From assembly GCF_002797375.1 (NCBI RefSeq), contig NZ_KZ454941.1:849910-900777 (forward strand): a DNA stretch of 50,868 bases, written 5' to 3'. Shown in pieces: positions 1-50,868 of this stretch (position 1 is the stretch's first letter; the number at the start of each line of letters is the position of its first letter). Under the pieces are notes generated by a model. The model was given only the letters and a program-made list of their open reading frames with translations, had not been told where the DNA came from and made no database searches. This DNA comes from Bacillus sp. FJAT-42315. GTDB lineage: Bacteria; Bacillota; Bacilli; Bacillales; Domibacillaceae. The translations under genes and the position numbers were made by a program.

Positions 1-1524
1 ATGGTTGAAAGATTGTACCGAAAGTGCGATGCGAACGATTTTAGTCGGCTTTCAGTTAGCGGCTCGTTTAAAGAAAAAGGGGCGAGTTTCTTGAAGGCGG
101 CATTAGCGGCGAAGCAGGAAGCGGTAGTACCGGTCGAAGCACGAAAGCAGCGGCCGGCTTGGGTTGTTCCACTCGTGCTCATCAGTTTATTAGAGCTTTC
201 CCTTTTGTTTGCCACCTCGATGACGATGGAAGCGAAGTGGAGCTTGTTTGGCTTCGGGTGTGCGATCATTTTATGGACGACAACGAGTCTCAATTCTGCT
301 TACGTCGCTTTAGGAGTAGTGTTATTTCTCGTCGTGACCGGAACGGCAAAGCAAGAGCTATTATTTGAATCATTAGCTTCTGATGTCATTTGGTTAATGA
401 TTGGCTCCTTCATTCTTGGAGGAGCTCTTCAAGTGACAGGATTAGCAGAGAAACTGACGAACCTAGTCATTAGCCGAGCGAAAAATGTGACGAGTTTATT
501 TACTCTATTAACGATCGTCGTGCAATTGCTGGCATTTTTCATCCCATCGACATCGGGGCGGGCCGCTGTATTGCTTCCGGTCTTTCATTCCTTAACAGCG
601 GAAATCGGCAGTCACCGCCTGACGAAAGCGCTGGCGATTTTACTACCGACGATTATTTTAGTGTCAACGAGCTCGACGATGATTGGAGCGGGTTCGCATT
701 TTATTGCGCTAGATATGTTAAAGGAGTTTAGCGGAAAAGAAATTTCCTTCATTGAATGGCTGTTGTGGGGCTTGCCATTTGGAATCGTGGCGAGCTTCCT
801 ATCTTGTCGGATCGTTCTCGCCCTTTTCCTTAATAAAGAAGAAAGAAAGCAGACGCTCGTCAGTGAAAAAATAACACTCACGTTATCACGGAATGAAAAA
901 TATACCGTTGCGATCATTGCGGCGATGGTCATTTTCTGGGTAACCGAGCGACTGCATGGCATTGAGATTGCGACAGTGACGGTCATTGGTGCCTTCTTAT
1001 TAACATTGCCAAACGCGGGAGTCATGAAATGGAAGGAAGGCGTGCAAGCTGTCTCTTGGAATTTAATTATCTTCGTTGGTGCCGCCATTGCGCTAGGGAA
1101 ATCATTGATTGAAAGCGGCGCAGCAGAATGGCTGATGGGGAGGTTCTTCTCTGTAACAGATCAGCTAAGCGGAGAATCAACGTTTCCGTTATTATTCGTT
1201 ATTATCATTCTGTCGCTTACTTCCCATCTATATATTACTTCTCATACGACAAGAGCGGTCATTTTTGTGCCACCTCTTCTTTATTTAGCGAGTAGCTTAC
1301 AGATCAATGAAGTGGCGGTTCTCTTTATCGGGATTGTTGGGATGAATTATTGTTTAACGTTCCCAGTCAGTTCAAAGGCGTTATTAATGTTCCAAGAAGG
1401 CGAAAGAGAAACATTTCAGCCGAGAGATTTATTGCGATTAAGTTTATATGTTGGTTTCGTGCATCTCGTTTTAATGATTGTCTTTTATTATGGGTACTGG
1501 CAATGGGTTGGCCTCTCACTGTGA
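1..1524 (+). CDS. SLC13/DASS-family anion permease (N-terminus uncertain)
   Basis: This is an integral membrane transporter, most likely a sodium-coupled importer of di- or tricarboxylates or a similar anion. After about 55 mostly polar residues the protein is a run of hydrophobic segments. It carries the two re-entrant regions of the DASS fold: a PSTSGRAA-type stretch near residue 180 and SHTTRAVIF near residue 415. Both resemble the SNT/SNS substrate-binding repeats of the family. The first base of the window is the A of an ATG, so the true start, and whether the gene extends upstream, cannot be judged. Length after the polar part fits the family (about 450 residues). A promoter-like sequence and a two-component system follow, so it is probably the last gene of its transcript. 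The substrate is not identifiable. Confidence 0.8.
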   Translation: MVERLYRKCDANDFSRLSVSGSFKEKGASFLKAALAAKQEAVVPVEARKQRPAWVVPLVLISLLELSLLFATSMTMEAKWSLFGFGCAIILWTTTSLNSAYVALGVVLFLVVTGTAKQELLFESLASDVIWLMIGSFILGGALQVTGLAEKLTNLVISRAKNVTSLFTLLTIVVQLLAFFIPSTSGRAAVLLPVFHSLTAEIGSHRLTKALAILLPTIILVSTSSTMIGAGSHFIALDMLKEFSGKEISFIEWLLWGLPFGIVASFLSCRIVLALFLNKEERKQTLVSEKITLTLSRNEKYTVAIIAAMVIFWVTERLHGIEIATVTVIGAFLLTLPNAGVMKWKEGVQAVSWNLIIFVGAAIALGKSLIESGAAEWLMGRFFSVTDQLSGESTFPLLFVIIILSLTSHLYITSHTTRAVIFVPPLLYLASSLQINEVAVLFIGIVGMNYCLTFPVSSKALLMFQEGERETFQPRDLLRLSLYVGFVHLVLMIVFYYGYWQWVGLSL

Positions 1525-1537
1525 ACCTTTTTCCTCT

Positions 1538-1565
1538 TTGAGGGCAAGAGAGAATTTGCTAAACT
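1538..1565 (+). promoter_or_regulatory. Possible promoter of the two-component operon
   Basis: TTGAGG is followed after 16 bases by TAAACT, 39 bases before the response regulator start. The match to the vegetative consensus is partial and it was chosen by eye. Confidence 0.3.
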
Positions 1566-1603
1566 GAAGTCATGGAAAAAGATTGATAGTTTGGGAGGAT
1601 TTT

Positions 1604-2290
1604 ATGTCAGAGCGAATTTTAGTTGTAGAAGATGAAGAGAAAATTGCGCGAGTGATTCAATTGGAACTTGAATATGAAGGATATGAAAGTGCAACAGCGA
1701 AAACGGGTCTCGAAGCGTTAGAGAAGTTTCATGATGAAGAGTGGGATTTAATTTTACTCGATGTGATGTTGCCGGAGTTGACAGGAATGGAAGTGCTGCG
1801 CCGCATCCGTGCGCAAAATTCTGTGACCCCGGTTATTTTATTAACAGCTCGCGATTCCGTGGTTGATAAAGTGAATGGGCTCGATCAAGGAGCGAATGAT
1901 TATATAACAAAGCCGTTTGAAATTGAAGAATTACTCGCTCGCATTCGCGTTTGTTTACGCTTATCACAAGCGTATAAGAAAGAGGAAGAGAATCCAAAAG
2001 TTCAAGTGGCGGATTTATCGATCGATGAGAAAACGAGAGAAGTAACAAGAGGAGAGACACAAATCGAGCTCACTCCACGTGAATTTGATTTATTATTGTT
2101 TCTCATGCAGAATCACAATCAAGTATTAAATCGTGAGCAAATTTTAACGAATGTGTGGGGCTTTGACTACTTCGGCGATACGAATGTCGTTGATGTGTAT
2201 ATTCGTTATTTGCGGAAAAAAGTAGATCGTGATTTCGACACGCCACTTCTGCATACAGTACGAGGCGTTGGTTATATGTTAAAGGGGTAA
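1604..2290 (+). CDS. OmpR/PhoB-family response regulator (YkoG-like)
   Basis: This is a cytoplasmic DNA-binding response regulator of 228 residues. The receiver domain (residues 1-120) has the acidic pair E9-D10, the phospho-acceptor D53 in LILLDVMLP, the conserved TAR threonine and the lysine in ITKPFE. The C-terminal winged helix (about 130-228) has the typical ELTPREFDLL and VRGVGYML motifs. The ATG at 1604 is chosen because GGGAGG lies 7 bases upstream; an in-frame TTG at 1583 has no ribosome site. The kinase gene starts 4 bases after the stop and a PepSY gene follows. That order (regulator, kinase, PepSY exoprotein) matches ykoG-ykoH-ykoI of Bacillus subtilis, which is the reason for the comparison. 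Confidence 0.93.
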   Translation: MSERILVVEDEEKIARVIQLELEYEGYESATAKTGLEALEKFHDEEWDLILLDVMLPELTGMEVLRRIRAQNSVTPVILLTARDSVVDKVNGLDQGANDYITKPFEIEELLARIRVCLRLSQAYKKEEENPKVQVADLSIDEKTREVTRGETQIELTPREFDLLLFLMQNHNQVLNREQILTNVWGFDYFGDTNVVDVYIRYLRKKVDRDFDTPLLHTVRGVGYMLKG

Positions 2291-2293
2291 AGA

Positions 2294-3661
2294 ATGAAGA
2301 TAAAAAATAAAATATATTTATTCTCAACCGTCACATTGCTCATTATTTTACTGATTATTAATAGCTCGATTTATTGGCTGTTTGCGAAAGTGACGACAGA
2401 TGGCGAGATCGATCGGTTAAAGCGGGAGGCGTTACATATTACCGATGGCTTAAATCAAGAAGGTGTGGAAAAGATCGATCCTGCCACGTTATTACAGCCG
2501 TATTTGCCGACGAACGGGATGCTTCGAATTATTGATGCCGATTCGCGTGCGATTGTCACGCAAGAAGCGGACGGCAATGAGCCGATGCCTAGAACGGAAC
2601 CTCGCTTTGAACGAAAAGCGACGGAGGGGCAATTTGAAGCAAAAGGTATGGAGTATGGCTTTGTGAAAGTGCCGGTTATTTGGACAGACGGCCGAGTGAT
2701 GACACTAGAAGTGACAGAAAGTTTTGCCGGGTTGCAAAGAAATTTAAATATGTTAAAGAATGTCTTATTTCTTGCCTCATTGTTTGTGTTAATTCCAGCC
2801 TTTTTTGCTGGGCGTATGTTAAGTAATCTCATTTTACGGCCGGTCAATTCGATGATTCAAACAATGGAAGATATTCAAGTGCGAGGTATTTTTAAGAAAA
2901 TCCCACTTGAGCATCAGTCGAAAGATGAACTATATAAAATGGGGAACACTTTCAATAAGATGATGGGCTTATTACAGCAAAACTTTGAAAAGCAACAACA
3001 GTTCGTTTCCGATGCGTCCCATGAATTAAAAACGCCATTAACGGTGATTGAAAGTTATGCGAAATTATTAAAACGATGGGGAACGAAAAAGCCGGATGTG
3101 TTAGAGGAATCCGTTGAAGCAATTCACTCAGAAGCTGTGCGAATGAAGGCGATGACGAATCAAATGCTGATGCTTGCTAATAACAGTGCCGAGTGGAATT
3201 TAGATATACAACGAATCAATTTAGTGAACGTATGCCAAACAGCAGCCGATCAGTTGACGCATGCTTACGGACGGACGTTCCAGCTCGTATCGAATGAGGA
3301 GTCAGTGATAGTGTCAGCCGATGAACAGAAAATCAAGCAAGTGCTTGTCGTATTGTTAGATAATGCGATGAAATATAGCTCGGATGCGATCGAGATTGAC
3401 GTCGGGATCGATCAGGAGCGTGTCTTTTTTTCTGTGAAGGATAGCGGCATGGGCATTCCGAAAGAGGATTTATCACAAGTGTTTGACCGCTTTTTCCGTG
3501 TCGATAAAGCACGTAATCGCGAAACCGGAGGCACAGGTCTAGGGCTGTCGATTGCGAAACGAATTGTTGATGCCCATGAAGGTGAGATGCAGCTAGAAAG
3601 TGAAGAAGGAAAATGGACGAAAGTGACCGTTTTATTACCAAATGAAGAGAGGGAGGTGTGA
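2294..3661 (+). CDS. HAMP-containing sensor histidine kinase (YkoH-like)
   Basis: This membrane-bound sensor kinase of 455 residues should phosphorylate the regulator encoded just upstream. A first membrane helix (about 8-32) and a second (about 155-178) enclose an extracellular sensor region of roughly 120 residues. A HAMP linker follows. The dimerisation helix carries the phospho-acceptor H243 in SHELKTPL, and the catalytic domain shows the N box DNAMKYSS, the G1 box DSGMGIP and the G2 box TGGTGLGLSIA. All key residues are present, so the kinase should be active. It lies 4 bases after the regulator and its stop codon sits 2 bases before the most likely start of the PepSY gene, so the three are almost certainly one operon. 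The signal sensed is unknown. Confidence 0.93.
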   Translation: MKIKNKIYLFSTVTLLIILLIINSSIYWLFAKVTTDGEIDRLKREALHITDGLNQEGVEKIDPATLLQPYLPTNGMLRIIDADSRAIVTQEADGNEPMPRTEPRFERKATEGQFEAKGMEYGFVKVPVIWTDGRVMTLEVTESFAGLQRNLNMLKNVLFLASLFVLIPAFFAGRMLSNLILRPVNSMIQTMEDIQVRGIFKKIPLEHQSKDELYKMGNTFNKMMGLLQQNFEKQQQFVSDASHELKTPLTVIESYAKLLKRWGTKKPDVLEESVEAIHSEAVRMKAMTNQMLMLANNSAEWNLDIQRINLVNVCQTAADQLTHAYGRTFQLVSNEESVIVSADEQKIKQVLVVLLDNAMKYSSDAIEIDVGIDQERVFFSVKDSGMGIPKEDLSQVFDRFFRVDKARNRETGGTGLGLSIAKRIVDAHEGEMQLESEEGKWTKVTVLLPNEEREV

Positions 3662-3663
3662 AG

Positions 3664-4737
3664 GTGAATCGAAAATGGAAAGTACTGTTGATTGTCTGTT
3701 TCGTACTTGTGACAGCTGCCTTTAGCGTACAACGTATTGTGGCGAGTATGGATACGAAAGTATTAACTGAAAAAGAAGTGAAGCAAATCGTAACAGACCA
3801 GTATGGCGGTGAGATCGAGTCGATTAAACTGACGCAAAAAGGGGAACAAACGGTTTATCATGTACGATTAATGAATGATCGCGGCACCTATCGAGTCATC
3901 GTTCATGCGGAAACTGGTGAAATTGTTGAGCTGAAAGAAATAGCTTTAGCGGTGTCTGAAAAAGAAGCTGTCGATCTGGCCCTTAGTGTCGCTGCGGGTA
4001 CGTTAAAAACAGTCACCTTACGTGATGGCTCGGTGTATGTGGTTGAAATCGAAACAGGAGTCAATGAAACGACGATCGTGGACATTGACAAAGCCACGGG
4101 GGAAGTGATAACGAAGCGTGTCCGCAAAGAGAAGCCGAGCAATGTTACTGAACAGCAGGCGAAAGAGATCGCCGTGAAGCAAGTGCCAGGTACAGTCGTT
4201 CAAGTGACGATGCAGTCGAAAGAAGATAAGCGTTTCTTCTTCGTAGAGGTGAAGAAAAGTGAAGAGGAGCACGTGATCGTCGAGATTGCCGAGGCAACAG
4301 GAGAGGTGCTGTCTAAAAAAGTAGTCGCACAGCCACAAGTGAAAATTAGCAAGCAGCAGGCAATAGAAATCACAGATGATCGAATAGATAGCGAGACAAT
4401 TTCTGCTGTCAAATTAATCGAAACGAGCAAAGGTCCTGTGTATCAAGTGATTGCGAAAACAGAAAATCGAATCGTTGACGTTCGTGTCCATGCGATTACA
4501 GGCGAAGTCATGTCAACGACAACGATTGACAACGGTGCGCCAGTGAAGCAACCATCAAAACAGCCAGCTAAACAACAGCCAAGCCAACCGGCAACAAACA
4601 ATTCAACACCAAGTAACAATCAACCAAAGCCTAAGCCGACTCCAAAGCCGGCTCCAGTTCCAACTGATGACGATGACGACGATGTAGATGAAGCTGATGA
4701 CGTCGACGATGATGATGCAGACGACGATGACGATTAA
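3664..4737 (+). CDS. Exported PepSY-domain protein with Asp-rich tail (YkoI-like)
   Basis: This is a secreted or membrane-anchored protein of about 357 residues. An N-terminal hydrophobic segment (about 6-25) is followed by four tandem PepSY-like repeats, each with an EIVELKE-, GEVITKR- or GEVLSKK-type turn. A Pro/Gln/Lys-rich linker and a terminal run of mostly Asp follow. PepSY domains are thought to inhibit or modulate extracellular peptidases; the acidic tail may bind cations, which is inference. GTG at 3664 is preferred because GGGAGG (3651-3656) is 7 bases upstream; GTG at 3658 is only one base from it. The gene sits directly behind the two-component pair, so it is probably both co-transcribed and the output of that system. 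A related gene lies at 9516. Confidence 0.85.
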   Translation: MNRKWKVLLIVCFVLVTAAFSVQRIVASMDTKVLTEKEVKQIVTDQYGGEIESIKLTQKGEQTVYHVRLMNDRGTYRVIVHAETGEIVELKEIALAVSEKEAVDLALSVAAGTLKTVTLRDGSVYVVEIETGVNETTIVDIDKATGEVITKRVRKEKPSNVTEQQAKEIAVKQVPGTVVQVTMQSKEDKRFFFVEVKKSEEEHVIVEIAEATGEVLSKKVVAQPQVKISKQQAIEITDDRIDSETISAVKLIETSKGPVYQVIAKTENRIVDVRVHAITGEVMSTTTIDNGAPVKQPSKQPAKQQPSQPATNNSTPSNNQPKPKPTPKPAPVPTDDDDDDVDEADDVDDDDADDDDD

Positions 4738-4743
4738 TTAGCA

Positions 4744-4794
4744 AAAAGCCTGTTCGGAAAGAACGCTTATAGCGTTGCCGAACAGGCTTTTCTG
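4744..4794 (+). terminator. Rho-independent terminator after the PepSY operon
   Basis: AAAAGCCTGTTCGG (4744-4757) pairs perfectly with CCGAACAGGCTTTT (4778-4791). A small inner hairpin, AACGC/GCGTT, lies in the loop. Confidence 0.85.
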
Positions 4795-4804
4795 TATTTT
4801 AAGA

Positions 4805-5257
4805 TTAAACAGTAGCTCTTTCAATTGTAGCTTCAAGCTGCATGTCAACGTTACCTTTAAGGGCACGGCTGATCATGCAAGAGCTTTCCGCTTTTACTGC
4901 TAGTTTTTCAGCTAAAGCGATATCACGATCAGAGGCATCTGCTTTTAAAATTAACTTTGGACGGTGGATAATCGTTTCATACGTGACCATTCCTCGTGTC
5001 ACATCTACAATGCCTTCAGACTCCATCGTGAGCGACACTTTTTCCAATTTACTCATCTCAAGCATGGCTGCTAGTGTAATAATATAGCATGTCGATGCAG
5101 CCCCAAGTAGCATTTCATCTGGGTTCGTACCAATGCCAGGCCCATTCATTTCTGTTGGAATCGACACCTCAGTTTTTAAATTGCCTGATTCAATATATCC
5201 AGTGCCATTACGTGCTCCTGGCCAATCGGCTTTCAAATGAAAATGATGTTTTGACAT
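4805..5257 (-). CDS. OsmC/Ohr-family peroxiredoxin-like protein
   Basis: This 150-residue cytoplasmic protein belongs to the OsmC superfamily, whose members reduce organic hydroperoxides with a pair of cysteines. Both cysteines are in place, one in GAASTCYIITLAAML near residue 57 and one in AESSCMISRAL near residue 129. The length is that of a full family member. The subfamily resembles the SACOL1771-type proteins of Firmicutes rather than classical Ohr, but I judge that only from the motif context. AAGGAGAA lies a short distance upstream of the ATG. The gene is transcribed towards the PepSY terminator, as is the methyltransferase gene upstream, so the two could share a transcript. Confidence 0.85.
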   Translation of the reverse strand: MSKHHFHLKADWPGARNGTGYIESGNLKTEVSIPTEMNGPGIGTNPDEMLLGAASTCYIITLAAMLEMSKLEKVSLTMESEGIVDVTRGMVTYETIIHRPKLILKADASDRDIALAEKLAVKAESSCMISRALKGNVDMQLEATIERATV

Positions 5258-5324
5258 AAAAAATTCTCCTTTATTTTTGTATTTCCTCGGAAATAGTTAA
5301 ATTCCGTCGAGGGGGCTAACTATT

Positions 5325-5924
5325 TTATTTTTTTACGCCATAAAACTGAATGACATGAGAAAGTCCTTGGTGTAGTTTTCCTTCTTGGCGTTCTACTTCT
5401 CCAACGAAGAAATGTTTAATCTTCCAGTCAGAAAAGATCGTTAAAAATTCTTCAGGATGGTACAGCATGTTCATATCTCGAGGGCCACCTGTTTTGTAGT
5501 CGAGCTGCTCAGTTGAGTACACTTCGCAAAGGAAGCTTCCACCTGTTTTCACCGCTTTTTCGATCTGTTTTAACGTTTTTTCACGCAAATCCGTTTCAAA
5601 GTGGCCGAATACACATGTGATGTGATCCCATGCTTCTGCCTCCCATGGTGCTTCGTTTAAATCAACACATTGTGTTTCAACGTTGACGCCTTTTTCATCG
5701 GCTAACTTCTTTGTCTTTTCCAATCCGGCTGTAGAATAATCCCAAGTGGTGACATTATGTCCGAAAGAAGCTAAATAGACCGCATTTCGGCCTTCGCCTT
5801 CCGCAATGGCTAATACGTTTCCTTTAGGAAGAAGAGGCCCTTTTTCTTGAATAAAGGCATTCGGTTCTTTTCCGTAAGCAAACGCTTCTTGACCGAAATG
5901 CTTATTCCAATGTTCCTTTGTCAT
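5325..5924 (-). CDS. Class I SAM-dependent methyltransferase (TehB-like)
   Basis: This is a soluble methyltransferase of 199 residues. The SAM-binding motif I is VLAIAEGEGRNAVYLA at about residues 38-53. The acidic residue after strand 2 is in TTWDYS, and motif IV is DHITCVFGHFE. The small size and the early HWNKHFG segment resemble the TehB/UbiE-like proteins often labelled as tellurite-resistance or general class I enzymes. The substrate is not predictable. GGGGTATTTTGCG precedes the ATG with a weak ribosome site. It is probably transcribed from its own promoter in the short gap to 6001, where a hairpin separates it from the gene upstream. Confidence 0.8.
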   Translation of the reverse strand: MTKEHWNKHFGQEAFAYGKEPNAFIQEKGPLLPKGNVLAIAEGEGRNAVYLASFGHNVTTWDYSTAGLEKTKKLADEKGVNVETQCVDLNEAPWEAEAWDHITCVFGHFETDLREKTLKQIEKAVKTGGSFLCEVYSTEQLDYKTGGPRDMNMLYHPEEFLTIFSDWKIKHFFVGEVERQEGKLHQGLSHVIQFYGVKK

Positions 5925-6000
5925 CGCAAAATACCCCTTTATGTATTTTTAGATTAGTATACATGATGTGAAAGGATGCTGTCTAATATGATGCACGCAG

Positions 6001-6050
6001 AACAGCCCCGAATTGTTAAACATAATGAACAATTCGGGGCTGTTTCTTTA
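6001..6050. terminator. Strong hairpin between convergent-spaced genes
   Basis: AACAGCCCCGAATTGTT (6001-6017) pairs perfectly with its complement at 6028-6044. It lies 17 bases past the stop of the minus-strand gene at 6061. The T-rich side (TTTCTTTA) is on the plus strand, so on the minus strand it may act as an mRNA-stabilising stem rather than a classic terminator. Confidence 0.6.
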
Positions 6051-6060
6051 ATCTGTCTAT

Positions 6061-7095
6061 CTATACGAGTTGCGGAGTTAAAATGTTAATGATTTCATCA
6101 GCGATATTTTCACTTAGTGATAATTCGGAAGTAAAGCCGACACAAGAACAGTTCATTTCACCAAGGACATATGTATCGTTTCCGTTTTCATCTGTATCAA
6201 GCATGAAATCGGCTGTCCAAATAAGTGGTAAATCTAAGTTGCCAAGCTTGTTCGTAATCGTGCTTAAGTTAGCAATAAACAAGTCGATTAATTCTGGCCA
6301 ATCACTCGGAGCATCGTAACGATATTGAGCTCCTGAGAACAACGTGGCAGAAAAGGCATCTGCTTGATCTGCTGGCTTTTTATGAACAACATTTACTGGT
6401 GTACGGTGAAGCATTAGGAGACGAATTTCCCCTTCTTTAATTCTAGGAAGAAATGGCATATCAACTAACATCCCATTAGCGCCTTTAATGTATTGCTCAC
6501 AGAAAGTTAAAAAGTCTCCAAGCTCGTGATATTCTACATGATTATCTTTCGCTTCTGTACATTTTACTTTCGCTGTAAGTGGAACGGCTTCAACATCTGC
6601 TAGTTTATCTACTAGTTGAACGCGCCAAATTCCTTCGCCAGTGGAGCCGCGATTTTGTTTTAATACACGCTCTCCATGTAACAAAGATTTTGGAAAGGAG
6701 TTTCTGAATGATTCAATATCGTAATACGCAAATGTGTTGTCAGGAACTAAGTCAGTATCACGAAGTTTAACGAGCGCATCTTTTGCTCCAAAGTTAATCA
6801 TCACATCTGGATGTGACATTCCTTTGACGCCATTGTCACAAAGCTTGCGGAGCATATCAAAATAATTTGCTTCATCTGCTAAATTTCCTGGGTTAATACG
6901 ACTTACATATGCATCAGCTGTGTTGGAAACATGTTGTAAAATTTCATCTTTCTTTTCGTGGGAATAAAAAATGACTTCAGCAGTCCAACCCCGTTTTTCT
7001 AGTGATTTTACAATTGGCATCGTATCAGGACGATAGCCATCTGGTCCTTTATCTGTTCCACCTGCAACTTCAAAAATAACGATATGTTTTTTCAT
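6061..7095 (-). CDS. Cj0069-family ATP-grasp-like protein
   Basis: This 344-residue soluble protein resembles the family named after Campylobacter Cj0069, which has no established function. The layout suggests an ATP-grasp fold. An N-terminal VIFEVAGGTDKGPDGYRPD segment is followed by a Lys/Arg/Gly nucleotide-binding strand VLKQNRGSTGEGIWRV near residue 145. An acidic GEIRLLMLHRTPVNVVHKKP strand and a terminal metal-ligand-like motif VLGEMNCSCVGF follow. Such enzymes ligate a carboxylate to an amine using ATP. The gene stands alone between a hairpin and a promoter region of about 270 bases shared with the surface-protein gene on the other strand. The family call is from motif memory, so the function remains open. 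Confidence 0.6.
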   Translation of the reverse strand: MKKHIVIFEVAGGTDKGPDGYRPDTMPIVKSLEKRGWTAEVIFYSHEKKDEILQHVSNTADAYVSRINPGNLADEANYFDMLRKLCDNGVKGMSHPDVMINFGAKDALVKLRDTDLVPDNTFAYYDIESFRNSFPKSLLHGERVLKQNRGSTGEGIWRVQLVDKLADVEAVPLTAKVKCTEAKDNHVEYHELGDFLTFCEQYIKGANGMLVDMPFLPRIKEGEIRLLMLHRTPVNVVHKKPADQADAFSATLFSGAQYRYDAPSDWPELIDLFIANLSTITNKLGNLDLPLIWTADFMLDTDENGNDTYVLGEMNCSCVGFTSELSLSENIADEIINILTPQLV

Positions 7096-7218
7096 TTAGC
7101 CAGCTCCTTGAATAGTTCTTAAGTAACGATATTAATATACCATGAATATCATAATATTGGAATATAATTGTGAAACATTTCATAATACCTTAACAAATTT
7201 TACAAAATTCATACAAAA

Positions 7219-7248
7219 GGTGCCTGTCACTCCCCGGTTTTTGTCGAA
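7219..7248 (+). repeat. Dispersed repeat, copy 1
   Basis: The core GGTGCCTGTCACTCCCC and the tail TTTTTGTCGAA match the other copies. This one lies between divergent genes, upstream of the surface-protein promoter. Confidence 0.85.
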
Positions 7249-7277
7249 AAATGATAGATGAATGTTCAAGGGAGTCA

Positions 7278-7311
7278 TTTACAATATTTTTATGTACTGA
7301 TAAAATATTGT
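7278..7311 (+). promoter_or_regulatory. Promoter with overlapping operator-like inverted repeat
   Basis: TTTACA (7278-7283) and TAAAAT (7301-7306) are 17 bases apart. A perfect inverted repeat, ACAATATTTT (7281-7290) and AAAATATTGT (7302-7311), covers both boxes, which is the arrangement expected of a repressor site. It lies 57 bases upstream of the LPXTG protein start. Confidence 0.55.
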
Positions 7312-7367
7312 AATGAATGGGTTCTCGGTGAAAGTAGAGAGAAAAGAAAAGAAAGGGAGGGACGACG

Positions 7368-8750
7368 ATGAACGTTCACATTCGGAAGAAGATGCCGGTT
7401 ATCATCGGGTTTCTTTTTGGATTATGTATGATGATCAATGCCTTTCCACCGTTTGTACATGCTCAAACAACAAAGGCGGATGTAGTAGATCAAATTAGGC
7501 TATTAGGTGCAAACGGACAGTCAAAGACTAGTTTTCATGAATATGAAGATGTGAAAATTGAAATAGAATGGTCAACGAAATCAGCGATACAACCGAAAGA
7601 CCAAGTGACGATTGAATTGCCAAAAGAGCTGCAAGCCTACAGCGAAAAAGTTTCTATGAAAGATGCGAATGGACAGTCCATTGGGCAATGTGTCGCTACC
7701 AAAACGACACTTACATGTACATATGATGAGGCTGTAAAGGACAAAGCCAACGTAAAGGGTCCACACCTTATTCAGGCGCAAATCAAAAGTATGGAAGAAA
7801 AAGAGGTAACGAAAAAACTAGCGTTTCAAGTGAATGGCAAAACGTATCATGTACCTGTCCATATCATTGGTCATGATGTAAAGGAAGATCCTGAAACAAT
7901 CGTTCTCAAACGTAACGATTCAAAAGCGACACAAGCTTCTCAAACAACAACAGGTGTGTTAAATGAACAAGCGCACATTCAAATTGTGAAAGTCGATCAA
8001 GAAGATCAAAATCAACTATTACAAGGCGCGCAATTTGACCTGCTGCAAAACGGAAAAATTATCGATTCTTTAGTGACGGATATTAACGGAAAAGCAACAT
8101 CGAAAGAGTTACCTGACGGGACGTACATGCTAAAAGAAACGAAAGCACCGACAGGCTATCAATTGCTGGCGAAAACAATTGACATCAAGCTAGAAAACAA
8201 GCAAGATATTTTAATGATTGTTCCAAACACGAAAGAGCTTGGTAGTTTGAAAGTCATTAGGAAAGATAGTGAAACGAGCGCTGTGTTAAAAGGAGCAGAA
8301 TTCCAGTTATATGATGAAGAGGGACATATCGTTTCACAGCTAAAAACAACCGATCAAAATGGAGTCGCTCTTTTTGAAAAATTAGCTTCAGGTCAATACT
8401 TGCTAAAAGAAACAAAAGCACCTGAAGGCTATAACAAATCTGATGTGACATTTTCGGTCAAAATTGTTGCCGGAGAAATCACGCAACTAGAAGTCAAAAA
8501 TGAAAAACAAAAGGTACTTCCAAAACAACCAAATTCGAGTGGAACAGGAGTTGGAATACCGGTGAAAAAGCCAGATTCACCTACAACAGTGACGAAAAGA
8601 CCAAGCACATCAACTGGAACGACTGTTAATAAACAAAAAAGCGACAACAAGTCTTCGAGTAAGCTACCTCAAACAGGAGATACTGCTGGCTCGATGGCAC
8701 CGATCCTTGGCGCGTTCTTGATTTTAGCAGCGATTCGTTTGAAAATCTAA
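7368..8750 (+). CDS. LPXTG-anchored surface protein with Cna_B/SpaA domains
   Basis: This is a cell-wall-anchored adhesin or pilin-like protein of 460 residues. A signal peptide covers about residues 1-33 and ends in AFPPFVHA. An N-terminal collagen-adhesin-like domain follows (about 40-165). Two Cna_B/SpaA-type beta domains then occur, about 200-290 and 291-380. Each has the starting lysine strand (IVKVD and VIRKD) and the YxLKETKAPxGY motif that carries the isopeptide-forming glutamate. A Pro/Thr/Ser-rich spanner and the sorting signal LPQTG, a hydrophobic helix and a basic end complete it. GGGAGGG lies 8-9 bases before the ATG. A class A sortase is encoded directly downstream, which fits covalent attachment to peptidoglycan. 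With only two Cna_B domains and no pilus-specific sortase visible, a wall-anchored adhesin is likelier than a polymerised pilus. Confidence 0.88.
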   Translation: MNVHIRKKMPVIIGFLFGLCMMINAFPPFVHAQTTKADVVDQIRLLGANGQSKTSFHEYEDVKIEIEWSTKSAIQPKDQVTIELPKELQAYSEKVSMKDANGQSIGQCVATKTTLTCTYDEAVKDKANVKGPHLIQAQIKSMEEKEVTKKLAFQVNGKTYHVPVHIIGHDVKEDPETIVLKRNDSKATQASQTTTGVLNEQAHIQIVKVDQEDQNQLLQGAQFDLLQNGKIIDSLVTDINGKATSKELPDGTYMLKETKAPTGYQLLAKTIDIKLENKQDILMIVPNTKELGSLKVIRKDSETSAVLKGAEFQLYDEEGHIVSQLKTTDQNGVALFEKLASGQYLLKETKAPEGYNKSDVTFSVKIVAGEITQLEVKNEKQKVLPKQPNSSGTGVGIPVKKPDSPTTVTKRPSTSTGTTVNKQKSDNKSSSKLPQTGDTAGSMAPILGAFLILAAIRLKI

Positions 8751-8760
8751 ACGAGCATAC

Positions 8761-8793
8761 AATCCCTCGTCCTAGCAGCGAGGGATTTTTTTC
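8761..8793 (+). terminator. Terminator between surface protein and sortase
   Basis: AATCCCTCG (8761-8769) pairs with CGAGGGATT (8779-8787) and is followed by a T run. Since the sortase gene has no obvious promoter in the remaining 20 bases, it may act as an attenuator giving less sortase than substrate. Confidence 0.8.
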
Positions 8794-8812
8794 GTAGAGA
8801 GGGGAGAAGAAC

Positions 8813-9430
8813 ATGCGAAAGTGGATTGTCGGTCTATTATTTACAGCAGGCATCATTTTATTGATTTCGCCGTTGATCAAGTATCAACTCATCGACTTTA
8901 GTGCCTCTAAAGTGTCCGTCGATCAATATTCTGCTGAAGAGTTACAACAGAACAATGAGAAGGAAGCGACCTTTGACTATGAAGCCATTACTCCGCCAAC
9001 AATGACTAATGTGTTGAGCTCATCAGTAAATATGGACGACCCAGCTGTCATCGGTGTGATTACGATACCCGATGTTGACATCGAATTGCCGATACTAAAA
9101 GGAACGACGAATGCCAACTTACTTATCGGTGCGGCAACGATGCGTCCAGATCAACAAATGGGCCAAGGAAACTACGCGCTAGCCGGCCATCACACCCGCT
9201 CAAAAGATCAATTTTTCGGACACGTACCCGAGCTGAAAAAAGGCGCGGATATCTATGTCACAGATAAAAAAAATAAATATCACTACAAGGTGACCGAAAA
9301 CAAAATCATTTCAGAAACGGAAACAGACGTCATCAACGACACAACTGAAAACAAAATTACCTTGATTACTTGTGACGTTCCGACAAAAACGAACAAGCGC
9401 GTCATGGTGCAAGGTGTATTAGTGGAATAA
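8813..9430 (+). CDS. srtA: Class A sortase
   Basis: This membrane-bound cysteine transpeptidase of 205 residues cuts LPXTG signals between Thr and Gly and links the protein to lipid II. A membrane anchor occupies about residues 4-22. The catalytic set is H126 in LAGHH, C187 in TLITCD and R196 in TNKR. These positions equal those I recall for Bacillus anthracis SrtA (His126, Cys187, Arg196), which supports class A and the start codon. GAGGGGAGAAG precedes the ATG. The gene follows its presumed substrate, separated by a terminator-like hairpin. As a class A enzyme it may serve other LPXTG proteins of the cell too. Confidence 0.92.
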   Translation: MRKWIVGLLFTAGIILLISPLIKYQLIDFSASKVSVDQYSAEELQQNNEKEATFDYEAITPPTMTNVLSSSVNMDDPAVIGVITIPDVDIELPILKGTTNANLLIGAATMRPDQQMGQGNYALAGHHTRSKDQFFGHVPELKKGADIYVTDKKNKYHYKVTENKIISETETDVINDTTENKITLITCDVPTKTNKRVMVQGVLVE

Positions 9431-9515
9431 TTCTCATCAAATTTTAATCTTTCTCTTCTTTTTCCTTAATGTTCCTTTCTTATGATGGAAGTAACAAAAA
9501 AAGGAGGTAAGAGAA

Positions 9516-10130
9516 ATGAAAAAGAAATTATGGGCAGTTGCTTTAACAGGAGCATTAACTTTAGGAGGCATTACTCAAGTAGCGGAGGCGGATGATCACA
9601 AAGAGGAAAAAGTCGCTGTGAAAATCACTCGTGACAAAGCAAAGAAAATCGCTTTAAATAGCGTCAAAGGCAAAGTAACTGACGTGGATCTAGAAAGAAA
9701 AAATAAACAGTGGGTGTATGAAGTAGAAATCCGCACAACAAAAGGTGAACAAGAAGTACATGTTGATGCTCAAACAGGTAAAATCTTATCAAAGAGCCAA
9801 GTGAAAATCACTCGCGATCAAGCAAAACAAATTGCTCTAGCCAAAGTCAAAGGAAAAGTAACTGAAATTGAACTAGAGAACAAAAACGGTAGCTGGGTAT
9901 ACGAAGTGGAAGTTACTACAGCAAATGGCGAAACAGACATGTACATAAACGCTCAAACGGGTGAAATCTCATCCATTCGCCATGACAATGACTGGGACGA
10001 TGACGATCGATATGACGATGATGATCGTGATGATTGGGACGATGATCAGGACGAAGATGATGATGACGACAACGACGACCGCGATGATGACGAAGACGAA
10101 GATGATGATGATGATCGTGATGATGACTAA
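9516..10130 (+). CDS. Secreted two-PepSY protein with Asp-rich tail
   Basis: This exported protein of 204 residues has a signal peptide (about 1-26, cut after QVAEA). Two PepSY repeats follow, at about 33-92 and 98-155, each with an ITRDxAKxIAL helix start and an AQTGxI(L/S) end. The last 45 residues are almost all Asp with some Arg and Trp. AAAGGAGG lies 6-7 bases before the ATG. It resembles the PepSY protein at 3664 in design, and both may be outputs of the YkoGH-like system; that link is inference. The tail is encoded by GAT/GAC repeats and is probably length-variable between strains. Sortase lies upstream with 85 bases between, and a terminator follows. Confidence 0.85.
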   Translation: MKKKLWAVALTGALTLGGITQVAEADDHKEEKVAVKITRDKAKKIALNSVKGKVTDVDLERKNKQWVYEVEIRTTKGEQEVHVDAQTGKILSKSQVKITRDQAKQIALAKVKGKVTEIELENKNGSWVYEVEVTTANGETDMYINAQTGEISSIRHDNDWDDDDRYDDDDRDDWDDDQDEDDDDDNDDRDDDEDEDDDDDRDDD

Positions 10131-10140
10131 ATAGAGTGAG

Positions 10141-10167
10141 GGGTGGACTTTTGGTTCGCCCTTTTTT
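10141..10167 (+). terminator. Terminator after PepSY gene
   Basis: GGGTGGAC pairs with GTTCGCCC (two G-T pairs) around a TTTTG loop and is followed by six T. Confidence 0.75.
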
Positions 10168-10354
10168 GTATTTCATGATTCGAAGGTTATTTATTCCGTA
10201 TTAAGTGAGCGTAATTTTTTCGAATAAAAAAGCTTCGATATGATGGTTGAATGGTTGTAAATCACGAAATTGACTGTATGATTGAAATTGAGTAATTGGA
10301 CCTGAACGCATGTTAGACACCCTGTTTGATAAACAGTTTGAGAGGAGAGGTTGC

Positions 10355-11014
10355 ATGGGGAAAATAGCGCTTGTTGCTGGAGCCACGGGCTTGGTTGGAA
10401 GTGAGTTAGTTCAACAGTTGTTAGCGACACCAGAGTATGAAAAAGTGATCACGATCGTTCGGCGTTCGTCTGGAATGGTGCATGACAAGCTGGAGGAGAA
10501 GGTCGTAAATTTTGATGAGCTGACATTAGACGATCCGATCAATCATATATACTGCTGTCTCGGCACGACGATTAAAAAAGCGAAGACGAAAGAGGCGTTT
10601 CAAAAGGTCGATTTAGATTATCCGCTCATGCTAGCTAAGCTGGCGAAAAAACATCAAGCTTCTCAATTTCTTGTTATTTCCTCGATGGGAGCCAGTGTGA
10701 AATCGCCGTTCTTCTACAGTAGAGTGAAAGGAGAGCTTGAGCGGCGGCTACAAGCACTTGCACTAAATGGACTACACATTTTTCGCCCGTCGTTGCTGCT
10801 TGGAGAGCGAGAGGAGTTTCGTCTTGGCGAAGCGACAACTGAAAAGTTAGCTAACGTGTTCCCGTTTCTTTTTACCGGACCGCTGAAAAAATATAAGCCG
10901 ATTCACGTGAAAACAGTTGCTTATGCAATGGTCGCCACGGCACTAGCAGAGAGTGGTGGCGTGCATATTTATGAATCTGAAAGCATCGCAAAAAAAGAGG
11001 AAGTCCCGTTATAG
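10355..11014 (+). CDS. Atypical SDR / NAD(P)-binding protein (HTATIP2-like)
   Basis: This 219-residue cytoplasmic protein has a Rossmann fold with the nucleotide-binding GATGLVGS at residues 9-16 and a serine pair in LVISSMGA where the SDR active-site strand lies. The YSRVKGELE segment supplies the Tyr-x-x-x-Lys pair of SDR enzymes. Size and pattern fit the small NAD(P)H-binding proteins related to TIP30/HTATIP2. The substrate is unknown. ATG at 10355 is chosen because GAGGAGAGG lies 4-5 bases upstream; an earlier ATG at 10310 has no ribosome site. The final codons overlap a bidirectional terminator shared with the convergent DegV gene. Confidence 0.82.
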   Translation: MGKIALVAGATGLVGSELVQQLLATPEYEKVITIVRRSSGMVHDKLEEKVVNFDELTLDDPINHIYCCLGTTIKKAKTKEAFQKVDLDYPLMLAKLAKKHQASQFLVISSMGASVKSPFFYSRVKGELERRLQALALNGLHIFRPSLLLGEREEFRLGEATTEKLANVFPFLFTGPLKKYKPIHVKTVAYAMVATALAESGGVHIYESESIAKKEEVPL

Positions 11015-11025
11015 GACATCCTCTT
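10995..11025. terminator. Bidirectional terminator inside coding ends
   Basis: AAGAGGA (10995-11001) plus GTCC pairs with GGAC plus TCCTCTT (11019-11025). On the minus strand it is followed by a run of T. It sits in the last codons of the SDR gene and touches the DegV stop at 11024. Confidence 0.75.
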
Positions 11026-11875
11026 ATTCGTTTTCCCAAATGAGCGCGAGTGTGCCTTCACCAGCGTGAACAGCGATCGTCGAGCTAATTTCCCCAATGA
11101 CAAATTTCACATTTGGAAACTCTTGTTCAAGTATTTGCTGAAGAGATTGTGCTTTCTCTAGTACATTTCCATGCATGATCCGAATTTCAGGGATGTGATG
11201 CATTTCATATTTTTCTCTCACGATGTCAATCACACGCTTGAGCGCTTTTTTCTCAGAGCGCACTTTTTCGCATAATTCAAATTCACCGTTGCTATTAACG
11301 CAAATGATCGGCTTCACTTGTAAAATTGTGCCGAGCAAATACGAAGTGCCTGACATCCGGCCGCCTTTATAAAATTGCTCTAGACTTCCTAATAGCACTA
11401 AGTTTTGTGATTTCGCCGTTTCTACATTTAGCTTCTCAGCGATCGTTTGTGGGTCCATTTCCTCATCGGCATACGCCATTCCTTTATACATGAGCGAAGT
11501 AATGGCATAGGACATCGATTTAGAATCGACCATATAAGTATCCAATCCAGCCATCTCCGCCCCCGCTTTAGAGGTCGCATATGTGCCACTTAGTTTACTA
11601 GATACATGAACGGCGATTGCGCATTCATATTCTTCCTTCAGCTTTTCGAACAAACTAGCAAACACACCCACAGGTGGCTGCGAAGTTTTCGGAATGTTCT
11701 TCTCCGCTTTAATTCTAGTATATAATTCATCTGTCGTTAACGTAATGCCATCCTCAAATGCATCCTCACCAAAAATAATGCTAAGAGGAACAACATACAC
11801 ATCCGGATGATTGCGTAACTCTTCTGTAATAAAAGCCGTACTATCTGTCACCCAAGCAATCTTCTTCTTTGTCAT
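11024..11875 (-). CDS. DegV-family fatty-acid-binding protein
   Basis: This soluble protein of 283 residues should bind a fatty acid. In Firmicutes, DegV/FakB proteins present fatty acids to the kinase FakA for phospholipid synthesis. The family marks are the N-terminal IAWVTDSTAFI strand, the TSQPPVGVF motif near residue 80, the S-x-S in HVSSKLSGTY and the GGRMSG loop. The ATG at 11875 follows AAGGATGAAG at a good distance; a further in-frame ATG at 11932 has no ribosome site. It is transcribed alone, convergent with the SDR gene. Whether it is FakB or a functionally distinct DegV paralogue cannot be told. Confidence 0.9.
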   Translation of the reverse strand: MTKKKIAWVTDSTAFITEELRNHPDVYVVPLSIIFGEDAFEDGITLTTDELYTRIKAEKNIPKTSQPPVGVFASLFEKLKEEYECAIAVHVSSKLSGTYATSKAGAEMAGLDTYMVDSKSMSYAITSLMYKGMAYADEEMDPQTIAEKLNVETAKSQNLVLLGSLEQFYKGGRMSGTSYLLGTILQVKPIICVNSNGEFELCEKVRSEKKALKRVIDIVREKYEMHHIPEIRIMHGNVLEKAQSLQQILEQEFPNVKFVIGEISSTIAVHAGEGTLALIWENE

Positions 11876-11950
11876 ATCTTCATCCTTTTCTAGGCCATAA
11901 ATTCCCCGAATATTGTAGTATTTTGTAGACATAATTATACCTTGACGGGG

Positions 11951-11980
11951 GAGTGCCTGTCACCACCCGAATTATGTCGA
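11951..11980 (+). repeat. Dispersed repeat, copy 2 (diverged)
   Basis: GAGTGCCTGTCACCACCC followed by ATTATGTCGA keeps both ends of the element. It lies 76 bases upstream of the DegV start. Confidence 0.75.
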
Positions 11981-12079
11981 TTCTGTTGACAAAGTGGAGT
12001 TGAGGTAGGATTTTGATGTTTGTTGATTGAAATAAGTTAATGTTATACTTTTGGTATAATATGTATAAGAGGTGAGTTT

Positions 12080-12535
12080 ATGAGAAATAAAATTTGGATA
12101 CTGAGTCTCATTTTTTCATTGATCGGATTTATTTTGATAGAAAAAGTTTTTACGATGAGTCCTAATGTGATATCGGGAAATGGAAATGTTGCGATATTAT
12201 TGATTCCTTTGCTGTCGCCCATCTTTATTTTAAGTATCATCCTAACGTATAAAAAAGTGAGGGAGATTTTCGGCAGTGTAAAAAATAAAAAATTCACCTT
12301 CATCTTTTTAATGATTTCCGCAATTTTTAGTGTACTGCTAATCTATCTAATCATTCATTACACCAACGATCTTATCTCTGCCTTAGGAGGAACACCAGAT
12401 AATCCTCAGTCGAAAATTTATCGTTTTGGCTGGTGGAATCAATACACAAACAGTTTGTTCTTCAATGTCTATACGTATTTGCTGATTCATCTATTAAGTG
12501 GGATGATAGGAGTATTTACTATATTTAAAAAATAA
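12080..12535 (+). CDS. Small membrane protein of unknown function
   Basis: This 151-residue protein has four predicted membrane helices, at about 5-25, 40-58, 75-95 and 125-147. A short loop between the third and fourth carries NQYTNSLFF. I do not recognise the family. AAGAGGTGAG precedes the ATG by 6 bases. It stands alone between the divergent DegV gene and the T-box leader, in a slightly more AT-rich stretch. Nothing here hints at a role. Confidence 0.65.
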   Translation: MRNKIWILSLIFSLIGFILIEKVFTMSPNVISGNGNVAILLIPLLSPIFILSIILTYKKVREIFGSVKNKKFTFIFLMISAIFSVLLIYLIIHYTNDLISALGGTPDNPQSKIYRFGWWNQYTNSLFFNVYTYLLIHLLSGMIGVFTIFKK

Positions 12536-12566
12536 TAATTTTTCAAATCTAAATTATTAAAATATA

Positions 12567-12595
12567 TTGACATAATAAAAATAGTCTGTTAATTT
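12567..12595 (+). promoter_or_regulatory. Promoter of the T-box/brnQ transcript
   Basis: TTGACA (12567-12572) and TAATTT (12590-12595) are 17 bases apart and lie just upstream of the T-box leader. Confidence 0.6.
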
Positions 12596-12613
12596 ATTAA
12601 TCAATCAATAAAG

Positions 12614-12880
12614 TCTATGACGAGAAAGAGTACGACAAGCCCCCTGTTCTACAGAGAATCGGCAATTGGTGAGAGCCGATGTTCAGGACTTGTCCGAAAA
12701 TCATCTCTGAGATGCAAAGCTGAACAAGAGTAAGCTTTGACGGGTTTTCCGCCGTTATCATGGAGCGCGTATGATTGTACGTGACTGGAGAGCTGTTTTG
12801 TATCGTTGTCGATACGGGCAGAATATGGGTGGTAACGCGAGCACAAACTCGTCCCTATTTTGGGGACGAGTTTTTTTATT
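12614..12880 (+). promoter_or_regulatory. T-box riboswitch, probably isoleucine-specific
   Basis: The T-box core AATATGGGTGGTAACGCG lies at 12823-12839. It precedes a terminator made of AAACTCGTCCC (12845-12855) and GGGACGAGTTT (12863-12873) with a T run. Stem I starts near AGAAAGAGTACGACAAG, whose ACAAG pairs with CTTGT at 12689-12693. The 3' side of the specifier loop then reads GAAAATCATC, which places ATC (Ile) at 12700-12702 in the specifier position. Uncharged tRNA-Ile should stabilise the antiterminator and turn on brnQ. The T-box class is firm; the codon choice is a hand-folded inference. Confidence 0.9.
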
Positions 12881-13065
12881 TTTCCAGAATCCGTACATAC
12901 GCTAGCGACTAGTGTACTTCCACGATCCTCCTTGCGATAAGTCAACATCGATTCACTATCGTTCATCGTGTTTCTTTTATCTCGACCGGGTCGTTCCAGT
13001 CCATATGTCGCTGAACGAGCGCCTTCCGCTTTTCTATTCTACAAAAACAAAAGGAGAGATTTGCA

Positions 13066-14391
13066 ATGAAGAAATTAGACACAGTATTTATCGGCTTAAT
13101 GTTATTTTCAATGTTTTTTGGAGCAGGGAACTTGATTTTTCCTCCTCATTTAGGGGCACAATCAGGAACGTCCTATTGGCTCGCGATGGCTGGATTTATT
13201 ATCACGAGCGTAGGTTTGCCGTTCGCTGTCTTGTTAGCTGTTTCCCTTGTGAAAGATGGCGCACCAACGATCGGCAATCGTGTACATCCAGCCTTCAGCA
13301 AAGTTTTCATGTTTGGCGTGTACTTATCCATTGGTCCTTTTCTTGGTATCCCGAGAAATGCGAATGTAGCGTATGAAATGGGCGTAAAACCATTTTTAAA
13401 CGAAGCATGGAACCCAGCATTGACATTATTTATCTATACATTTGTTTTCTTTGCTCTTGTATATGTAATCAGCTTAGACCCTTCAAAAATGGAAAAATAT
13501 TTAAGCCGCTGGATCACACCAGTTTTGCTTGTGGCTATGGTCGTCCTTTGTGTCGTTGGCTTTATGAAATTAGATGCACCGCTACAAGCACCGACAGAAG
13601 GTTATCAAAATGGCGCGTTGTTCAAAGGATTCATTGAAGGATATAACACGATGGATGCCCTTGCAGCTTTAGCTTACGGAATCGTCATCCTTACATCGAT
13701 TCGCCAAAAAGGTATCACTGACAGCAAAGCGTTAACGAAATATACGTTAAAAGCAGGAATGATCGCTGGTGTCTTGCTTTCCGTGGTCTATATCAGCTTA
13801 GGATTAATCGGTGGAAAAATGGCGGCAAGCGGCTCTTTTGAAAATGGAACAGACATTTTAACCGCAACATCCGTTCTTTTATTAGGACAAAATGGAACCC
13901 TTTTACTTGGATTGATCTTCACGTTAGCTTGCTTTACAACTGTTGTCGGCTTAACGACTTCTTGTAGCCAATACTTTGCCGAGCAATTTCCGAAAGTTAG
14001 CTATAAAACATTGGTGTTAGTATTAACGGTCGTTGGATTTACGTTAGCGAATTTAGGGCTTGCGCAAATCTTGAAAGTATCGGTACCGTTCCTTGTGACG
14101 GCGTACCCATTAACGATCGTGCTCATCGTTCTAACATTCTTTCACCGTTATTTTAAAAACTCACAGAAAGTATACGGAAGCACCGTTTTATTCACCGGAG
14201 TATTCGCAGTACTTGGAGGACTGCACACATTCGGCATCAACTTAGGACCGCTCCAAACCGTAAGAGAACACCTTCCACTAGCCGAATTTGGACTAGAATG
14301 GATCGTTCCAGCATTAGTCGGTCTGGCACTCGGAGCTCTCAAGGTGCCTGTCACTCCCCGAAGTTTGTCGAATGAAAAGCCAGGAATTTGA
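13066..14391 (+). CDS. brnQ: Branched-chain amino acid transporter BrnQ
   Basis: This cation-coupled importer of leucine, isoleucine and valine (LIVCS family) has 441 residues and about 12 membrane helices. The start of the protein, FIGLMLFSMFFGAGNLIFPP, is the family signature. AAAGGAGAG lies 8 bases before the ATG. A T-box leader 190 bases upstream places the gene under tRNA control, which agrees with its substrate. The C-terminus is unusual. From residue 426 on, the coding sequence is a copy of the dispersed repeat followed by half of the terminator stem, so the last 16 residues (KVPVTPRSLSNEKPGI) are not native. They lie beyond the last helix and probably do no harm. Confidence 0.93.
   Translation: MKKLDTVFIGLMLFSMFFGAGNLIFPPHLGAQSGTSYWLAMAGFIITSVGLPFAVLLAVSLVKDGAPTIGNRVHPAFSKVFMFGVYLSIGPFLGIPRNANVAYEMGVKPFLNEAWNPALTLFIYTFVFFALVYVISLDPSKMEKYLSRWITPVLLVAMVVLCVVGFMKLDAPLQAPTEGYQNGALFKGFIEGYNTMDALAALAYGIVILTSIRQKGITDSKALTKYTLKAGMIAGVLLSVVYISLGLIGGKMAASGSFENGTDILTATSVLLLGQNGTLLLGLIFTLACFTTVVGLTTSCSQYFAEQFPKVSYKTLVLVLTVVGFTLANLGLAQILKVSVPFLVTAYPLTIVLIVLTFFHRYFKNSQKVYGSTVLFTGVFAVLGGLHTFGINLGPLQTVREHLPLAEFGLEWIVPALVGLALGALKVPVTPRSLSNEKPGI
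14342..14372 (+). repeat. Dispersed repeat, copy 3, inside the brnQ reading frame
   Basis: AGGTGCCTGTCACTCCCC followed by AAGTTTGTCGAA is translated as the end of BrnQ. Confidence 0.85.
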
Positions 14392-14404
14392 TCCTGGCTT
14401 TTCG
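14375..14404 (+). terminator. brnQ terminator
   Basis: AAAAGCCAGGA (14375-14385) pairs with TCCTGGCTTTT (14392-14402). The brnQ stop codon lies in the loop. Confidence 0.8.
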
Positions 14405-14490
14405 CTTGTGGATGGTAGACTATATTCTAAAAAATCAGCTAGTTTATATGTTATTGTGTAATTATGGAAGAGAGAAAAGGAGGGATTAAT

Positions 14491-15357
14491 GTGGTGACGA
14501 AACTGATAGAAAAAGCGATGGCGTTTGCGATGGAGGCGCACGCAGGGCAAATGAGAAAGCAATCGACGGTACCTTATATTGTTCATCCGCTGTCTGTTGG
14601 GATGATTTTGCAAAAATATCAGTGTCATGAGCGAACGATTGCGGCCGGAATTTTGCATGATGTGTTAGAGGATACAGAGGTGACTCACACTCAACTTATC
14701 CATCATTTTGGACATGAAGTGGCGAGTTTAGTAGAAGAAGCTTCTGAACAAGATAAATCCTTACCGTGGAAAATACGAAAAGAACAAACGATTCAAGGAA
14801 TCAAGCATCTCTCAAAAGAAGCTGCTATCATTGTTTGTGCGGACAAACTCCACAACCTTTCCTCTATTTATGAAGATTATAAACAGATAGGTGATCAAGT
14901 ATGGAATCGTTTTAACAGTGGCAAAGAAGAGCAAAGCTGGTATTATCAATCATTGATCATTCAATTATTTCAAAGAGACGTCCCGATTAAACTACTGTTA
15001 AAACTCGACCAAAGAGCACAAAGAGTGTTTGGTCAAAGCCCAATGTTACCCCGTCAACAAATTGATGCCTATTTCCGCTTTCCTTATGGAATCGATGAAG
15101 AACAAAGGAGAGCATGGGAAAAAGACCTGAAAAAACAAGAGCAGTTGAAAGTTTTTAATAGAATGGAAACTCTTTATCGAATGCAAGACCCACAAGTACG
15201 AGATGTTCTTGTACTTCTAGAACAACACGGCATCCAATGGCAAAACAATTCTGATGGACCATTTTTGATCGCAAGTTTATGTGTAGCCATCAAGGAACAT
15301 TATCAATTGAACGATTTAGAAATTGTGCGGCATGTTTTTAGAAACTTGTATAAATAA
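14491..15357 (+). CDS. HD-domain phosphohydrolase (RelA/SpoT hydrolase-like)
   Basis: This 288-residue cytoplasmic metal-dependent phosphohydrolase has the HD-domain pattern of the SpoT/MESH1 group. It shows H-x-G-Q near residue 18, PYIVHP, the HD pair in GILHDVLEDT and the D in VCADKLHNL. MESH1-like enzymes hydrolyse (p)ppGpp, but the long C-terminal half (about 130-288) is not a synthetase domain and I do not recognise it. GTG at 14491 is chosen because AGGAGGG is 6-7 bases upstream; a further ATG at 14464 lies before that site. The dispersed repeat begins directly after the stop codon. Confidence 0.8.
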   Translation: MVTKLIEKAMAFAMEAHAGQMRKQSTVPYIVHPLSVGMILQKYQCHERTIAAGILHDVLEDTEVTHTQLIHHFGHEVASLVEEASEQDKSLPWKIRKEQTIQGIKHLSKEAAIIVCADKLHNLSSIYEDYKQIGDQVWNRFNSGKEEQSWYYQSLIIQLFQRDVPIKLLLKLDQRAQRVFGQSPMLPRQQIDAYFRFPYGIDEEQRRAWEKDLKKQEQLKVFNRMETLYRMQDPQVRDVLVLLEQHGIQWQNNSDGPFLIASLCVAIKEHYQLNDLEIVRHVFRNLYK

Positions 15358-15370
15358 GGTGCCTGTCACC
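15358..15370 (+). repeat. Dispersed repeat, copy 4 (5' core only)
   Basis: GGTGCCTGTCACC begins immediately after the stop codon of the HD gene. The TTGTCGAA tail is not conserved. Confidence 0.65.
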
Positions 15371-15447
15371 TTTCTATTTGACTCTCGAACGACTCCATAG
15401 TTCATACTGACACCATAATATGAAAATAAATTATGAGGTGAATGGAT

Positions 15448-16797
15448 ATGGAAAAGTATGATCTTGCTGTGATTGGTGCTGGAGCAGGTGGGTTAAATGC
15501 TTCATTTGAAGCTTTAATGCTCGGAAAGAAAGTGGTATTAATCGATAAATATAAGCCAGGTGGGGAATGTACTTGGTCTGGGTGTATACCTAGTAAAGCG
15601 CTTATTCAAATCGCCGATGAAGTACATACCGCGAAAAAATATGGAGACATCGCGATCAATGGAAAGCAAATATTAACGAAAGTTCGTACTTTAATCGAGA
15701 CTGCTCATCAAGCAGAAGCTGTTGAGGTATTGGAAGAGGCGGGGATTGATTATCTTCAAGGCTACGCAAAATTTAAAGATGCTCACACATTAGATGTAGA
15801 TGGAAAGGAAATACAAGCCGATAAAATAGTTATTTCTACAGGGTCATCCGCGCTTATTCCTTCTATTAAAGGACTAGAAAATGTCGACTACTTAACGAAT
15901 GAAAATGTCTTTTTACTTGAAGATCTGCCTAAGGATTTAATCATTTTAGGAGCAGGAGCGATCGGCGTTGAACTCGCTCAAGCGTTCCAACGACTAGGCG
16001 TTCAAGTGAAACTAGTCGAGATGGCAGAGACCATTTTATTTAGAGAAGAGAAAGACATGGCGGTAGCACTTGAATCCATTCTGAAGGAGGAAGGGGTTGA
16101 ATGCTTCACTTCGGCTAAAGGAGTAGAAGTGACAACTGATGCTACAGGAGTGACGCTCACGATCGAACAAAATGGAGAAAAGACAAACCTTACCGGAGAA
16201 AAAATATTACTCGCATTAGGAAGAAAACCTAATGTTGAAGGGATCAACTTAGATAAAATTGGTGTCCGATATAATCATAAAGGCATCGAAGTAAATGAAT
16301 ACTTAGAAACGACGGTGCCGAATGTGTATGCGGTAGGAGATATCGTCGGGCCTTACTTGTTCTCTCATATGGGCGGAGCCCAAGGGAAGCAAGCGGTACA
16401 AAATGCTTTTTCAGCAGAAAAAGGAAAAATAAACTATGACCATGCAGCTTGGTGCACGTTCACTCATCCAGAACTAGCAAGAGCAGGTATGACAGAGGAA
16501 CAAGCAAAAGCGAAATATGATGGTCGTGTGCAAGTATATACACAGGCATATAGTGAATTAGATCGAGCGGTTGTAGACGAAAAAACAAAAGGCATGGCAA
16601 AGGTCATTTGCGATGAAGAAGGTTACATTGTAGGAGCTAGTATTTTAGGAGAAAGAGCATGTGAATTGTTAGGTGAGCTTCAAGTCATGAAGTCGTTGCA
16701 TATTCCGTTTTATAAATTACAAGAAGCAATCCATCCGTACCCTTCCTATAGTGAAATATTGCTTCAACTAAGCAAGGAAGCTTATAATAATCAATAA
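15448..16797 (+). CDS. FAD-dependent pyridine nucleotide-disulfide oxidoreductase
   Basis: This 449-residue flavoenzyme resembles dihydrolipoamide dehydrogenase and mercuric reductase. The FAD site is GAGAGG (10-15). The redox disulfide is C41-x4-C46 in GECTWSGCIPSK. The NAD(P) site is GAGAIGVELAQ near residue 170, and the interface motif IHPYPSYSE provides the catalytic His. No lipoyl or 2-oxoacid dehydrogenase subunit lies nearby, so a role outside those complexes is likely; substrate unknown. ATG at 15448 has TGAGGTG at 7-8 bases; the ATG at 15442 is too close to it. A terminator hairpin follows. Confidence 0.88.
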   Translation: MEKYDLAVIGAGAGGLNASFEALMLGKKVVLIDKYKPGGECTWSGCIPSKALIQIADEVHTAKKYGDIAINGKQILTKVRTLIETAHQAEAVEVLEEAGIDYLQGYAKFKDAHTLDVDGKEIQADKIVISTGSSALIPSIKGLENVDYLTNENVFLLEDLPKDLIILGAGAIGVELAQAFQRLGVQVKLVEMAETILFREEKDMAVALESILKEEGVECFTSAKGVEVTTDATGVTLTIEQNGEKTNLTGEKILLALGRKPNVEGINLDKIGVRYNHKGIEVNEYLETTVPNVYAVGDIVGPYLFSHMGGAQGKQAVQNAFSAEKGKINYDHAAWCTFTHPELARAGMTEEQAKAKYDGRVQVYTQAYSELDRAVVDEKTKGMAKVICDEEGYIVGASILGERACELLGELQVMKSLHIPFYKLQEAIHPYPSYSEILLQLSKEAYNNQ

Positions 16798-16810
16798 AGT
16801 GTTCGATAAA

Positions 16811-16840
16811 AGGCTTGTCTATGTACAAGTCTTTCATTAT
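16811..16840 (+). terminator. Terminator after the oxidoreductase
   Basis: AGGCTTGT pairs with ACAAGTCT around CTATGT and is followed by a T-rich stretch. Its position argues against using the ATG inside it as start of the next gene. Confidence 0.6.
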
Positions 16841-16862
16841 TTCAAGAAAGGGGTTTTTTGAC

Positions 16863-17669
16863 GTGGTGAATAAATATTTCAAAACGGGAGAAGTAGCGAA
16901 GTTTCACAACGTTTCCCCGGATACCGTTAGATACTATCATAAAGAAAAACTAGTAGAACCGACCGTCGTGAAAGATAATAAATACAGATATTACACGCTC
17001 AATGATACGTTAAAATTCAGCAGTGTGACGTGGTTAAGAGAGTTAGGGGTGCCGCTTCACCAAATTAAGGATTGGTTCACCTATAGTGATTTAAATGAAG
17101 TGACCTCCTTTCATTCCAATTATATTGAAGCACTTCAACAAGAGAAACAGCTAATCGACAAAAAAATAAATTATTTGCAACAGTTCAACGCTAGAATGGA
17201 AAGCTTTCAACGCAGCCCCAATCAGCTAGAATATGTAGAAAACGACTTTATCTACATCTGTCATGCGTTAAGTTTTACAGCCGATGAAGATGGTTTCAAT
17301 ATTGATGAGCCGACTTACGAAGAGACGGTAGACGATCCATTTTGGACGAAAACTTCCATTATTAGCTTTACCAATACGATCTCAAATAGTGATGATCCTC
17401 AAAAGGGACAAGTGTGCTGCTCGAATATCATTCCGAGTGAATGCGATGACATCGAAAAACTCAAGTTTACGCGAGCGCTTAGATATAATTACATCGGCGA
17501 CACCTTCTCCGATCGTACCTATCGAAATCGAATCAAAACACAAGTCATACAACACTGTGCAGAAAACAACTTAACCCTCCAACCAAACTTTTATGAACTA
17601 TATTATCTATACCAAAATATAAACGATCGTCCGGTTTACTATGTGCATGTTTACTTTCCGTTGAAGTAA
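16863..17669 (+). CDS. MerR-family transcriptional regulator
   Basis: This 268-residue DNA-binding protein has a MerR winged helix at the N-terminus: FKTGEVAKFHNVSPDTVRYYHKEKLVEP, then RYYTLNDTLKF and the LRELGVPL helix. A coiled coil follows at about 85-120. The C-terminal 140 residues form a possible ligand domain of the GyrI/BmrR type, rich in aromatic residues (YYLYQNINDRPVYYVHVYFP). GTG at 16863 has GAAAGGGG 9 bases upstream; two earlier in-frame starts lie within or before the preceding terminator. The target genes are not evident. The disulfide oxidoreductase directly upstream is a candidate. Confidence 0.85.
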   Translation: MVNKYFKTGEVAKFHNVSPDTVRYYHKEKLVEPTVVKDNKYRYYTLNDTLKFSSVTWLRELGVPLHQIKDWFTYSDLNEVTSFHSNYIEALQQEKQLIDKKINYLQQFNARMESFQRSPNQLEYVENDFIYICHALSFTADEDGFNIDEPTYEETVDDPFWTKTSIISFTNTISNSDDPQKGQVCCSNIIPSECDDIEKLKFTRALRYNYIGDTFSDRTYRNRIKTQVIQHCAENNLTLQPNFYELYYLYQNINDRPVYYVHVYFPLK

Positions 17670-17670
17670 T

Positions 17671-17701
17671 AGGTGCCTGTCATCCTCGACTTTTGTCGAA
17701 T
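17671..17701 (+). repeat. Dispersed repeat, copy 5
   Basis: AGGTGCCTGTCATCCTCGAC followed by TTTTGTCGAA begins one base after the stop codon of the MerR gene. Confidence 0.85.
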
Positions 17702-17745
17702 GAGAAGAAGTTGTGCACTAATTTGATCAGAAAGGAATGCGAGCC

Positions 17746-18420
17746 ATGGAGTTATTATACATACAACCACTAATCACCCTTATGCAAGCTGAAAGAGATA
17801 AAGAGCGAGCAGAAAAAATGTCTGCGTATATGAAAAATCATTTCGCCTTCCTCGGTATCCCTGCACCAGAACGCACAGCGATTTTGAGAGAATTTATCAA
17901 GGAATCTGGGAAGCCGACAATAGAGGAGTTGCCGGATATTGTTCGTGCACTTTGGGCGATGCCTGAGCGAGAGTATCAATATTGTGCGTTAACTTTTTTA
18001 GAACAATCGCTGCGCGAGCTGACTCCAGAGCATTTACCTTTACTTGAAGAGATTGCTTTATCCAAGTCTTGGTGGGACACGATTGATTTGATTGCTTCTA
18101 AGTTTATTGGTCATGTGTTAAGACAATATCCAGATGAGAAAACAACTTGGGTATCACGCTGGAATCAATCCGACAATATGTGGATTAATCGAATCGCTAT
18201 TTTGTTTCAATTAAAGTATAAGGAACATACCAATGTGTCAATGCTTCAATCCATCATTCTCAATCACTCAGAAAACAAGGAGTTTTTTATCCAAAAGGCG
18301 ATCGGGTGGGCGCTTAGAGAATATGCCAAAACAAACCCTTCATTCGTATTACAATTTGTTGAGCAGCATTCACTACCTTCATTAAGCAAACGAGAAGCAT
18401 TGAAAAACCTCTTAAAATAA
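17746..18420 (+). CDS. AlkD-like DNA alkylation repair glycosylase
   Basis: This HEAT-repeat DNA glycosylase of 224 residues should excise N3- and N7-alkylated purines. The protein is a set of paired helices. The hallmark KSWWDTIDLIASKF contains W110 and D114, which correspond to W109 and D113 of Bacillus cereus AlkD, and a later GWALREYAK is also conserved in the family. AAAGGA lies 9 bases before the ATG at 17746; an ATG at 17737 is adjacent to that site and less likely. It seems to be a single gene. Confidence 0.9.
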   Translation: MELLYIQPLITLMQAERDKERAEKMSAYMKNHFAFLGIPAPERTAILREFIKESGKPTIEELPDIVRALWAMPEREYQYCALTFLEQSLRELTPEHLPLLEEIALSKSWWDTIDLIASKFIGHVLRQYPDEKTTWVSRWNQSDNMWINRIAILFQLKYKEHTNVSMLQSIILNHSENKEFFIQKAIGWALREYAKTNPSFVLQFVEQHSLPSLSKREALKNLLK

Positions 18421-18503
18421 TGAACGCTATATGCTAAAGTGGATGAGGAAACTATTTCGGAATACTAAACAAACAAGTATTCTGATTGGAATGGAGGGTG
18501 CGT

Positions 18504-19160
18504 ATGCGCCGAGAGTATCGTTTGCGATGGACTTTTTTTATTGTCGGTTTGATTGTGCTGGCATTCGGTGTGGCATTAACGATTAAAGGAAAAGTGTTTG
18601 GTATTGGACCGTGGGATGTTTTTCACTACGGATTATATAAGCAGCTAGGGCTAACGATCGGTATGTGGTCGATTATCGCTGGAATGATCATTATTATTTC
18701 CACATGGATTGGTACGAAAACGCCGCCGAAAATCGGGGCGATTGCCAATATGCTGTTGCTTGGGATTTTTATTGATATCTTCAATGCTTTACTGCCGACG
18801 CCAGAGGCATTTATTGTTCAGTTAATCTTCTTCATTGTCGGTGTTCTAATTTTAGGGTTTGGTATCAGCTTATATGTATCTGCTAATCTTGGAGCGGGGC
18901 CCCGCGATAGCTTAATGTTACTAATCGTTGAAAAAACAGGTTGGAGCATTACACTCGTTCGAAATGGCATGGAGATCACCGTATTTCTTTTAGGATGGTT
19001 ACTCGGAGGACCAGTTGGGATCGGTACAATTTTTATCGCCTTTTTCTTAGGGAAAATCATTCAAGTGACGTTGCCGCCGTGTCAAAAATGGCTTGCCTAT
19101 TTGGTGGGAAAAGGGCAAGTAAATCCACATATAGCTAGTGAGAAGAAAGAGATCATTTAA
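18504..19160 (+). CDS. YczE/YitT-type integral membrane protein
   Basis: This 218-residue protein has about five to six membrane helices and two internal pseudo-repeats. KVFGIGPWDVFHYGL and ANLGAGPRDSLMLLI share the G-x-G-P-x-D pattern typical of the YczE/YitT group. That group has no agreed biochemical function, and transport is only a guess. ATG at 18504 has GGAGGG 5 bases upstream. A strong terminator follows, so it is a monocistronic unit with its promoter in the 80 bases before it. Confidence 0.8.
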   Translation: MRREYRLRWTFFIVGLIVLAFGVALTIKGKVFGIGPWDVFHYGLYKQLGLTIGMWSIIAGMIIIISTWIGTKTPPKIGAIANMLLLGIFIDIFNALLPTPEAFIVQLIFFIVGVLILGFGISLYVSANLGAGPRDSLMLLIVEKTGWSITLVRNGMEITVFLLGWLLGGPVGIGTIFIAFFLGKIIQVTLPPCQKWLAYLVGKGQVNPHIASEKKEII

Positions 19161-19170
19161 ATAAGAGAGT

Positions 19171-19220
19171 AAGGGCTGTTTCGAAAGCGAAGTTGATCGT
19201 TTTTGAAATAGCCCTTATTT
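19171..19220 (+). terminator. Terminator after the YczE-like gene
   Basis: AAGGGCTGTTTC (19171-19182) pairs with GAAATAGCCCTT (19205-19216), with one mismatch, and a T-rich tail. Confidence 0.8.
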
Positions 19221-19321
19221 ATTAGTCTTTTAGTATTTGTTTCTATAATTCAGAAAATATTGACTTAGTAATGTTAGGTGGTTTATCCTTATTATAGGAA
19301 ATTCCTTTTAGTAGAAATGAT

Positions 19322-19336
19322 TTCCGTTATTCGGAA
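19322..19336. promoter_or_regulatory. Probable IclR operator 1
   Basis: TTCCGTTATTCGGAA is an almost perfect inverted repeat 40 bases upstream of the permease start. It differs at a single base from the site at 21855. Confidence 0.7.
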
Positions 19337-19376
19337 AAACAACAAAAAAAGACTTTGAGACTAGGAGGTTCGTTCA

Positions 19377-20792
19377 GTGGAAAATAGGCAATCTCATGAG
19401 CAATTAAATCGTTCGATGAAAAGGCGTCATTTATTCATGCTTTCGCTTGGAGGGGTGATTGGGACAGGGCTGTTTTTAAACGCCGGGTATACGATTAACC
19501 AAGCAGGTGCCGGGGGAGCAATTATTGGGTATTTAATCGGTGGACTGATTTTGTATATGGTGATGGTTTGTCTTGGTGAACTAGCTGTACATATGCCTGT
19601 CACTGGTTCCTTCCAAAAGTATGCGACAGAGTATATTGGCCCGTCTTCTGGTTTTGCGCTTGGTTGGATGTATTTCGTCGGTTCTGCTGCGACAGCCGGC
19701 GTTGAGTTTACCGCAGCAGGTATTTTAATGAAGTATTGGTTTCCTGATGTGCCCATTTGGATTTGGTGTGCCGTGTTCATTGTACTTTTATTTGCACTAA
19801 ATGCTTTGACGACGAAAGGGTTCGCTGAGGCGGAATATTGGTTCTCAGGAATAAAAGTCGTTGCGGTTATCGCTTTTATCTTCATTGGAGTTGCCGGGAT
19901 CTTCGATTTTGTCTCCTTATCAGATCGTCCAGCTCCTTTCTTTGACAATTTAGCCCCTTCTGGATTGTTCCCAGCAGGCATTGCGATCGTCTTTGTGACG
20001 ATGATGAATGTTATATTCTCCTATCAAGGCTCAGAATTGATCGGTATTGCGGCAGGGGAAAGTGAAGAGCCTGAGAAGAATATACCGAGAGCGATTCGAA
20101 ATGTACTTGTTAGAATTATTGTCTTTTACATTGCGTCCATTGTTATTCTTTCTGCGATCTTTCCTACGTCTGAATTAGGTTTATTAGAAAGTCCTTTCGT
20201 AACGTTAATGACGATTGCTGGTGTTCCGTATGCCGCTGATATTATGAATTTCATTATTTTAACGGCGATCTTATCTGTTGGAAACTCCTGTCTGTATGCA
20301 TCGACTCGTTTACTCTGGGCGATGTCTCATGAGGGAATGGCTCCTCGAGTATTTGGGAAATTATCGAAGAGAAAAGTTCCGCTCAACGCTCTTTTGTTTA
20401 CGATGTCTTTTTCCCTTTTATCTTTATTAACGAGTGTCATTGCCGCGGATACTGTGTTCGTCTTACTCATGTCGATCGCTGGCATTTCAGTCACGATTTC
20501 CTGGATGGGGATCGCTTTATCTCAATATATGTTTAGGAAAAAATTCATAAAAGCTGGAGGAAAAGTAGAGGATCTGAAATATAAAGTTCCTTTCTATCCG
20601 TTCGTTCCGCTGTTTTGTTTCGGTTTTTGTGCGTTCGTGCTCGTGTTCTTAGCTTTCGACCCTACTCAACGAATTGGGCTTATTTATGGCATCGGTTTCT
20701 TCGTCGCTTGTTTGCTTATTTATAAATTTAAATTAGGAAAAACGAAAGCGACCATAGTGGATGAGGCAAGCAAAGACCAACAATTAATGTAA
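19377..20792 (+). CDS. APC-family amino acid permease (AAT/RocE-like)
   Basis: This 471-residue proton-coupled amino acid importer has 12 membrane helices. The N-terminal SLGGVIGTGLFLNAG and the following NQAGAGGAIIGY are AAT-family signatures, and ESEEPEKNIPRA is the conserved loop between helices 6 and 7. The family includes arginine/ornithine (RocE), histidine and lysine permeases. Next to it are an IclR regulator, two dimethylarginine-hydrolase-like enzymes and RocB, and the promoter carries the same operator, so arginine or a modified arginine is the likely substrate. GTG at 19377 has AGGAGG 8 bases upstream. A hairpin-rich repeat follows the stop. Confidence 0.88.
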   Translation: MENRQSHEQLNRSMKRRHLFMLSLGGVIGTGLFLNAGYTINQAGAGGAIIGYLIGGLILYMVMVCLGELAVHMPVTGSFQKYATEYIGPSSGFALGWMYFVGSAATAGVEFTAAGILMKYWFPDVPIWIWCAVFIVLLFALNALTTKGFAEAEYWFSGIKVVAVIAFIFIGVAGIFDFVSLSDRPAPFFDNLAPSGLFPAGIAIVFVTMMNVIFSYQGSELIGIAAGESEEPEKNIPRAIRNVLVRIIVFYIASIVILSAIFPTSELGLLESPFVTLMTIAGVPYAADIMNFIILTAILSVGNSCLYASTRLLWAMSHEGMAPRVFGKLSKRKVPLNALLFTMSFSLLSLLTSVIAADTVFVLLMSIAGISVTISWMGIALSQYMFRKKFIKAGGKVEDLKYKVPFYPFVPLFCFGFCAFVLVFLAFDPTQRIGLIYGIGFFVACLLIYKFKLGKTKATIVDEASKDQQLM

Positions 20793-20795
20793 CGA

Positions 20796-20946
20796 TAAAG
20801 TGAAACTTCAATCAGTGGGGGATTCATCCCTCACTGATTGTTAGTTGAACGGATCGGGCGTTTACGGGCTGTTGATCTCCCACCTATATGTCTGTGCTTT
20901 TTCTGCCCTGTTGAGGTGGGAGTCTTACAGCCCGTTAATGCGGGAT
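20796..20946 (+). repeat. Hairpin-rich intergenic repeat, full-length copy
   Basis: The first hairpin is CAATCAGTG (20809-20817) with CACTGATTG (20832-20840), which can also terminate the permease transcript. The second is two nested stems: ACGGGCTGT (20864-20872) with ACAGCCCGT (20927-20935), and CTCCCACCT (20877-20885) with AGGTGGGAG (20914-20922). Both ends recur, without the middle, at 26734-26783. The design resembles the ends and guide RNAs of IS200/IS605 elements, but no TnpA or TnpB gene is present, so this is a solo or non-autonomous element. Confidence 0.7.
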
Positions 20947-20947
20947 A

Positions 20948-20983
20948 AAAAACAAGAGACAGCTTGATTCGTCTCTTGTTTTT
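20948..20983. terminator. Bidirectional terminator after the IclR gene
   Basis: AAAAACAAGAGAC (20948-20960) pairs with GTCTCTTGTTTTT (20971-20983), 5 bases past the IclR stop. Confidence 0.85.
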
Positions 20984-20988
20984 AGCTG

Positions 20989-21729
20989 TTAGCGCTCTGT
21001 ATAACCTAGTTTTGCGGAGATTCGCTTGCCAGTGTCGATCACTTGTTCAATTAGAAAGTGAAGCCGCTCGTCTGTCAAATTAAAGCTAACAAAGCCGATG
21101 CTCACCGCTCCGTGAACCTCTCCAAAGTGATTTAAGATCGGCGCAGCGACAGAAGAAGTGCCTTCCATTCGTTCACCGTGACTCATGCCATATCCTTTTC
21201 TCTTGGTTTCTTGTAACGTCGCGAAAAAGGCGGGTCTGTCCTGTTCTGGTAATAGTTCATCGACAATTTTCTTCGCTTGTTTAGGTGACATATAGGCGAG
21301 CATTACCTTGTTAGCGCCACCGATATGCAACGGAATTCGTGAACCGAGCTGGTCATGTACTCGAATTTGATTCTTCTCACAGTCGATTCGTTCAATAACA
21401 AGAGCTTCGTTACCAGTCGGTTGGCTCAGGTAGACACTTTCTTCAACAGTGTTCATAAGCCGCTCTAGCTCTGGTCTAATTTTGCTAATGTAGTCCATTC
21501 GGTCATACATTTTCAAGCCATATTCAAGCCAAATGTTGCCTAGGCCATATTGCTTCGTTTGTTCATCTTGCTGAATCAACCCATGTTTGCTCATCGCTTT
21601 TAACACACGATGCATCGAACTAATCGGAAGTTGACATTCTTGAGATAATTCTGTAATCGATAGCCAGTTTTCGGTTGAATCGGAAACTAACACTTGAATC
21701 ACGCTCATTGCTCGATCAATGGATTGCAT
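20989..21729 (-). CDS. IclR-family transcriptional regulator
   Basis: This 246-residue regulator has a winged-helix N-terminus (SIDRAMSVIQVL, then LSITELSQECQLPISSMHRVLKAM) and a C-terminal IclR effector domain (about 70-246). The latter contains RIPLHIGGANKVMLAY and GAVSIGF. ATG at 21729 is chosen because it starts the standard MQSIDRAM sequence and has AGGTG 9 bases upstream. The frame is open to 21840, but that extension has no ribosome site and would cover the divergent promoter. Two near-identical 15-bp palindromes flank the gene, before the permease and before the hydrolase operon, and are the obvious targets. The effector is probably an arginine derivative or its product. Confidence 0.9.
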   Translation of the reverse strand: MQSIDRAMSVIQVLVSDSTENWLSITELSQECQLPISSMHRVLKAMSKHGLIQQDEQTKQYGLGNIWLEYGLKMYDRMDYISKIRPELERLMNTVEESVYLSQPTGNEALVIERIDCEKNQIRVHDQLGSRIPLHIGGANKVMLAYMSPKQAKKIVDELLPEQDRPAFFATLQETKRKGYGMSHGERMEGTSSVAAPILNHFGEVHGAVSIGFVSFNLTDERLHFLIEQVIDTGKRISAKLGYTER

Positions 21730-21794
21730 AATTTGTATCACCTGTCCTTCATGCCAATGAGCGACTACGGCTTCATTGGAAAAATGTAAAGATA

Positions 21795-21824
21795 TTGACA
21801 GTATATCACGACTCATTTTATAAT
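21795..21824 (+). promoter_or_regulatory. Promoter of the dimethylarginine-hydrolase operon
   Basis: TTGACA (21795-21800) and TATAAT (21819-21824) are both perfect consensus boxes, 18 bases apart. The operator lies about 30 bases downstream. Confidence 0.75.
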
Positions 21825-21854
21825 TTAATAAACTTTTCATATTGTGGAATGATA

Positions 21855-21869
21855 TTCCGTTATACGGAA
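21855..21869. promoter_or_regulatory. Probable IclR operator 2
   Basis: TTCCGTTATACGGAA is an inverted repeat just upstream of the AAGGAGG of the first hydrolase gene. A second overlapping repeat, GGAATGATATTCC, begins at 21847. A bound repressor would sit between promoter and gene and block elongation. Confidence 0.7.
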
Positions 21870-21883
21870 AAAGGAGGATGTAA

Positions 21884-22759
21884 ATGTCTTATTGTTCATC
21901 TATGTTTCAGTCCCTGCAACGTGTCATTGTGAAACATCCAAAGGACGCTTTCGTGAGCCAAGCTCAGATTGAACAACAGTGGCGAACGTTTAACTATTTG
22001 GAACAGCCCGATTTTCAAGAGGCGATAGCTGAGTTTGATCATTTTTTAGCTATTTTGCAAAAGTATGTGCCAACCATTGATTATTTGCCAGCTTCTTCAC
22101 AAGTAGGATTAGATTCTTTATATGCCCACGACCCTGTGAAGTTTACTGCAGCAGGTGCTATTATATTGAAATCTGGAAAAGAGTTAAGACAAGCAGAAGC
22201 AGATGTTTACAAGGGATTCCTCAAAGAGAAACACATCCCGATCATTGGGGAATTAACGGGAGAGGCTGTAGCGGATGGCGGTGATCTCGTTTGGCTTGAT
22301 GACAGAACGTTAGCGGTGGGACATGGATATCGCACCAATGCTGAAGCAATTCGCCAATTAAAAGAAATGACAGCACATCTTGTCGATGAATTCATCGTCG
22401 TTCAGCTTCCGCATGACCAAGGAAAAGAAGAATGTCTCCACTTAATGTCGTTCATCAGTATGGTCGATCAAGACTTAGCTGTCGTTCATTCGCGTTTGAT
22501 GCCTGTTTATTTTCGCAATCTTCTGATCGAACGTGGCATTGAGCTGATTGAAGTGCCAGATGACGAGTATATGAACTTAGGTTGTAACGTACTCGCATTA
22601 GCACCGCGAGTTTGCGTGATCACATCAGGAAATGAACAGACGAAGCAACAGCTAGAGCAGGCAGGAGCTACAGTTTACGAATATAAAGGACAAGAAATTA
22701 GCTACAAAGGAACAGGCGGACCGACTTGTTTAACTTGTCCGGTTGTCCGCACGAAATAA
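21884..22759 (+). CDS. Dimethylarginine dimethylaminohydrolase-family protein 1
   Basis: This 291-residue enzyme of the guanidino-group-modifying (DDAH/arginine deiminase) superfamily has a five-bladed propeller fold. The nucleophile is C282 in GGPTCLT near the C-terminus. The catalytic His is probably in CLHLMSF, and GGDLVW and the early YAHDPVKF hold substrate-binding acids. DDAH converts N-omega-methylated arginines to citrulline plus methylamines; related members act on other guanidines. GGAGG lies 7 bases before the ATG. It is the first gene of a three-gene operon with the second hydrolase-like enzyme and rocB, under an IclR operator. The exact guanidine hydrolysed is not known. Confidence 0.85.
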   Translation: MSYCSSMFQSLQRVIVKHPKDAFVSQAQIEQQWRTFNYLEQPDFQEAIAEFDHFLAILQKYVPTIDYLPASSQVGLDSLYAHDPVKFTAAGAIILKSGKELRQAEADVYKGFLKEKHIPIIGELTGEAVADGGDLVWLDDRTLAVGHGYRTNAEAIRQLKEMTAHLVDEFIVVQLPHDQGKEECLHLMSFISMVDQDLAVVHSRLMPVYFRNLLIERGIELIEVPDDEYMNLGCNVLALAPRVCVITSGNEQTKQQLEQAGATVYEYKGQEISYKGTGGPTCLTCPVVRTK

Positions 22760-22778
22760 ATCATTGGGGGAATGGAAG

Positions 22779-23552
22779 ATGTTCAAGCATGTTATTGTCA
22801 AAACACCGGGAAAGAGTTATGTCAATGGATTAACTACATCGGATCTTGGGACGCCGAATTATGAGCAATTATTGGAGCAACATCAAGCATACGTAGACGC
22901 ATTAAAAACATGTGGTGTGTCTGTTACTCATTTGCCAGCTAGTGAAGAATTTCCTGATTCCACATTTGTAGAAGATACGGCTGTGCTAGCAGCAGAATTT
23001 GCAGTTATTACGAATCCAGGCGCTGACTCAAGAAATGGTGAAATTAAAGAAATCGAGACCACTTTAAAAGAGTTCTACAAAGAGTTTTACACAAAACTTC
23101 ATTACATAAAAGCACCAGGCACGTTAGATGGTGGGGACATTTTACAAGTGGATGATCACTTCTATATCGGTATTTCTGATCGGACAAACGAAGAAGGGGC
23201 TCGTCAATTAAAAGAAATTGTGGAATCAGAAGGATACAAAGGGACGATTGTTCCATTGAAAGAGTTTTTCCATTTGAAAACGGGGATTGCTTATCTTGGC
23301 AATAATACAATCGTCGCTGCTGGTGAATTCATTGATCACCCGGACTTCGAGCAATATGAAAAAATCATCGTTTCTAAAGAAGAGGAATATGCGGCAAACT
23401 GTATTCGCGTCAACGATTACGTCATTATTCCAAAAGGATATGAAGAGACGAAACGCAAAATTAACGAAGCAGGATATGAAACGATTGAATTAGAAATGTC
23501 AGAGTTTCAAAAACAAGACGGTGGCTTAAGCTGCTTATCTTTACGATTCTAA
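22779..23552 (+). CDS. Dimethylarginine dimethylaminohydrolase-family protein 2
   Basis: This 257-residue paralogue of the preceding enzyme is closer to classical bacterial DDAH in length. C252 in DGGLSCLSLRF is the nucleophile. FFHLKTG holds the catalytic His, DSTFVEDTAV the acidic triad member, and LDGGDILQV the substrate loop. It should hydrolyse N-omega-methylated arginine to citrulline and an amine. ATG at 22779 has GGGGGAA 7 bases upstream; the frame extends to 22743, inside the previous gene, without a ribosome site. It starts 19 bases after that gene, so the two are co-transcribed. Having two diverged copies suggests different substrates or a heteromer. Confidence 0.9.
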   Translation: MFKHVIVKTPGKSYVNGLTTSDLGTPNYEQLLEQHQAYVDALKTCGVSVTHLPASEEFPDSTFVEDTAVLAAEFAVITNPGADSRNGEIKEIETTLKEFYKEFYTKLHYIKAPGTLDGGDILQVDDHFYIGISDRTNEEGARQLKEIVESEGYKGTIVPLKEFFHLKTGIAYLGNNTIVAAGEFIDHPDFEQYEKIIVSKEEEYAANCIRVNDYVIIPKGYEETKRKINEAGYETIELEMSEFQKQDGGLSCLSLRF

Positions 23553-23592
23553 TCAACATATACAACTTTGCGAGACAGAGAGGAGACTAGGC

Positions 23593-25212
23593 ATGAGTGA
23601 ATATTTATGGGGGACGCCTGAAAAGCTACGACAGTTATTATGTGAGTTAGTTAGTTGGAAGAGCCAGACGCTGACAGATGGAGAACGAGCATTTCCGGAT
23701 CAAGTACAAGCGAAATTAAGGGAGTTAGTTTATTTTCAGGAGCATCCGCAACAATTAGCAAGTCATGAAGCAGACCTTGGAAGAAAATTGGTCACCGCTT
23801 TATATAAACATCCACAAGCGGATAAAACGATCGTTCTCATTAGTCATTTTGATACTGTTCAAACAGAAGAGTACGGTGATCTTGAACCCCTCGCTTTTTA
23901 TCCAGAGGAGCTCACGAAGAAGCTTCATGAGCGCAAAGGAAGCTTGTCCGAAGAGGCACGGGTCGATTTGGAATCCGGCAACTACTTATTTGGGCGAGGC
24001 ACGATGGATATGAAAATGGGGCTGGCCCTTCATATGGCGCTCATCGAAAAAGCGAGCATCGAACAGTGGCCGATGAACCTTTTGCTTGTGACCGTACCCG
24101 ATGAAGAGGTCAATTCAGCAGGCATGAGAGCGGCAGTCAAGCAACTAGTCCATTTACGTGAACAGTACGATTTAACGTATGAGCTGTTTTTAAATAGCGA
24201 GCCTTCTTTTTCGCAAAAGCCTGGCGACTCTTCTCATTATGTATATTCAGGATCAATAGGGAAAATTATGCCAGCAGCGCTCTTTTACGGTAAAGAAACG
24301 CATGTAGGAGAACCATTAAAAGGGATGACGGCAAATTATATCGCCTCGTTCCTCACACAACAAATGGAGTGGAATGAGGCATTTCACGAACAATTCTTTG
24401 GAGAGCATACCCCATTACCTGTTTCGCTCCAGCAAAAAGACTTGAAGATGCAATATTCAACGCAAACACCTTATCGGGCAGCCGCTCTTTACAACGTATT
24501 CTTAATGAAGAAAAGCGCGGCCGATGTGATGGATACGTTCGAGCAAGTCGCAAAAGAAGCAGCGAATCGATGCAACGCTTCCTATCAAGCACTGTGCGAG
24601 CGGGAACAAGTCGAAGGAATTGGCGAAGTGCAAGTGATTCGCTACGAGCAATTGCTGTCTTACGCTAACAACAAACTAGGTAATGCGGTCGTTGAACAAA
24701 TGAAACAGGAAGTGTGCGAGCAAACGGAGTGGGATGAACGGGAAAAGTCTTTACGCATCGCGGATAAACTACTCATTCAATGCCAAGAACTAGCGCCAGC
24801 AATCGTGTTATTGTTTGCGCCACCTTATTATCCGGCCGTCAATTCATCCGGTCACGAACTAGTTGTCAATAGCGTAGAAGTAGTAAAGGAGACCGCCAGC
24901 CGTTTTGGAGTGGAGATCAGTCAAATTCATTACTTCAATGGCATTTGCGATTTAAGCTACGTTCAATATACGGATGACGGAGATGGGTGGAAAGCATTCG
25001 AACAAAACACGCCAGTCTGGGGCGATACGTACACCATTCCATTTAATGAAATGCGCCAACTCCAAGCACCCGTACTCAATGTCGGACCATTCGGCAAAGA
25101 CGCCCACCAGCGTACCGAACGACTCCACATCGAAAGCGCCTTTATCCACACACCGGCAATGCTAGAACAGCTAGTGAAGAGTGCCTGTCACTCCCTGGAT
25201 TTTGTCGAATAA
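23593..25212 (+). CDS. rocB: RocB-like M20-family metallohydrolase
   Basis: This 539-residue zinc peptidase-like protein resembles RocB of Bacillus subtilis, a member of the arginine-utilisation regulon whose reaction is not settled. The first metal-binding His is in VLISHFDTVQ, followed by FGRGTMDMKMG with the bridging Asp and then VTVPDEEVNSAGM with the catalytic Glu-Glu pair. Length is slightly less than that of B. subtilis RocB. GAGGAGAC lies before the ATG at 23593. The last ten residues (SACHSLDFVE) are encoded by a copy of the dispersed repeat, which supplies the stop codon, so the native C-terminus has been replaced. The gene closes the arginine-derivative operon and a terminator follows. 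Confidence 0.87.
   Translation: MSEYLWGTPEKLRQLLCELVSWKSQTLTDGERAFPDQVQAKLRELVYFQEHPQQLASHEADLGRKLVTALYKHPQADKTIVLISHFDTVQTEEYGDLEPLAFYPEELTKKLHERKGSLSEEARVDLESGNYLFGRGTMDMKMGLALHMALIEKASIEQWPMNLLLVTVPDEEVNSAGMRAAVKQLVHLREQYDLTYELFLNSEPSFSQKPGDSSHYVYSGSIGKIMPAALFYGKETHVGEPLKGMTANYIASFLTQQMEWNEAFHEQFFGEHTPLPVSLQQKDLKMQYSTQTPYRAAALYNVFLMKKSAADVMDTFEQVAKEAANRCNASYQALCEREQVEGIGEVQVIRYEQLLSYANNKLGNAVVEQMKQEVCEQTEWDEREKSLRIADKLLIQCQELAPAIVLLFAPPYYPAVNSSGHELVVNSVEVVKETASRFGVEISQIHYFNGICDLSYVQYTDDGDGWKAFEQNTPVWGDTYTIPFNEMRQLQAPVLNVGPFGKDAHQRTERLHIESAFIHTPAMLEQLVKSACHSLDFVE
25180..25209 (+). repeat. Dispersed repeat, copy 6, inside the rocB reading frame
   Basis: AGTGCCTGTCACTCCC followed by GGATTTTGTCGAA forms the last codons of rocB. 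The 60 bases that follow, including the terminator, are duplicated at 28435-28492. Confidence 0.85.
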
Positions 25213-25225
25213 TACGAATTCAAAT

Positions 25226-25271
25226 AAGCCTGTATCTTTGTAGATTGAACGGAGATGCAGGCTTGTTTTTT
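25226..25271 (+). terminator. rocB operon terminator
   Basis: AAGCCTGTATCT (25226-25237) pairs with AGATGCAGGCTT (25253-25264), followed by GTTTTTTATT. Confidence 0.85.
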
Positions 25272-25370
25272 ATTATAAGAGGCGAAGTTGTTCTACAGGT
25301 GATGAGTATATTCATAGCTATCCTTTTGATCACTACACCTCCCATTTTATTGCTCCGATCTGATTGGAAA

Positions 25371-25472
25371 TTATACTCTATAGTTCATAGTTTTCAATGT
25401 TCTATTAGTTATAATATGAGATAATTCTTTGTTTAAGTTTGATAAAAATCGTTCAACTTCATCATTCTTCAT
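25371..25472 (-). CDS. Possible 33-residue protein or gene remnant
   Basis: An ATG on the minus strand at 25472 has AAAAGGAG about 10 bases upstream and opens a 33-codon frame beginning MKNDEVERFLSNLNKEL. It is the only gene-like feature in the 420 bases between the rocB stop and the Fic start; the rest is AT-rich with no clear structure. The good ribosome site suggests either a small protein or the surviving 5' end of a lost gene. I recognise no family. Confidence 0.3.
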   Translation of the reverse strand: MKNDEVERFLSNLNKELSHIITNRTLKTMNYRV

Positions 25473-25632
25473 ATGAATGCAACTCCTTTTCCAAAGTTAA
25501 AACGGATTCGTATATTTTTTTATAGTCTTCCAATTATTTTGTAATATTTTTTGGTTGAAAAATGTTGTAATGTTTAAAAAATATATATGATAGAGTATAA
25601 TGTTATCAAGAATAATCTTAGGGGTGTTTGAG

Positions 25633-26736
25633 TTGAAGAAACCATATAATTTACCATTACTCCCTATTCCATTTGATGCGGAAACGGAACTTGTTTTTTA
25701 TAAAAAGGTAGTGAAAGCGTCATCCAAGCTAGAGAGTTTAAAGCAAAAGCTTCGTTATTCTTTAGTAAATGAGTCATTCATTCAATTGTTAACGTTGCAC
25801 GAGTCTGTCCAATCTACAAGGATTGAAGGAACGCAAGTAACATTTAGTGAGATGTTGGAAGATAATATTGATCAAAAACAAGACTGGGAGAAGATAGAAG
25901 TTCGTAATTATCAAAGCGCTTTACAAAAAGGTGTAGAGAGTGTTCAAATGGGATATCCATTAACAGAGCGGTTAATTCGTGATATGCATGTGATTTTAAT
26001 GGAAAATGCTAGAGGTTCAACTAGTGCTTCTGGAGAGTACCGTAAAATTCAAAACTTTATCGGGCCAACCAAACATATAAAAGATGCCTCATATATTCCA
26101 CCCGAGCCTCAACTTATGGGAGATTATATGACAAATTTAGAGAGGTACATTAATGGTCATCCTTATCAAAAAGAGGAAGAGGATATGTTGCATCCACTTA
26201 TTAAAGCGGCCATTGTCCATGCGCAGTTTGAATCTATTCATCCATTTTTAGATGGGAATGGGAGATTAGGTAGAATTCTTATTGTTTTATATTTGCTACA
26301 ATCTAATCTAATTGATTCGCCATTATTTTTTTTAAGTGAAGAGCTTGAGAAAGAAAAGTTCAAATATTATGCGATGCTAAATGGGGTTCGGGCAATTGGA
26401 CGGGAAAATCCAGATTGGAAAAGTTGGATTGTTTTCTTTTTAGATGCGACCATTCGGATGGCAGAGCATCAATATGAGAAATTAGATAAAGCAGAACAGC
26501 TTTATAATGTAGGAATGAAAAAACTTAATCAACCTTCTACGAAGAAAGTGTGGGGGGCATTATTTGCAAGGCCCATTGCGACTGTTCATCAAATTGAAAA
26601 AGCTACAGGTTTAGCTCCTGCAACTGTTCGGAAAAGTTTAACGCAACTCGTTCAATTAAATATGATTTTTGGGGATGACAGAAAAAGAAATCGTCGTTAT
26701 TACCAATACGATTTAATTCGGATTATGAGTGAATAA
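25633..26736 (+). CDS. Class II Fic-domain protein with C-terminal winged helix
   Basis: This 367-residue Fic enzyme should transfer AMP from ATP to a target hydroxyl. The Fic core motif HPFLDGNGRLGR starts at H203 and is complete. An inhibitory helix with the (S/T)-x-x-x-E-(G/N) pattern, STRIEG (61-66), lies N-terminal to it, so the enzyme is self-inhibited (class II) and needs no separate antitoxin. The last 70 residues form a winged helix (VHQIEKATGLAPATVRKSL). TTG at 25633 has TTAGGGGTG at about 8 bases; an ATG at 25600 overlaps a -10-like TATAAT. The target is unknown. A deleted copy of the hairpin-rich repeat begins at the stop codon. Confidence 0.88.
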   Translation: MKKPYNLPLLPIPFDAETELVFYKKVVKASSKLESLKQKLRYSLVNESFIQLLTLHESVQSTRIEGTQVTFSEMLEDNIDQKQDWEKIEVRNYQSALQKGVESVQMGYPLTERLIRDMHVILMENARGSTSASGEYRKIQNFIGPTKHIKDASYIPPEPQLMGDYMTNLERYINGHPYQKEEEDMLHPLIKAAIVHAQFESIHPFLDGNGRLGRILIVLYLLQSNLIDSPLFFLSEELEKEKFKYYAMLNGVRAIGRENPDWKSWIVFFLDATIRMAEHQYEKLDKAEQLYNVGMKKLNQPSTKKVWGALFARPIATVHQIEKATGLAPATVRKSLTQLVQLNMIFGDDRKRNRRYYQYDLIRIMSE

Positions 26737-26783
26737 AGTGAAGCTTGACTCAGTAAGGTCTTACAGCCCGTTAATACGGGATA
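26734..26783 (+). repeat. Hairpin-rich repeat, internally deleted copy
   Basis: The left end TAAAGTGAAGCTTGACTCAGT resembles 20796-20816 and is joined directly to the right end GTCTTACAGCCCGTTAATAC, which matches 20922-20941. About 100 bases of the middle are missing. It starts at the stop codon of the Fic gene. Confidence 0.6.
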
Positions 26784-26847
26784 GAATGAAAATAGCATGG
26801 CACTTCTTGCTCGTGCCGATGAAAACGAAAAATGTTCTGTCATCAGG

Positions 26848-26912
26848 AAAGGAGAACGCTAAGAAAAGGCGCTCTCCTGTTACGTTGCTTAATATTTAAA
26901 CTGACTCACTAC
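26848..26912 (-). pseudogene. Relic of a chemoreceptor 3' end with its terminator
   Basis: On the minus strand 26890-26913 reads as the codons VVSQFKY plus stop, like the end of the chemoreceptor gene at 30420. Past that stop a GGAGAACGC/GCGCTCTCC hairpin corresponds to the terminator at 30381. No further receptor sequence is present. It could be a third, decayed receptor copy, or a chance match of a short end. The remaining bases between 26737 and 26999 hold a deleted repeat and the Rrf2 promoter region. Confidence 0.35.
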
Positions 26913-26935
26913 ACAAAATTATTGACGTTCTCACT

Positions 26936-26974
26936 ATTAATTGTCAGCGTTACATTCTATAATAGATAATTAAT
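26936..26974 (+). promoter_or_regulatory. Possible Rrf2 autoregulatory operator and -10 box
   Basis: ATTAATTGTC (26936-26945) and GATAATTAAT (26965-26974) form an inverted repeat with one mismatch around a TATAAT at 26958-26963, 26 bases before the Rrf2 start. Confidence 0.4.
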
Positions 26975-26999
26975 CACTGTTAGAATGGAGCAAGGTACC

Positions 27000-27398
27000 G
27001 TGAAATATTCCAAAGCTACCAATTACGCTTTACACACGTTGATTTATTTAGCTAGGCAGGATTCAAATACTTCAATTGGTGTACAAGAACTAGCAAGCCA
27101 ACAACAAATATCTACTACTTACCTATCGAAGATCCTTTCACAATTAGTAAAGGCAGGAATGATCGTATCAACATCAGGTGTGAATGGTGGGTATAGCTTA
27201 CCGCATAACGCAAAAGAACTTACATTTTTTGATGTGATCCAGGCGATAGAAGGAAAATCTTCATTATTTGAATGTGATCCCGTACATGGCCCCAACTGTC
27301 TTGTATATCAGGTCATGTTAGAAGCGGAAAAAAAGATGGAAGAAGAATTGAAAACAAAAAAAATATTCGATATCGCCAAAGAAATCGAAAGGGGTTGA
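27000..27398 (+). CDS. Rrf2-family transcriptional regulator
   Basis: This 132-residue winged-helix regulator starts with the family-typical VKYSKATNYALHTLIYLA and has the recognition helix in QQISTTYLSKILSQLVKAG and the wing GVNGGYSLP. Two cysteines, in FECDPVHGPNCLVY, are too few for the three-Cys cluster of IscR, so it may sense redox by thiols or another ligand. GTG at 27000 is chosen for the standard N-terminus and the GGAG 9 bases upstream. The flavoprotein gene begins 95 bases downstream in the same direction, and it is the probable target together with the gene itself. Confidence 0.9.
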   Translation: MKYSKATNYALHTLIYLARQDSNTSIGVQELASQQQISTTYLSKILSQLVKAGMIVSTSGVNGGYSLPHNAKELTFFDVIQAIEGKSSLFECDPVHGPNCLVYQVMLEAEKKMEEELKTKKIFDIAKEIERG

Positions 27399-27492
27399 GT
27401 GGATTGACGGCTCAACTCTTTCATTTTATACTAATCATAGATATTAAGAGTCTGTAATATCTATGATTAAAACCATGAAAGGGGAGATTATT

Positions 27493-28398
27493 TTGAAACA
27501 ATTTGAGTGTGCCATTATAGGTGGAGGGGCAGCAGGATTGAGCGCCGGTCTTTATTTAGGTTTATCATTAAGAAATACAGTAATTTTCGATAATGGAACA
27601 AACCGTAACAGAGTGACTAAAAAATCACATGGCTATTTGACAAGAGACGGCGTAACGCCTAATGAATTTAAGCATTTAGCGATGAAGGATATTCAACATT
27701 ATGACAATGTGAAATTGGTCAATCAGGCAGTTAAAAATATTAGTAAGATAGAAAGTAGAAAATTTTTGATTCATACAGAAAATGGAGCGATCTTTGAAGT
27801 AGGTAAAATGATATTATCAACTGGTATTCAAGAAGTTTTTCCTAACAACATTAATGTAAGAGAGTTTTATGGAAAAAGCATGTTCAGTTGTCCCTATTGC
27901 GATGGGTGGGAAGTAAAAAATCAACCACTTATTGTGATAGCTGAAAGTGATGAGCACGCTATGCATTTAGGGAAACTCGTATACAATTGGTCTAAAGATA
28001 TCATCATTGCATCGAACGGACATAAATTTAAAGAGCGTACGATTGAATTGTTCCAACAAAAGGGGATAGAGATAATTGAATGTCGTATAACAAAACTGCG
28101 TGGTGACAATGGGATGCTAAAAGCGGTAGAGTTTGATTCAGGCATGGTGATTGAAAGAACGGGAGGGTTTATTTCTCCTACATACAAAAGAACGAATGAC
28201 TTTGCAGAAAAACTTGGGTGTGAAATCAACGAGAACGGTCATATAGTTACAGATGATTGGGCACGGACATCCGAACCAAATATATATGTTGCAGGAGAAT
28301 GTAAGAACCTTAAATCTACTTCGCTAAGCATAGCAGCGGCAGAAGGAAGTCAAGTAGCTAAAATGGTCAATATGGACATCATCAATGAAAATTTTTAA
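27493..28398 (+). CDS. Thioredoxin reductase-like NAD(P)/FAD oxidoreductase
   Basis: This 301-residue flavoenzyme of the low-molecular-weight thioredoxin-reductase type starts with the FAD motif IIGGGAAGLSAG. It has the redox pair CPYC in MFSCPYCDGWEV (about residues 133-136) and ends with the FAD-binding NIYVAGECKN. The NADPH-site glycines are atypical (VIAESDEHA), so cofactor use is uncertain. TTG at 27493 has AAAGGGGAG 6-7 bases upstream. An Rrf2 regulator directly upstream suggests redox or nitrosative control. The dispersed repeat starts 4 bases after the stop, followed by a terminator that is a near-duplicate of the rocB one. Confidence 0.87.
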   Translation: MKQFECAIIGGGAAGLSAGLYLGLSLRNTVIFDNGTNRNRVTKKSHGYLTRDGVTPNEFKHLAMKDIQHYDNVKLVNQAVKNISKIESRKFLIHTENGAIFEVGKMILSTGIQEVFPNNINVREFYGKSMFSCPYCDGWEVKNQPLIVIAESDEHAMHLGKLVYNWSKDIIIASNGHKFKERTIELFQQKGIEIIECRITKLRGDNGMLKAVEFDSGMVIERTGGFISPTYKRTNDFAEKLGCEINENGHIVTDDWARTSEPNIYVAGECKNLKSTSLSIAAAEGSQVAKMVNMDIINENF

Positions 28399-28401
28399 TA
28401 C

Positions 28402-28434
28402 AGGTGCCTGTCACTCCCCGGATTTTGTCGAATA
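28402..28434 (+). repeat. Dispersed repeat, copy 7
   Basis: AGGTGCCTGTCACTCCCC followed by GGATTTTGTCGAATAA lies directly behind the flavoprotein gene. Together with the terminator it repeats 25180-25271. Confidence 0.88.
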
Positions 28435-28448
28435 ATATAAATTTAAAC

Positions 28449-28492
28449 AAGCCTGTATCTCTGTAGATTTAGCGGAGATACAGGCTTGTTTT
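28449..28492. terminator. Terminator after the flavoprotein gene
   Basis: AAGCCTGTATCTC (28449-28461) pairs with GAGATACAGGCTT (28475-28487), followed by GTTTTTT. Confidence 0.85.
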
Positions 28493-28524
28493 TTGATAAA
28501 TGCATAATAATATTGAACCGATCC

Positions 28525-29799
28525 TTATGTTCTTTTATAACGTGTTGCGCGGCCCTTTCCAACACGTTTAATTACTCCTGCTTCTATTAGTTGTTCTAAC
28601 AGATGACGAACGGAGGATTTGCTTTTATCTAAATAGCGCTCTAAGTCTTTAGCGGTAAATACCTCCTGCTCTTTGATCCATTCAAAAATTAAATCGTCAC
28701 TTTCTTGTAGTTTTGACAATGTTTGCTTTGGTAAAGTGACGACAAATGAATTCGGCCCTACTTGCCAAAAAGGTTGTTGCGCGAAGTTTTTATAGCTTTC
28801 CTTAATACGCTGCAAGCCTGTTCCATAACTTTCAATCCATTTTATTCGGTAAAAACAGTTTGCTAATTTTGGATTACGGCTTTGTGAAATACCTAGCTCA
28901 ATATCTTCTATAGTTAACCCTTGTACAAGTCCGCCAACCGATACAATTTCGATGCGATTATCAAAAATATGAATCAAAATACTGCTGCTAAAGCTATAAT
29001 CTCGATGAACGACCGCATTGATGAGTGCTTCGCGAATGGCGTACTCTGGATATTCTGTATGTTCAATGCGGTTTAATCCTTCAAATGAGGCAGCCTTTGC
29101 GTTGTGCAGTTGAATATACTCGTATGTGTCATTCACTTGTTTCAAAATGGACCCGTTAAACTCTTTCCGGTCTTGAAAATGAAGCTTATCTACGCCAGCA
29201 TAGCGCGCACATTTAATCGAGTGCTCACATTGATCGGATAAAAGTAATCCTAGATTCGTATAATATCCATCTTGATTGATTAATCCAAGTGTTCGTTTAT
29301 GCTGTTCTTCAAATAATAAATCCAGTTGTTCAAATTGAGTTTTTGCCTCATGAAAAGTAAGCTCCTGGTTTAAACTACGCATTACTTCATATTGAGAACC
29401 GTCAGACTCTATAATCATTTGACGAATGGCTTCATCAGAAGCGTTACTTACCGATGTACCGTGACGAACAAATACGGCAGATGGTTTCATCCCTTTACTT
29501 GCAATGTGATAAGGTCTTCGAGTGCCTCTAGAAACGATAATTTTAATAATGTCTTTTCCATCTATTGTGATAATTTCAGCTGTTGTATGCACTAAAATAT
29601 CAGGTCTAATACTATCATGTAGCATACTGCTCACAGCTTCTAAATCTTTTTGAGCATTTGGTAAACCAACGACCGTTCCATCATCTTCAACGCCAATATA
29701 AATTTCACCACCATTTGTATTGGCAAATGCGATGACTTCTCGTTTCAAGCCATCTGTGACTTCACGTTTTAATTCTAGAGTTGGACTTTCTTTTAACAT
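28525..29799 (-). CDS. AlbA_2 (Schlafen-type) and HATPase domain protein
   Basis: This 424-residue protein has an N-terminal AlbA_2/divergent AAA-4 domain (about 5-125: ESPTLELKREV, then FANTNGGEIYIGVEDDG). A C-terminal HATPase_c_4 region (about 240-340) holds IREALINAVVHRDY, and a terminal winged helix (about 370-424) holds KSSVRHLLEQLIEAGVIKRVG. Such proteins are probable nucleic-acid-binding regulators, and the family also occurs in defence contexts; the molecular role is not established. ATG at 29799 has GGAG 8 bases upstream; a GTG at 29808 overlaps that site. A perfect 24-bp palindrome sits about 40 bases upstream, a likely self-regulatory operator. Confidence 0.85.
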   Translation of the reverse strand: MLKESPTLELKREVTDGLKREVIAFANTNGGEIYIGVEDDGTVVGLPNAQKDLEAVSSMLHDSIRPDILVHTTAEIITIDGKDIIKIIVSRGTRRPYHIASKGMKPSAVFVRHGTSVSNASDEAIRQMIIESDGSQYEVMRSLNQELTFHEAKTQFEQLDLLFEEQHKRTLGLINQDGYYTNLGLLLSDQCEHSIKCARYAGVDKLHFQDRKEFNGSILKQVNDTYEYIQLHNAKAASFEGLNRIEHTEYPEYAIREALINAVVHRDYSFSSSILIHIFDNRIEIVSVGGLVQGLTIEDIELGISQSRNPKLANCFYRIKWIESYGTGLQRIKESYKNFAQQPFWQVGPNSFVVTLPKQTLSKLQESDDLIFEWIKEQEVFTAKDLERYLDKSKSSVRHLLEQLIEAGVIKRVGKGRATRYKRT

Positions 29800-29840
29800 G
29801 TCATTCACTCCTTTAAAAACGATTATATTTTTGTTTTAAT

Positions 29841-29864
29841 ATTAATCGATTATAATCGATTAAT
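29841..29864. promoter_or_regulatory. Perfect 24-bp palindrome upstream of the AlbA_2 gene
   Basis: The half-site ATTAATCGATTA is followed by its exact complement, and the centre reads ATTATAAT, a -10-like box on both strands. It is probably an operator for the winged helix of the neighbouring protein. Confidence 0.55.
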
Positions 29865-29868
29865 CAAT

Positions 29869-29898
29869 AGGTGCCGGTCACTCCCCGACTTTTGTCGA
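29869..29898 (+). repeat. Dispersed repeat, copy 8
   Basis: AGGTGCCGGTCACTCCCC followed by GACTTTTGTCGAA ends just next to the stop codon of the minus-strand gene at 29900. It is still on the + strand, so here it is antisense to that gene. Confidence 0.85.
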
Positions 29899-29899
29899 A

Positions 29900-30328
29900 T
29901 TAATGCTTTTTAATTGTTAAGGTGGCATTAGAAGGGGACAATCCATCATCAGTGTCTATGACTAAATCTCCGTATTCGCGAGAGATTTCTGCATATTGAA
30001 CGACTTTGTTCTTATTAAGAAAGACAAGTAAGTTGATGTCATCTCTCATATCTATGCTACTTGGATCTTTGTAATAGATTCCTAATTGCCTGCTGATATC
30101 TTCTTGCGGAGTGTAAGGAGAAAAGAGATAGGCTTGTTCCCAATCAAAGTCTGTGAAACGGTTTAAATCAATTTCCTCTACACTTTCTTTTTTCATAGCT
30201 AAACGAACAGATTGTTCGAGATCTTTATTACGTTCATCGGTTACTTGAAGATAAACGACGACACCGATCAAAAGAAAAATCAGCCCGAGCCCTGGAATGG
30301 CATTTCGTATCTTTTGTTTATTGATCAT
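29900..30328 (-). CDS. Single-pass membrane protein of unknown function
   Basis: This 142-residue protein has one membrane helix at about 11-28 (IPGLGLIFLLIGVVVYLQV). The remaining 110 residues form a soluble, probably extracellular domain rich in acidic residues. I do not recognise it. ATG at 30328 is preferred because GGGGAG lies 10 bases upstream; ATG at 30346 and an earlier start at 30379 are less well placed. A chemoreceptor gene lies upstream on the same strand behind a terminator, and the AlbA_2 gene downstream. Confidence 0.6.
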   Translation of the reverse strand: MINKQKIRNAIPGLGLIFLLIGVVVYLQVTDERNKDLEQSVRLAMKKESVEEIDLNRFTDFDWEQAYLFSPYTPQEDISRQLGIYYKDPSSIDMRDDINLLVFLNKNKVVQYAEISREYGDLVIDTDDGLSPSNATLTIKKH

Positions 30329-30378
30329 TATGGTAAGACTCCCCATTCCTGTTTTCCTTAAGGATAACATATATAACA

Positions 30379-30412
30379 AAAGGAGAGCGCTATGACAAGC
30401 CGCTCTCCTTTC
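30379..30412. terminator. Terminator after the chemoreceptor gene
   Basis: GGAGAGCG (30382-30389) pairs perfectly with CGCTCTCC (30401-30408); T-rich on both strands. Confidence 0.8.
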
Positions 30413-30419
30413 AAACTCT

Positions 30420-32099
30420 TTAATATTTAAATTGACTTACAGATTCTTGTAGCTCTATCGCCATATGCGCAAGCTCGTTCGCCGCTGCCGCTACTTCTTC
30501 CATCATCGCACTTTCTTCTTGAATCGCCGCTGCCACCGTTTGTGACTCGTCCGTGAATTCACCGGAAATGCTCACGATCGAGTTCGTGTCTTGAACGATG
30601 GATTGAATGTTTTCGTGCATATTGTGAATCGCCGTTGTTACATCATTTGCCTCAGCTTGCACGCGTTCCACCGCCTGCGAGATATCAGCGAAAGTCGCTC
30701 CAGTCACATCGACCATTTCTTTTCCTTTTTGCACCGAAGCGTTGTTGCTATCCATCTCTTGAACGACTTGGTCTGTGTGCGCCGTAATCGTATCGACAAG
30801 CGTATGAATCTCTTGAGCGGCATTTCCCGATTGCTCTGCTAACTTACGAACCTCTGACGCCACCACGGCAAACCCTTTTCCATGCTCTCCAGCACGAGCC
30901 GCTTCAATCGACGCATTCAAGGCAAGAAGGTTCGTTTGCTCGGCAATGTTTGAAATGATCGCCACCATCTCTGTGATGGTCGTTGATTTCGCCTTTAGCT
31001 CATGCAAGCTCGTTGTAATTTGATTCGTCTTCGTCAAAATCGTATCCATCTGTGCCGTCACATTGTTCGCAAAATCACGACCTTGATTCGCTTTTTCTGT
31101 CGCCAGATCCGTTTGCTCATTCACCGACTGGATCTTCGCTGAAATTTGATCCGTTTCATGAGCGACACTGTTCACTTGCTGACCTGTATGTTGTGTTTTA
31201 TCATTTTGCTTCTCGATCCCTGAAGAGATATTTTGAATCGCGCCCCCGATATCCACGGTTGCCTTACTCACTTCTTGACTGCTCGCCGTCAGCTGCTCGG
31301 CCGTCGCCGCCACTTGCTCCGCTGATGAGCTAATTTGATTCAGCGTATTCCCAAGCGTGCTCGTCATCTCATTCATCGAAGAAGCAAGCATCCCAAACTC
31401 ATCCCGAAGCTTCGTATTAAACGTCACCGTGAAATCTCCAGAGGCAAATTGCTTCACTTGCGAAATGATCTGCTGGATCGCTCTCGACACACCATTTCCA
31501 AACACAAACGCAAGAACCGCACCGACAATCAGACTGACAACAACAACAATAGTTGTCAAAATAAAAATGAAATCACCACTCGCATTCATCTGCTCGATTT
31601 CACTTACAATTTGCTTATCAATCTTTTTCGCATTATCCTTTGAAAAAACGACCAGCTTTTGCGAACCCTCTCCCAAAATTGGCGCCGACACCTTCAATGC
31701 TTCTGGTAGCTTATTCGCATCAATTAACGGCATCACCTGCTCATCAATCGCTTGCTCCCACGCCACAAAGTCCTTTTCAAACTGGACAAATTCCGCATTC
31801 GTCACACCTAATTCTTTCAACCGATCAATGGAAGCATGAACCTCCTTGCGAATCGAAAAATGATTCTCCTTCATAAAATCCTTCTTATAATTCATATATC
31901 CACGAATCGCCGCATTCGATCGAACCGTATGAAAGGCGATATCATTATAACCGACCATAATTTCTTCATTCTTCTTAATGTCTGACAGCATCTGGTTCGT
32001 CTTGACGATATGAGCAATACTAATCCCGCCAAGCACAACCAAAAAGCCCAGCATCACAACGAAAGCACCAAACAGCTTCGTCCGAATTCCTACCTTCAC
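30420..32099 (-). CDS. Methyl-accepting chemotaxis protein (intact copy)
   Basis: This 559-residue membrane chemoreceptor controls CheA. A first helix (about 8-30) and a second (about 178-205) enclose a four-helix-bundle-type sensor domain of about 150 residues. A HAMP domain (about 205-260) and the cytoplasmic signalling hairpin follow; the hairpin tip [28 protein letters not shown] is intact but longer than can be quoted as one unit of evidence. GGGGG lies 7 bases before the ATG. The ligand is unknown. The first 297 residues and the 90-base upstream region are nearly identical to the truncated copy at 40158-41192. Upstream, GTTACAATAGTAAC (32160-32173) is a short palindrome kept in both copies. 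Confidence 0.92.
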
Positions 32100-32308
32100 A
32101 TAAAGACCCCCTAACCTAATTTAAAAACCGACATAATAATTCCAAAAACCCCATACTTAGTTACAATAGTAACCTAATTACAAGGGGTTTACTAGTACAA
32201 AAGGCTTGAGAGATCTAACAAAGACCTTAACGAATTATTAATAAAATCTTAATACTAAATTTAAATAATTTAAACATTCAAGTACTAGAATGTATGTATA
32301 GATGTTGA

Positions 32309-32322
32309 GATGTCTAGACATC
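32309..32322. promoter_or_regulatory. Probable GntR/HutC operator
   Basis: GATGTCTAGACATC is a perfect palindrome with the GTCTAGAC core typical of HutC-type GntR regulators. It lies 130 bases before the first gene of the phosphodiester cassette, whose last gene encodes such a regulator. Apart from it and the receptor upstream region (32100-32192), the gap 32193-32450 is AT-rich with no other structure seen. Confidence 0.6.
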
Positions 32323-32450
32323 GTTGTGTAGGAGGTAGATAAATAGATCATGCAATGATCAATTTATAAATTTTTTTAAGTACTAACTCAAAGCTAAAAA
32401 GAAGAGTGAATCTGAGATCGAGTGTTTAAAGGTTAGGAAGGGTGTTTTTA

Positions 32451-33272
32451 TTGATAGAAAAATTGATGAAGTGTGCAGAACAAGTTGCAATTGATGCTGG
32501 AAAATGGATCGTAGAAAATCGATGTAATATTGAAAACATACAGTACAAGAAAAATCATTTGGATTTAGTCACAGATATCGACCGATCAAGTGAAGCAAGA
32601 ATCATTCGTAATATTCAACAAATGTTCCCTGAGCATGCAATTATTTCGGAAGAAATTCAATCCATCGAAAAAGATTTTTCGAGCTTTGACCAAGATGAAT
32701 ATTGCTGGGTCATTGATCCTATTGATGGCACCGTTAATTATGTACACGATATACCTTATTATTCAATTTCAATCGGTATCGTAAGAAATGGTAAGACAGT
32801 CGTTGGAGTGGTGTATGATCCTAACCGAAAAGAACTCTTTTCTGCTGGACAAGGAATAGGAGCTTATTTAAACGGGAAGAGACTGAAGGTTTCGAAACGT
32901 TTAATGAAAGAAAGTGTATTACACACTGGTTATGCTGCAGCTGACTGGACGACAGACAGCCCATTGCGTCAGGAGTTTGCAAAATGTTATGCAAAATCAA
33001 GAAACATAAGAATTGCCGGATCTGCCAGTATCGATTTAGCTTATGTGGCATGTGGTAGAATAGATGGATTTTGGCAAAGAAGCTTATCTCCATGGGATAT
33101 TGCTGCGGGTGTTCTTCTTGTAACAGAAGCAGGCGGTGCAGTATCAGGAATTGATGGAAGTATATTGGATATAAAGAAAGGTGACGTATTAGCTACAAAT
33201 GGTTTGATCCAAAATCAACTTATCAATATATTGTCGGAGGCGAAAGAAGATGAAGGAACTATTCCTAACTAA
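32451..33272 (+). CDS. Inositol monophosphatase-family phosphatase (SuhB-like)
   Basis: This is a magnesium-dependent, lithium-sensitive-type phosphatase of 273 residues. All metal sites are present: EE in AIISEEIQS, the DPIDGTVN motif near residue 87 and SPWDIAAG near residue 212. Members hydrolyse inositol-1-phosphate, histidinol phosphate, PAP or fructose bisphosphate. TTG at 32451 is preferred, with AGGAAGG 9 bases upstream; the GTG at 32442 touches that site. Its 3' end overlaps the glycerophosphodiesterase gene by 23 bases, which indicates translational coupling. In that company, dephosphorylation of a sugar or inositol phosphate released from a diester is the natural reading. Confidence 0.88.
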   Translation: MIEKLMKCAEQVAIDAGKWIVENRCNIENIQYKKNHLDLVTDIDRSSEARIIRNIQQMFPEHAIISEEIQSIEKDFSSFDQDEYCWVIDPIDGTVNYVHDIPYYSISIGIVRNGKTVVGVVYDPNRKELFSAGQGIGAYLNGKRLKVSKRLMKESVLHTGYAAADWTTDSPLRQEFAKCYAKSRNIRIAGSASIDLAYVACGRIDGFWQRSLSPWDIAAGVLLVTEAGGAVSGIDGSILDIKKGDVLATNGLIQNQLINILSEAKEDEGTIPN

Positions 33273-33996
33273 AAAATACCCATTGGTTGGAGCACATAGA
33301 GGAGCTTCACACTATTATCCTGAGAATACGATGCTCTCCTTTAAAAAGGCATTAGAATTAGGAGCCGATTATGTTGAACTTGATGTTCATCTGACAAAAG
33401 ATCATGTACCAGTCATTATGCATGATTCAACTTTAGATCGTACAACTAACGGAAAGGGTAAAGTAAGAGATTATACGATTGATGAGTTGAAACAGCTCGA
33501 TGCAGGCAGCTGGTTTGGGGGTGAATTTTCTGGATTAGAAATTCCTACGTTGGAGGAAGTATTGCAGTGGTCTAAGGACATGATCGGGGTAAGTATTGAA
33601 TTAAAGCAGTATGATGAAAAATATACTCAACTGGAAGAGAAAGTTTTAGAGGTCATAAAAAAGACAAAGACAATGAATCAAGTGCAACTGATGTCATTTA
33701 ATCATAAAGCTGTTAAAAAGATGAAAGATTTAGATTCAGATGCATTTACAGGGATTATTCTATTTGCAGAACTTTACGATCCAATTAGCGTTATGAAACA
33801 AACAAAGGCTGATTTTTTCAATACGATTTGGGCATTTCATTCGAAGTCTGTAATTGCAGAACTTCATGACGCAGGTTTCCTAGTTTGTGGAGGTCATAAT
33901 GATATTCCAGATAAATGGGTGGAAATGCAATCATGGGGAATTGATATGGCAGAAACAAATATGCCAGATGTTATGAAAAAATTAACGATCAAGTAG
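33250..33996 (+). CDS. Glycerophosphodiester phosphodiesterase (UgpQ-like)
   Basis: This 248-residue TIM-barrel enzyme cleaves glycerophosphodiesters to glycerol-3-phosphate and an alcohol. Catalytic and metal residues are in VGAHRGASHYYPENT (His-Arg, Glu), VELDVHLTKD and MHDSTLDRTT. It lacks a signal peptide, so it acts in the cytoplasm on imported diesters. GGAGG lies 9 bases before the ATG, inside the preceding gene. It stands between the inositol-phosphatase-family gene and an ABC importer, like UgpQ with UgpBAEC, although the transporter here is of another type. Confidence 0.92.
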   Translation: MKELFLTKKYPLVGAHRGASHYYPENTMLSFKKALELGADYVELDVHLTKDHVPVIMHDSTLDRTTNGKGKVRDYTIDELKQLDAGSWFGGEFSGLEIPTLEEVLQWSKDMIGVSIELKQYDEKYTQLEEKVLEVIKKTKTMNQVQLMSFNHKAVKKMKDLDSDAFTGIILFAELYDPISVMKQTKADFFNTIWAFHSKSVIAELHDAGFLVCGGHNDIPDKWVEMQSWGIDMAETNMPDVMKKLTIK

Positions 33997-34066
33997 GTTA
34001 ACTGTTTGCAAGATAACTTTAAGAAAATGTTGAAATAACTAAAAGAACAAAAGAGAGAGTGACACA

Positions 34067-34906
34067 ATGAAATATTTGAACCCTAAGAGGCTCTATCATG
34101 CTTTAGGAAGAAGGAAATTCCTTGAATTCTCTATATTTTCTATATTTCTACTCTTTTTCTATAGCCCTATACTTAATACATTTATGCTTGCATTTGCAAA
34201 TGTTTATCAAGTGCCTGCTGTTATTCCACAAGAGTTTGGGTTTCGATGGTGGGAGTTTATTTTATCTAAAGATTCATTGATGTCTTCAATAGTAAATTCT
34301 TTCCTGATTGCTGTAGTTACAACAGTTGTTTCATTACTTGTTTGTATACCGGCAGCATATGCGTTATCTAGATATCAGTTTAAAGGTAGAAAAATCATTA
34401 TGTTTTCTTATCTATTATCTAATGCTTTCCCAAAAATGGGACTTTACGTATCCATGGGGATTCTCTTTTACAAGTTTAATTTAATAGGAACTTTTACAGG
34501 AGTTATCATCGTGCATATTATTAATACGTTAATGTTTATGGTATGGCTACCGATGGGAGCATTTAGAAATATTCATTCTCAACAAGAAGAAGCAGCCAGG
34601 GATGTAGGAGCAACTCCATTTCAAACTTTTATGAAAGTAACATTGCCAATGGCAATGCCAGGCATAGCAGTTGCATCTATCTTTACTTTTTTAGGGTCAC
34701 TAGAAGAAGCTGAAGGAACGATGTTAATAGGGTTCCCGCAGATTAATACAATGGCTACAGAGATGTACGGAGTTATTAATGATTATCCTGCTACAGCAGG
34801 AGCAGTATTTGCTTTGATTTTAATTATCCCTGCGATCTTAGTTATTTTTATATTTAAAAAATATATCAACCCGAATTCAATTTCTGGTGGGATAAAAGTT
34901 AAATAA
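34067..34906 (+). CDS. ABC importer permease 1
   Basis: This 279-residue inner membrane subunit has six predicted helices. The cytoplasmic EAA loop, EEAARDVGATPFQTFMKVTLP, couples it to the ATPase. It resembles PotC/ThiP-type permeases that serve iron, polyamine or phosphonate importers. A GAGAGAG ribosome site precedes the ATG. It pairs with the second permease at 37317, and the ATPase gene follows after 21 bases. Confidence 0.88.
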   Translation: MKYLNPKRLYHALGRRKFLEFSIFSIFLLFFYSPILNTFMLAFANVYQVPAVIPQEFGFRWWEFILSKDSLMSSIVNSFLIAVVTTVVSLLVCIPAAYALSRYQFKGRKIIMFSYLLSNAFPKMGLYVSMGILFYKFNLIGTFTGVIIVHIINTLMFMVWLPMGAFRNIHSQQEEAARDVGATPFQTFMKVTLPMAMPGIAVASIFTFLGSLEEAEGTMLIGFPQINTMATEMYGVINDYPATAGAVFALILIIPAILVIFIFKKYINPNSISGGIKVK

Positions 34907-34927
34907 TAAAAGAATGGGAGCGTTAAG

Positions 34928-35905
34928 ATGTCTACTATGCCACTAAAAGTACAGATTGAAGGTTTGACGAAAAAATATGCTAATGGAGATGGGATAGAAA
35001 ACATTAACCTGGACATCTACGAGGGTGAAATCCTTACATTACTTGGTCCATCTGGTTGTGGAAAAACAACTATCTTAAGAATACTCGGTGGATTTAATGA
35101 TATAGATGAAGGGAAAGTTATCATCGATAGTCAAGATGTTTCTCACTTAGTACCTGAAAAAAGACCAACTGCAATGGTGTTTCAGAGCTATAATCTATGG
35201 CCACATATGACAGTTTATGAAAACCTTGCTTGGGGTATGAAGTTGAGGAAAATTCCGAAATCCCAAATAAAAACTGAAATTACTAAAATTCTAGAAATGG
35301 TAAAAATGGGAGGGGCAGAGAAGAAATATCCTAATCAATTATCAGGTGGACAACAACAAAGAATTGCTATAGCAAGATCATTACTACTTAAGCCATCTGT
35401 GTTGTTACTAGATGAACCGTTTTCTGCATTAGATGCAAAAATTCGAATGCAGATGAGAGAAGAATTAAAAAGAATTCAATCAGAATTAAATATTACAGTA
35501 GTGTTTGTTACGCACGATCAAGAAGAGGCAATGTCTCTATCCCATAGAATAGTTGTAATGGATAAAGGGAAAATTGCTCAAATTGGAACGCCTATTGAAA
35601 TTTATGATAAGCCAAACTCTAAATATGTTGCTTCATTTATTGGAGAAATGAACTTTATTGATCAAGATGAGTCTCAATTAGCCGTTAGACCAGAAGATAT
35701 TAAAGTCTGTACAAATGGAACTGGGGATTACAAAGGAACTGTAAGTAGTGTGATGATTCTTGGTCATTTTGTATCTGTTCATATTGAATATGAAGGGCAA
35801 GATATTAAAGCTTTTGTACCAAGGGTAGGATCTAATGTTTTAAAAGAGGGGATGCGTGTCTCTTTTAATATAGGACAATATCAAACTTATACAAGAGGAG
35901 TGTAA
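34928..35905 (+). CDS. ABC importer ATPase (PotA/FbpC-like)
   Basis: This 325-residue ATPase drives the importer. Walker A is GPSGCGKTT (40-48), the signature is LSGGQQQR, Walker B is VLLLDEPFSALD, and the switch His is in FVTHDQEE. A C-terminal TOBE-like domain (about 240-325) is shorter than in MalK. GGGAG precedes the ATG and the substrate-binding protein gene begins 2 bases after the stop. All catalytic residues are intact. Confidence 0.93.
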   Translation: MSTMPLKVQIEGLTKKYANGDGIENINLDIYEGEILTLLGPSGCGKTTILRILGGFNDIDEGKVIIDSQDVSHLVPEKRPTAMVFQSYNLWPHMTVYENLAWGMKLRKIPKSQIKTEITKILEMVKMGGAEKKYPNQLSGGQQQRIAIARSLLLKPSVLLLDEPFSALDAKIRMQMREELKRIQSELNITVVFVTHDQEEAMSLSHRIVVMDKGKIAQIGTPIEIYDKPNSKYVASFIGEMNFIDQDESQLAVRPEDIKVCTNGTGDYKGTVSSVMILGHFVSVHIEYEGQDIKAFVPRVGSNVLKEGMRVSFNIGQYQTYTRGV

Positions 35906-35907
35906 AC

Positions 35908-37059
35908 ATGAGAAAGTTTATTAAAACATTGGGAGTTTTTTCATTGACTGGTGCATTATTAGTTGGTTGTGGTACAAATTCTGAAAAGGCAAGTGAAGAA
36001 AAAGAGACCGTCACTGTTTGGTCATCTGGTTCAGAGAACGTAAAAAATACGTATGAAATGCTTGCTGATGCTTTTAATAGTAGTGAGTATGGAGATAAAT
36101 ATAAGATGAATGTTGAATTTATCTCATCTGGATCAGGTGCTCAAAGTTTGAGAGATAGAACTATTGCAGCTGCAAAATCTGGAAAAACAGATACAAACTA
36201 CGACCTTATTGAAGTTGCTGACGCTGAATTAGCTGCTTATTACTATGAAGGTGGAGAAGATTTTTTTGAAACAATCGATAAAAGTAAGATTTCTAATTCT
36301 AAAGATGTTATCGCGGAAACCTCTACTGGAAAAGATGTACTTTTACCGTATAGAGGGACAACGGTAGTATTAGCTTATAACTCTGATAAAGTTTCAACTC
36401 CTCCAAAAACAACCGAAGAATTATACCAATGGATTAAAGATAATAAAGGTAGATTTGCTTATAACACACCAGGAACAGGTGGAGCAGGATTCTCTTTTGC
36501 CGCAACTGCCATTTATAATGATTTACCTAAAGAAGCCTTAACATCTTCAGATGCAAAATGGAAGGAAGAATGGCAACCTGGATTTGATTTACTCACTGAA
36601 TTACATCCATATTTGTATCAATCAGGTGGAAAAACAGTTTACCCACATAAAAACCAAGGAACTTTAGATCTTTTAGCTAATCAAGAAATTGATATGGCAC
36701 CTGTATGGGTAGACCAAATTGTAAATCAGAAAAAAATGGGTATATTACCAGAATCCATTGAAATGGTTCAAATTGATCCGGCACTCACTGGAAACTTAGC
36801 AACATTAGCCATTCCAAAAATAGGTGGAAATTCTGAAGGTGCTTATGCTGTGATGGATTTCATGATTTCTGAAGAAGCTCAAACAATCTTACTTGATGAG
36901 ATGGGTGCTTTTCCGGTAATTGATACCGATAAACTTAAATCTGATAATACAGAGATGCTTTCAGAATTTGATGTAAGTGAATTTAGAACTTCAAGCTTAG
37001 GTGTATTATTAGCTGATTTTTTGAAAAAATGGGACGAGGAGATTGCGACTTTAAAATAG
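35908..37059 (+). CDS. ABC importer substrate-binding lipoprotein
   Basis: This 383-residue lipoprotein has the lipobox LVGC with the acylated C21, and is then tethered outside the membrane. The body is a type II periplasmic-binding fold related to iron/spermidine/2-aminoethylphosphonate binders (VTVWSSGSENV, LLPYRGTTVVLAYNSD, NTPGTGGAGFSF). The GTGGAG loop could hold an oxyanion such as a phosphate group; this is inference. GAGGAG precedes the ATG. It is followed by 257 bases with two hairpins before the second permease, an arrangement that would allow more binding protein than permease. Confidence 0.9.
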   Translation: MRKFIKTLGVFSLTGALLVGCGTNSEKASEEKETVTVWSSGSENVKNTYEMLADAFNSSEYGDKYKMNVEFISSGSGAQSLRDRTIAAAKSGKTDTNYDLIEVADAELAAYYYEGGEDFFETIDKSKISNSKDVIAETSTGKDVLLPYRGTTVVLAYNSDKVSTPPKTTEELYQWIKDNKGRFAYNTPGTGGAGFSFAATAIYNDLPKEALTSSDAKWKEEWQPGFDLLTELHPYLYQSGGKTVYPHKNQGTLDLLANQEIDMAPVWVDQIVNQKKMGILPESIEMVQIDPALTGNLATLAIPKIGGNSEGAYAVMDFMISEEAQTILLDEMGAFPVIDTDKLKSDNTEMLSEFDVSEFRTSSLGVLLADFLKKWDEEIATLK

Positions 37060-37151
37060 TATGGGTTTGATCATTGGAGTTGGAGCCATTCTAATTATAT
37101 CTTTACGAGCCAACTTTAATTTTACAACTAGTAAATCTGTAATATCTCGAC

Positions 37152-37261
37152 ATCGCGCCTTTAAAGGCGCGATTTAGATCGAAAGGCGGCACAACTGGTT
37201 GTTTTGAGGAGGAAAAATTCTCACTCCATTTCAAGAAGGTGCTCTAACTAGAAATGGAGTG
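37152..37261 (+). other. Two hairpins between binding protein and permease genes
   Basis: A perfect 22-bp palindrome with half-site ATCGCGCCTTT lies at 37152-37173. CACTCCATTTC (37222-37232) pairs with GAAATGGAGTG (37251-37261). Neither is followed by a good T run, so mRNA processing or stabilising stems are likelier than full termination. A GAGGAGG at 37206-37212 has no start codon behind it. Confidence 0.55.
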
Positions 37262-37316
37262 GCTCAATTTTAATATGAGCAAAAATAACAATAGTACTTT
37301 TTGAAAGGAAGATAAA

Positions 37317-38165
37317 ATGTCAAAAGAATTTATGAAAAAACTTACGCCTTATCTTCTCGTTTTTCCGTCTTTTGCTATAGTCATTCTTTTTGTTGTATAT
37401 CCGATTATCAACTCTGTTATTAGAAGCTTCCAACATCCGGATACTGGGGGTTTTACATTAGATAATTACAAGTATTTTTTCACTGATCCACTCCAACTAG
37501 ATAATATTGAATATACCATTCTTATCTCGATTGCAACGGTCATAATGACCTTACTTGTCGCCTATCCATTTTCGATTTATTTACGCTTTAGTAAATCAAA
37601 ATTAAGTAGATGGATCTATACTTTAAATTTACTGCCTCGATTTGTGCCAGGGATGGTAGCCGTTTATGCAGTGATTTTAATTATTAATGATGCAGGTGTC
37701 ATTAATAGAGTAAGTCAGATTTTTGGATTAGATATAAAAATTGGTGTATTGCATAGCTACAAAAGTATTTTATTGTTAAACTTATGGTTTAATATTCCTT
37801 TTGCGACTTTGATCATTACGGCAGCTTTATCTGGAGTTAAAGAATCGATCATTGAAAGTGCGAAAGATATAGGTGCAAGTAAACTTACGATTTTCAGAAA
37901 AATTATTTTACCACTGTCATATAAAGATGCTCTCATTGCAGTGACTTTTATATTTATGAGTAATATAGGAGCCTTTACAACTCCGTATCTAGTAGGTGGA
38001 GTTGCTCCAAAAATGTTAGGGATTGTTTTATTCGATCAATTCAATAGCTATATGGCTTATGAAAGAGCAGCAGCTTTATCTTTCATCATTTTTATTATCT
38101 GCTCGATTTCAGCGGCTGTATACATATATACAAATATGAAAGAAAGTAAATGGGAGGCAAAATAA
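37317..38165 (+). CDS. ABC importer permease 2
   Basis: This 282-residue membrane subunit has six helices and an EAA-type loop, IESAKDIGASKLTIFRKIILP. It resembles PotB/FbpB-type permeases and should form the heterodimeric channel with the subunit encoded at 34067. GAAAGGAAG precedes the ATG. Separation from the other permease by the ATPase and binding-protein genes is unusual but all subunits of one importer are accounted for. Confidence 0.88.
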   Translation: MSKEFMKKLTPYLLVFPSFAIVILFVVYPIINSVIRSFQHPDTGGFTLDNYKYFFTDPLQLDNIEYTILISIATVIMTLLVAYPFSIYLRFSKSKLSRWIYTLNLLPRFVPGMVAVYAVILIINDAGVINRVSQIFGLDIKIGVLHSYKSILLLNLWFNIPFATLIITAALSGVKESIIESAKDIGASKLTIFRKIILPLSYKDALIAVTFIFMSNIGAFTTPYLVGGVAPKMLGIVLFDQFNSYMAYERAAALSFIIFIICSISAAVYIYTNMKESKWEAK

Positions 38166-38194
38166 TAAAGGTGATGTCAAATAAAGGATTTACT

Positions 38195-38223
38195 TTGACA
38201 CCCAACAGTGATTATACTTATCT
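38195..38223 (+). promoter_or_regulatory. Possible promoter of the GntR gene
   Basis: TTGACA (38195-38200) and TTATCT (38218-38223) are 17 bases apart, 57 bases before the regulator start. Confidence 0.45.
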
Positions 38224-38279
38224 TGAGATTCTTATTTTTAGGAAAAGGTAATGGTGTTTATATTAGGAGTGTATTAGAA

Positions 38280-38993
38280 ATGTCTAGTTACTTAAATATT
38301 AAAGCAGACCTTGAAAAGATGATAACAGATGGGCAACTGAAAATAGGAGAAAAGCTTCCTTCTGAATATAATATGGCTAAATTTTTCGGTGTCAGCAGAG
38401 ATACGTTTCGCTCAGCTGTTAAACTTCTAGAGCAAGAAAGAAAACTGTTAGTAAAGCATGGAGTTGGAACTTTTGTGATTAAACCTCCTCCAAGTATTCC
38501 AAGTAGTTTGGAGAAATTGCAAAGTATCGGTAGTTTAATTAAGTTAGCAGGGTTAATAGAGGGAGAACGTAAGGAAAGTATTAGTTTAGAAAGTTGTCGG
38601 AAAGAGTGGGCAGAGAAGTTAGGTATTCATGAGGGCGATCCTGTATATCTCTTAAAACGTGTAAGGACGGCAGATAATGAGCCAGTGGCCTTTTCTATTA
38701 ATGTACTACCCAAGGCGATTGTAGGCGATGTGTTTGAGAACAAGCAATTTTCGGGCTCTTTATTCCGGTTTTTGCAGATGGAGTGTGGGGTTTCGATCTT
38801 ACATGCTGATACAGAAATTCTTGTGCCGTTATCTTCCGATGAAAATGCACAAAAGTTGATGTGTACACCAGACACCACCGTTTTATTACTTAAACACCTC
38901 AATTTTAATGAAAAAAATCAACAGGTGATGTATTCACTAGACTATTTAAGGAATGATATTTTTAGTTTTTGGGTTAGAAGAACAAAAGAGTAG
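38280..38993 (+). CDS. GntR/HutC-family regulator with UTRA domain
   Basis: This 237-residue regulator has a GntR winged helix at residues 1-70 (LKIGEKLPSEYNMAKFFGVSRDTFRSAVKLL, quoted in parts elsewhere, and KHGVGTFV). A UTRA effector domain covers about 90-235. HutC-type members respond to phosphonates, sugar phosphates or amino acids. ATG at 38280 has GGAG 10 bases upstream; the frame extends to 38208 without a ribosome site. It closes the phosphodiester cassette and is the likely repressor of the operator at 32309, with a glycerophospho-alcohol or phosphorylated product as effector. Confidence 0.9.
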   Translation: MSSYLNIKADLEKMITDGQLKIGEKLPSEYNMAKFFGVSRDTFRSAVKLLEQERKLLVKHGVGTFVIKPPPSIPSSLEKLQSIGSLIKLAGLIEGERKESISLESCRKEWAEKLGIHEGDPVYLLKRVRTADNEPVAFSINVLPKAIVGDVFENKQFSGSLFRFLQMECGVSILHADTEILVPLSSDENAQKLMCTPDTTVLLLKHLNFNEKNQQVMYSLDYLRNDIFSFWVRRTKE

Positions 38994-39071
38994 TTCAAAT
39001 ATTTATATTATATTTTCTAATCGAAGCATTTACTTGATGGATTGATGAAAAAGACATAAAAAAAGCGCTTA

Positions 39072-39144
39072 GGTCATTGATATGACCCACTTTAAGTAGA
39101 CTGACAGGAGTAAAATCTGTACTTTCTACTTAAAGTTTTTTTTA
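39072..39144 (+). terminator. Terminator after the GntR gene
   Basis: ACTTTAAGTAGA (39089-39100) pairs perfectly with TCTACTTAAAGT (39125-39136), followed by a T run. A smaller hairpin, GGTCAT/ATGACC (39072-39087), lies in front. Confidence 0.7.
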
Positions 39145-39149
39145 TGGGA

Positions 39150-40196
39150 TACTTTGTCAAATTAAGTGCAACAGTTCTTCCTCAAACGCCTCGTGTGCAG
39201 TTTTCCAGTCAAGACATTTTCTTGGCCGATTATTGATGAGTTGAAGCGCTTGCTCCATCTCTTGTTCTGTTACGTGGTCAAAATTAGTTTTCTTTGGGAA
39301 GAACTCACGTAAAAGACCATTGCTGTTTTCATTACTGCCACGTTGCCAAGATGAGTAGGCATCCGCAAAGTACACTTTGATGTTTAACTCCTGCTCGAGC
39401 ACGTTATAACAGCTGAATTCTTTCCCACGATCCGTTGTTGCTGTTTGAATAGCGCCTGGAGGTAATTGCTGGTGTAAAAGCTTCACAGCGGTTTCCATTG
39501 AAGCAGCGGAACGGTCTGAGATTAATACGCCGAAATACCAACGTGTTTTGCGCTCGATGAAAGTGGCGACACAACCTTTCGCTTGTCCACGTCCCGAGAC
39601 AACCGTATCGAGTTCCCAATGACCGAACGTCTCTCGTTTACGGACGTCTTTAGGTCGTTTTGAAATAGGTGTGCCAATATTAAAACGACCTCTTGTTTCA
39701 CGGGGCTTTTGACGTTTTCCCTTTTGACGAAGTATGGTTAAAGGTACCTCTAATAAGCCGTTATAAATCCAACGGTAAATGCTTTTAAAACTAAGCTCTC
39801 CTTGATATAAGCGACCGACAATTTGTTCGGGTGACCAAGTCTCACCCAACTTTTCTTGAACAACCTCTTTTAATTCGGCTGTTAACTTTAACTTAGCGCC
39901 ACATTTCGATTTATTTGATTGGTAGCGTGTTTGGGCTTCCTCTATCGAACAATTTTGATGGCGACGTAACTCTCTTGAAATGCTAGAAGGACTGCGATGA
40001 ATCTGTTTGGCAATGGCGCGAATCGAGTAGCCTAATTCAAGATAAGTTTCTATTTTCGAACGTTCAGATATGGTAAGATGAGTATAGCTCATAACGATTC
40101 CTCCTCTGATGCTTGTGTGGTAACTAACATTTTACACGAGGACGTTATGGGCTTCTTTTATTTTGACTTACAGGTGTTGCACTTAATATTACAATT
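39150..40196 (-). mobile_element. IS30-family insertion sequence
   Basis: An element of about 1.05 kb encodes one intact transposase. Imperfect terminal inverted repeats are visible: TTGTCAAATTAAGTGCAACA at 39154-39173 and the complement of TGTTGCACTTAATATTACAA at 40175-40194. The right end cuts a chemoreceptor gene. The left side is not the continuation of that gene, so sequence was lost next to the element. The exact ends and target duplication cannot be set from one copy. Confidence 0.85.
39157..40092 (-). CDS. IS30-family transposase
   Basis: This 311-residue DDE transposase is complete. The N-terminal helix-turn-helix reads LGYSIRAIAKQIHRSPSSIS. The catalytic acids are D in HWELDTVVSGRG, D in TTDRGKEFS and E in SNENSNGLLREFF. 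AGGAGGAAT lies before the ATG. The stop codon falls inside the left inverted repeat, which is normal for compact IS30 elements. Nothing suggests it is inactive. Confidence 0.93.
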   Translation of the reverse strand: MSYTHLTISERSKIETYLELGYSIRAIAKQIHRSPSSISRELRRHQNCSIEEAQTRYQSNKSKCGAKLKLTAELKEVVQEKLGETWSPEQIVGRLYQGELSFKSIYRWIYNGLLEVPLTILRQKGKRQKPRETRGRFNIGTPISKRPKDVRKRETFGHWELDTVVSGRGQAKGCVATFIERKTRWYFGVLISDRSAASMETAVKLLHQQLPPGAIQTATTDRGKEFSCYNVLEQELNIKVYFADAYSSWQRGSNENSNGLLREFFPKKTNFDHVTEQEMEQALQLINNRPRKCLDWKTAHEAFEEELLHLI

Positions 40197-41093
40197 CATC
40201 TTTTGCTTCTCGATCCCTGAAGAGATATTTTGAATCGCGCCCCCGATATCCACGGTTGCCTTACTCACTTCTTGACTGCTCGCCGTCAGCTGCTCGGCGG
40301 TCGCCGCTACTTGCTCCGCTGATGAGCTAATTTGATTCAGCGTATTCCCAAGCGTACTCGTCATCTCATTCATCGAAGAAGCAAGTAGCCCAAACTCATC
40401 CCGAAGCTTCGTATTAAACGTCACAGTGAAATCCCCAGAGGCAAATTGCTTCACTTGCGAAATGATCTGCTGAATCGCTCTCGACACACTATTTCCAAAC
40501 ACAAACGCAAGAACCGCACCGACAATCAGACTGACAACAACAATAGTTGTCAAAATAAAAATGAAATTACCACTCGCATTCATCTGCTCGATTTCACTTA
40601 CAATTTGCTTATCAATCTTTTTTGCATTATCCTTTGAAAAAACGACTAGCTTTTGCGAACCCTCTCCCAAAATCGGCGCCGACACCTTCAACGCCTCAGG
40701 CAATTTATTCGCATCAATTAACGGCATCACCTGCTCATCAATCGCCTGCTCCCACGCCACGAAGTCCTTTTCAAACTGTACAAACTCGGCATTCGTCACA
40801 CCTAATTCTTTCAACCGATCAATGGAAGCATGAACCTCCTTGCGAATCAAAAAATGATTCTCCTTCATAAAATCCTTCTTATAATTCATATATCCACGAA
40901 TCGCCGCATTCGATCGAACCGTATGAAAGGCGATATCATTATAACCGACCATAATTTCTTCATTCTTCTTAATGTCTGAAAGCATCTGGTTCGTCTTGAC
41001 GATATGAGCAATACTAATGCCGCCAAGCACAACCAAAAAGCCCAGCATCACAACGAAAGCACCAAACAGCTTCGTCCGAATTCCCACTTTCAC
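40158..41093 (-). pseudogene. Truncated chemoreceptor copy, cut by IS30
   Basis: The first 297 residues are nearly identical to the receptor at 30420-32099, with a handful of substitutions and one Val codon lost in the second membrane helix. At GIEKQ the gene runs into the IS30 end, which adds 14 foreign residues and a stop. The product would keep sensor, membrane and HAMP parts but lack the signalling hairpin. The homology continues upstream to about 41192. The missing 3' half is not found on the other side of the element. With the intact copy it forms direct repeats of about 1 kb around the phosphodiester cassette. Confidence 0.85.
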
Positions 41094-41355
41094 CTAAAGA
41101 CCTCCCAACCTCATTATAAAAAACTACATAATAATTCCAAAAAAACCATACTTAGTTACAATGGTAACCTAATTACAAGGGATTTACTAGTGTGAAAGTC
41201 CTGTCATTTCCTTGAGATTTCACAAAATTTGTCGATACATAAAATGAGTGGAAAATGAACGAAAATATCCAATAAAGGTCAGTGGGTATCTATTTTTTTA
41301 ACTACCTTTTCTGGTAAAATATTAGAAAATACTATTTGGAAAAGGAGTCGCTCTT

Positions 41356-41391
41356 ATGCCTACTTATAATAAACTGGTTTGTAGTTTTTGA
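41356..41391 (+). pseudogene. 5' remnant of a MazG/PRA-PH-like gene
   Basis: AAAAGGAG is followed by an ATG that opens with MPTYNKLV, the standard start of small MazG-like pyrophosphohydrolases (normally continuing RDKIPEI). After eight codons it diverges and stops within four more. The defence-island promoter begins at this point, so this is probably the junction at which the island replaced or entered the gene. Confidence 0.55.
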
Positions 41392-41416
41392 TCAAAGAGT
41401 AATGTATATATAATAT
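41388..41416 (+). promoter_or_regulatory. Likely promoter of the sspFGH-like operon
   Basis: TTGATC (41388-41393) is followed by overlapping -10 boxes, TATAAT (41409-41414) and TAATAT (41411-41416), with 15 and 17 bases between. Confidence 0.5.
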
Positions 41417-41493
41417 CGGAAATTAATACTGAGGAAACCAGAAAATAATTGAACTGAATTTATGACATTGTAAGTTAGTGAGGAGTGAAAGAG

Positions 41494-43224
41494 ATGGAAA
41501 AACAGATAAATCCATTTGTTACGTTCATGCAACAGTACGACTTGACTACTGCTGACTATTCAAAGATATTTGATGAACATACAACGACGGTAGAATATAA
41601 CATTGGCACAAATATAAATGAAAAAATTATAAGTATACTCCGAGATGCACCTAAGTCTATCATTATTACTGGAAATGCTGGAGATGGAAAAACAAGAATT
41701 TGTCGAAATGTATACGATGAATTGGCTTCTTCTGAATTCAAGGGATGGCCGTCAAATGGTATGGAAGAGTTTGAGTATAAAGATTACAAGATACGTATAA
41801 TTAAGGATTTATCGGAATTAAGAGATGAAGTAATTCTAGATGAACTTTTAAAATTGCAGAAGCTTCTTCAGAGTGAGCAACCTAATACTCATTATTTAAT
41901 TGCCGCAAATGAAGGTAAACTAACTTATTTTTTAACCAAATATAGCGAACTTAGCTTGTTACATGATGAAATCATTCCACAGTTTTCACCAATGAGTATT
42001 AATGTAAATAATAATAATTTGCAAGTTTTTAATTTATTGCATAGCTCTTCCTCTATTTATGCGCAGAAAATTGTAAAGGAATGGAATAGAGGAGAGAATT
42101 GGGAAATGTGTTCTAATTGTCTTAAACAAAACCAGTGCATTATTTATCATAATCACAAATCTTTAGTAGAGAAACGAACAGGTGTAAGGCTAAACCGGAT
42201 TTATCGTTCTCTTGATGGCAATCATGGTCATATGACTATGCGTGAATTACTGATTCAACTTGCTTATACACATACAGGTGGATTGCATTGCGTAGATGTT
42301 CATCGAGCAGATTCTCACGAGTTGCAAGAACAATCCAAAAAAGCCTATTATGAAAACTTTTTTGGGCATAATTTGCCGAATGAAATTTTCGAAGAAATTT
42401 CTGGTATACAAGAAATGAGAGCTTTTGACCCAGGGTATGTGTCTGATTCTGTTATTGATGATTTTATCTTAAATGGTGATTTATCATCTGCGGAAGAAAG
42501 TATTCTTCACCAAGATTTATTCGGAAAACATATTGATACAGAATATGGTTATTACTATGAGGAATTGAAAAAATATCGTTTGAATCATCGTTCTGATGAA
42601 GATGAAGGAAAAAAGCTAACTGAAAAATGGTTGCCTCGTTTGAGAAGGAAATATTATTTTGAGTTCAGTAAGCCGCAAGTAATTGAAAATTTAGTACCTT
42701 ACCGATATCGTAAGAAATTTTTAGACATATTAAAATCATCTGATGAGCTAGATCTTGATACAAAACGAGACTTGATTAGTGGGTTAAATACATACTTTTC
42801 AAAAAGAATGGTTTATTCTGCTTCTCATGCTTTATATGTAACTTCTGAAAACTTGTATGTTCACGAGATCATTAACTTCTCAGATATTACATTTATAGTT
42901 CCAAAAAGCTTAGAAGAATACGATCGTAAAAACTCTTATTTTATTATGAAAATCGGTGCGATTCAACTGAACATTAATTTAATTACATTTGAATATTTAC
43001 TACGCCTTGCTAACGGTGGAATGTTCAATGTGTTAAAAGAGGATGTGGAAATTCTCCTAAATAATTTCCGAAACCAACTAATTGCAAATAAAACGGAAGA
43101 AAGTTCGATATTGAGAATATTAAAGTTTAACAGTAACCTAGGAGCCTTTGAATTAAAAGAAATTCAAATTCAAACTGATCTAGGGGACTCTAGTCCTGAA
43201 GACGAAGAAGAAGATTTCGATTAA
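41494..43224 (+). CDS. P-loop ATPase of a phosphorothioation defence system (SspF/DptF-like)
   Basis: This 576-residue protein has a Walker A motif GNAGDGKT at residues 60-67, in the context SIIITGNAGDGKTRICRNV. A compact Cys/His cluster, C206-x2-C209-x5-C215 with H219 and H221, could bind zinc. The C-terminal part is helical and ends in an acidic tail. I recognise no enzyme domain beyond the NTPase. ATG at 41494 has GGAG 8 bases upstream. It is the first gene of a tight operon (14 bases to the next) leading to a very large FtsK-type protein and DUF4007. That order matches the restriction genes sspFGH or dptFGH; in that scheme this is F. The assignment rests on context, size and the P-loop. 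Confidence 0.6.
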   Translation: MEKQINPFVTFMQQYDLTTADYSKIFDEHTTTVEYNIGTNINEKIISILRDAPKSIIITGNAGDGKTRICRNVYDELASSEFKGWPSNGMEEFEYKDYKIRIIKDLSELRDEVILDELLKLQKLLQSEQPNTHYLIAANEGKLTYFLTKYSELSLLHDEIIPQFSPMSINVNNNNLQVFNLLHSSSSIYAQKIVKEWNRGENWEMCSNCLKQNQCIIYHNHKSLVEKRTGVRLNRIYRSLDGNHGHMTMRELLIQLAYTHTGGLHCVDVHRADSHELQEQSKKAYYENFFGHNLPNEIFEEISGIQEMRAFDPGYVSDSVIDDFILNGDLSSAEESILHQDLFGKHIDTEYGYYYEELKKYRLNHRSDEDEGKKLTEKWLPRLRRKYYFEFSKPQVIENLVPYRYRKKFLDILKSSDELDLDTKRDLISGLNTYFSKRMVYSASHALYVTSENLYVHEIINFSDITFIVPKSLEEYDRKNSYFIMKIGAIQLNINLITFEYLLRLANGGMFNVLKEDVEILLNNFRNQLIANKTEESSILRILKFNSNLGAFELKEIQIQTDLGDSSPEDEEEDFD

Positions 43225-43238
43225 GGGGTGTTATTTTG

Positions 43239-44918
43239 ATGGAGACAAAAAGTAAATCTCAATTTTCTAGTCAAATGTCTGAAAAAATTTGGGGGCATCG
43301 TTTTCGGGAAGGGCAGCGCGGTCCAGAGTATACTCTCGAATTTTTGAATGTAATGGCAGGAACCGACTATCAATTAGGACATAAATTTTATGAAAGAAAG
43401 AGAATGGAGCAATTTCGCTCATTCGTTTTTGAAGGCTCTAAAGAAGGTGCTAGAAGCAAAGATGGATCGGCTTCATTTGTATCCTTTGATGAGCATAAAA
43501 AACAGGAATTACTTCATGCTCTTGGCATCGATCATAGTGAGCTAGAAGATTTACAAATGTTTTTTAAAAATTTAAGTATTCAAATGACAACGCCTACCGG
43601 AAAATTACTAGATCGTTCTTGGTATGCGACTATGTTATTCCCTTTACATGAGTCTCTTTTATTTTTTGAATTAAGAGCAAATAAAAAAACAAATAAGACA
43701 GCTTTTGAACGTAACTTTTTTGCTAGAGGTGGGGAGTTATACTTCTTAATGCTTACTTATGGCACGGAGCACTCTCCTAAACTTCGTGAAGCAATTGAAA
43801 TGAAGTTGAAAAATATGATGCGTCAGAACAAAAGTGTTACCGGAGTAGTAGAACGAATTAGTTCTCAACTCGAAGATGATTATGAAATAGATTTAAATAA
43901 TCCCAAGAATCCTGCAACTTTAATTAAAGATCCTTCTTTAGATGGAATCATTTCAAATTACGAAAATCGAGAATATCCAAAACTTCCTGATATGGATTTA
44001 GAGTTATTTAAACACATGGCAGAAGAATTAAGAGCATTGCTTGAGTTAAATATTGACTTATATGAAATGTTTGGTTTAATGACTTCTCTTATTTGTTTTC
44101 AGTTGCATCGATATATGATTTATCAATCAGAGAGAGTGACTAAAGAAAGTAATTTTTATTTTATTGATTGTCTTGATGGACAAGATCCTCAAGTTAAACG
44201 ACTAGCACAGGACTCTTATCGTAGGCACGAAACATCTGTACGTGACAGTTTTGACAGTTTTACAAAAGAAAATTTAAAGACGTTGCTGCCACTAGGAGAG
44301 GAAATATCTAAACTAAGGCATTGGAAAGAAGCAGCTGAGCAATCAACTGAAACGAAGGATGTTGATAAATACAGCGCGTTCTTAAATGACATTGAGTTCG
44401 GTGCTGCACATGCAACGAAGAAGAACGCACTTATCAAGGCTCTTAAAAATAGCAATGAGGAGCAGGCTGTCAAACTATTAGAGCATAAAATTATTGAATT
44501 CTCACAGGATGAATTAAATAAAAAACAATTACCAATTGTTCGTACGGTTGCTCGTGATGGTGGATTTGTCACAATGGGACCTGGTGTTCGAGGAAGATAT
44601 ATAATGACAGATAACTTTCTATGTACGCTTGTATATGCCACTTTAGGAAAAGTAGAAAAAATGGACTTTCATGATTTTATGAGTGTTCTTTATGATAAGT
44701 ATAAAATTGTCATCGGCACAGAAGAGGCTAAAAAGTCAGGGTTATATGAACGTGAAGGAGTAAACTTACGTTACTTTCAACACAATGAAAATAAGCTAAG
44801 GCAAAAGTTGAAACAAAATGGATTGTTGCAAGAATATTCGGATGCGACAGCGCTTATTCGAAATCCATATATTAACAAAGGGGAGAGTAAATATGGACTC
44901 CACAACATTAATAGATAA
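43239..44918 (+). CDS. Unknown-fold subunit of the same system (SspG/DptG-like)
   Basis: This 559-residue protein, soluble and mostly helical, has no motif I recognise. It starts with MSEKIWGHRFREGQRGPEY, holds several Arg/Lys-rich stretches and ends with a possible winged-helix-like segment (DGGFVTMGPGVRGRYIMTDNF). ATG at 43239 is preferred, with AAGGGG 10 bases upstream; a TTG one codon earlier is possible. The 3' end overlaps the next gene by 26 bases, so translation is coupled and a complex is likely. By position it is the G subunit of an SspFGH- or DptFGH-type restriction module; it is longer than the DptG proteins I recall, so orthology is open. Confidence 0.5.
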   Translation: METKSKSQFSSQMSEKIWGHRFREGQRGPEYTLEFLNVMAGTDYQLGHKFYERKRMEQFRSFVFEGSKEGARSKDGSASFVSFDEHKKQELLHALGIDHSELEDLQMFFKNLSIQMTTPTGKLLDRSWYATMLFPLHESLLFFELRANKKTNKTAFERNFFARGGELYFLMLTYGTEHSPKLREAIEMKLKNMMRQNKSVTGVVERISSQLEDDYEIDLNNPKNPATLIKDPSLDGIISNYENREYPKLPDMDLELFKHMAEELRALLELNIDLYEMFGLMTSLICFQLHRYMIYQSERVTKESNFYFIDCLDGQDPQVKRLAQDSYRRHETSVRDSFDSFTKENLKTLLPLGEEISKLRHWKEAAEQSTETKDVDKYSAFLNDIEFGAAHATKKNALIKALKNSNEEQAVKLLEHKIIEFSQDELNKKQLPIVRTVARDGGFVTMGPGVRGRYIMTDNFLCTLVYATLGKVEKMDFHDFMSVLYDKYKIVIGTEEAKKSGLYEREGVNLRYFQHNENKLRQKLKQNGLLQEYSDATALIRNPYINKGESKYGLHNINR

Positions 44919-47900
44919 ACAATTTCTTCTTGGACATTGGATTACTGAATACATTAAGCAATATTTAGATGAAAATAAGAAAAGAAATGCAGATAAAGTT
45001 TTGTTGAAAGTTGACAATATTAGTTATGAATATGCACCGGCAATTTTGAAGATTATTAACTCATGCAAGGAATCGTTATCTGTAACATACGAGCCTGTTA
45101 TTAAAACGGTTAGCCCAATTGAAGGGTTTGAGCAGTTTTCATGCCGTGATTACGAAACGAGTGTGTGGTTGCGTAACTTTATCAAGCCAGGACAAGCTTT
45201 AATATTGTTATTAAATAAGAAAACCCCAGAATCTCAAAGTTTAAAAGATATTATTTCAATAGATGAGGCACAACTTTTAGCACCTAAAGGCTTTGAGGCA
45301 TTAGCTGAAATGATGACTCAACAAGATTTATTATCCGTCTCAGAAATTAATGAGCTTAGAAGGTTTTTAGATGTTTACCAAACGATTACTGACTCACAGT
45401 TATCGCTAATTTTAAATTTCTTAAAGTGTGTCATTCAATCTGATACAACCTTAATGATTTCAGAACGTATTGGAAGAAATTTAGACCAATTAAAAATGTT
45501 TAAAGATGAGTCGATACGTACAGATAATAAAGGGATTTTAAGAAAATCATTGCAAAAAAACTATCTTTTAAGTCATTTACGGAAAAGTAATGTCCATTAT
45601 CTTGATCCTGAAAAACTTTTACAGAGTGTAGATAGGTTTGTTCAACATGAACAGGATACAGGATATAATCATGAGGTTTGGGATATTTTCGGACGAGACG
45701 AGACAGAGTTGCTTAAAAAAGCCGCTGAATTTGTTCATAGAAAAAATACGGATCTGCTAGCAATTCCATTTTCTATTGCAGAGAAATTATTTGCATTTAA
45801 GTTGTCGATACCGTTCAAAGACCGATTAATGAATATGAGAGAGCAGGTATTAGTAGACTTTAATGAGAAAATTTCCAATGCTAGTTCAAAAGAAGAATCT
45901 GAACAATTAGCAAATGAAAAAATGAGAGTAGAAGAAGAACTTGATGCTGGAATTGAAGCGGTTATTGATAAAAATAGTTTAGAGAAGATACGTGAATTTA
46001 GAGAAGAATTTGGAGATCAAATAGATCGTGAAGGAATAGCAAGGTCTATTATTAACATTGAAAATAAACTAGAGAATCCCTCTAATTATGTATCTTTTTT
46101 AGATGGAGTGTTTGCTGAGATTCTTGTCATGCTAGAAAAAGTAGAGGAAGAAGATTACGAAGGGAATCTTTCTTTTGTTGTTCGTAAATCTTCAAAAGAA
46201 GCTGTACCGACAAAATATGTAGATTTTTTGAATTTCCATTTACAAGCTATTTCGCTTTTATCTAACAATATCATTATTGAGAAAATTAAAGAACAAGATA
46301 GTGACGCTAGTGTTGAGTTGAAAGACACTTTTTCATTTGAAATAGCGTTGCTACAGAATGAAAAGAAAATAGATTCTACTTTATTTCATGTAGATACTTT
46401 AGCTATGGAAATGGACAAGAATACTTTTTTTGATTTCTACTATGAAATATTAGAAAATAATAAGTTAGGCTTTGTTACGGTTGAAGGGTCGAAAAGAAAC
46501 GCGCACTTTTTTGAAGAAGAATTGCAAGAGCTAGAAGCTGCTAGCAAATTAGGCGATCAGAAGCTTCTCCCGCATATAGAAGAATTTCAACAGTTTAACC
46601 AAGTGTATATTCAATTATTGAAAGAGTTAATTGAATATGGGTTGAATGTATCTAGGTTAAAAGAAATATCGAATTTAGTTGATAACTATTTATCAGCGAT
46701 GTCTACAGAAGTGAATGCAGTTAGAAAAATTAGTGGACTCATTAATAAAATGGGTGTTGTTGAATATGAAGAAACAGAACAGCAAGCAGCTATCAAGCGT
46801 GTCCATAAAAAAGTTCTTTCCGTATTTAATCCAGCTCGTTTAGTTGCTTACGGGTACAAGTTAGTTCATTTCGGTCAGTTAATTTCAAAGTTGTGTGATA
46901 CTTCTAATGGAATGAATCCGGTAAGATCAATTGAAGATATTCAGAGATATCGACTGTTTGAAAACAGTAAAATGAATAAACTAGCTCCAGCTTACTTAGC
47001 TTCAGGTCATCAAAATATCTATTATTTTGAACAAGAAGAGTCATACGGTCAAGGGGTTTATGTCACAGAAGAGTATAAAGAGAGTGATTCTAATCAAGCT
47101 ACTTACTTTGCAGAAGAAATGATGAAGATTTCTAAAGATTATTTGAAGGTGTATCCGTATGCTTCAGACTGTCTTGATATTTTATTTTTGTATGTAACAA
47201 ATTTAGATTATGTGAAGAAGTCTATTGAGGCCCTTCTGAAAAAGCATACGATCAAAAAGTTAAATGTCACGCTTCATAGTCCAGCGAAAGCTGCGGTGTT
47301 ATATGATGAGTTAAACCAGTGGCTTAGTGCTAAAGAAGAGTATGTAACGCCATTACCGCTACTCGGCGGGTTACCAAGATTGGAAATTAACGTGTTACCA
47401 CATCATTCAGAAGAGAATTTAGAACGCAAAATATCTAAAGCAATGATGGATTTTGATATAGCTATTTTTGTGGATTATTTTGGGCAAAAAAGTAATTTAA
47501 ATGTACCGAAATCTTTTTATCCTGTTCAGATGAAAGAGTGTGCGTTAGAGGATGAAATTTGGAAAAAAGTTGATGAGACAGGTTATCGATCTTCACAAGA
47601 AGGTACAAGACTAATTAATTATGTGTCTGATACACAACCAAGTTTATACCGAAAGTTTTATGACCTACAGTATATTCTTCAGCAAGGCGTTGCTATTCAG
47701 CAAAAAGATACCACCAATATCTTGCGTGGAGAAATTCAAGTGACATTTACAGAAAGAAATGCTCTATATAATCTAGTTCATGAAAAATTTAATTGGGTGG
47801 TAACATATGATCGCTACATGGACCCGCAACTAGTTAATCAAGTGACAAATAAGGCTAATATTATTCGTTACCACATTGATCGTAAAGGAAAAGATGAAGT

Positions 47901-50121
47901 GAAAGTGTTAGTTTCATCGTCAGAATCTGTCAAGCGATATATAGATAAAGAGGACAATTACTATTATCATGAACGTTTATCTAATCGCTTAAAACATCTT
48001 TTAGCGATTGACATAATTGATGAAGGTGTAATAAGAGATATTATCCATCGAGTAAAGGAGTTATCCGGTAGTTCAGTTTTACGTTCACTTGGACCAGGTA
48101 AATTTGTTCATGAACTACTTTCGATTTATTTAACCATCGCTAAAGATAATAGTCATAAGGATAATGAAGTGATATTATGGAGTATTTGTGATGAGTTGGA
48201 ATGGTTCAGGAAAAACCAAAAGCGACCAGATCTACTTAAACTTGTGATTCGCTATTCCCCTGATGAAAAGAAATATGATATTGTATTTAAGCTAATTGAA
48301 TTGAAGTTAGTGCACTACAATTCATATGAATCAGAGGTCGCAGATGCAGCTAAGCAACTTATCAGTGGAGAGAAAACGTTAAAGCAATTTTTTGAGTTTG
48401 ATTCGGCAGCTGTTGATAAGGAACTTCGTTTGCAAACGTTGATCACGTATTTAATGGATACGAGAGCATACAGCGAAAGAGAGATTTCTATTCTATCGCA
48501 GTTAAAAAATGATCCACAGTTTAATATAGAGTTTCACTTTGAAAAAGAAATTAATGCTTATATTTATTCACAAGATGTACAATTTGATGGTAAGCAGATG
48601 GTTGAACTAGGTTTCTATCAAGATCATTCTGATTTCGATGAGGTAATAACAAAAACGTTTACTCGATCATTTATTTTAAATTCTTTAAAAGTGGAGAATA
48701 AAGTAACAGCAGATAGTGAAATTACTGAAACTGAAGAAATGACTCCTTTTGAACAATTTCTCTTAGATCAAGATATCATTAAAGAAAGAGAAGAAGGAAA
48801 AGAGTACGGAAAAAGCAGTGAAGAAGAGCCGAGTTCTGTTGTTTTAGATGATCAAGATCCGTCTGGAGTTATTAGTGATGTGGAAGAAAAAAAGGAGAAG
48901 CAAGAGATAGATTCCCTGCAGGGCTTAGACGATGAATCTAATGTAGAGCCACTACTCATTTCTAGTGATTATCCAGAGTTAGAAGCTTTAAAAGATATTG
49001 TTAGACCTGAGAGTGATCAGGAAAAACAGAAGGAAGATGAAGAACTCGGTAAAAGATATGGAAACATTTTGAGATCGAAGTTTAATATTAATGGTATTAA
49101 ACTAATGATAGAACAGACGATTGTTGGGGCAAATGTGATTAGGATTATTGCTAGTATTCCTCCTAATCAAAGTTTTGAATCCATTCGAAAGAAAGCTCAA
49201 GATATGGCGTTATGGCTTCATGTAGATTCAGTACCGAAAGTATTTATTGATAAGAATATAGTGATTGACATCAATCGTCCAGAGCCGGAAACTATTTTCT
49301 TTGACCAGTTTATGAAATTAGTTCGTGAGCAAGTGTCAGAGGCTCGTTTAAATGAAGAGTTTGTTGTACCCATTGGTCTAGATCCATTAAATGCTGTTAT
49401 GACAGTAGATTTCAATGGAACTGAGCCGCATATGCTTGTAGCAGGTTCTACAGGAAGTGGAAAGAGTGTAAGTTTAAATTCCATTGTGTTCTCAATGATG
49501 TGTCTTTATAAGCCAAAAGACCTTCAATTTGTTTTTATTGATCCGAAAAAAGTTGAATTTACTGCATTTACAGATACGATGCATACTAGACATGTGGCAA
49601 CAGAAATTAATAGTGCAGCGGATTATCTAGATGAATTAGTGGAAGAAATGGAACATCGCTATACATTACTAAGTAAAGAATATGCTAAAAACTTAAAAGA
49701 ATATAATGAGATTTTAAAATCAGAGGGTAGAGAGAATGAAACTTTACCACGAATTGTAATTGTATTTGATGAGTTTGCAGATTTTATGTTACAGGAAAAA
49801 GAATTTGCTAAGCGTATTGAAAATACTATTGCTCGTATTGGACAAAAAGGAAGAGCAGCAGGTTTGCATATGATTGTTTGTACTCAGTCACCTAAAGCCG
49901 AGATTATTAATACGACGATCAAGAACAACCTTTTAGCTCGACTAGGCTTAAAAGTAACAGATAGTACAGCCTCAAACGTAGTATTAGACACTAGTGGGGC
50001 AGAACATTTAGCTGGTAAAGGAGATTACTTGTTAAAGGCAGGTAGTGAACCAGTTCGTGGGAAAAGTCCTTACCTTCAACCCACAGCTTATAGAGCGTTA
50101 ATGAAGTATTTTGAAAAATAA
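44893..50121 (+). CDS. 1742-residue FtsK/HerA-motor restriction protein (SspH/DptH-like)
   Basis: This giant protein has a C-terminal ATP-driven DNA-translocase motor at about 1470-1742. Walker A is GSTGSGKS (1518-1525), Walker B is IVIVFDEF (1621-1628), and the FtsK-type IDPKKVEF and RAAGLHMIVCTQSP motifs are present. A low-complexity acidic linker (about 1290-1400) separates it from 1290 residues of unassigned, largely helical sequence. No FtsK membrane helices and no gamma domain are seen, so it is not a chromosome-segregation FtsK. ATG at 44893 has GGGGAG upstream; the frame extends to 44818 inside the previous gene. Size and motor match DptH/SspH, which with F and G damage DNA lacking phosphorothioates. 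A nuclease motif was not identified. A hairpin follows the stop. Confidence 0.65.
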   Translation: MDSTTLIDKQFLLGHWITEYIKQYLDENKKRNADKVLLKVDNISYEYAPAILKIINSCKESLSVTYEPVIKTVSPIEGFEQFSCRDYETSVWLRNFIKPGQALILLLNKKTPESQSLKDIISIDEAQLLAPKGFEALAEMMTQQDLLSVSEINELRRFLDVYQTITDSQLSLILNFLKCVIQSDTTLMISERIGRNLDQLKMFKDESIRTDNKGILRKSLQKNYLLSHLRKSNVHYLDPEKLLQSVDRFVQHEQDTGYNHEVWDIFGRDETELLKKAAEFVHRKNTDLLAIPFSIAEKLFAFKLSIPFKDRLMNMREQVLVDFNEKISNASSKEESEQLANEKMRVEEELDAGIEAVIDKNSLEKIREFREEFGDQIDREGIARSIINIENKLENPSNYVSFLDGVFAEILVMLEKVEEEDYEGNLSFVVRKSSKEAVPTKYVDFLNFHLQAISLLSNNIIIEKIKEQDSDASVELKDTFSFEIALLQNEKKIDSTLFHVDTLAMEMDKNTFFDFYYEILENNKLGFVTVEGSKRNAHFFEEELQELEAASKLGDQKLLPHIEEFQQFNQVYIQLLKELIEYGLNVSRLKEISNLVDNYLSAMSTEVNAVRKISGLINKMGVVEYEETEQQAAIKRVHKKVLSVFNPARLVAYGYKLVHFGQLISKLCDTSNGMNPVRSIEDIQRYRLFENSKMNKLAPAYLASGHQNIYYFEQEESYGQGVYVTEEYKESDSNQATYFAEEMMKISKDYLKVYPYASDCLDILFLYVTNLDYVKKSIEALLKKHTIKKLNVTLHSPAKAAVLYDELNQWLSAKEEYVTPLPLLGGLPRLEINVLPHHSEENLERKISKAMMDFDIAIFVDYFGQKSNLNVPKSFYPVQMKECALEDEIWKKVDETGYRSSQEGTRLINYVSDTQPSLYRKFYDLQYILQQGVAIQQKDTTNILRGEIQVTFTERNALYNLVHEKFNWVVTYDRYMDPQLVNQVTNKANIIRYHIDRKGKDEVKVLVSSSESVKRYIDKEDNYYYHERLSNRLKHLLAIDIIDEGVIRDIIHRVKELSGSSVLRSLGPGKFVHELLSIYLTIAKDNSHKDNEVILWSICDELEWFRKNQKRPDLLKLVIRYSPDEKKYDIVFKLIELKLVHYNSYESEVADAAKQLISGEKTLKQFFEFDSAAVDKELRLQTLITYLMDTRAYSEREISILSQLKNDPQFNIEFHFEKEINAYIYSQDVQFDGKQMVELGFYQDHSDFDEVITKTFTRSFILNSLKVENKVTADSEITETEEMTPFEQFLLDQDIIKEREEGKEYGKSSEEEPSSVVLDDQDPSGVISDVEEKKEKQEIDSLQGLDDESNVEPLLISSDYPELEALKDIVRPESDQEKQKEDEELGKRYGNILRSKFNINGIKLMIEQTIVGANVIRIIASIPPNQSFESIRKKAQDMALWLHVDSVPKVFIDKNIVIDINRPEPETIFFDQFMKLVREQVSEARLNEEFVVPIGLDPLNAVMTVDFNGTEPHMLVAGSTGSGKSVSLNSIVFSMMCLYKPKDLQFVFIDPKKVEFTAFTDTMHTRHVATEINSAADYLDELVEEMEHRYTLLSKEYAKNLKEYNEILKSEGRENETLPRIVIVFDEFADFMLQEKEFAKRIENTIARIGQKGRAAGLHMIVCTQSPKAEIINTTIKNNLLARLGLKVTDSTASNVVLDTSGAEHLAGKGDYLLKAGSEPVRGKSPYLQPTAYRALMKYFEK

Positions 50122-50122
50122 A

Positions 50123-50155
50123 GAATTAGCCTCATAATTGAGGCTAATTCATTTT
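50123..50155 (+). terminator. Hairpin between the H gene and the DUF4007 gene
   Basis: GAATTAGCCTCA (50123-50134) pairs perfectly with TGAGGCTAATTC (50139-50150) around TAAT, followed by ATTTTAATT. It may uncouple restriction from modification genes, or reduce expression of the latter. Confidence 0.7.
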
Positions 50156-50180
50156 AATTGAGAAGTTAGGTGATAAAGAA

Positions 50181-50868
50181 ATGGGATTTGGACAACATCA
50201 AAGTTTTTATTTGCGTCCTCAATGGCTGCATAAAGGTATGTATGAGGTTAATTTAAATCCTCGTTTTTTTTACGAAGATGACCATTTTGAACGTTTAGGC
50301 ATTGGGAAAAACATGGCTAAATCAGTTCGGCATTGGATGATTGCAACCAATGTTGTGAAAGATGTACGAGGAGCCAAAACGGAACAATATTTAACGGAAA
50401 TGGGTAAAATAGTTGAAAGGTATGATCCTTTTCTTCAGAAAACGTTTACTAAAGGACTGTTACATTATTTTTTAGTTACTGATGAGGACATTGCAACAAC
50501 CTGGTATTGGTTTTTTAATTCTTATAAGGAAGATGTGTTTGATAAAACAAGCGTGTTAGAAGCGTTAGAAAATTGGGTGAAAACGAACATCAAGAGATCA
50601 GTATCAACCAACTCTTTGCGCAGGGATATAGATTGTTTGTTTCAAACATATACTATAAAAAGATTTGAAAATGCAACTCCTGAAGACGTTATTCGAAGTC
50701 CTTTTGAAGAATTAGGCTTGTTAACTCAAACCATTAGAAGTTCATACACGAAAATGCCACTAGTTGATTGTAATCATTTTGAACTGTTTTTTGTCACGTT
50801 GTTGGCTTATATGCACAAGCATAATGTGTTTGAAGTAGATATAAATGATTTGACTAATGCTCCTGAAT
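50181..50868 (+). CDS. DUF4007-family protein, SspB-like (cut by window end)
   Basis: The frame is open from ATG 50181 (AGGTGA 7 bases upstream) to the last base, 229 residues seen. The N-terminus carries the DUF4007 pattern: FGQHQSFYLRPQWLHKG, then RFFYEDDHFERLGIGKNM and SVRHWMIA. DUF4007 proteins occur with PAPS-reductase-like (DndC/SspD) and ATPase genes; SspB, the nickase that starts single-strand phosphorothioation, is to my knowledge of this family. Its place after an FGH-like module therefore points to an sspBCD modification set continuing outside the window. The catalytic residues cannot be judged from this part. Confidence 0.7.
   Translation, partial: MGFGQHQSFYLRPQWLHKGMYEVNLNPRFFYEDDHFERLGIGKNMAKSVRHWMIATNVVKDVRGAKTEQYLTEMGKIVERYDPFLQKTFTKGLLHYFLVTDEDIATTWYWFFNSYKEDVFDKTSVLEALENWVKTNIKRSVSTNSLRRDIDCLFQTYTIKRFENATPEDVIRSPFEELGLLTQTIRSSYTKMPLVDCNHFELFFVTLLAYMHKHNVFEVDINDLTNAPE

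Follow-up and report, generated by a model that had tools for sequence, protein, structure and literature searches.

Four co-directional, tightly spaced genes fill positions 41485-50868 of the window, i.e. the whole stretch of 50,868 nucleotides of Bacillus sp. FJAT-42315 analysed here (G000:C1:849910-900777), and they raise the question of which defence system they belong to and which of their products would cut DNA. A sequence-only reading had seen a P-loop ATPase with a Cys/His cluster, a protein of 559 residues, a 1742-residue protein with an FtsK/HerA motor and a DUF4007 gene, and had proposed an sspFGH-sspBCD locus with the restriction genes placed first. Our analysis agrees: judging from gene content and profile matches, we give a probability of roughly 85% to the locus being a phosphorothioate restriction-modification locus of the published SspBCD-SspFGH system, and not a new system, in which sspFGH is followed by sspB, sspC and sspD.

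Identity and layout of the locus

All four genes were recovered as open reading frames (Table 1). The Cys/His cluster of the first product lies in the stretch CSNCLKQNQCIIYHNH, the second product has 559 aa if counted from its second codon, and the DUF4007 gene runs off the window end. F and G are separated by 11 bp, G and H overlap by 26 bp, and 59 bp lie between H and B. PADLOC profiles match the four products as SspF (4e-220), SspG (6.3e-154), SspH (5.6e-93) and SspB (7.3e-49), and these and the Pfam matches are beyond chance. According to open reading frames and profiles, sspF, sspG and sspH are three adjacent genes, and sspB adjoins sspC, the ATPase gene that had been suggested for a downstream search. 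No sspA was seen beside the locus. A search with the SspF model PDLC02796 gave matches in 6 of 101 relatives, a figure that includes the window genome, and in none of 14 control genomes.

Table 1. Coordinates of the genes, SspH domains and predicted nuclease residues, in window numbering unless a locus is named.
Feature	Position	Strand	Description
sspF	41485..43224	+	GTG start; 579 aa; P-loop NTPase with Cys pair; DndF-like restriction subunit
sspG	43236..44918	+	560 aa; DndG-like subunit, probably DNA-binding
sspH	44893..50121	+	1742 aa from ATG at 44893; ORF open from 44818; predicted nuclease-translocase subunit
SspH residues 728-1012	47074..47928	+	class I methyltransferase-like Rossmann domain by structural comparison of model; probably inactive
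SspH residues ~1071-1210	48103..48522	+	predicted PD-(D/E)XK nuclease
D1113	48229-48231	+	predicted nuclease residue (conservation)
E1136	48298-48300	+	predicted nuclease residue (conservation)
K1138	48304-48306	+	predicted nuclease residue (conservation)
Q1155	48355-48357	+	predicted nuclease residue (conservation)
SspH residues 1489-1667	49357..49893	+	FtsK/SpoIIIE-type DNA translocase motor; PF01580 (FtsK_SpoIIIE) E 4.5e-44
sspB (DUF4007), first piece	50181..50868	+	PF13182 1.2e-56; enters 10-N scaffold gap right after window, resumes beyond
sspC	L004:1561-4914 (= 51651-55004 in extended window numbering)	+	outside window; SspC 1.3e-91
sspD	L004:4952-5836 (= 55042-55926 in extended numbering)	-	outside window; 294 aa; SspD 3.1e-11
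Extra DUF4007-like + AAA pair, examples	L022:3411-8508; L024:13818-18971		HerA-type loci

The locus resembles the SspABCD-SspFGH locus of Vibrio anguillarum FF-93, for which excerpts of the founding paper describe a Walker A SspF, an SspG and an SspH with an FtsK/SpoIIIE-like C-terminus beside sspBCD (Wang 2021, PMC8092258). Compared by description, not by sequence, it differs in three respects: sspFGH precede the marking genes, sspC and sspD are convergent, and the bacterium is a member of the Bacillota. The published system is characterized by a single-strand phosphorothioate at a short motif such as CCA and by an FGH module that damages unmarked DNA and blocks phage; for the present locus both are predictions. 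That the system is instead Dnd (DptFGH) or BREX type 4 appears scarcely credible to us. F and H do align with DndF and DndH, and DUF4007, a BrxC/SspC-like ATPase and a PAPS reductase are common to Ssp and BREX type 4 in the available parts of PMC12839542, but the best PADLOC matches of all six genes are Ssp, the DndH model PDLC02684 has no match in the window genome at E <= 1e-100, and SspH gives no DndH PADLOC row at E <= 0.1. BREX type 4 has PglZ and BrxL (same source); the six genes profiled here hold an FGH module in their place. Past sspD, the open reading frames look ordinary by eye.

Marking genes and sulfur source

Directly past the window end, at 50868, sspB is interrupted by 10 N (L004:779-788), and 597 bp are identical on both sides. 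Were sspB truly duplicated or broken at this gap, no mark would be made and the locus would be inactive, and the two partial DUF4007 frames that the assembly shows around the 10 N speak for such a reading. We consider it very improbable: a 100% identical repeat on either side of the spacer is what overlapping contig ends would give, sspF, sspG, sspH, sspC and sspD are all open, and SspFGH without the mark was toxic in E. coli, as stated in an excerpt of PMC8092258, so that selection should act against losing sspB while FGH is intact. The gap and repeat are thus probably two overlapping contig ends and no real duplication.

Absence of a sulfur-transfer gene from the next 10 kb or so downstream had been named as grounds for rejecting the proposal. 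These grounds fall away, for a PAPS-reductase-like candidate is present roughly 4 kb beyond the end of the window, 37 bp from sspC on the opposite strand, i.e. convergent with it. Its PAPS_reduct match reaches 21.5 bits, just below the cut-off of 22.5. On sequence grounds we identify this inverted PP-loop/PAPS-reductase gene as sspD because it is kept in 27 of 28 relatives with an FtsK-type SspH motor, carries an SGGA PP-loop and conserved cysteines, and is the most highly conserved gene of the locus. The 27 comprise 26 from an identity survey and L037 from tblastn, with none found in L054. In 22 of them sspD follows sspC on the same strand, and in five (L021, L027, L028, L029, L033) it is on the opposite strand, as in the window genome. 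The SGGA PP-loop is present in 25 of the 27 SspD frames, the remaining two being cut copies, and the cysteines are conserved. Median identity to the window copy is 78% for SspD (n=26, range 70-87), compared with 39% for F, 41% for G and 33% for H (n=28 each) and 37% for B and 31% for C (n=27 each). These medians are taken over the 28 FtsK-type rows, own locus and duplicates left out, and refer to the aligned part, since many D rows and some others are truncated where the fetched stretch ends. Across loci, the five proteins other than SspD range from 27 to 60% identity. The single PDB sequence relative of SspD at E 0.1 is the chain PptA of entry 21fy (1.4e-17), a name absent from the literature matches listed for it; a PDB sequence search with SspC gave no match.

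The window genome holds 25 Aminotran_5 matches. Candidate desulfurase-like genes lie away from the locus, and three of the five best Aminotran_5 proteins carry cysteine motifs that we take to be SufS- or IscS-like. In 11 relatives with a HerA-type SspH motor a gene that is cysteine-desulfurase-like by eye stands between sspC and sspF. When three of these proteins were compared with the window genome's best eight Aminotran_5 proteins of 25, the SufS-like one was closest to each of the three (28-32% identity). IscS can stand in for the cysteine desulfurase of Ssp marking, as an excerpt of Wang 2021 reports (PMC8092258).

SspF and SspG

Across 21 SspF sequences the motif GxAGDGKT, K107-D108, N142, C212 and C218 are invariant, and N142 places an Asn at the presumed Walker B position, as described for DndF in a passage of PMC10853773. 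Profile-profile comparison (hhalign) of SspF with DndF gave E 4.1e-12 over 501 columns, with a reversed control at 0.49; the single-sequence comparison with DptF was weak and limited to the P-loop (8.5e-5). SspG shows the DndG fold in our computed comparison, its similarity to DndG being at fold level. The multi-sequence profile comparison left the kinship of SspG and DndG unsettled, though it settled that of SspF and DndF; the single-sequence comparison of SspG with DptG was weak (0.13), and a PDB sequence search with SspG gave no match. By analogy with their Dnd counterparts, SspF is probably a nucleotide-dependent switch and SspG probably a DNA reader.

SspG had also been called longer than DptG and hence a possible distinct variant. 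The length is borne out, with 560 aa against 453-497 aa in 16 of 17 stop-to-stop DndG frames (the remaining one is cut at 247 and, being under 350 aa, was left out of the DndG profile). The inference of a variant does not stand: the 533-position PADLOC model of SspG matches the window protein over positions 2-532, and the length therefore marks no variant. The sole Pfam match of SspG, a JmjC hydroxylase at E 0.038, is below the cut-off and was rejected. In two Exiguobacterium genomes the SspF frames (L028:7560-9962 and L029:7581-9962) reach about 800 aa if counted from the earliest possible start, and by sequence these proteins perhaps carry an N-terminal extension of about 220 aa.

SspH and its predicted nuclease

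The N-terminal 1290 residues of SspH had been described as unassigned. This still applies to the first ~560, but residues 728-1012 are methyltransferase-like and residues ~1071-1210 resemble PD-(D/E)XK nucleases. Nucleases of this kind carry a D, an ExK and a helix Q in alpha-beta-beta-beta-alpha order. The SspH region shows the D, the ExK and the helix Q, and the structural model runs helix-strand-strand-strand-helix across it. E, K and Q are kept in 49 of 49 SspH homologues and D in 48 of 49, according to a profile-guided alignment that was used instead of a first MAFFT alignment, which was out of register (only D977 and P1068 reached 80%). The count started from 57 loci, of which L004 (overlapping the window's own) and the duplicates L046, L051, L057 and L058 were left out (52), as were L023, L072 and L075, which had no nuclease match owing to a decayed copy or contig ends (49). 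The SspH D-ExK-Q is in register with the D/ExK/Q of DndH, the latter kept in 17 of 17 DndH sequences.

Based on this conservation, SspH is probably the subunit that cuts, via a putative PD-(D/E)XK nuclease. Alternatively, the SspFGH nuclease may lie outside SspH, with D-ExK-Q playing a structural part and SspG or a host nuclease doing the cutting. The matches listed for the SspH model are all filled by the methyltransferase-like domain, with no nuclease chain among them, the enzymatic fold of SspG is unassigned, and the activity of SspH is a prediction; yet E, K and Q are invariant in all 49 SspH and the same set recurs in all 17 DndH, where a passage of PMC10853773 places, between the methyltransferase-like domain and the motor, an REase in which every key residue is present. 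We regard this alternative as unlikely and retain SspH as the putative nuclease subunit. The methyltransferase-like domain is probably inactive.

PDB sequence searches gave no match for the SspH nuclease region and 12 weak, chance-level matches for SspH (E 0.19 or worse). Adenylate-cyclase-domain Pfam matches in SspH (0.06 and 0.011) were rejected, as they are below the cut-off and within predicted helices. In L036, L054 and L056 SspH is split over several ORFs.

Kinship with DndFGH and likeness to MADS

SspH and DndH align in profile-profile comparison at 4.2e-9 (hhalign), with a DndH profile built from 17 loci out of 21 after removal of four frames shorter than 1600 aa. At the level of sequence, the homology that profiles show between F and DndF and between H and DndH is best described as kinship, not as membership of Dnd. 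Both systems share a P-loop F, a G with the DndG fold and an H in which a methyltransferase-like domain, an REase and a HerA/FtsK motor follow in this order (Rakesh et al. 2024, PMC10853773, in excerpt). The Dnd FGH module differs in being paired with double-strand marking, SspG is ~60-110 aa longer, and the homology with DndH is shown for SspH beyond roughly its first 560 residues. A PADLOC DndH match on the HerA-type SspH of L024 (5e-86, residues 1122-1718) was taken mainly as shared motor because the best match against plasmids spans only residues 1370-1744.

There is likeness to MADS as well: SspG matches the MAD7 model at 3.5e-6, under the model cut-off, the SspH motor matches mad8 at 2.8e-25, and DptG matches mad7 at 1.7e-16. 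By contrast, the mad8 match spans the motor region only (1517-1730, ORF numbering), and NCBIfam names MADS as methylation-associated.

We moderately favour the view that SspFGH, DndFGH and MAD7/MAD8 belong, as separate branches, to a single restriction machine for which the kind of mark does not matter. Its parts would be a P-loop switch resembling DndF, a reader with the DndG fold, and an H that combines a dead methyltransferase with a PD-(D/E)XK nuclease and a motor, FtsK or HerA, that can be exchanged. The Ssp versions with HerA would have their own second DUF4007-AAA pair, and closely related BCD modules would be shuffled between motor types.

Motor types and module exchange

The SspH motors of 50 relatives are FtsK-type in 28, HerA-type in 18 and unclassified in four. 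An extra DUF4007-like gene and an AAA protein of ~1400 aa follow H in 16 of the 18 HerA-type loci and in none of the 28 FtsK-type loci; the two HerA-type exceptions are L074, whose contig ends soon after H, and L060, whose contig continues.

Among the compared loci, the best match of the window's B, C and D is the HerA-type G017 (B 68%, C 63%, D 89%, with D inverted likewise), whose F, G and H share no more than 23-29% identity with the window's over alignable parts. In an SspC tree of 42 rows, in which L063 was given its HerA label by hand, the G017 locus pairs with the window's with support 92/98, just under the starred level, the HerA-type L022 pairs with the FtsK-type L043 at 100/100, and on the starred branches the motor label must change three times or more. 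Since G017 shares close BCD and distant FGH proteins with the window, and the SspC tree mixes motor labels, the sequences indicate that marking and attack modules are exchanged. The SspD profile found no match in the 18 HerA-type loci as fetched, where clostridial loci holding B were covered for ~1.4-2.7 kb upstream of B; the stretch beyond the HerA-type L024 (L077) does hold D. A decayed copy in G025 (L023:4541-8791) retains part of SspF, broken by two in-frame stops, and a piece of the SspD C-terminus.

Proposed mechanism and significance

In the marking step we posit that a cysteine desulfurase encoded elsewhere would pass sulfur to SspD, and that SspB, recognizing and nicking the site, and the SspC ATPase would install sulfur in one strand of the host DNA. 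For the attack, SspF, SspG and SspH may form a DndFGH-like complex, in which the FtsK motor of SspH would track along DNA, SspG would help to read it and SspF would switch with nucleotide, by analogy with DndF and DndG as portrayed in passages of PMC10853773. The predicted nuclease of SspH (D1113, E1136, K1138) would then cut or nick unmarked DNA. DndFGH reportedly acts in this way: an excerpt of PMC11662687 states that it nicks DNA coupled to translocation and that the mark represses its ATPase.

In its excerpted text, the founding paper finds no sequence homology between SspFGH and DndFGH and names no nuclease among F, G and H (PMC8092258), and a 2025 review calls the two homologues in passing (PMC12707154, in excerpt). 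The words SspF and SspH are absent from PMC10853773 and PMC12839542, and no assignment of a nuclease to SspH was found in the literature searched, outside which most subscription journals and preprints fell. What comparison of sequences adds here is a putative nuclease open to testing, profile-level evidence of a relationship to DndFGH, and evidence that modules are exchanged. With the SspH residues named, three point mutants would allow the nuclease question of SspFGH to be tested. Should SspFGH and DndFGH prove to be a single machine, the results on DndFGH, i.e. translocation-coupled nicking and the mark-repressed ATPase, become direct predictions for SspFGH. Related BCD modules occur with both motor types, a natural experiment that could show which components recognize the mark.

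Genomic site

In the congener G003 an ssp cassette, 47-56% identical to the window's in the F, G, H, B and C proteins and 82% in D, sits between flanks that are ~90-95% identical in DNA. In G001 the same right flank (86%) adjoins, by eye, a helicase and a DUF262-like protein (L120:6458-10689), with no ssp genes there, and this flank was found in four of the five genomes of the genus. These comparisons point to a possible defence hotspot at this position.

Two DUF262 proteins encoded at other places in the host genome (L113:529-2274 and L114:1429-2538) match PADLOC HEC-05 (4.9e-235) and NsnA (2.9e-62); as candidates for SspE they were rejected, the SspE match being weak and HEC-05 and NsnA the best. 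An integrase-core transposase, judged by eye to be IS30-like, occupies 39157-40092 of the window, with imperfect terminal repeats at 39154-39186 and 40162-40194. It abuts a chemotaxis receptor copy (within 39154-41114) whose match is restricted to residues 1-305. The complete receptor gene is present at 30423-32120, and the one next to sspF in G003 is likewise of full length.
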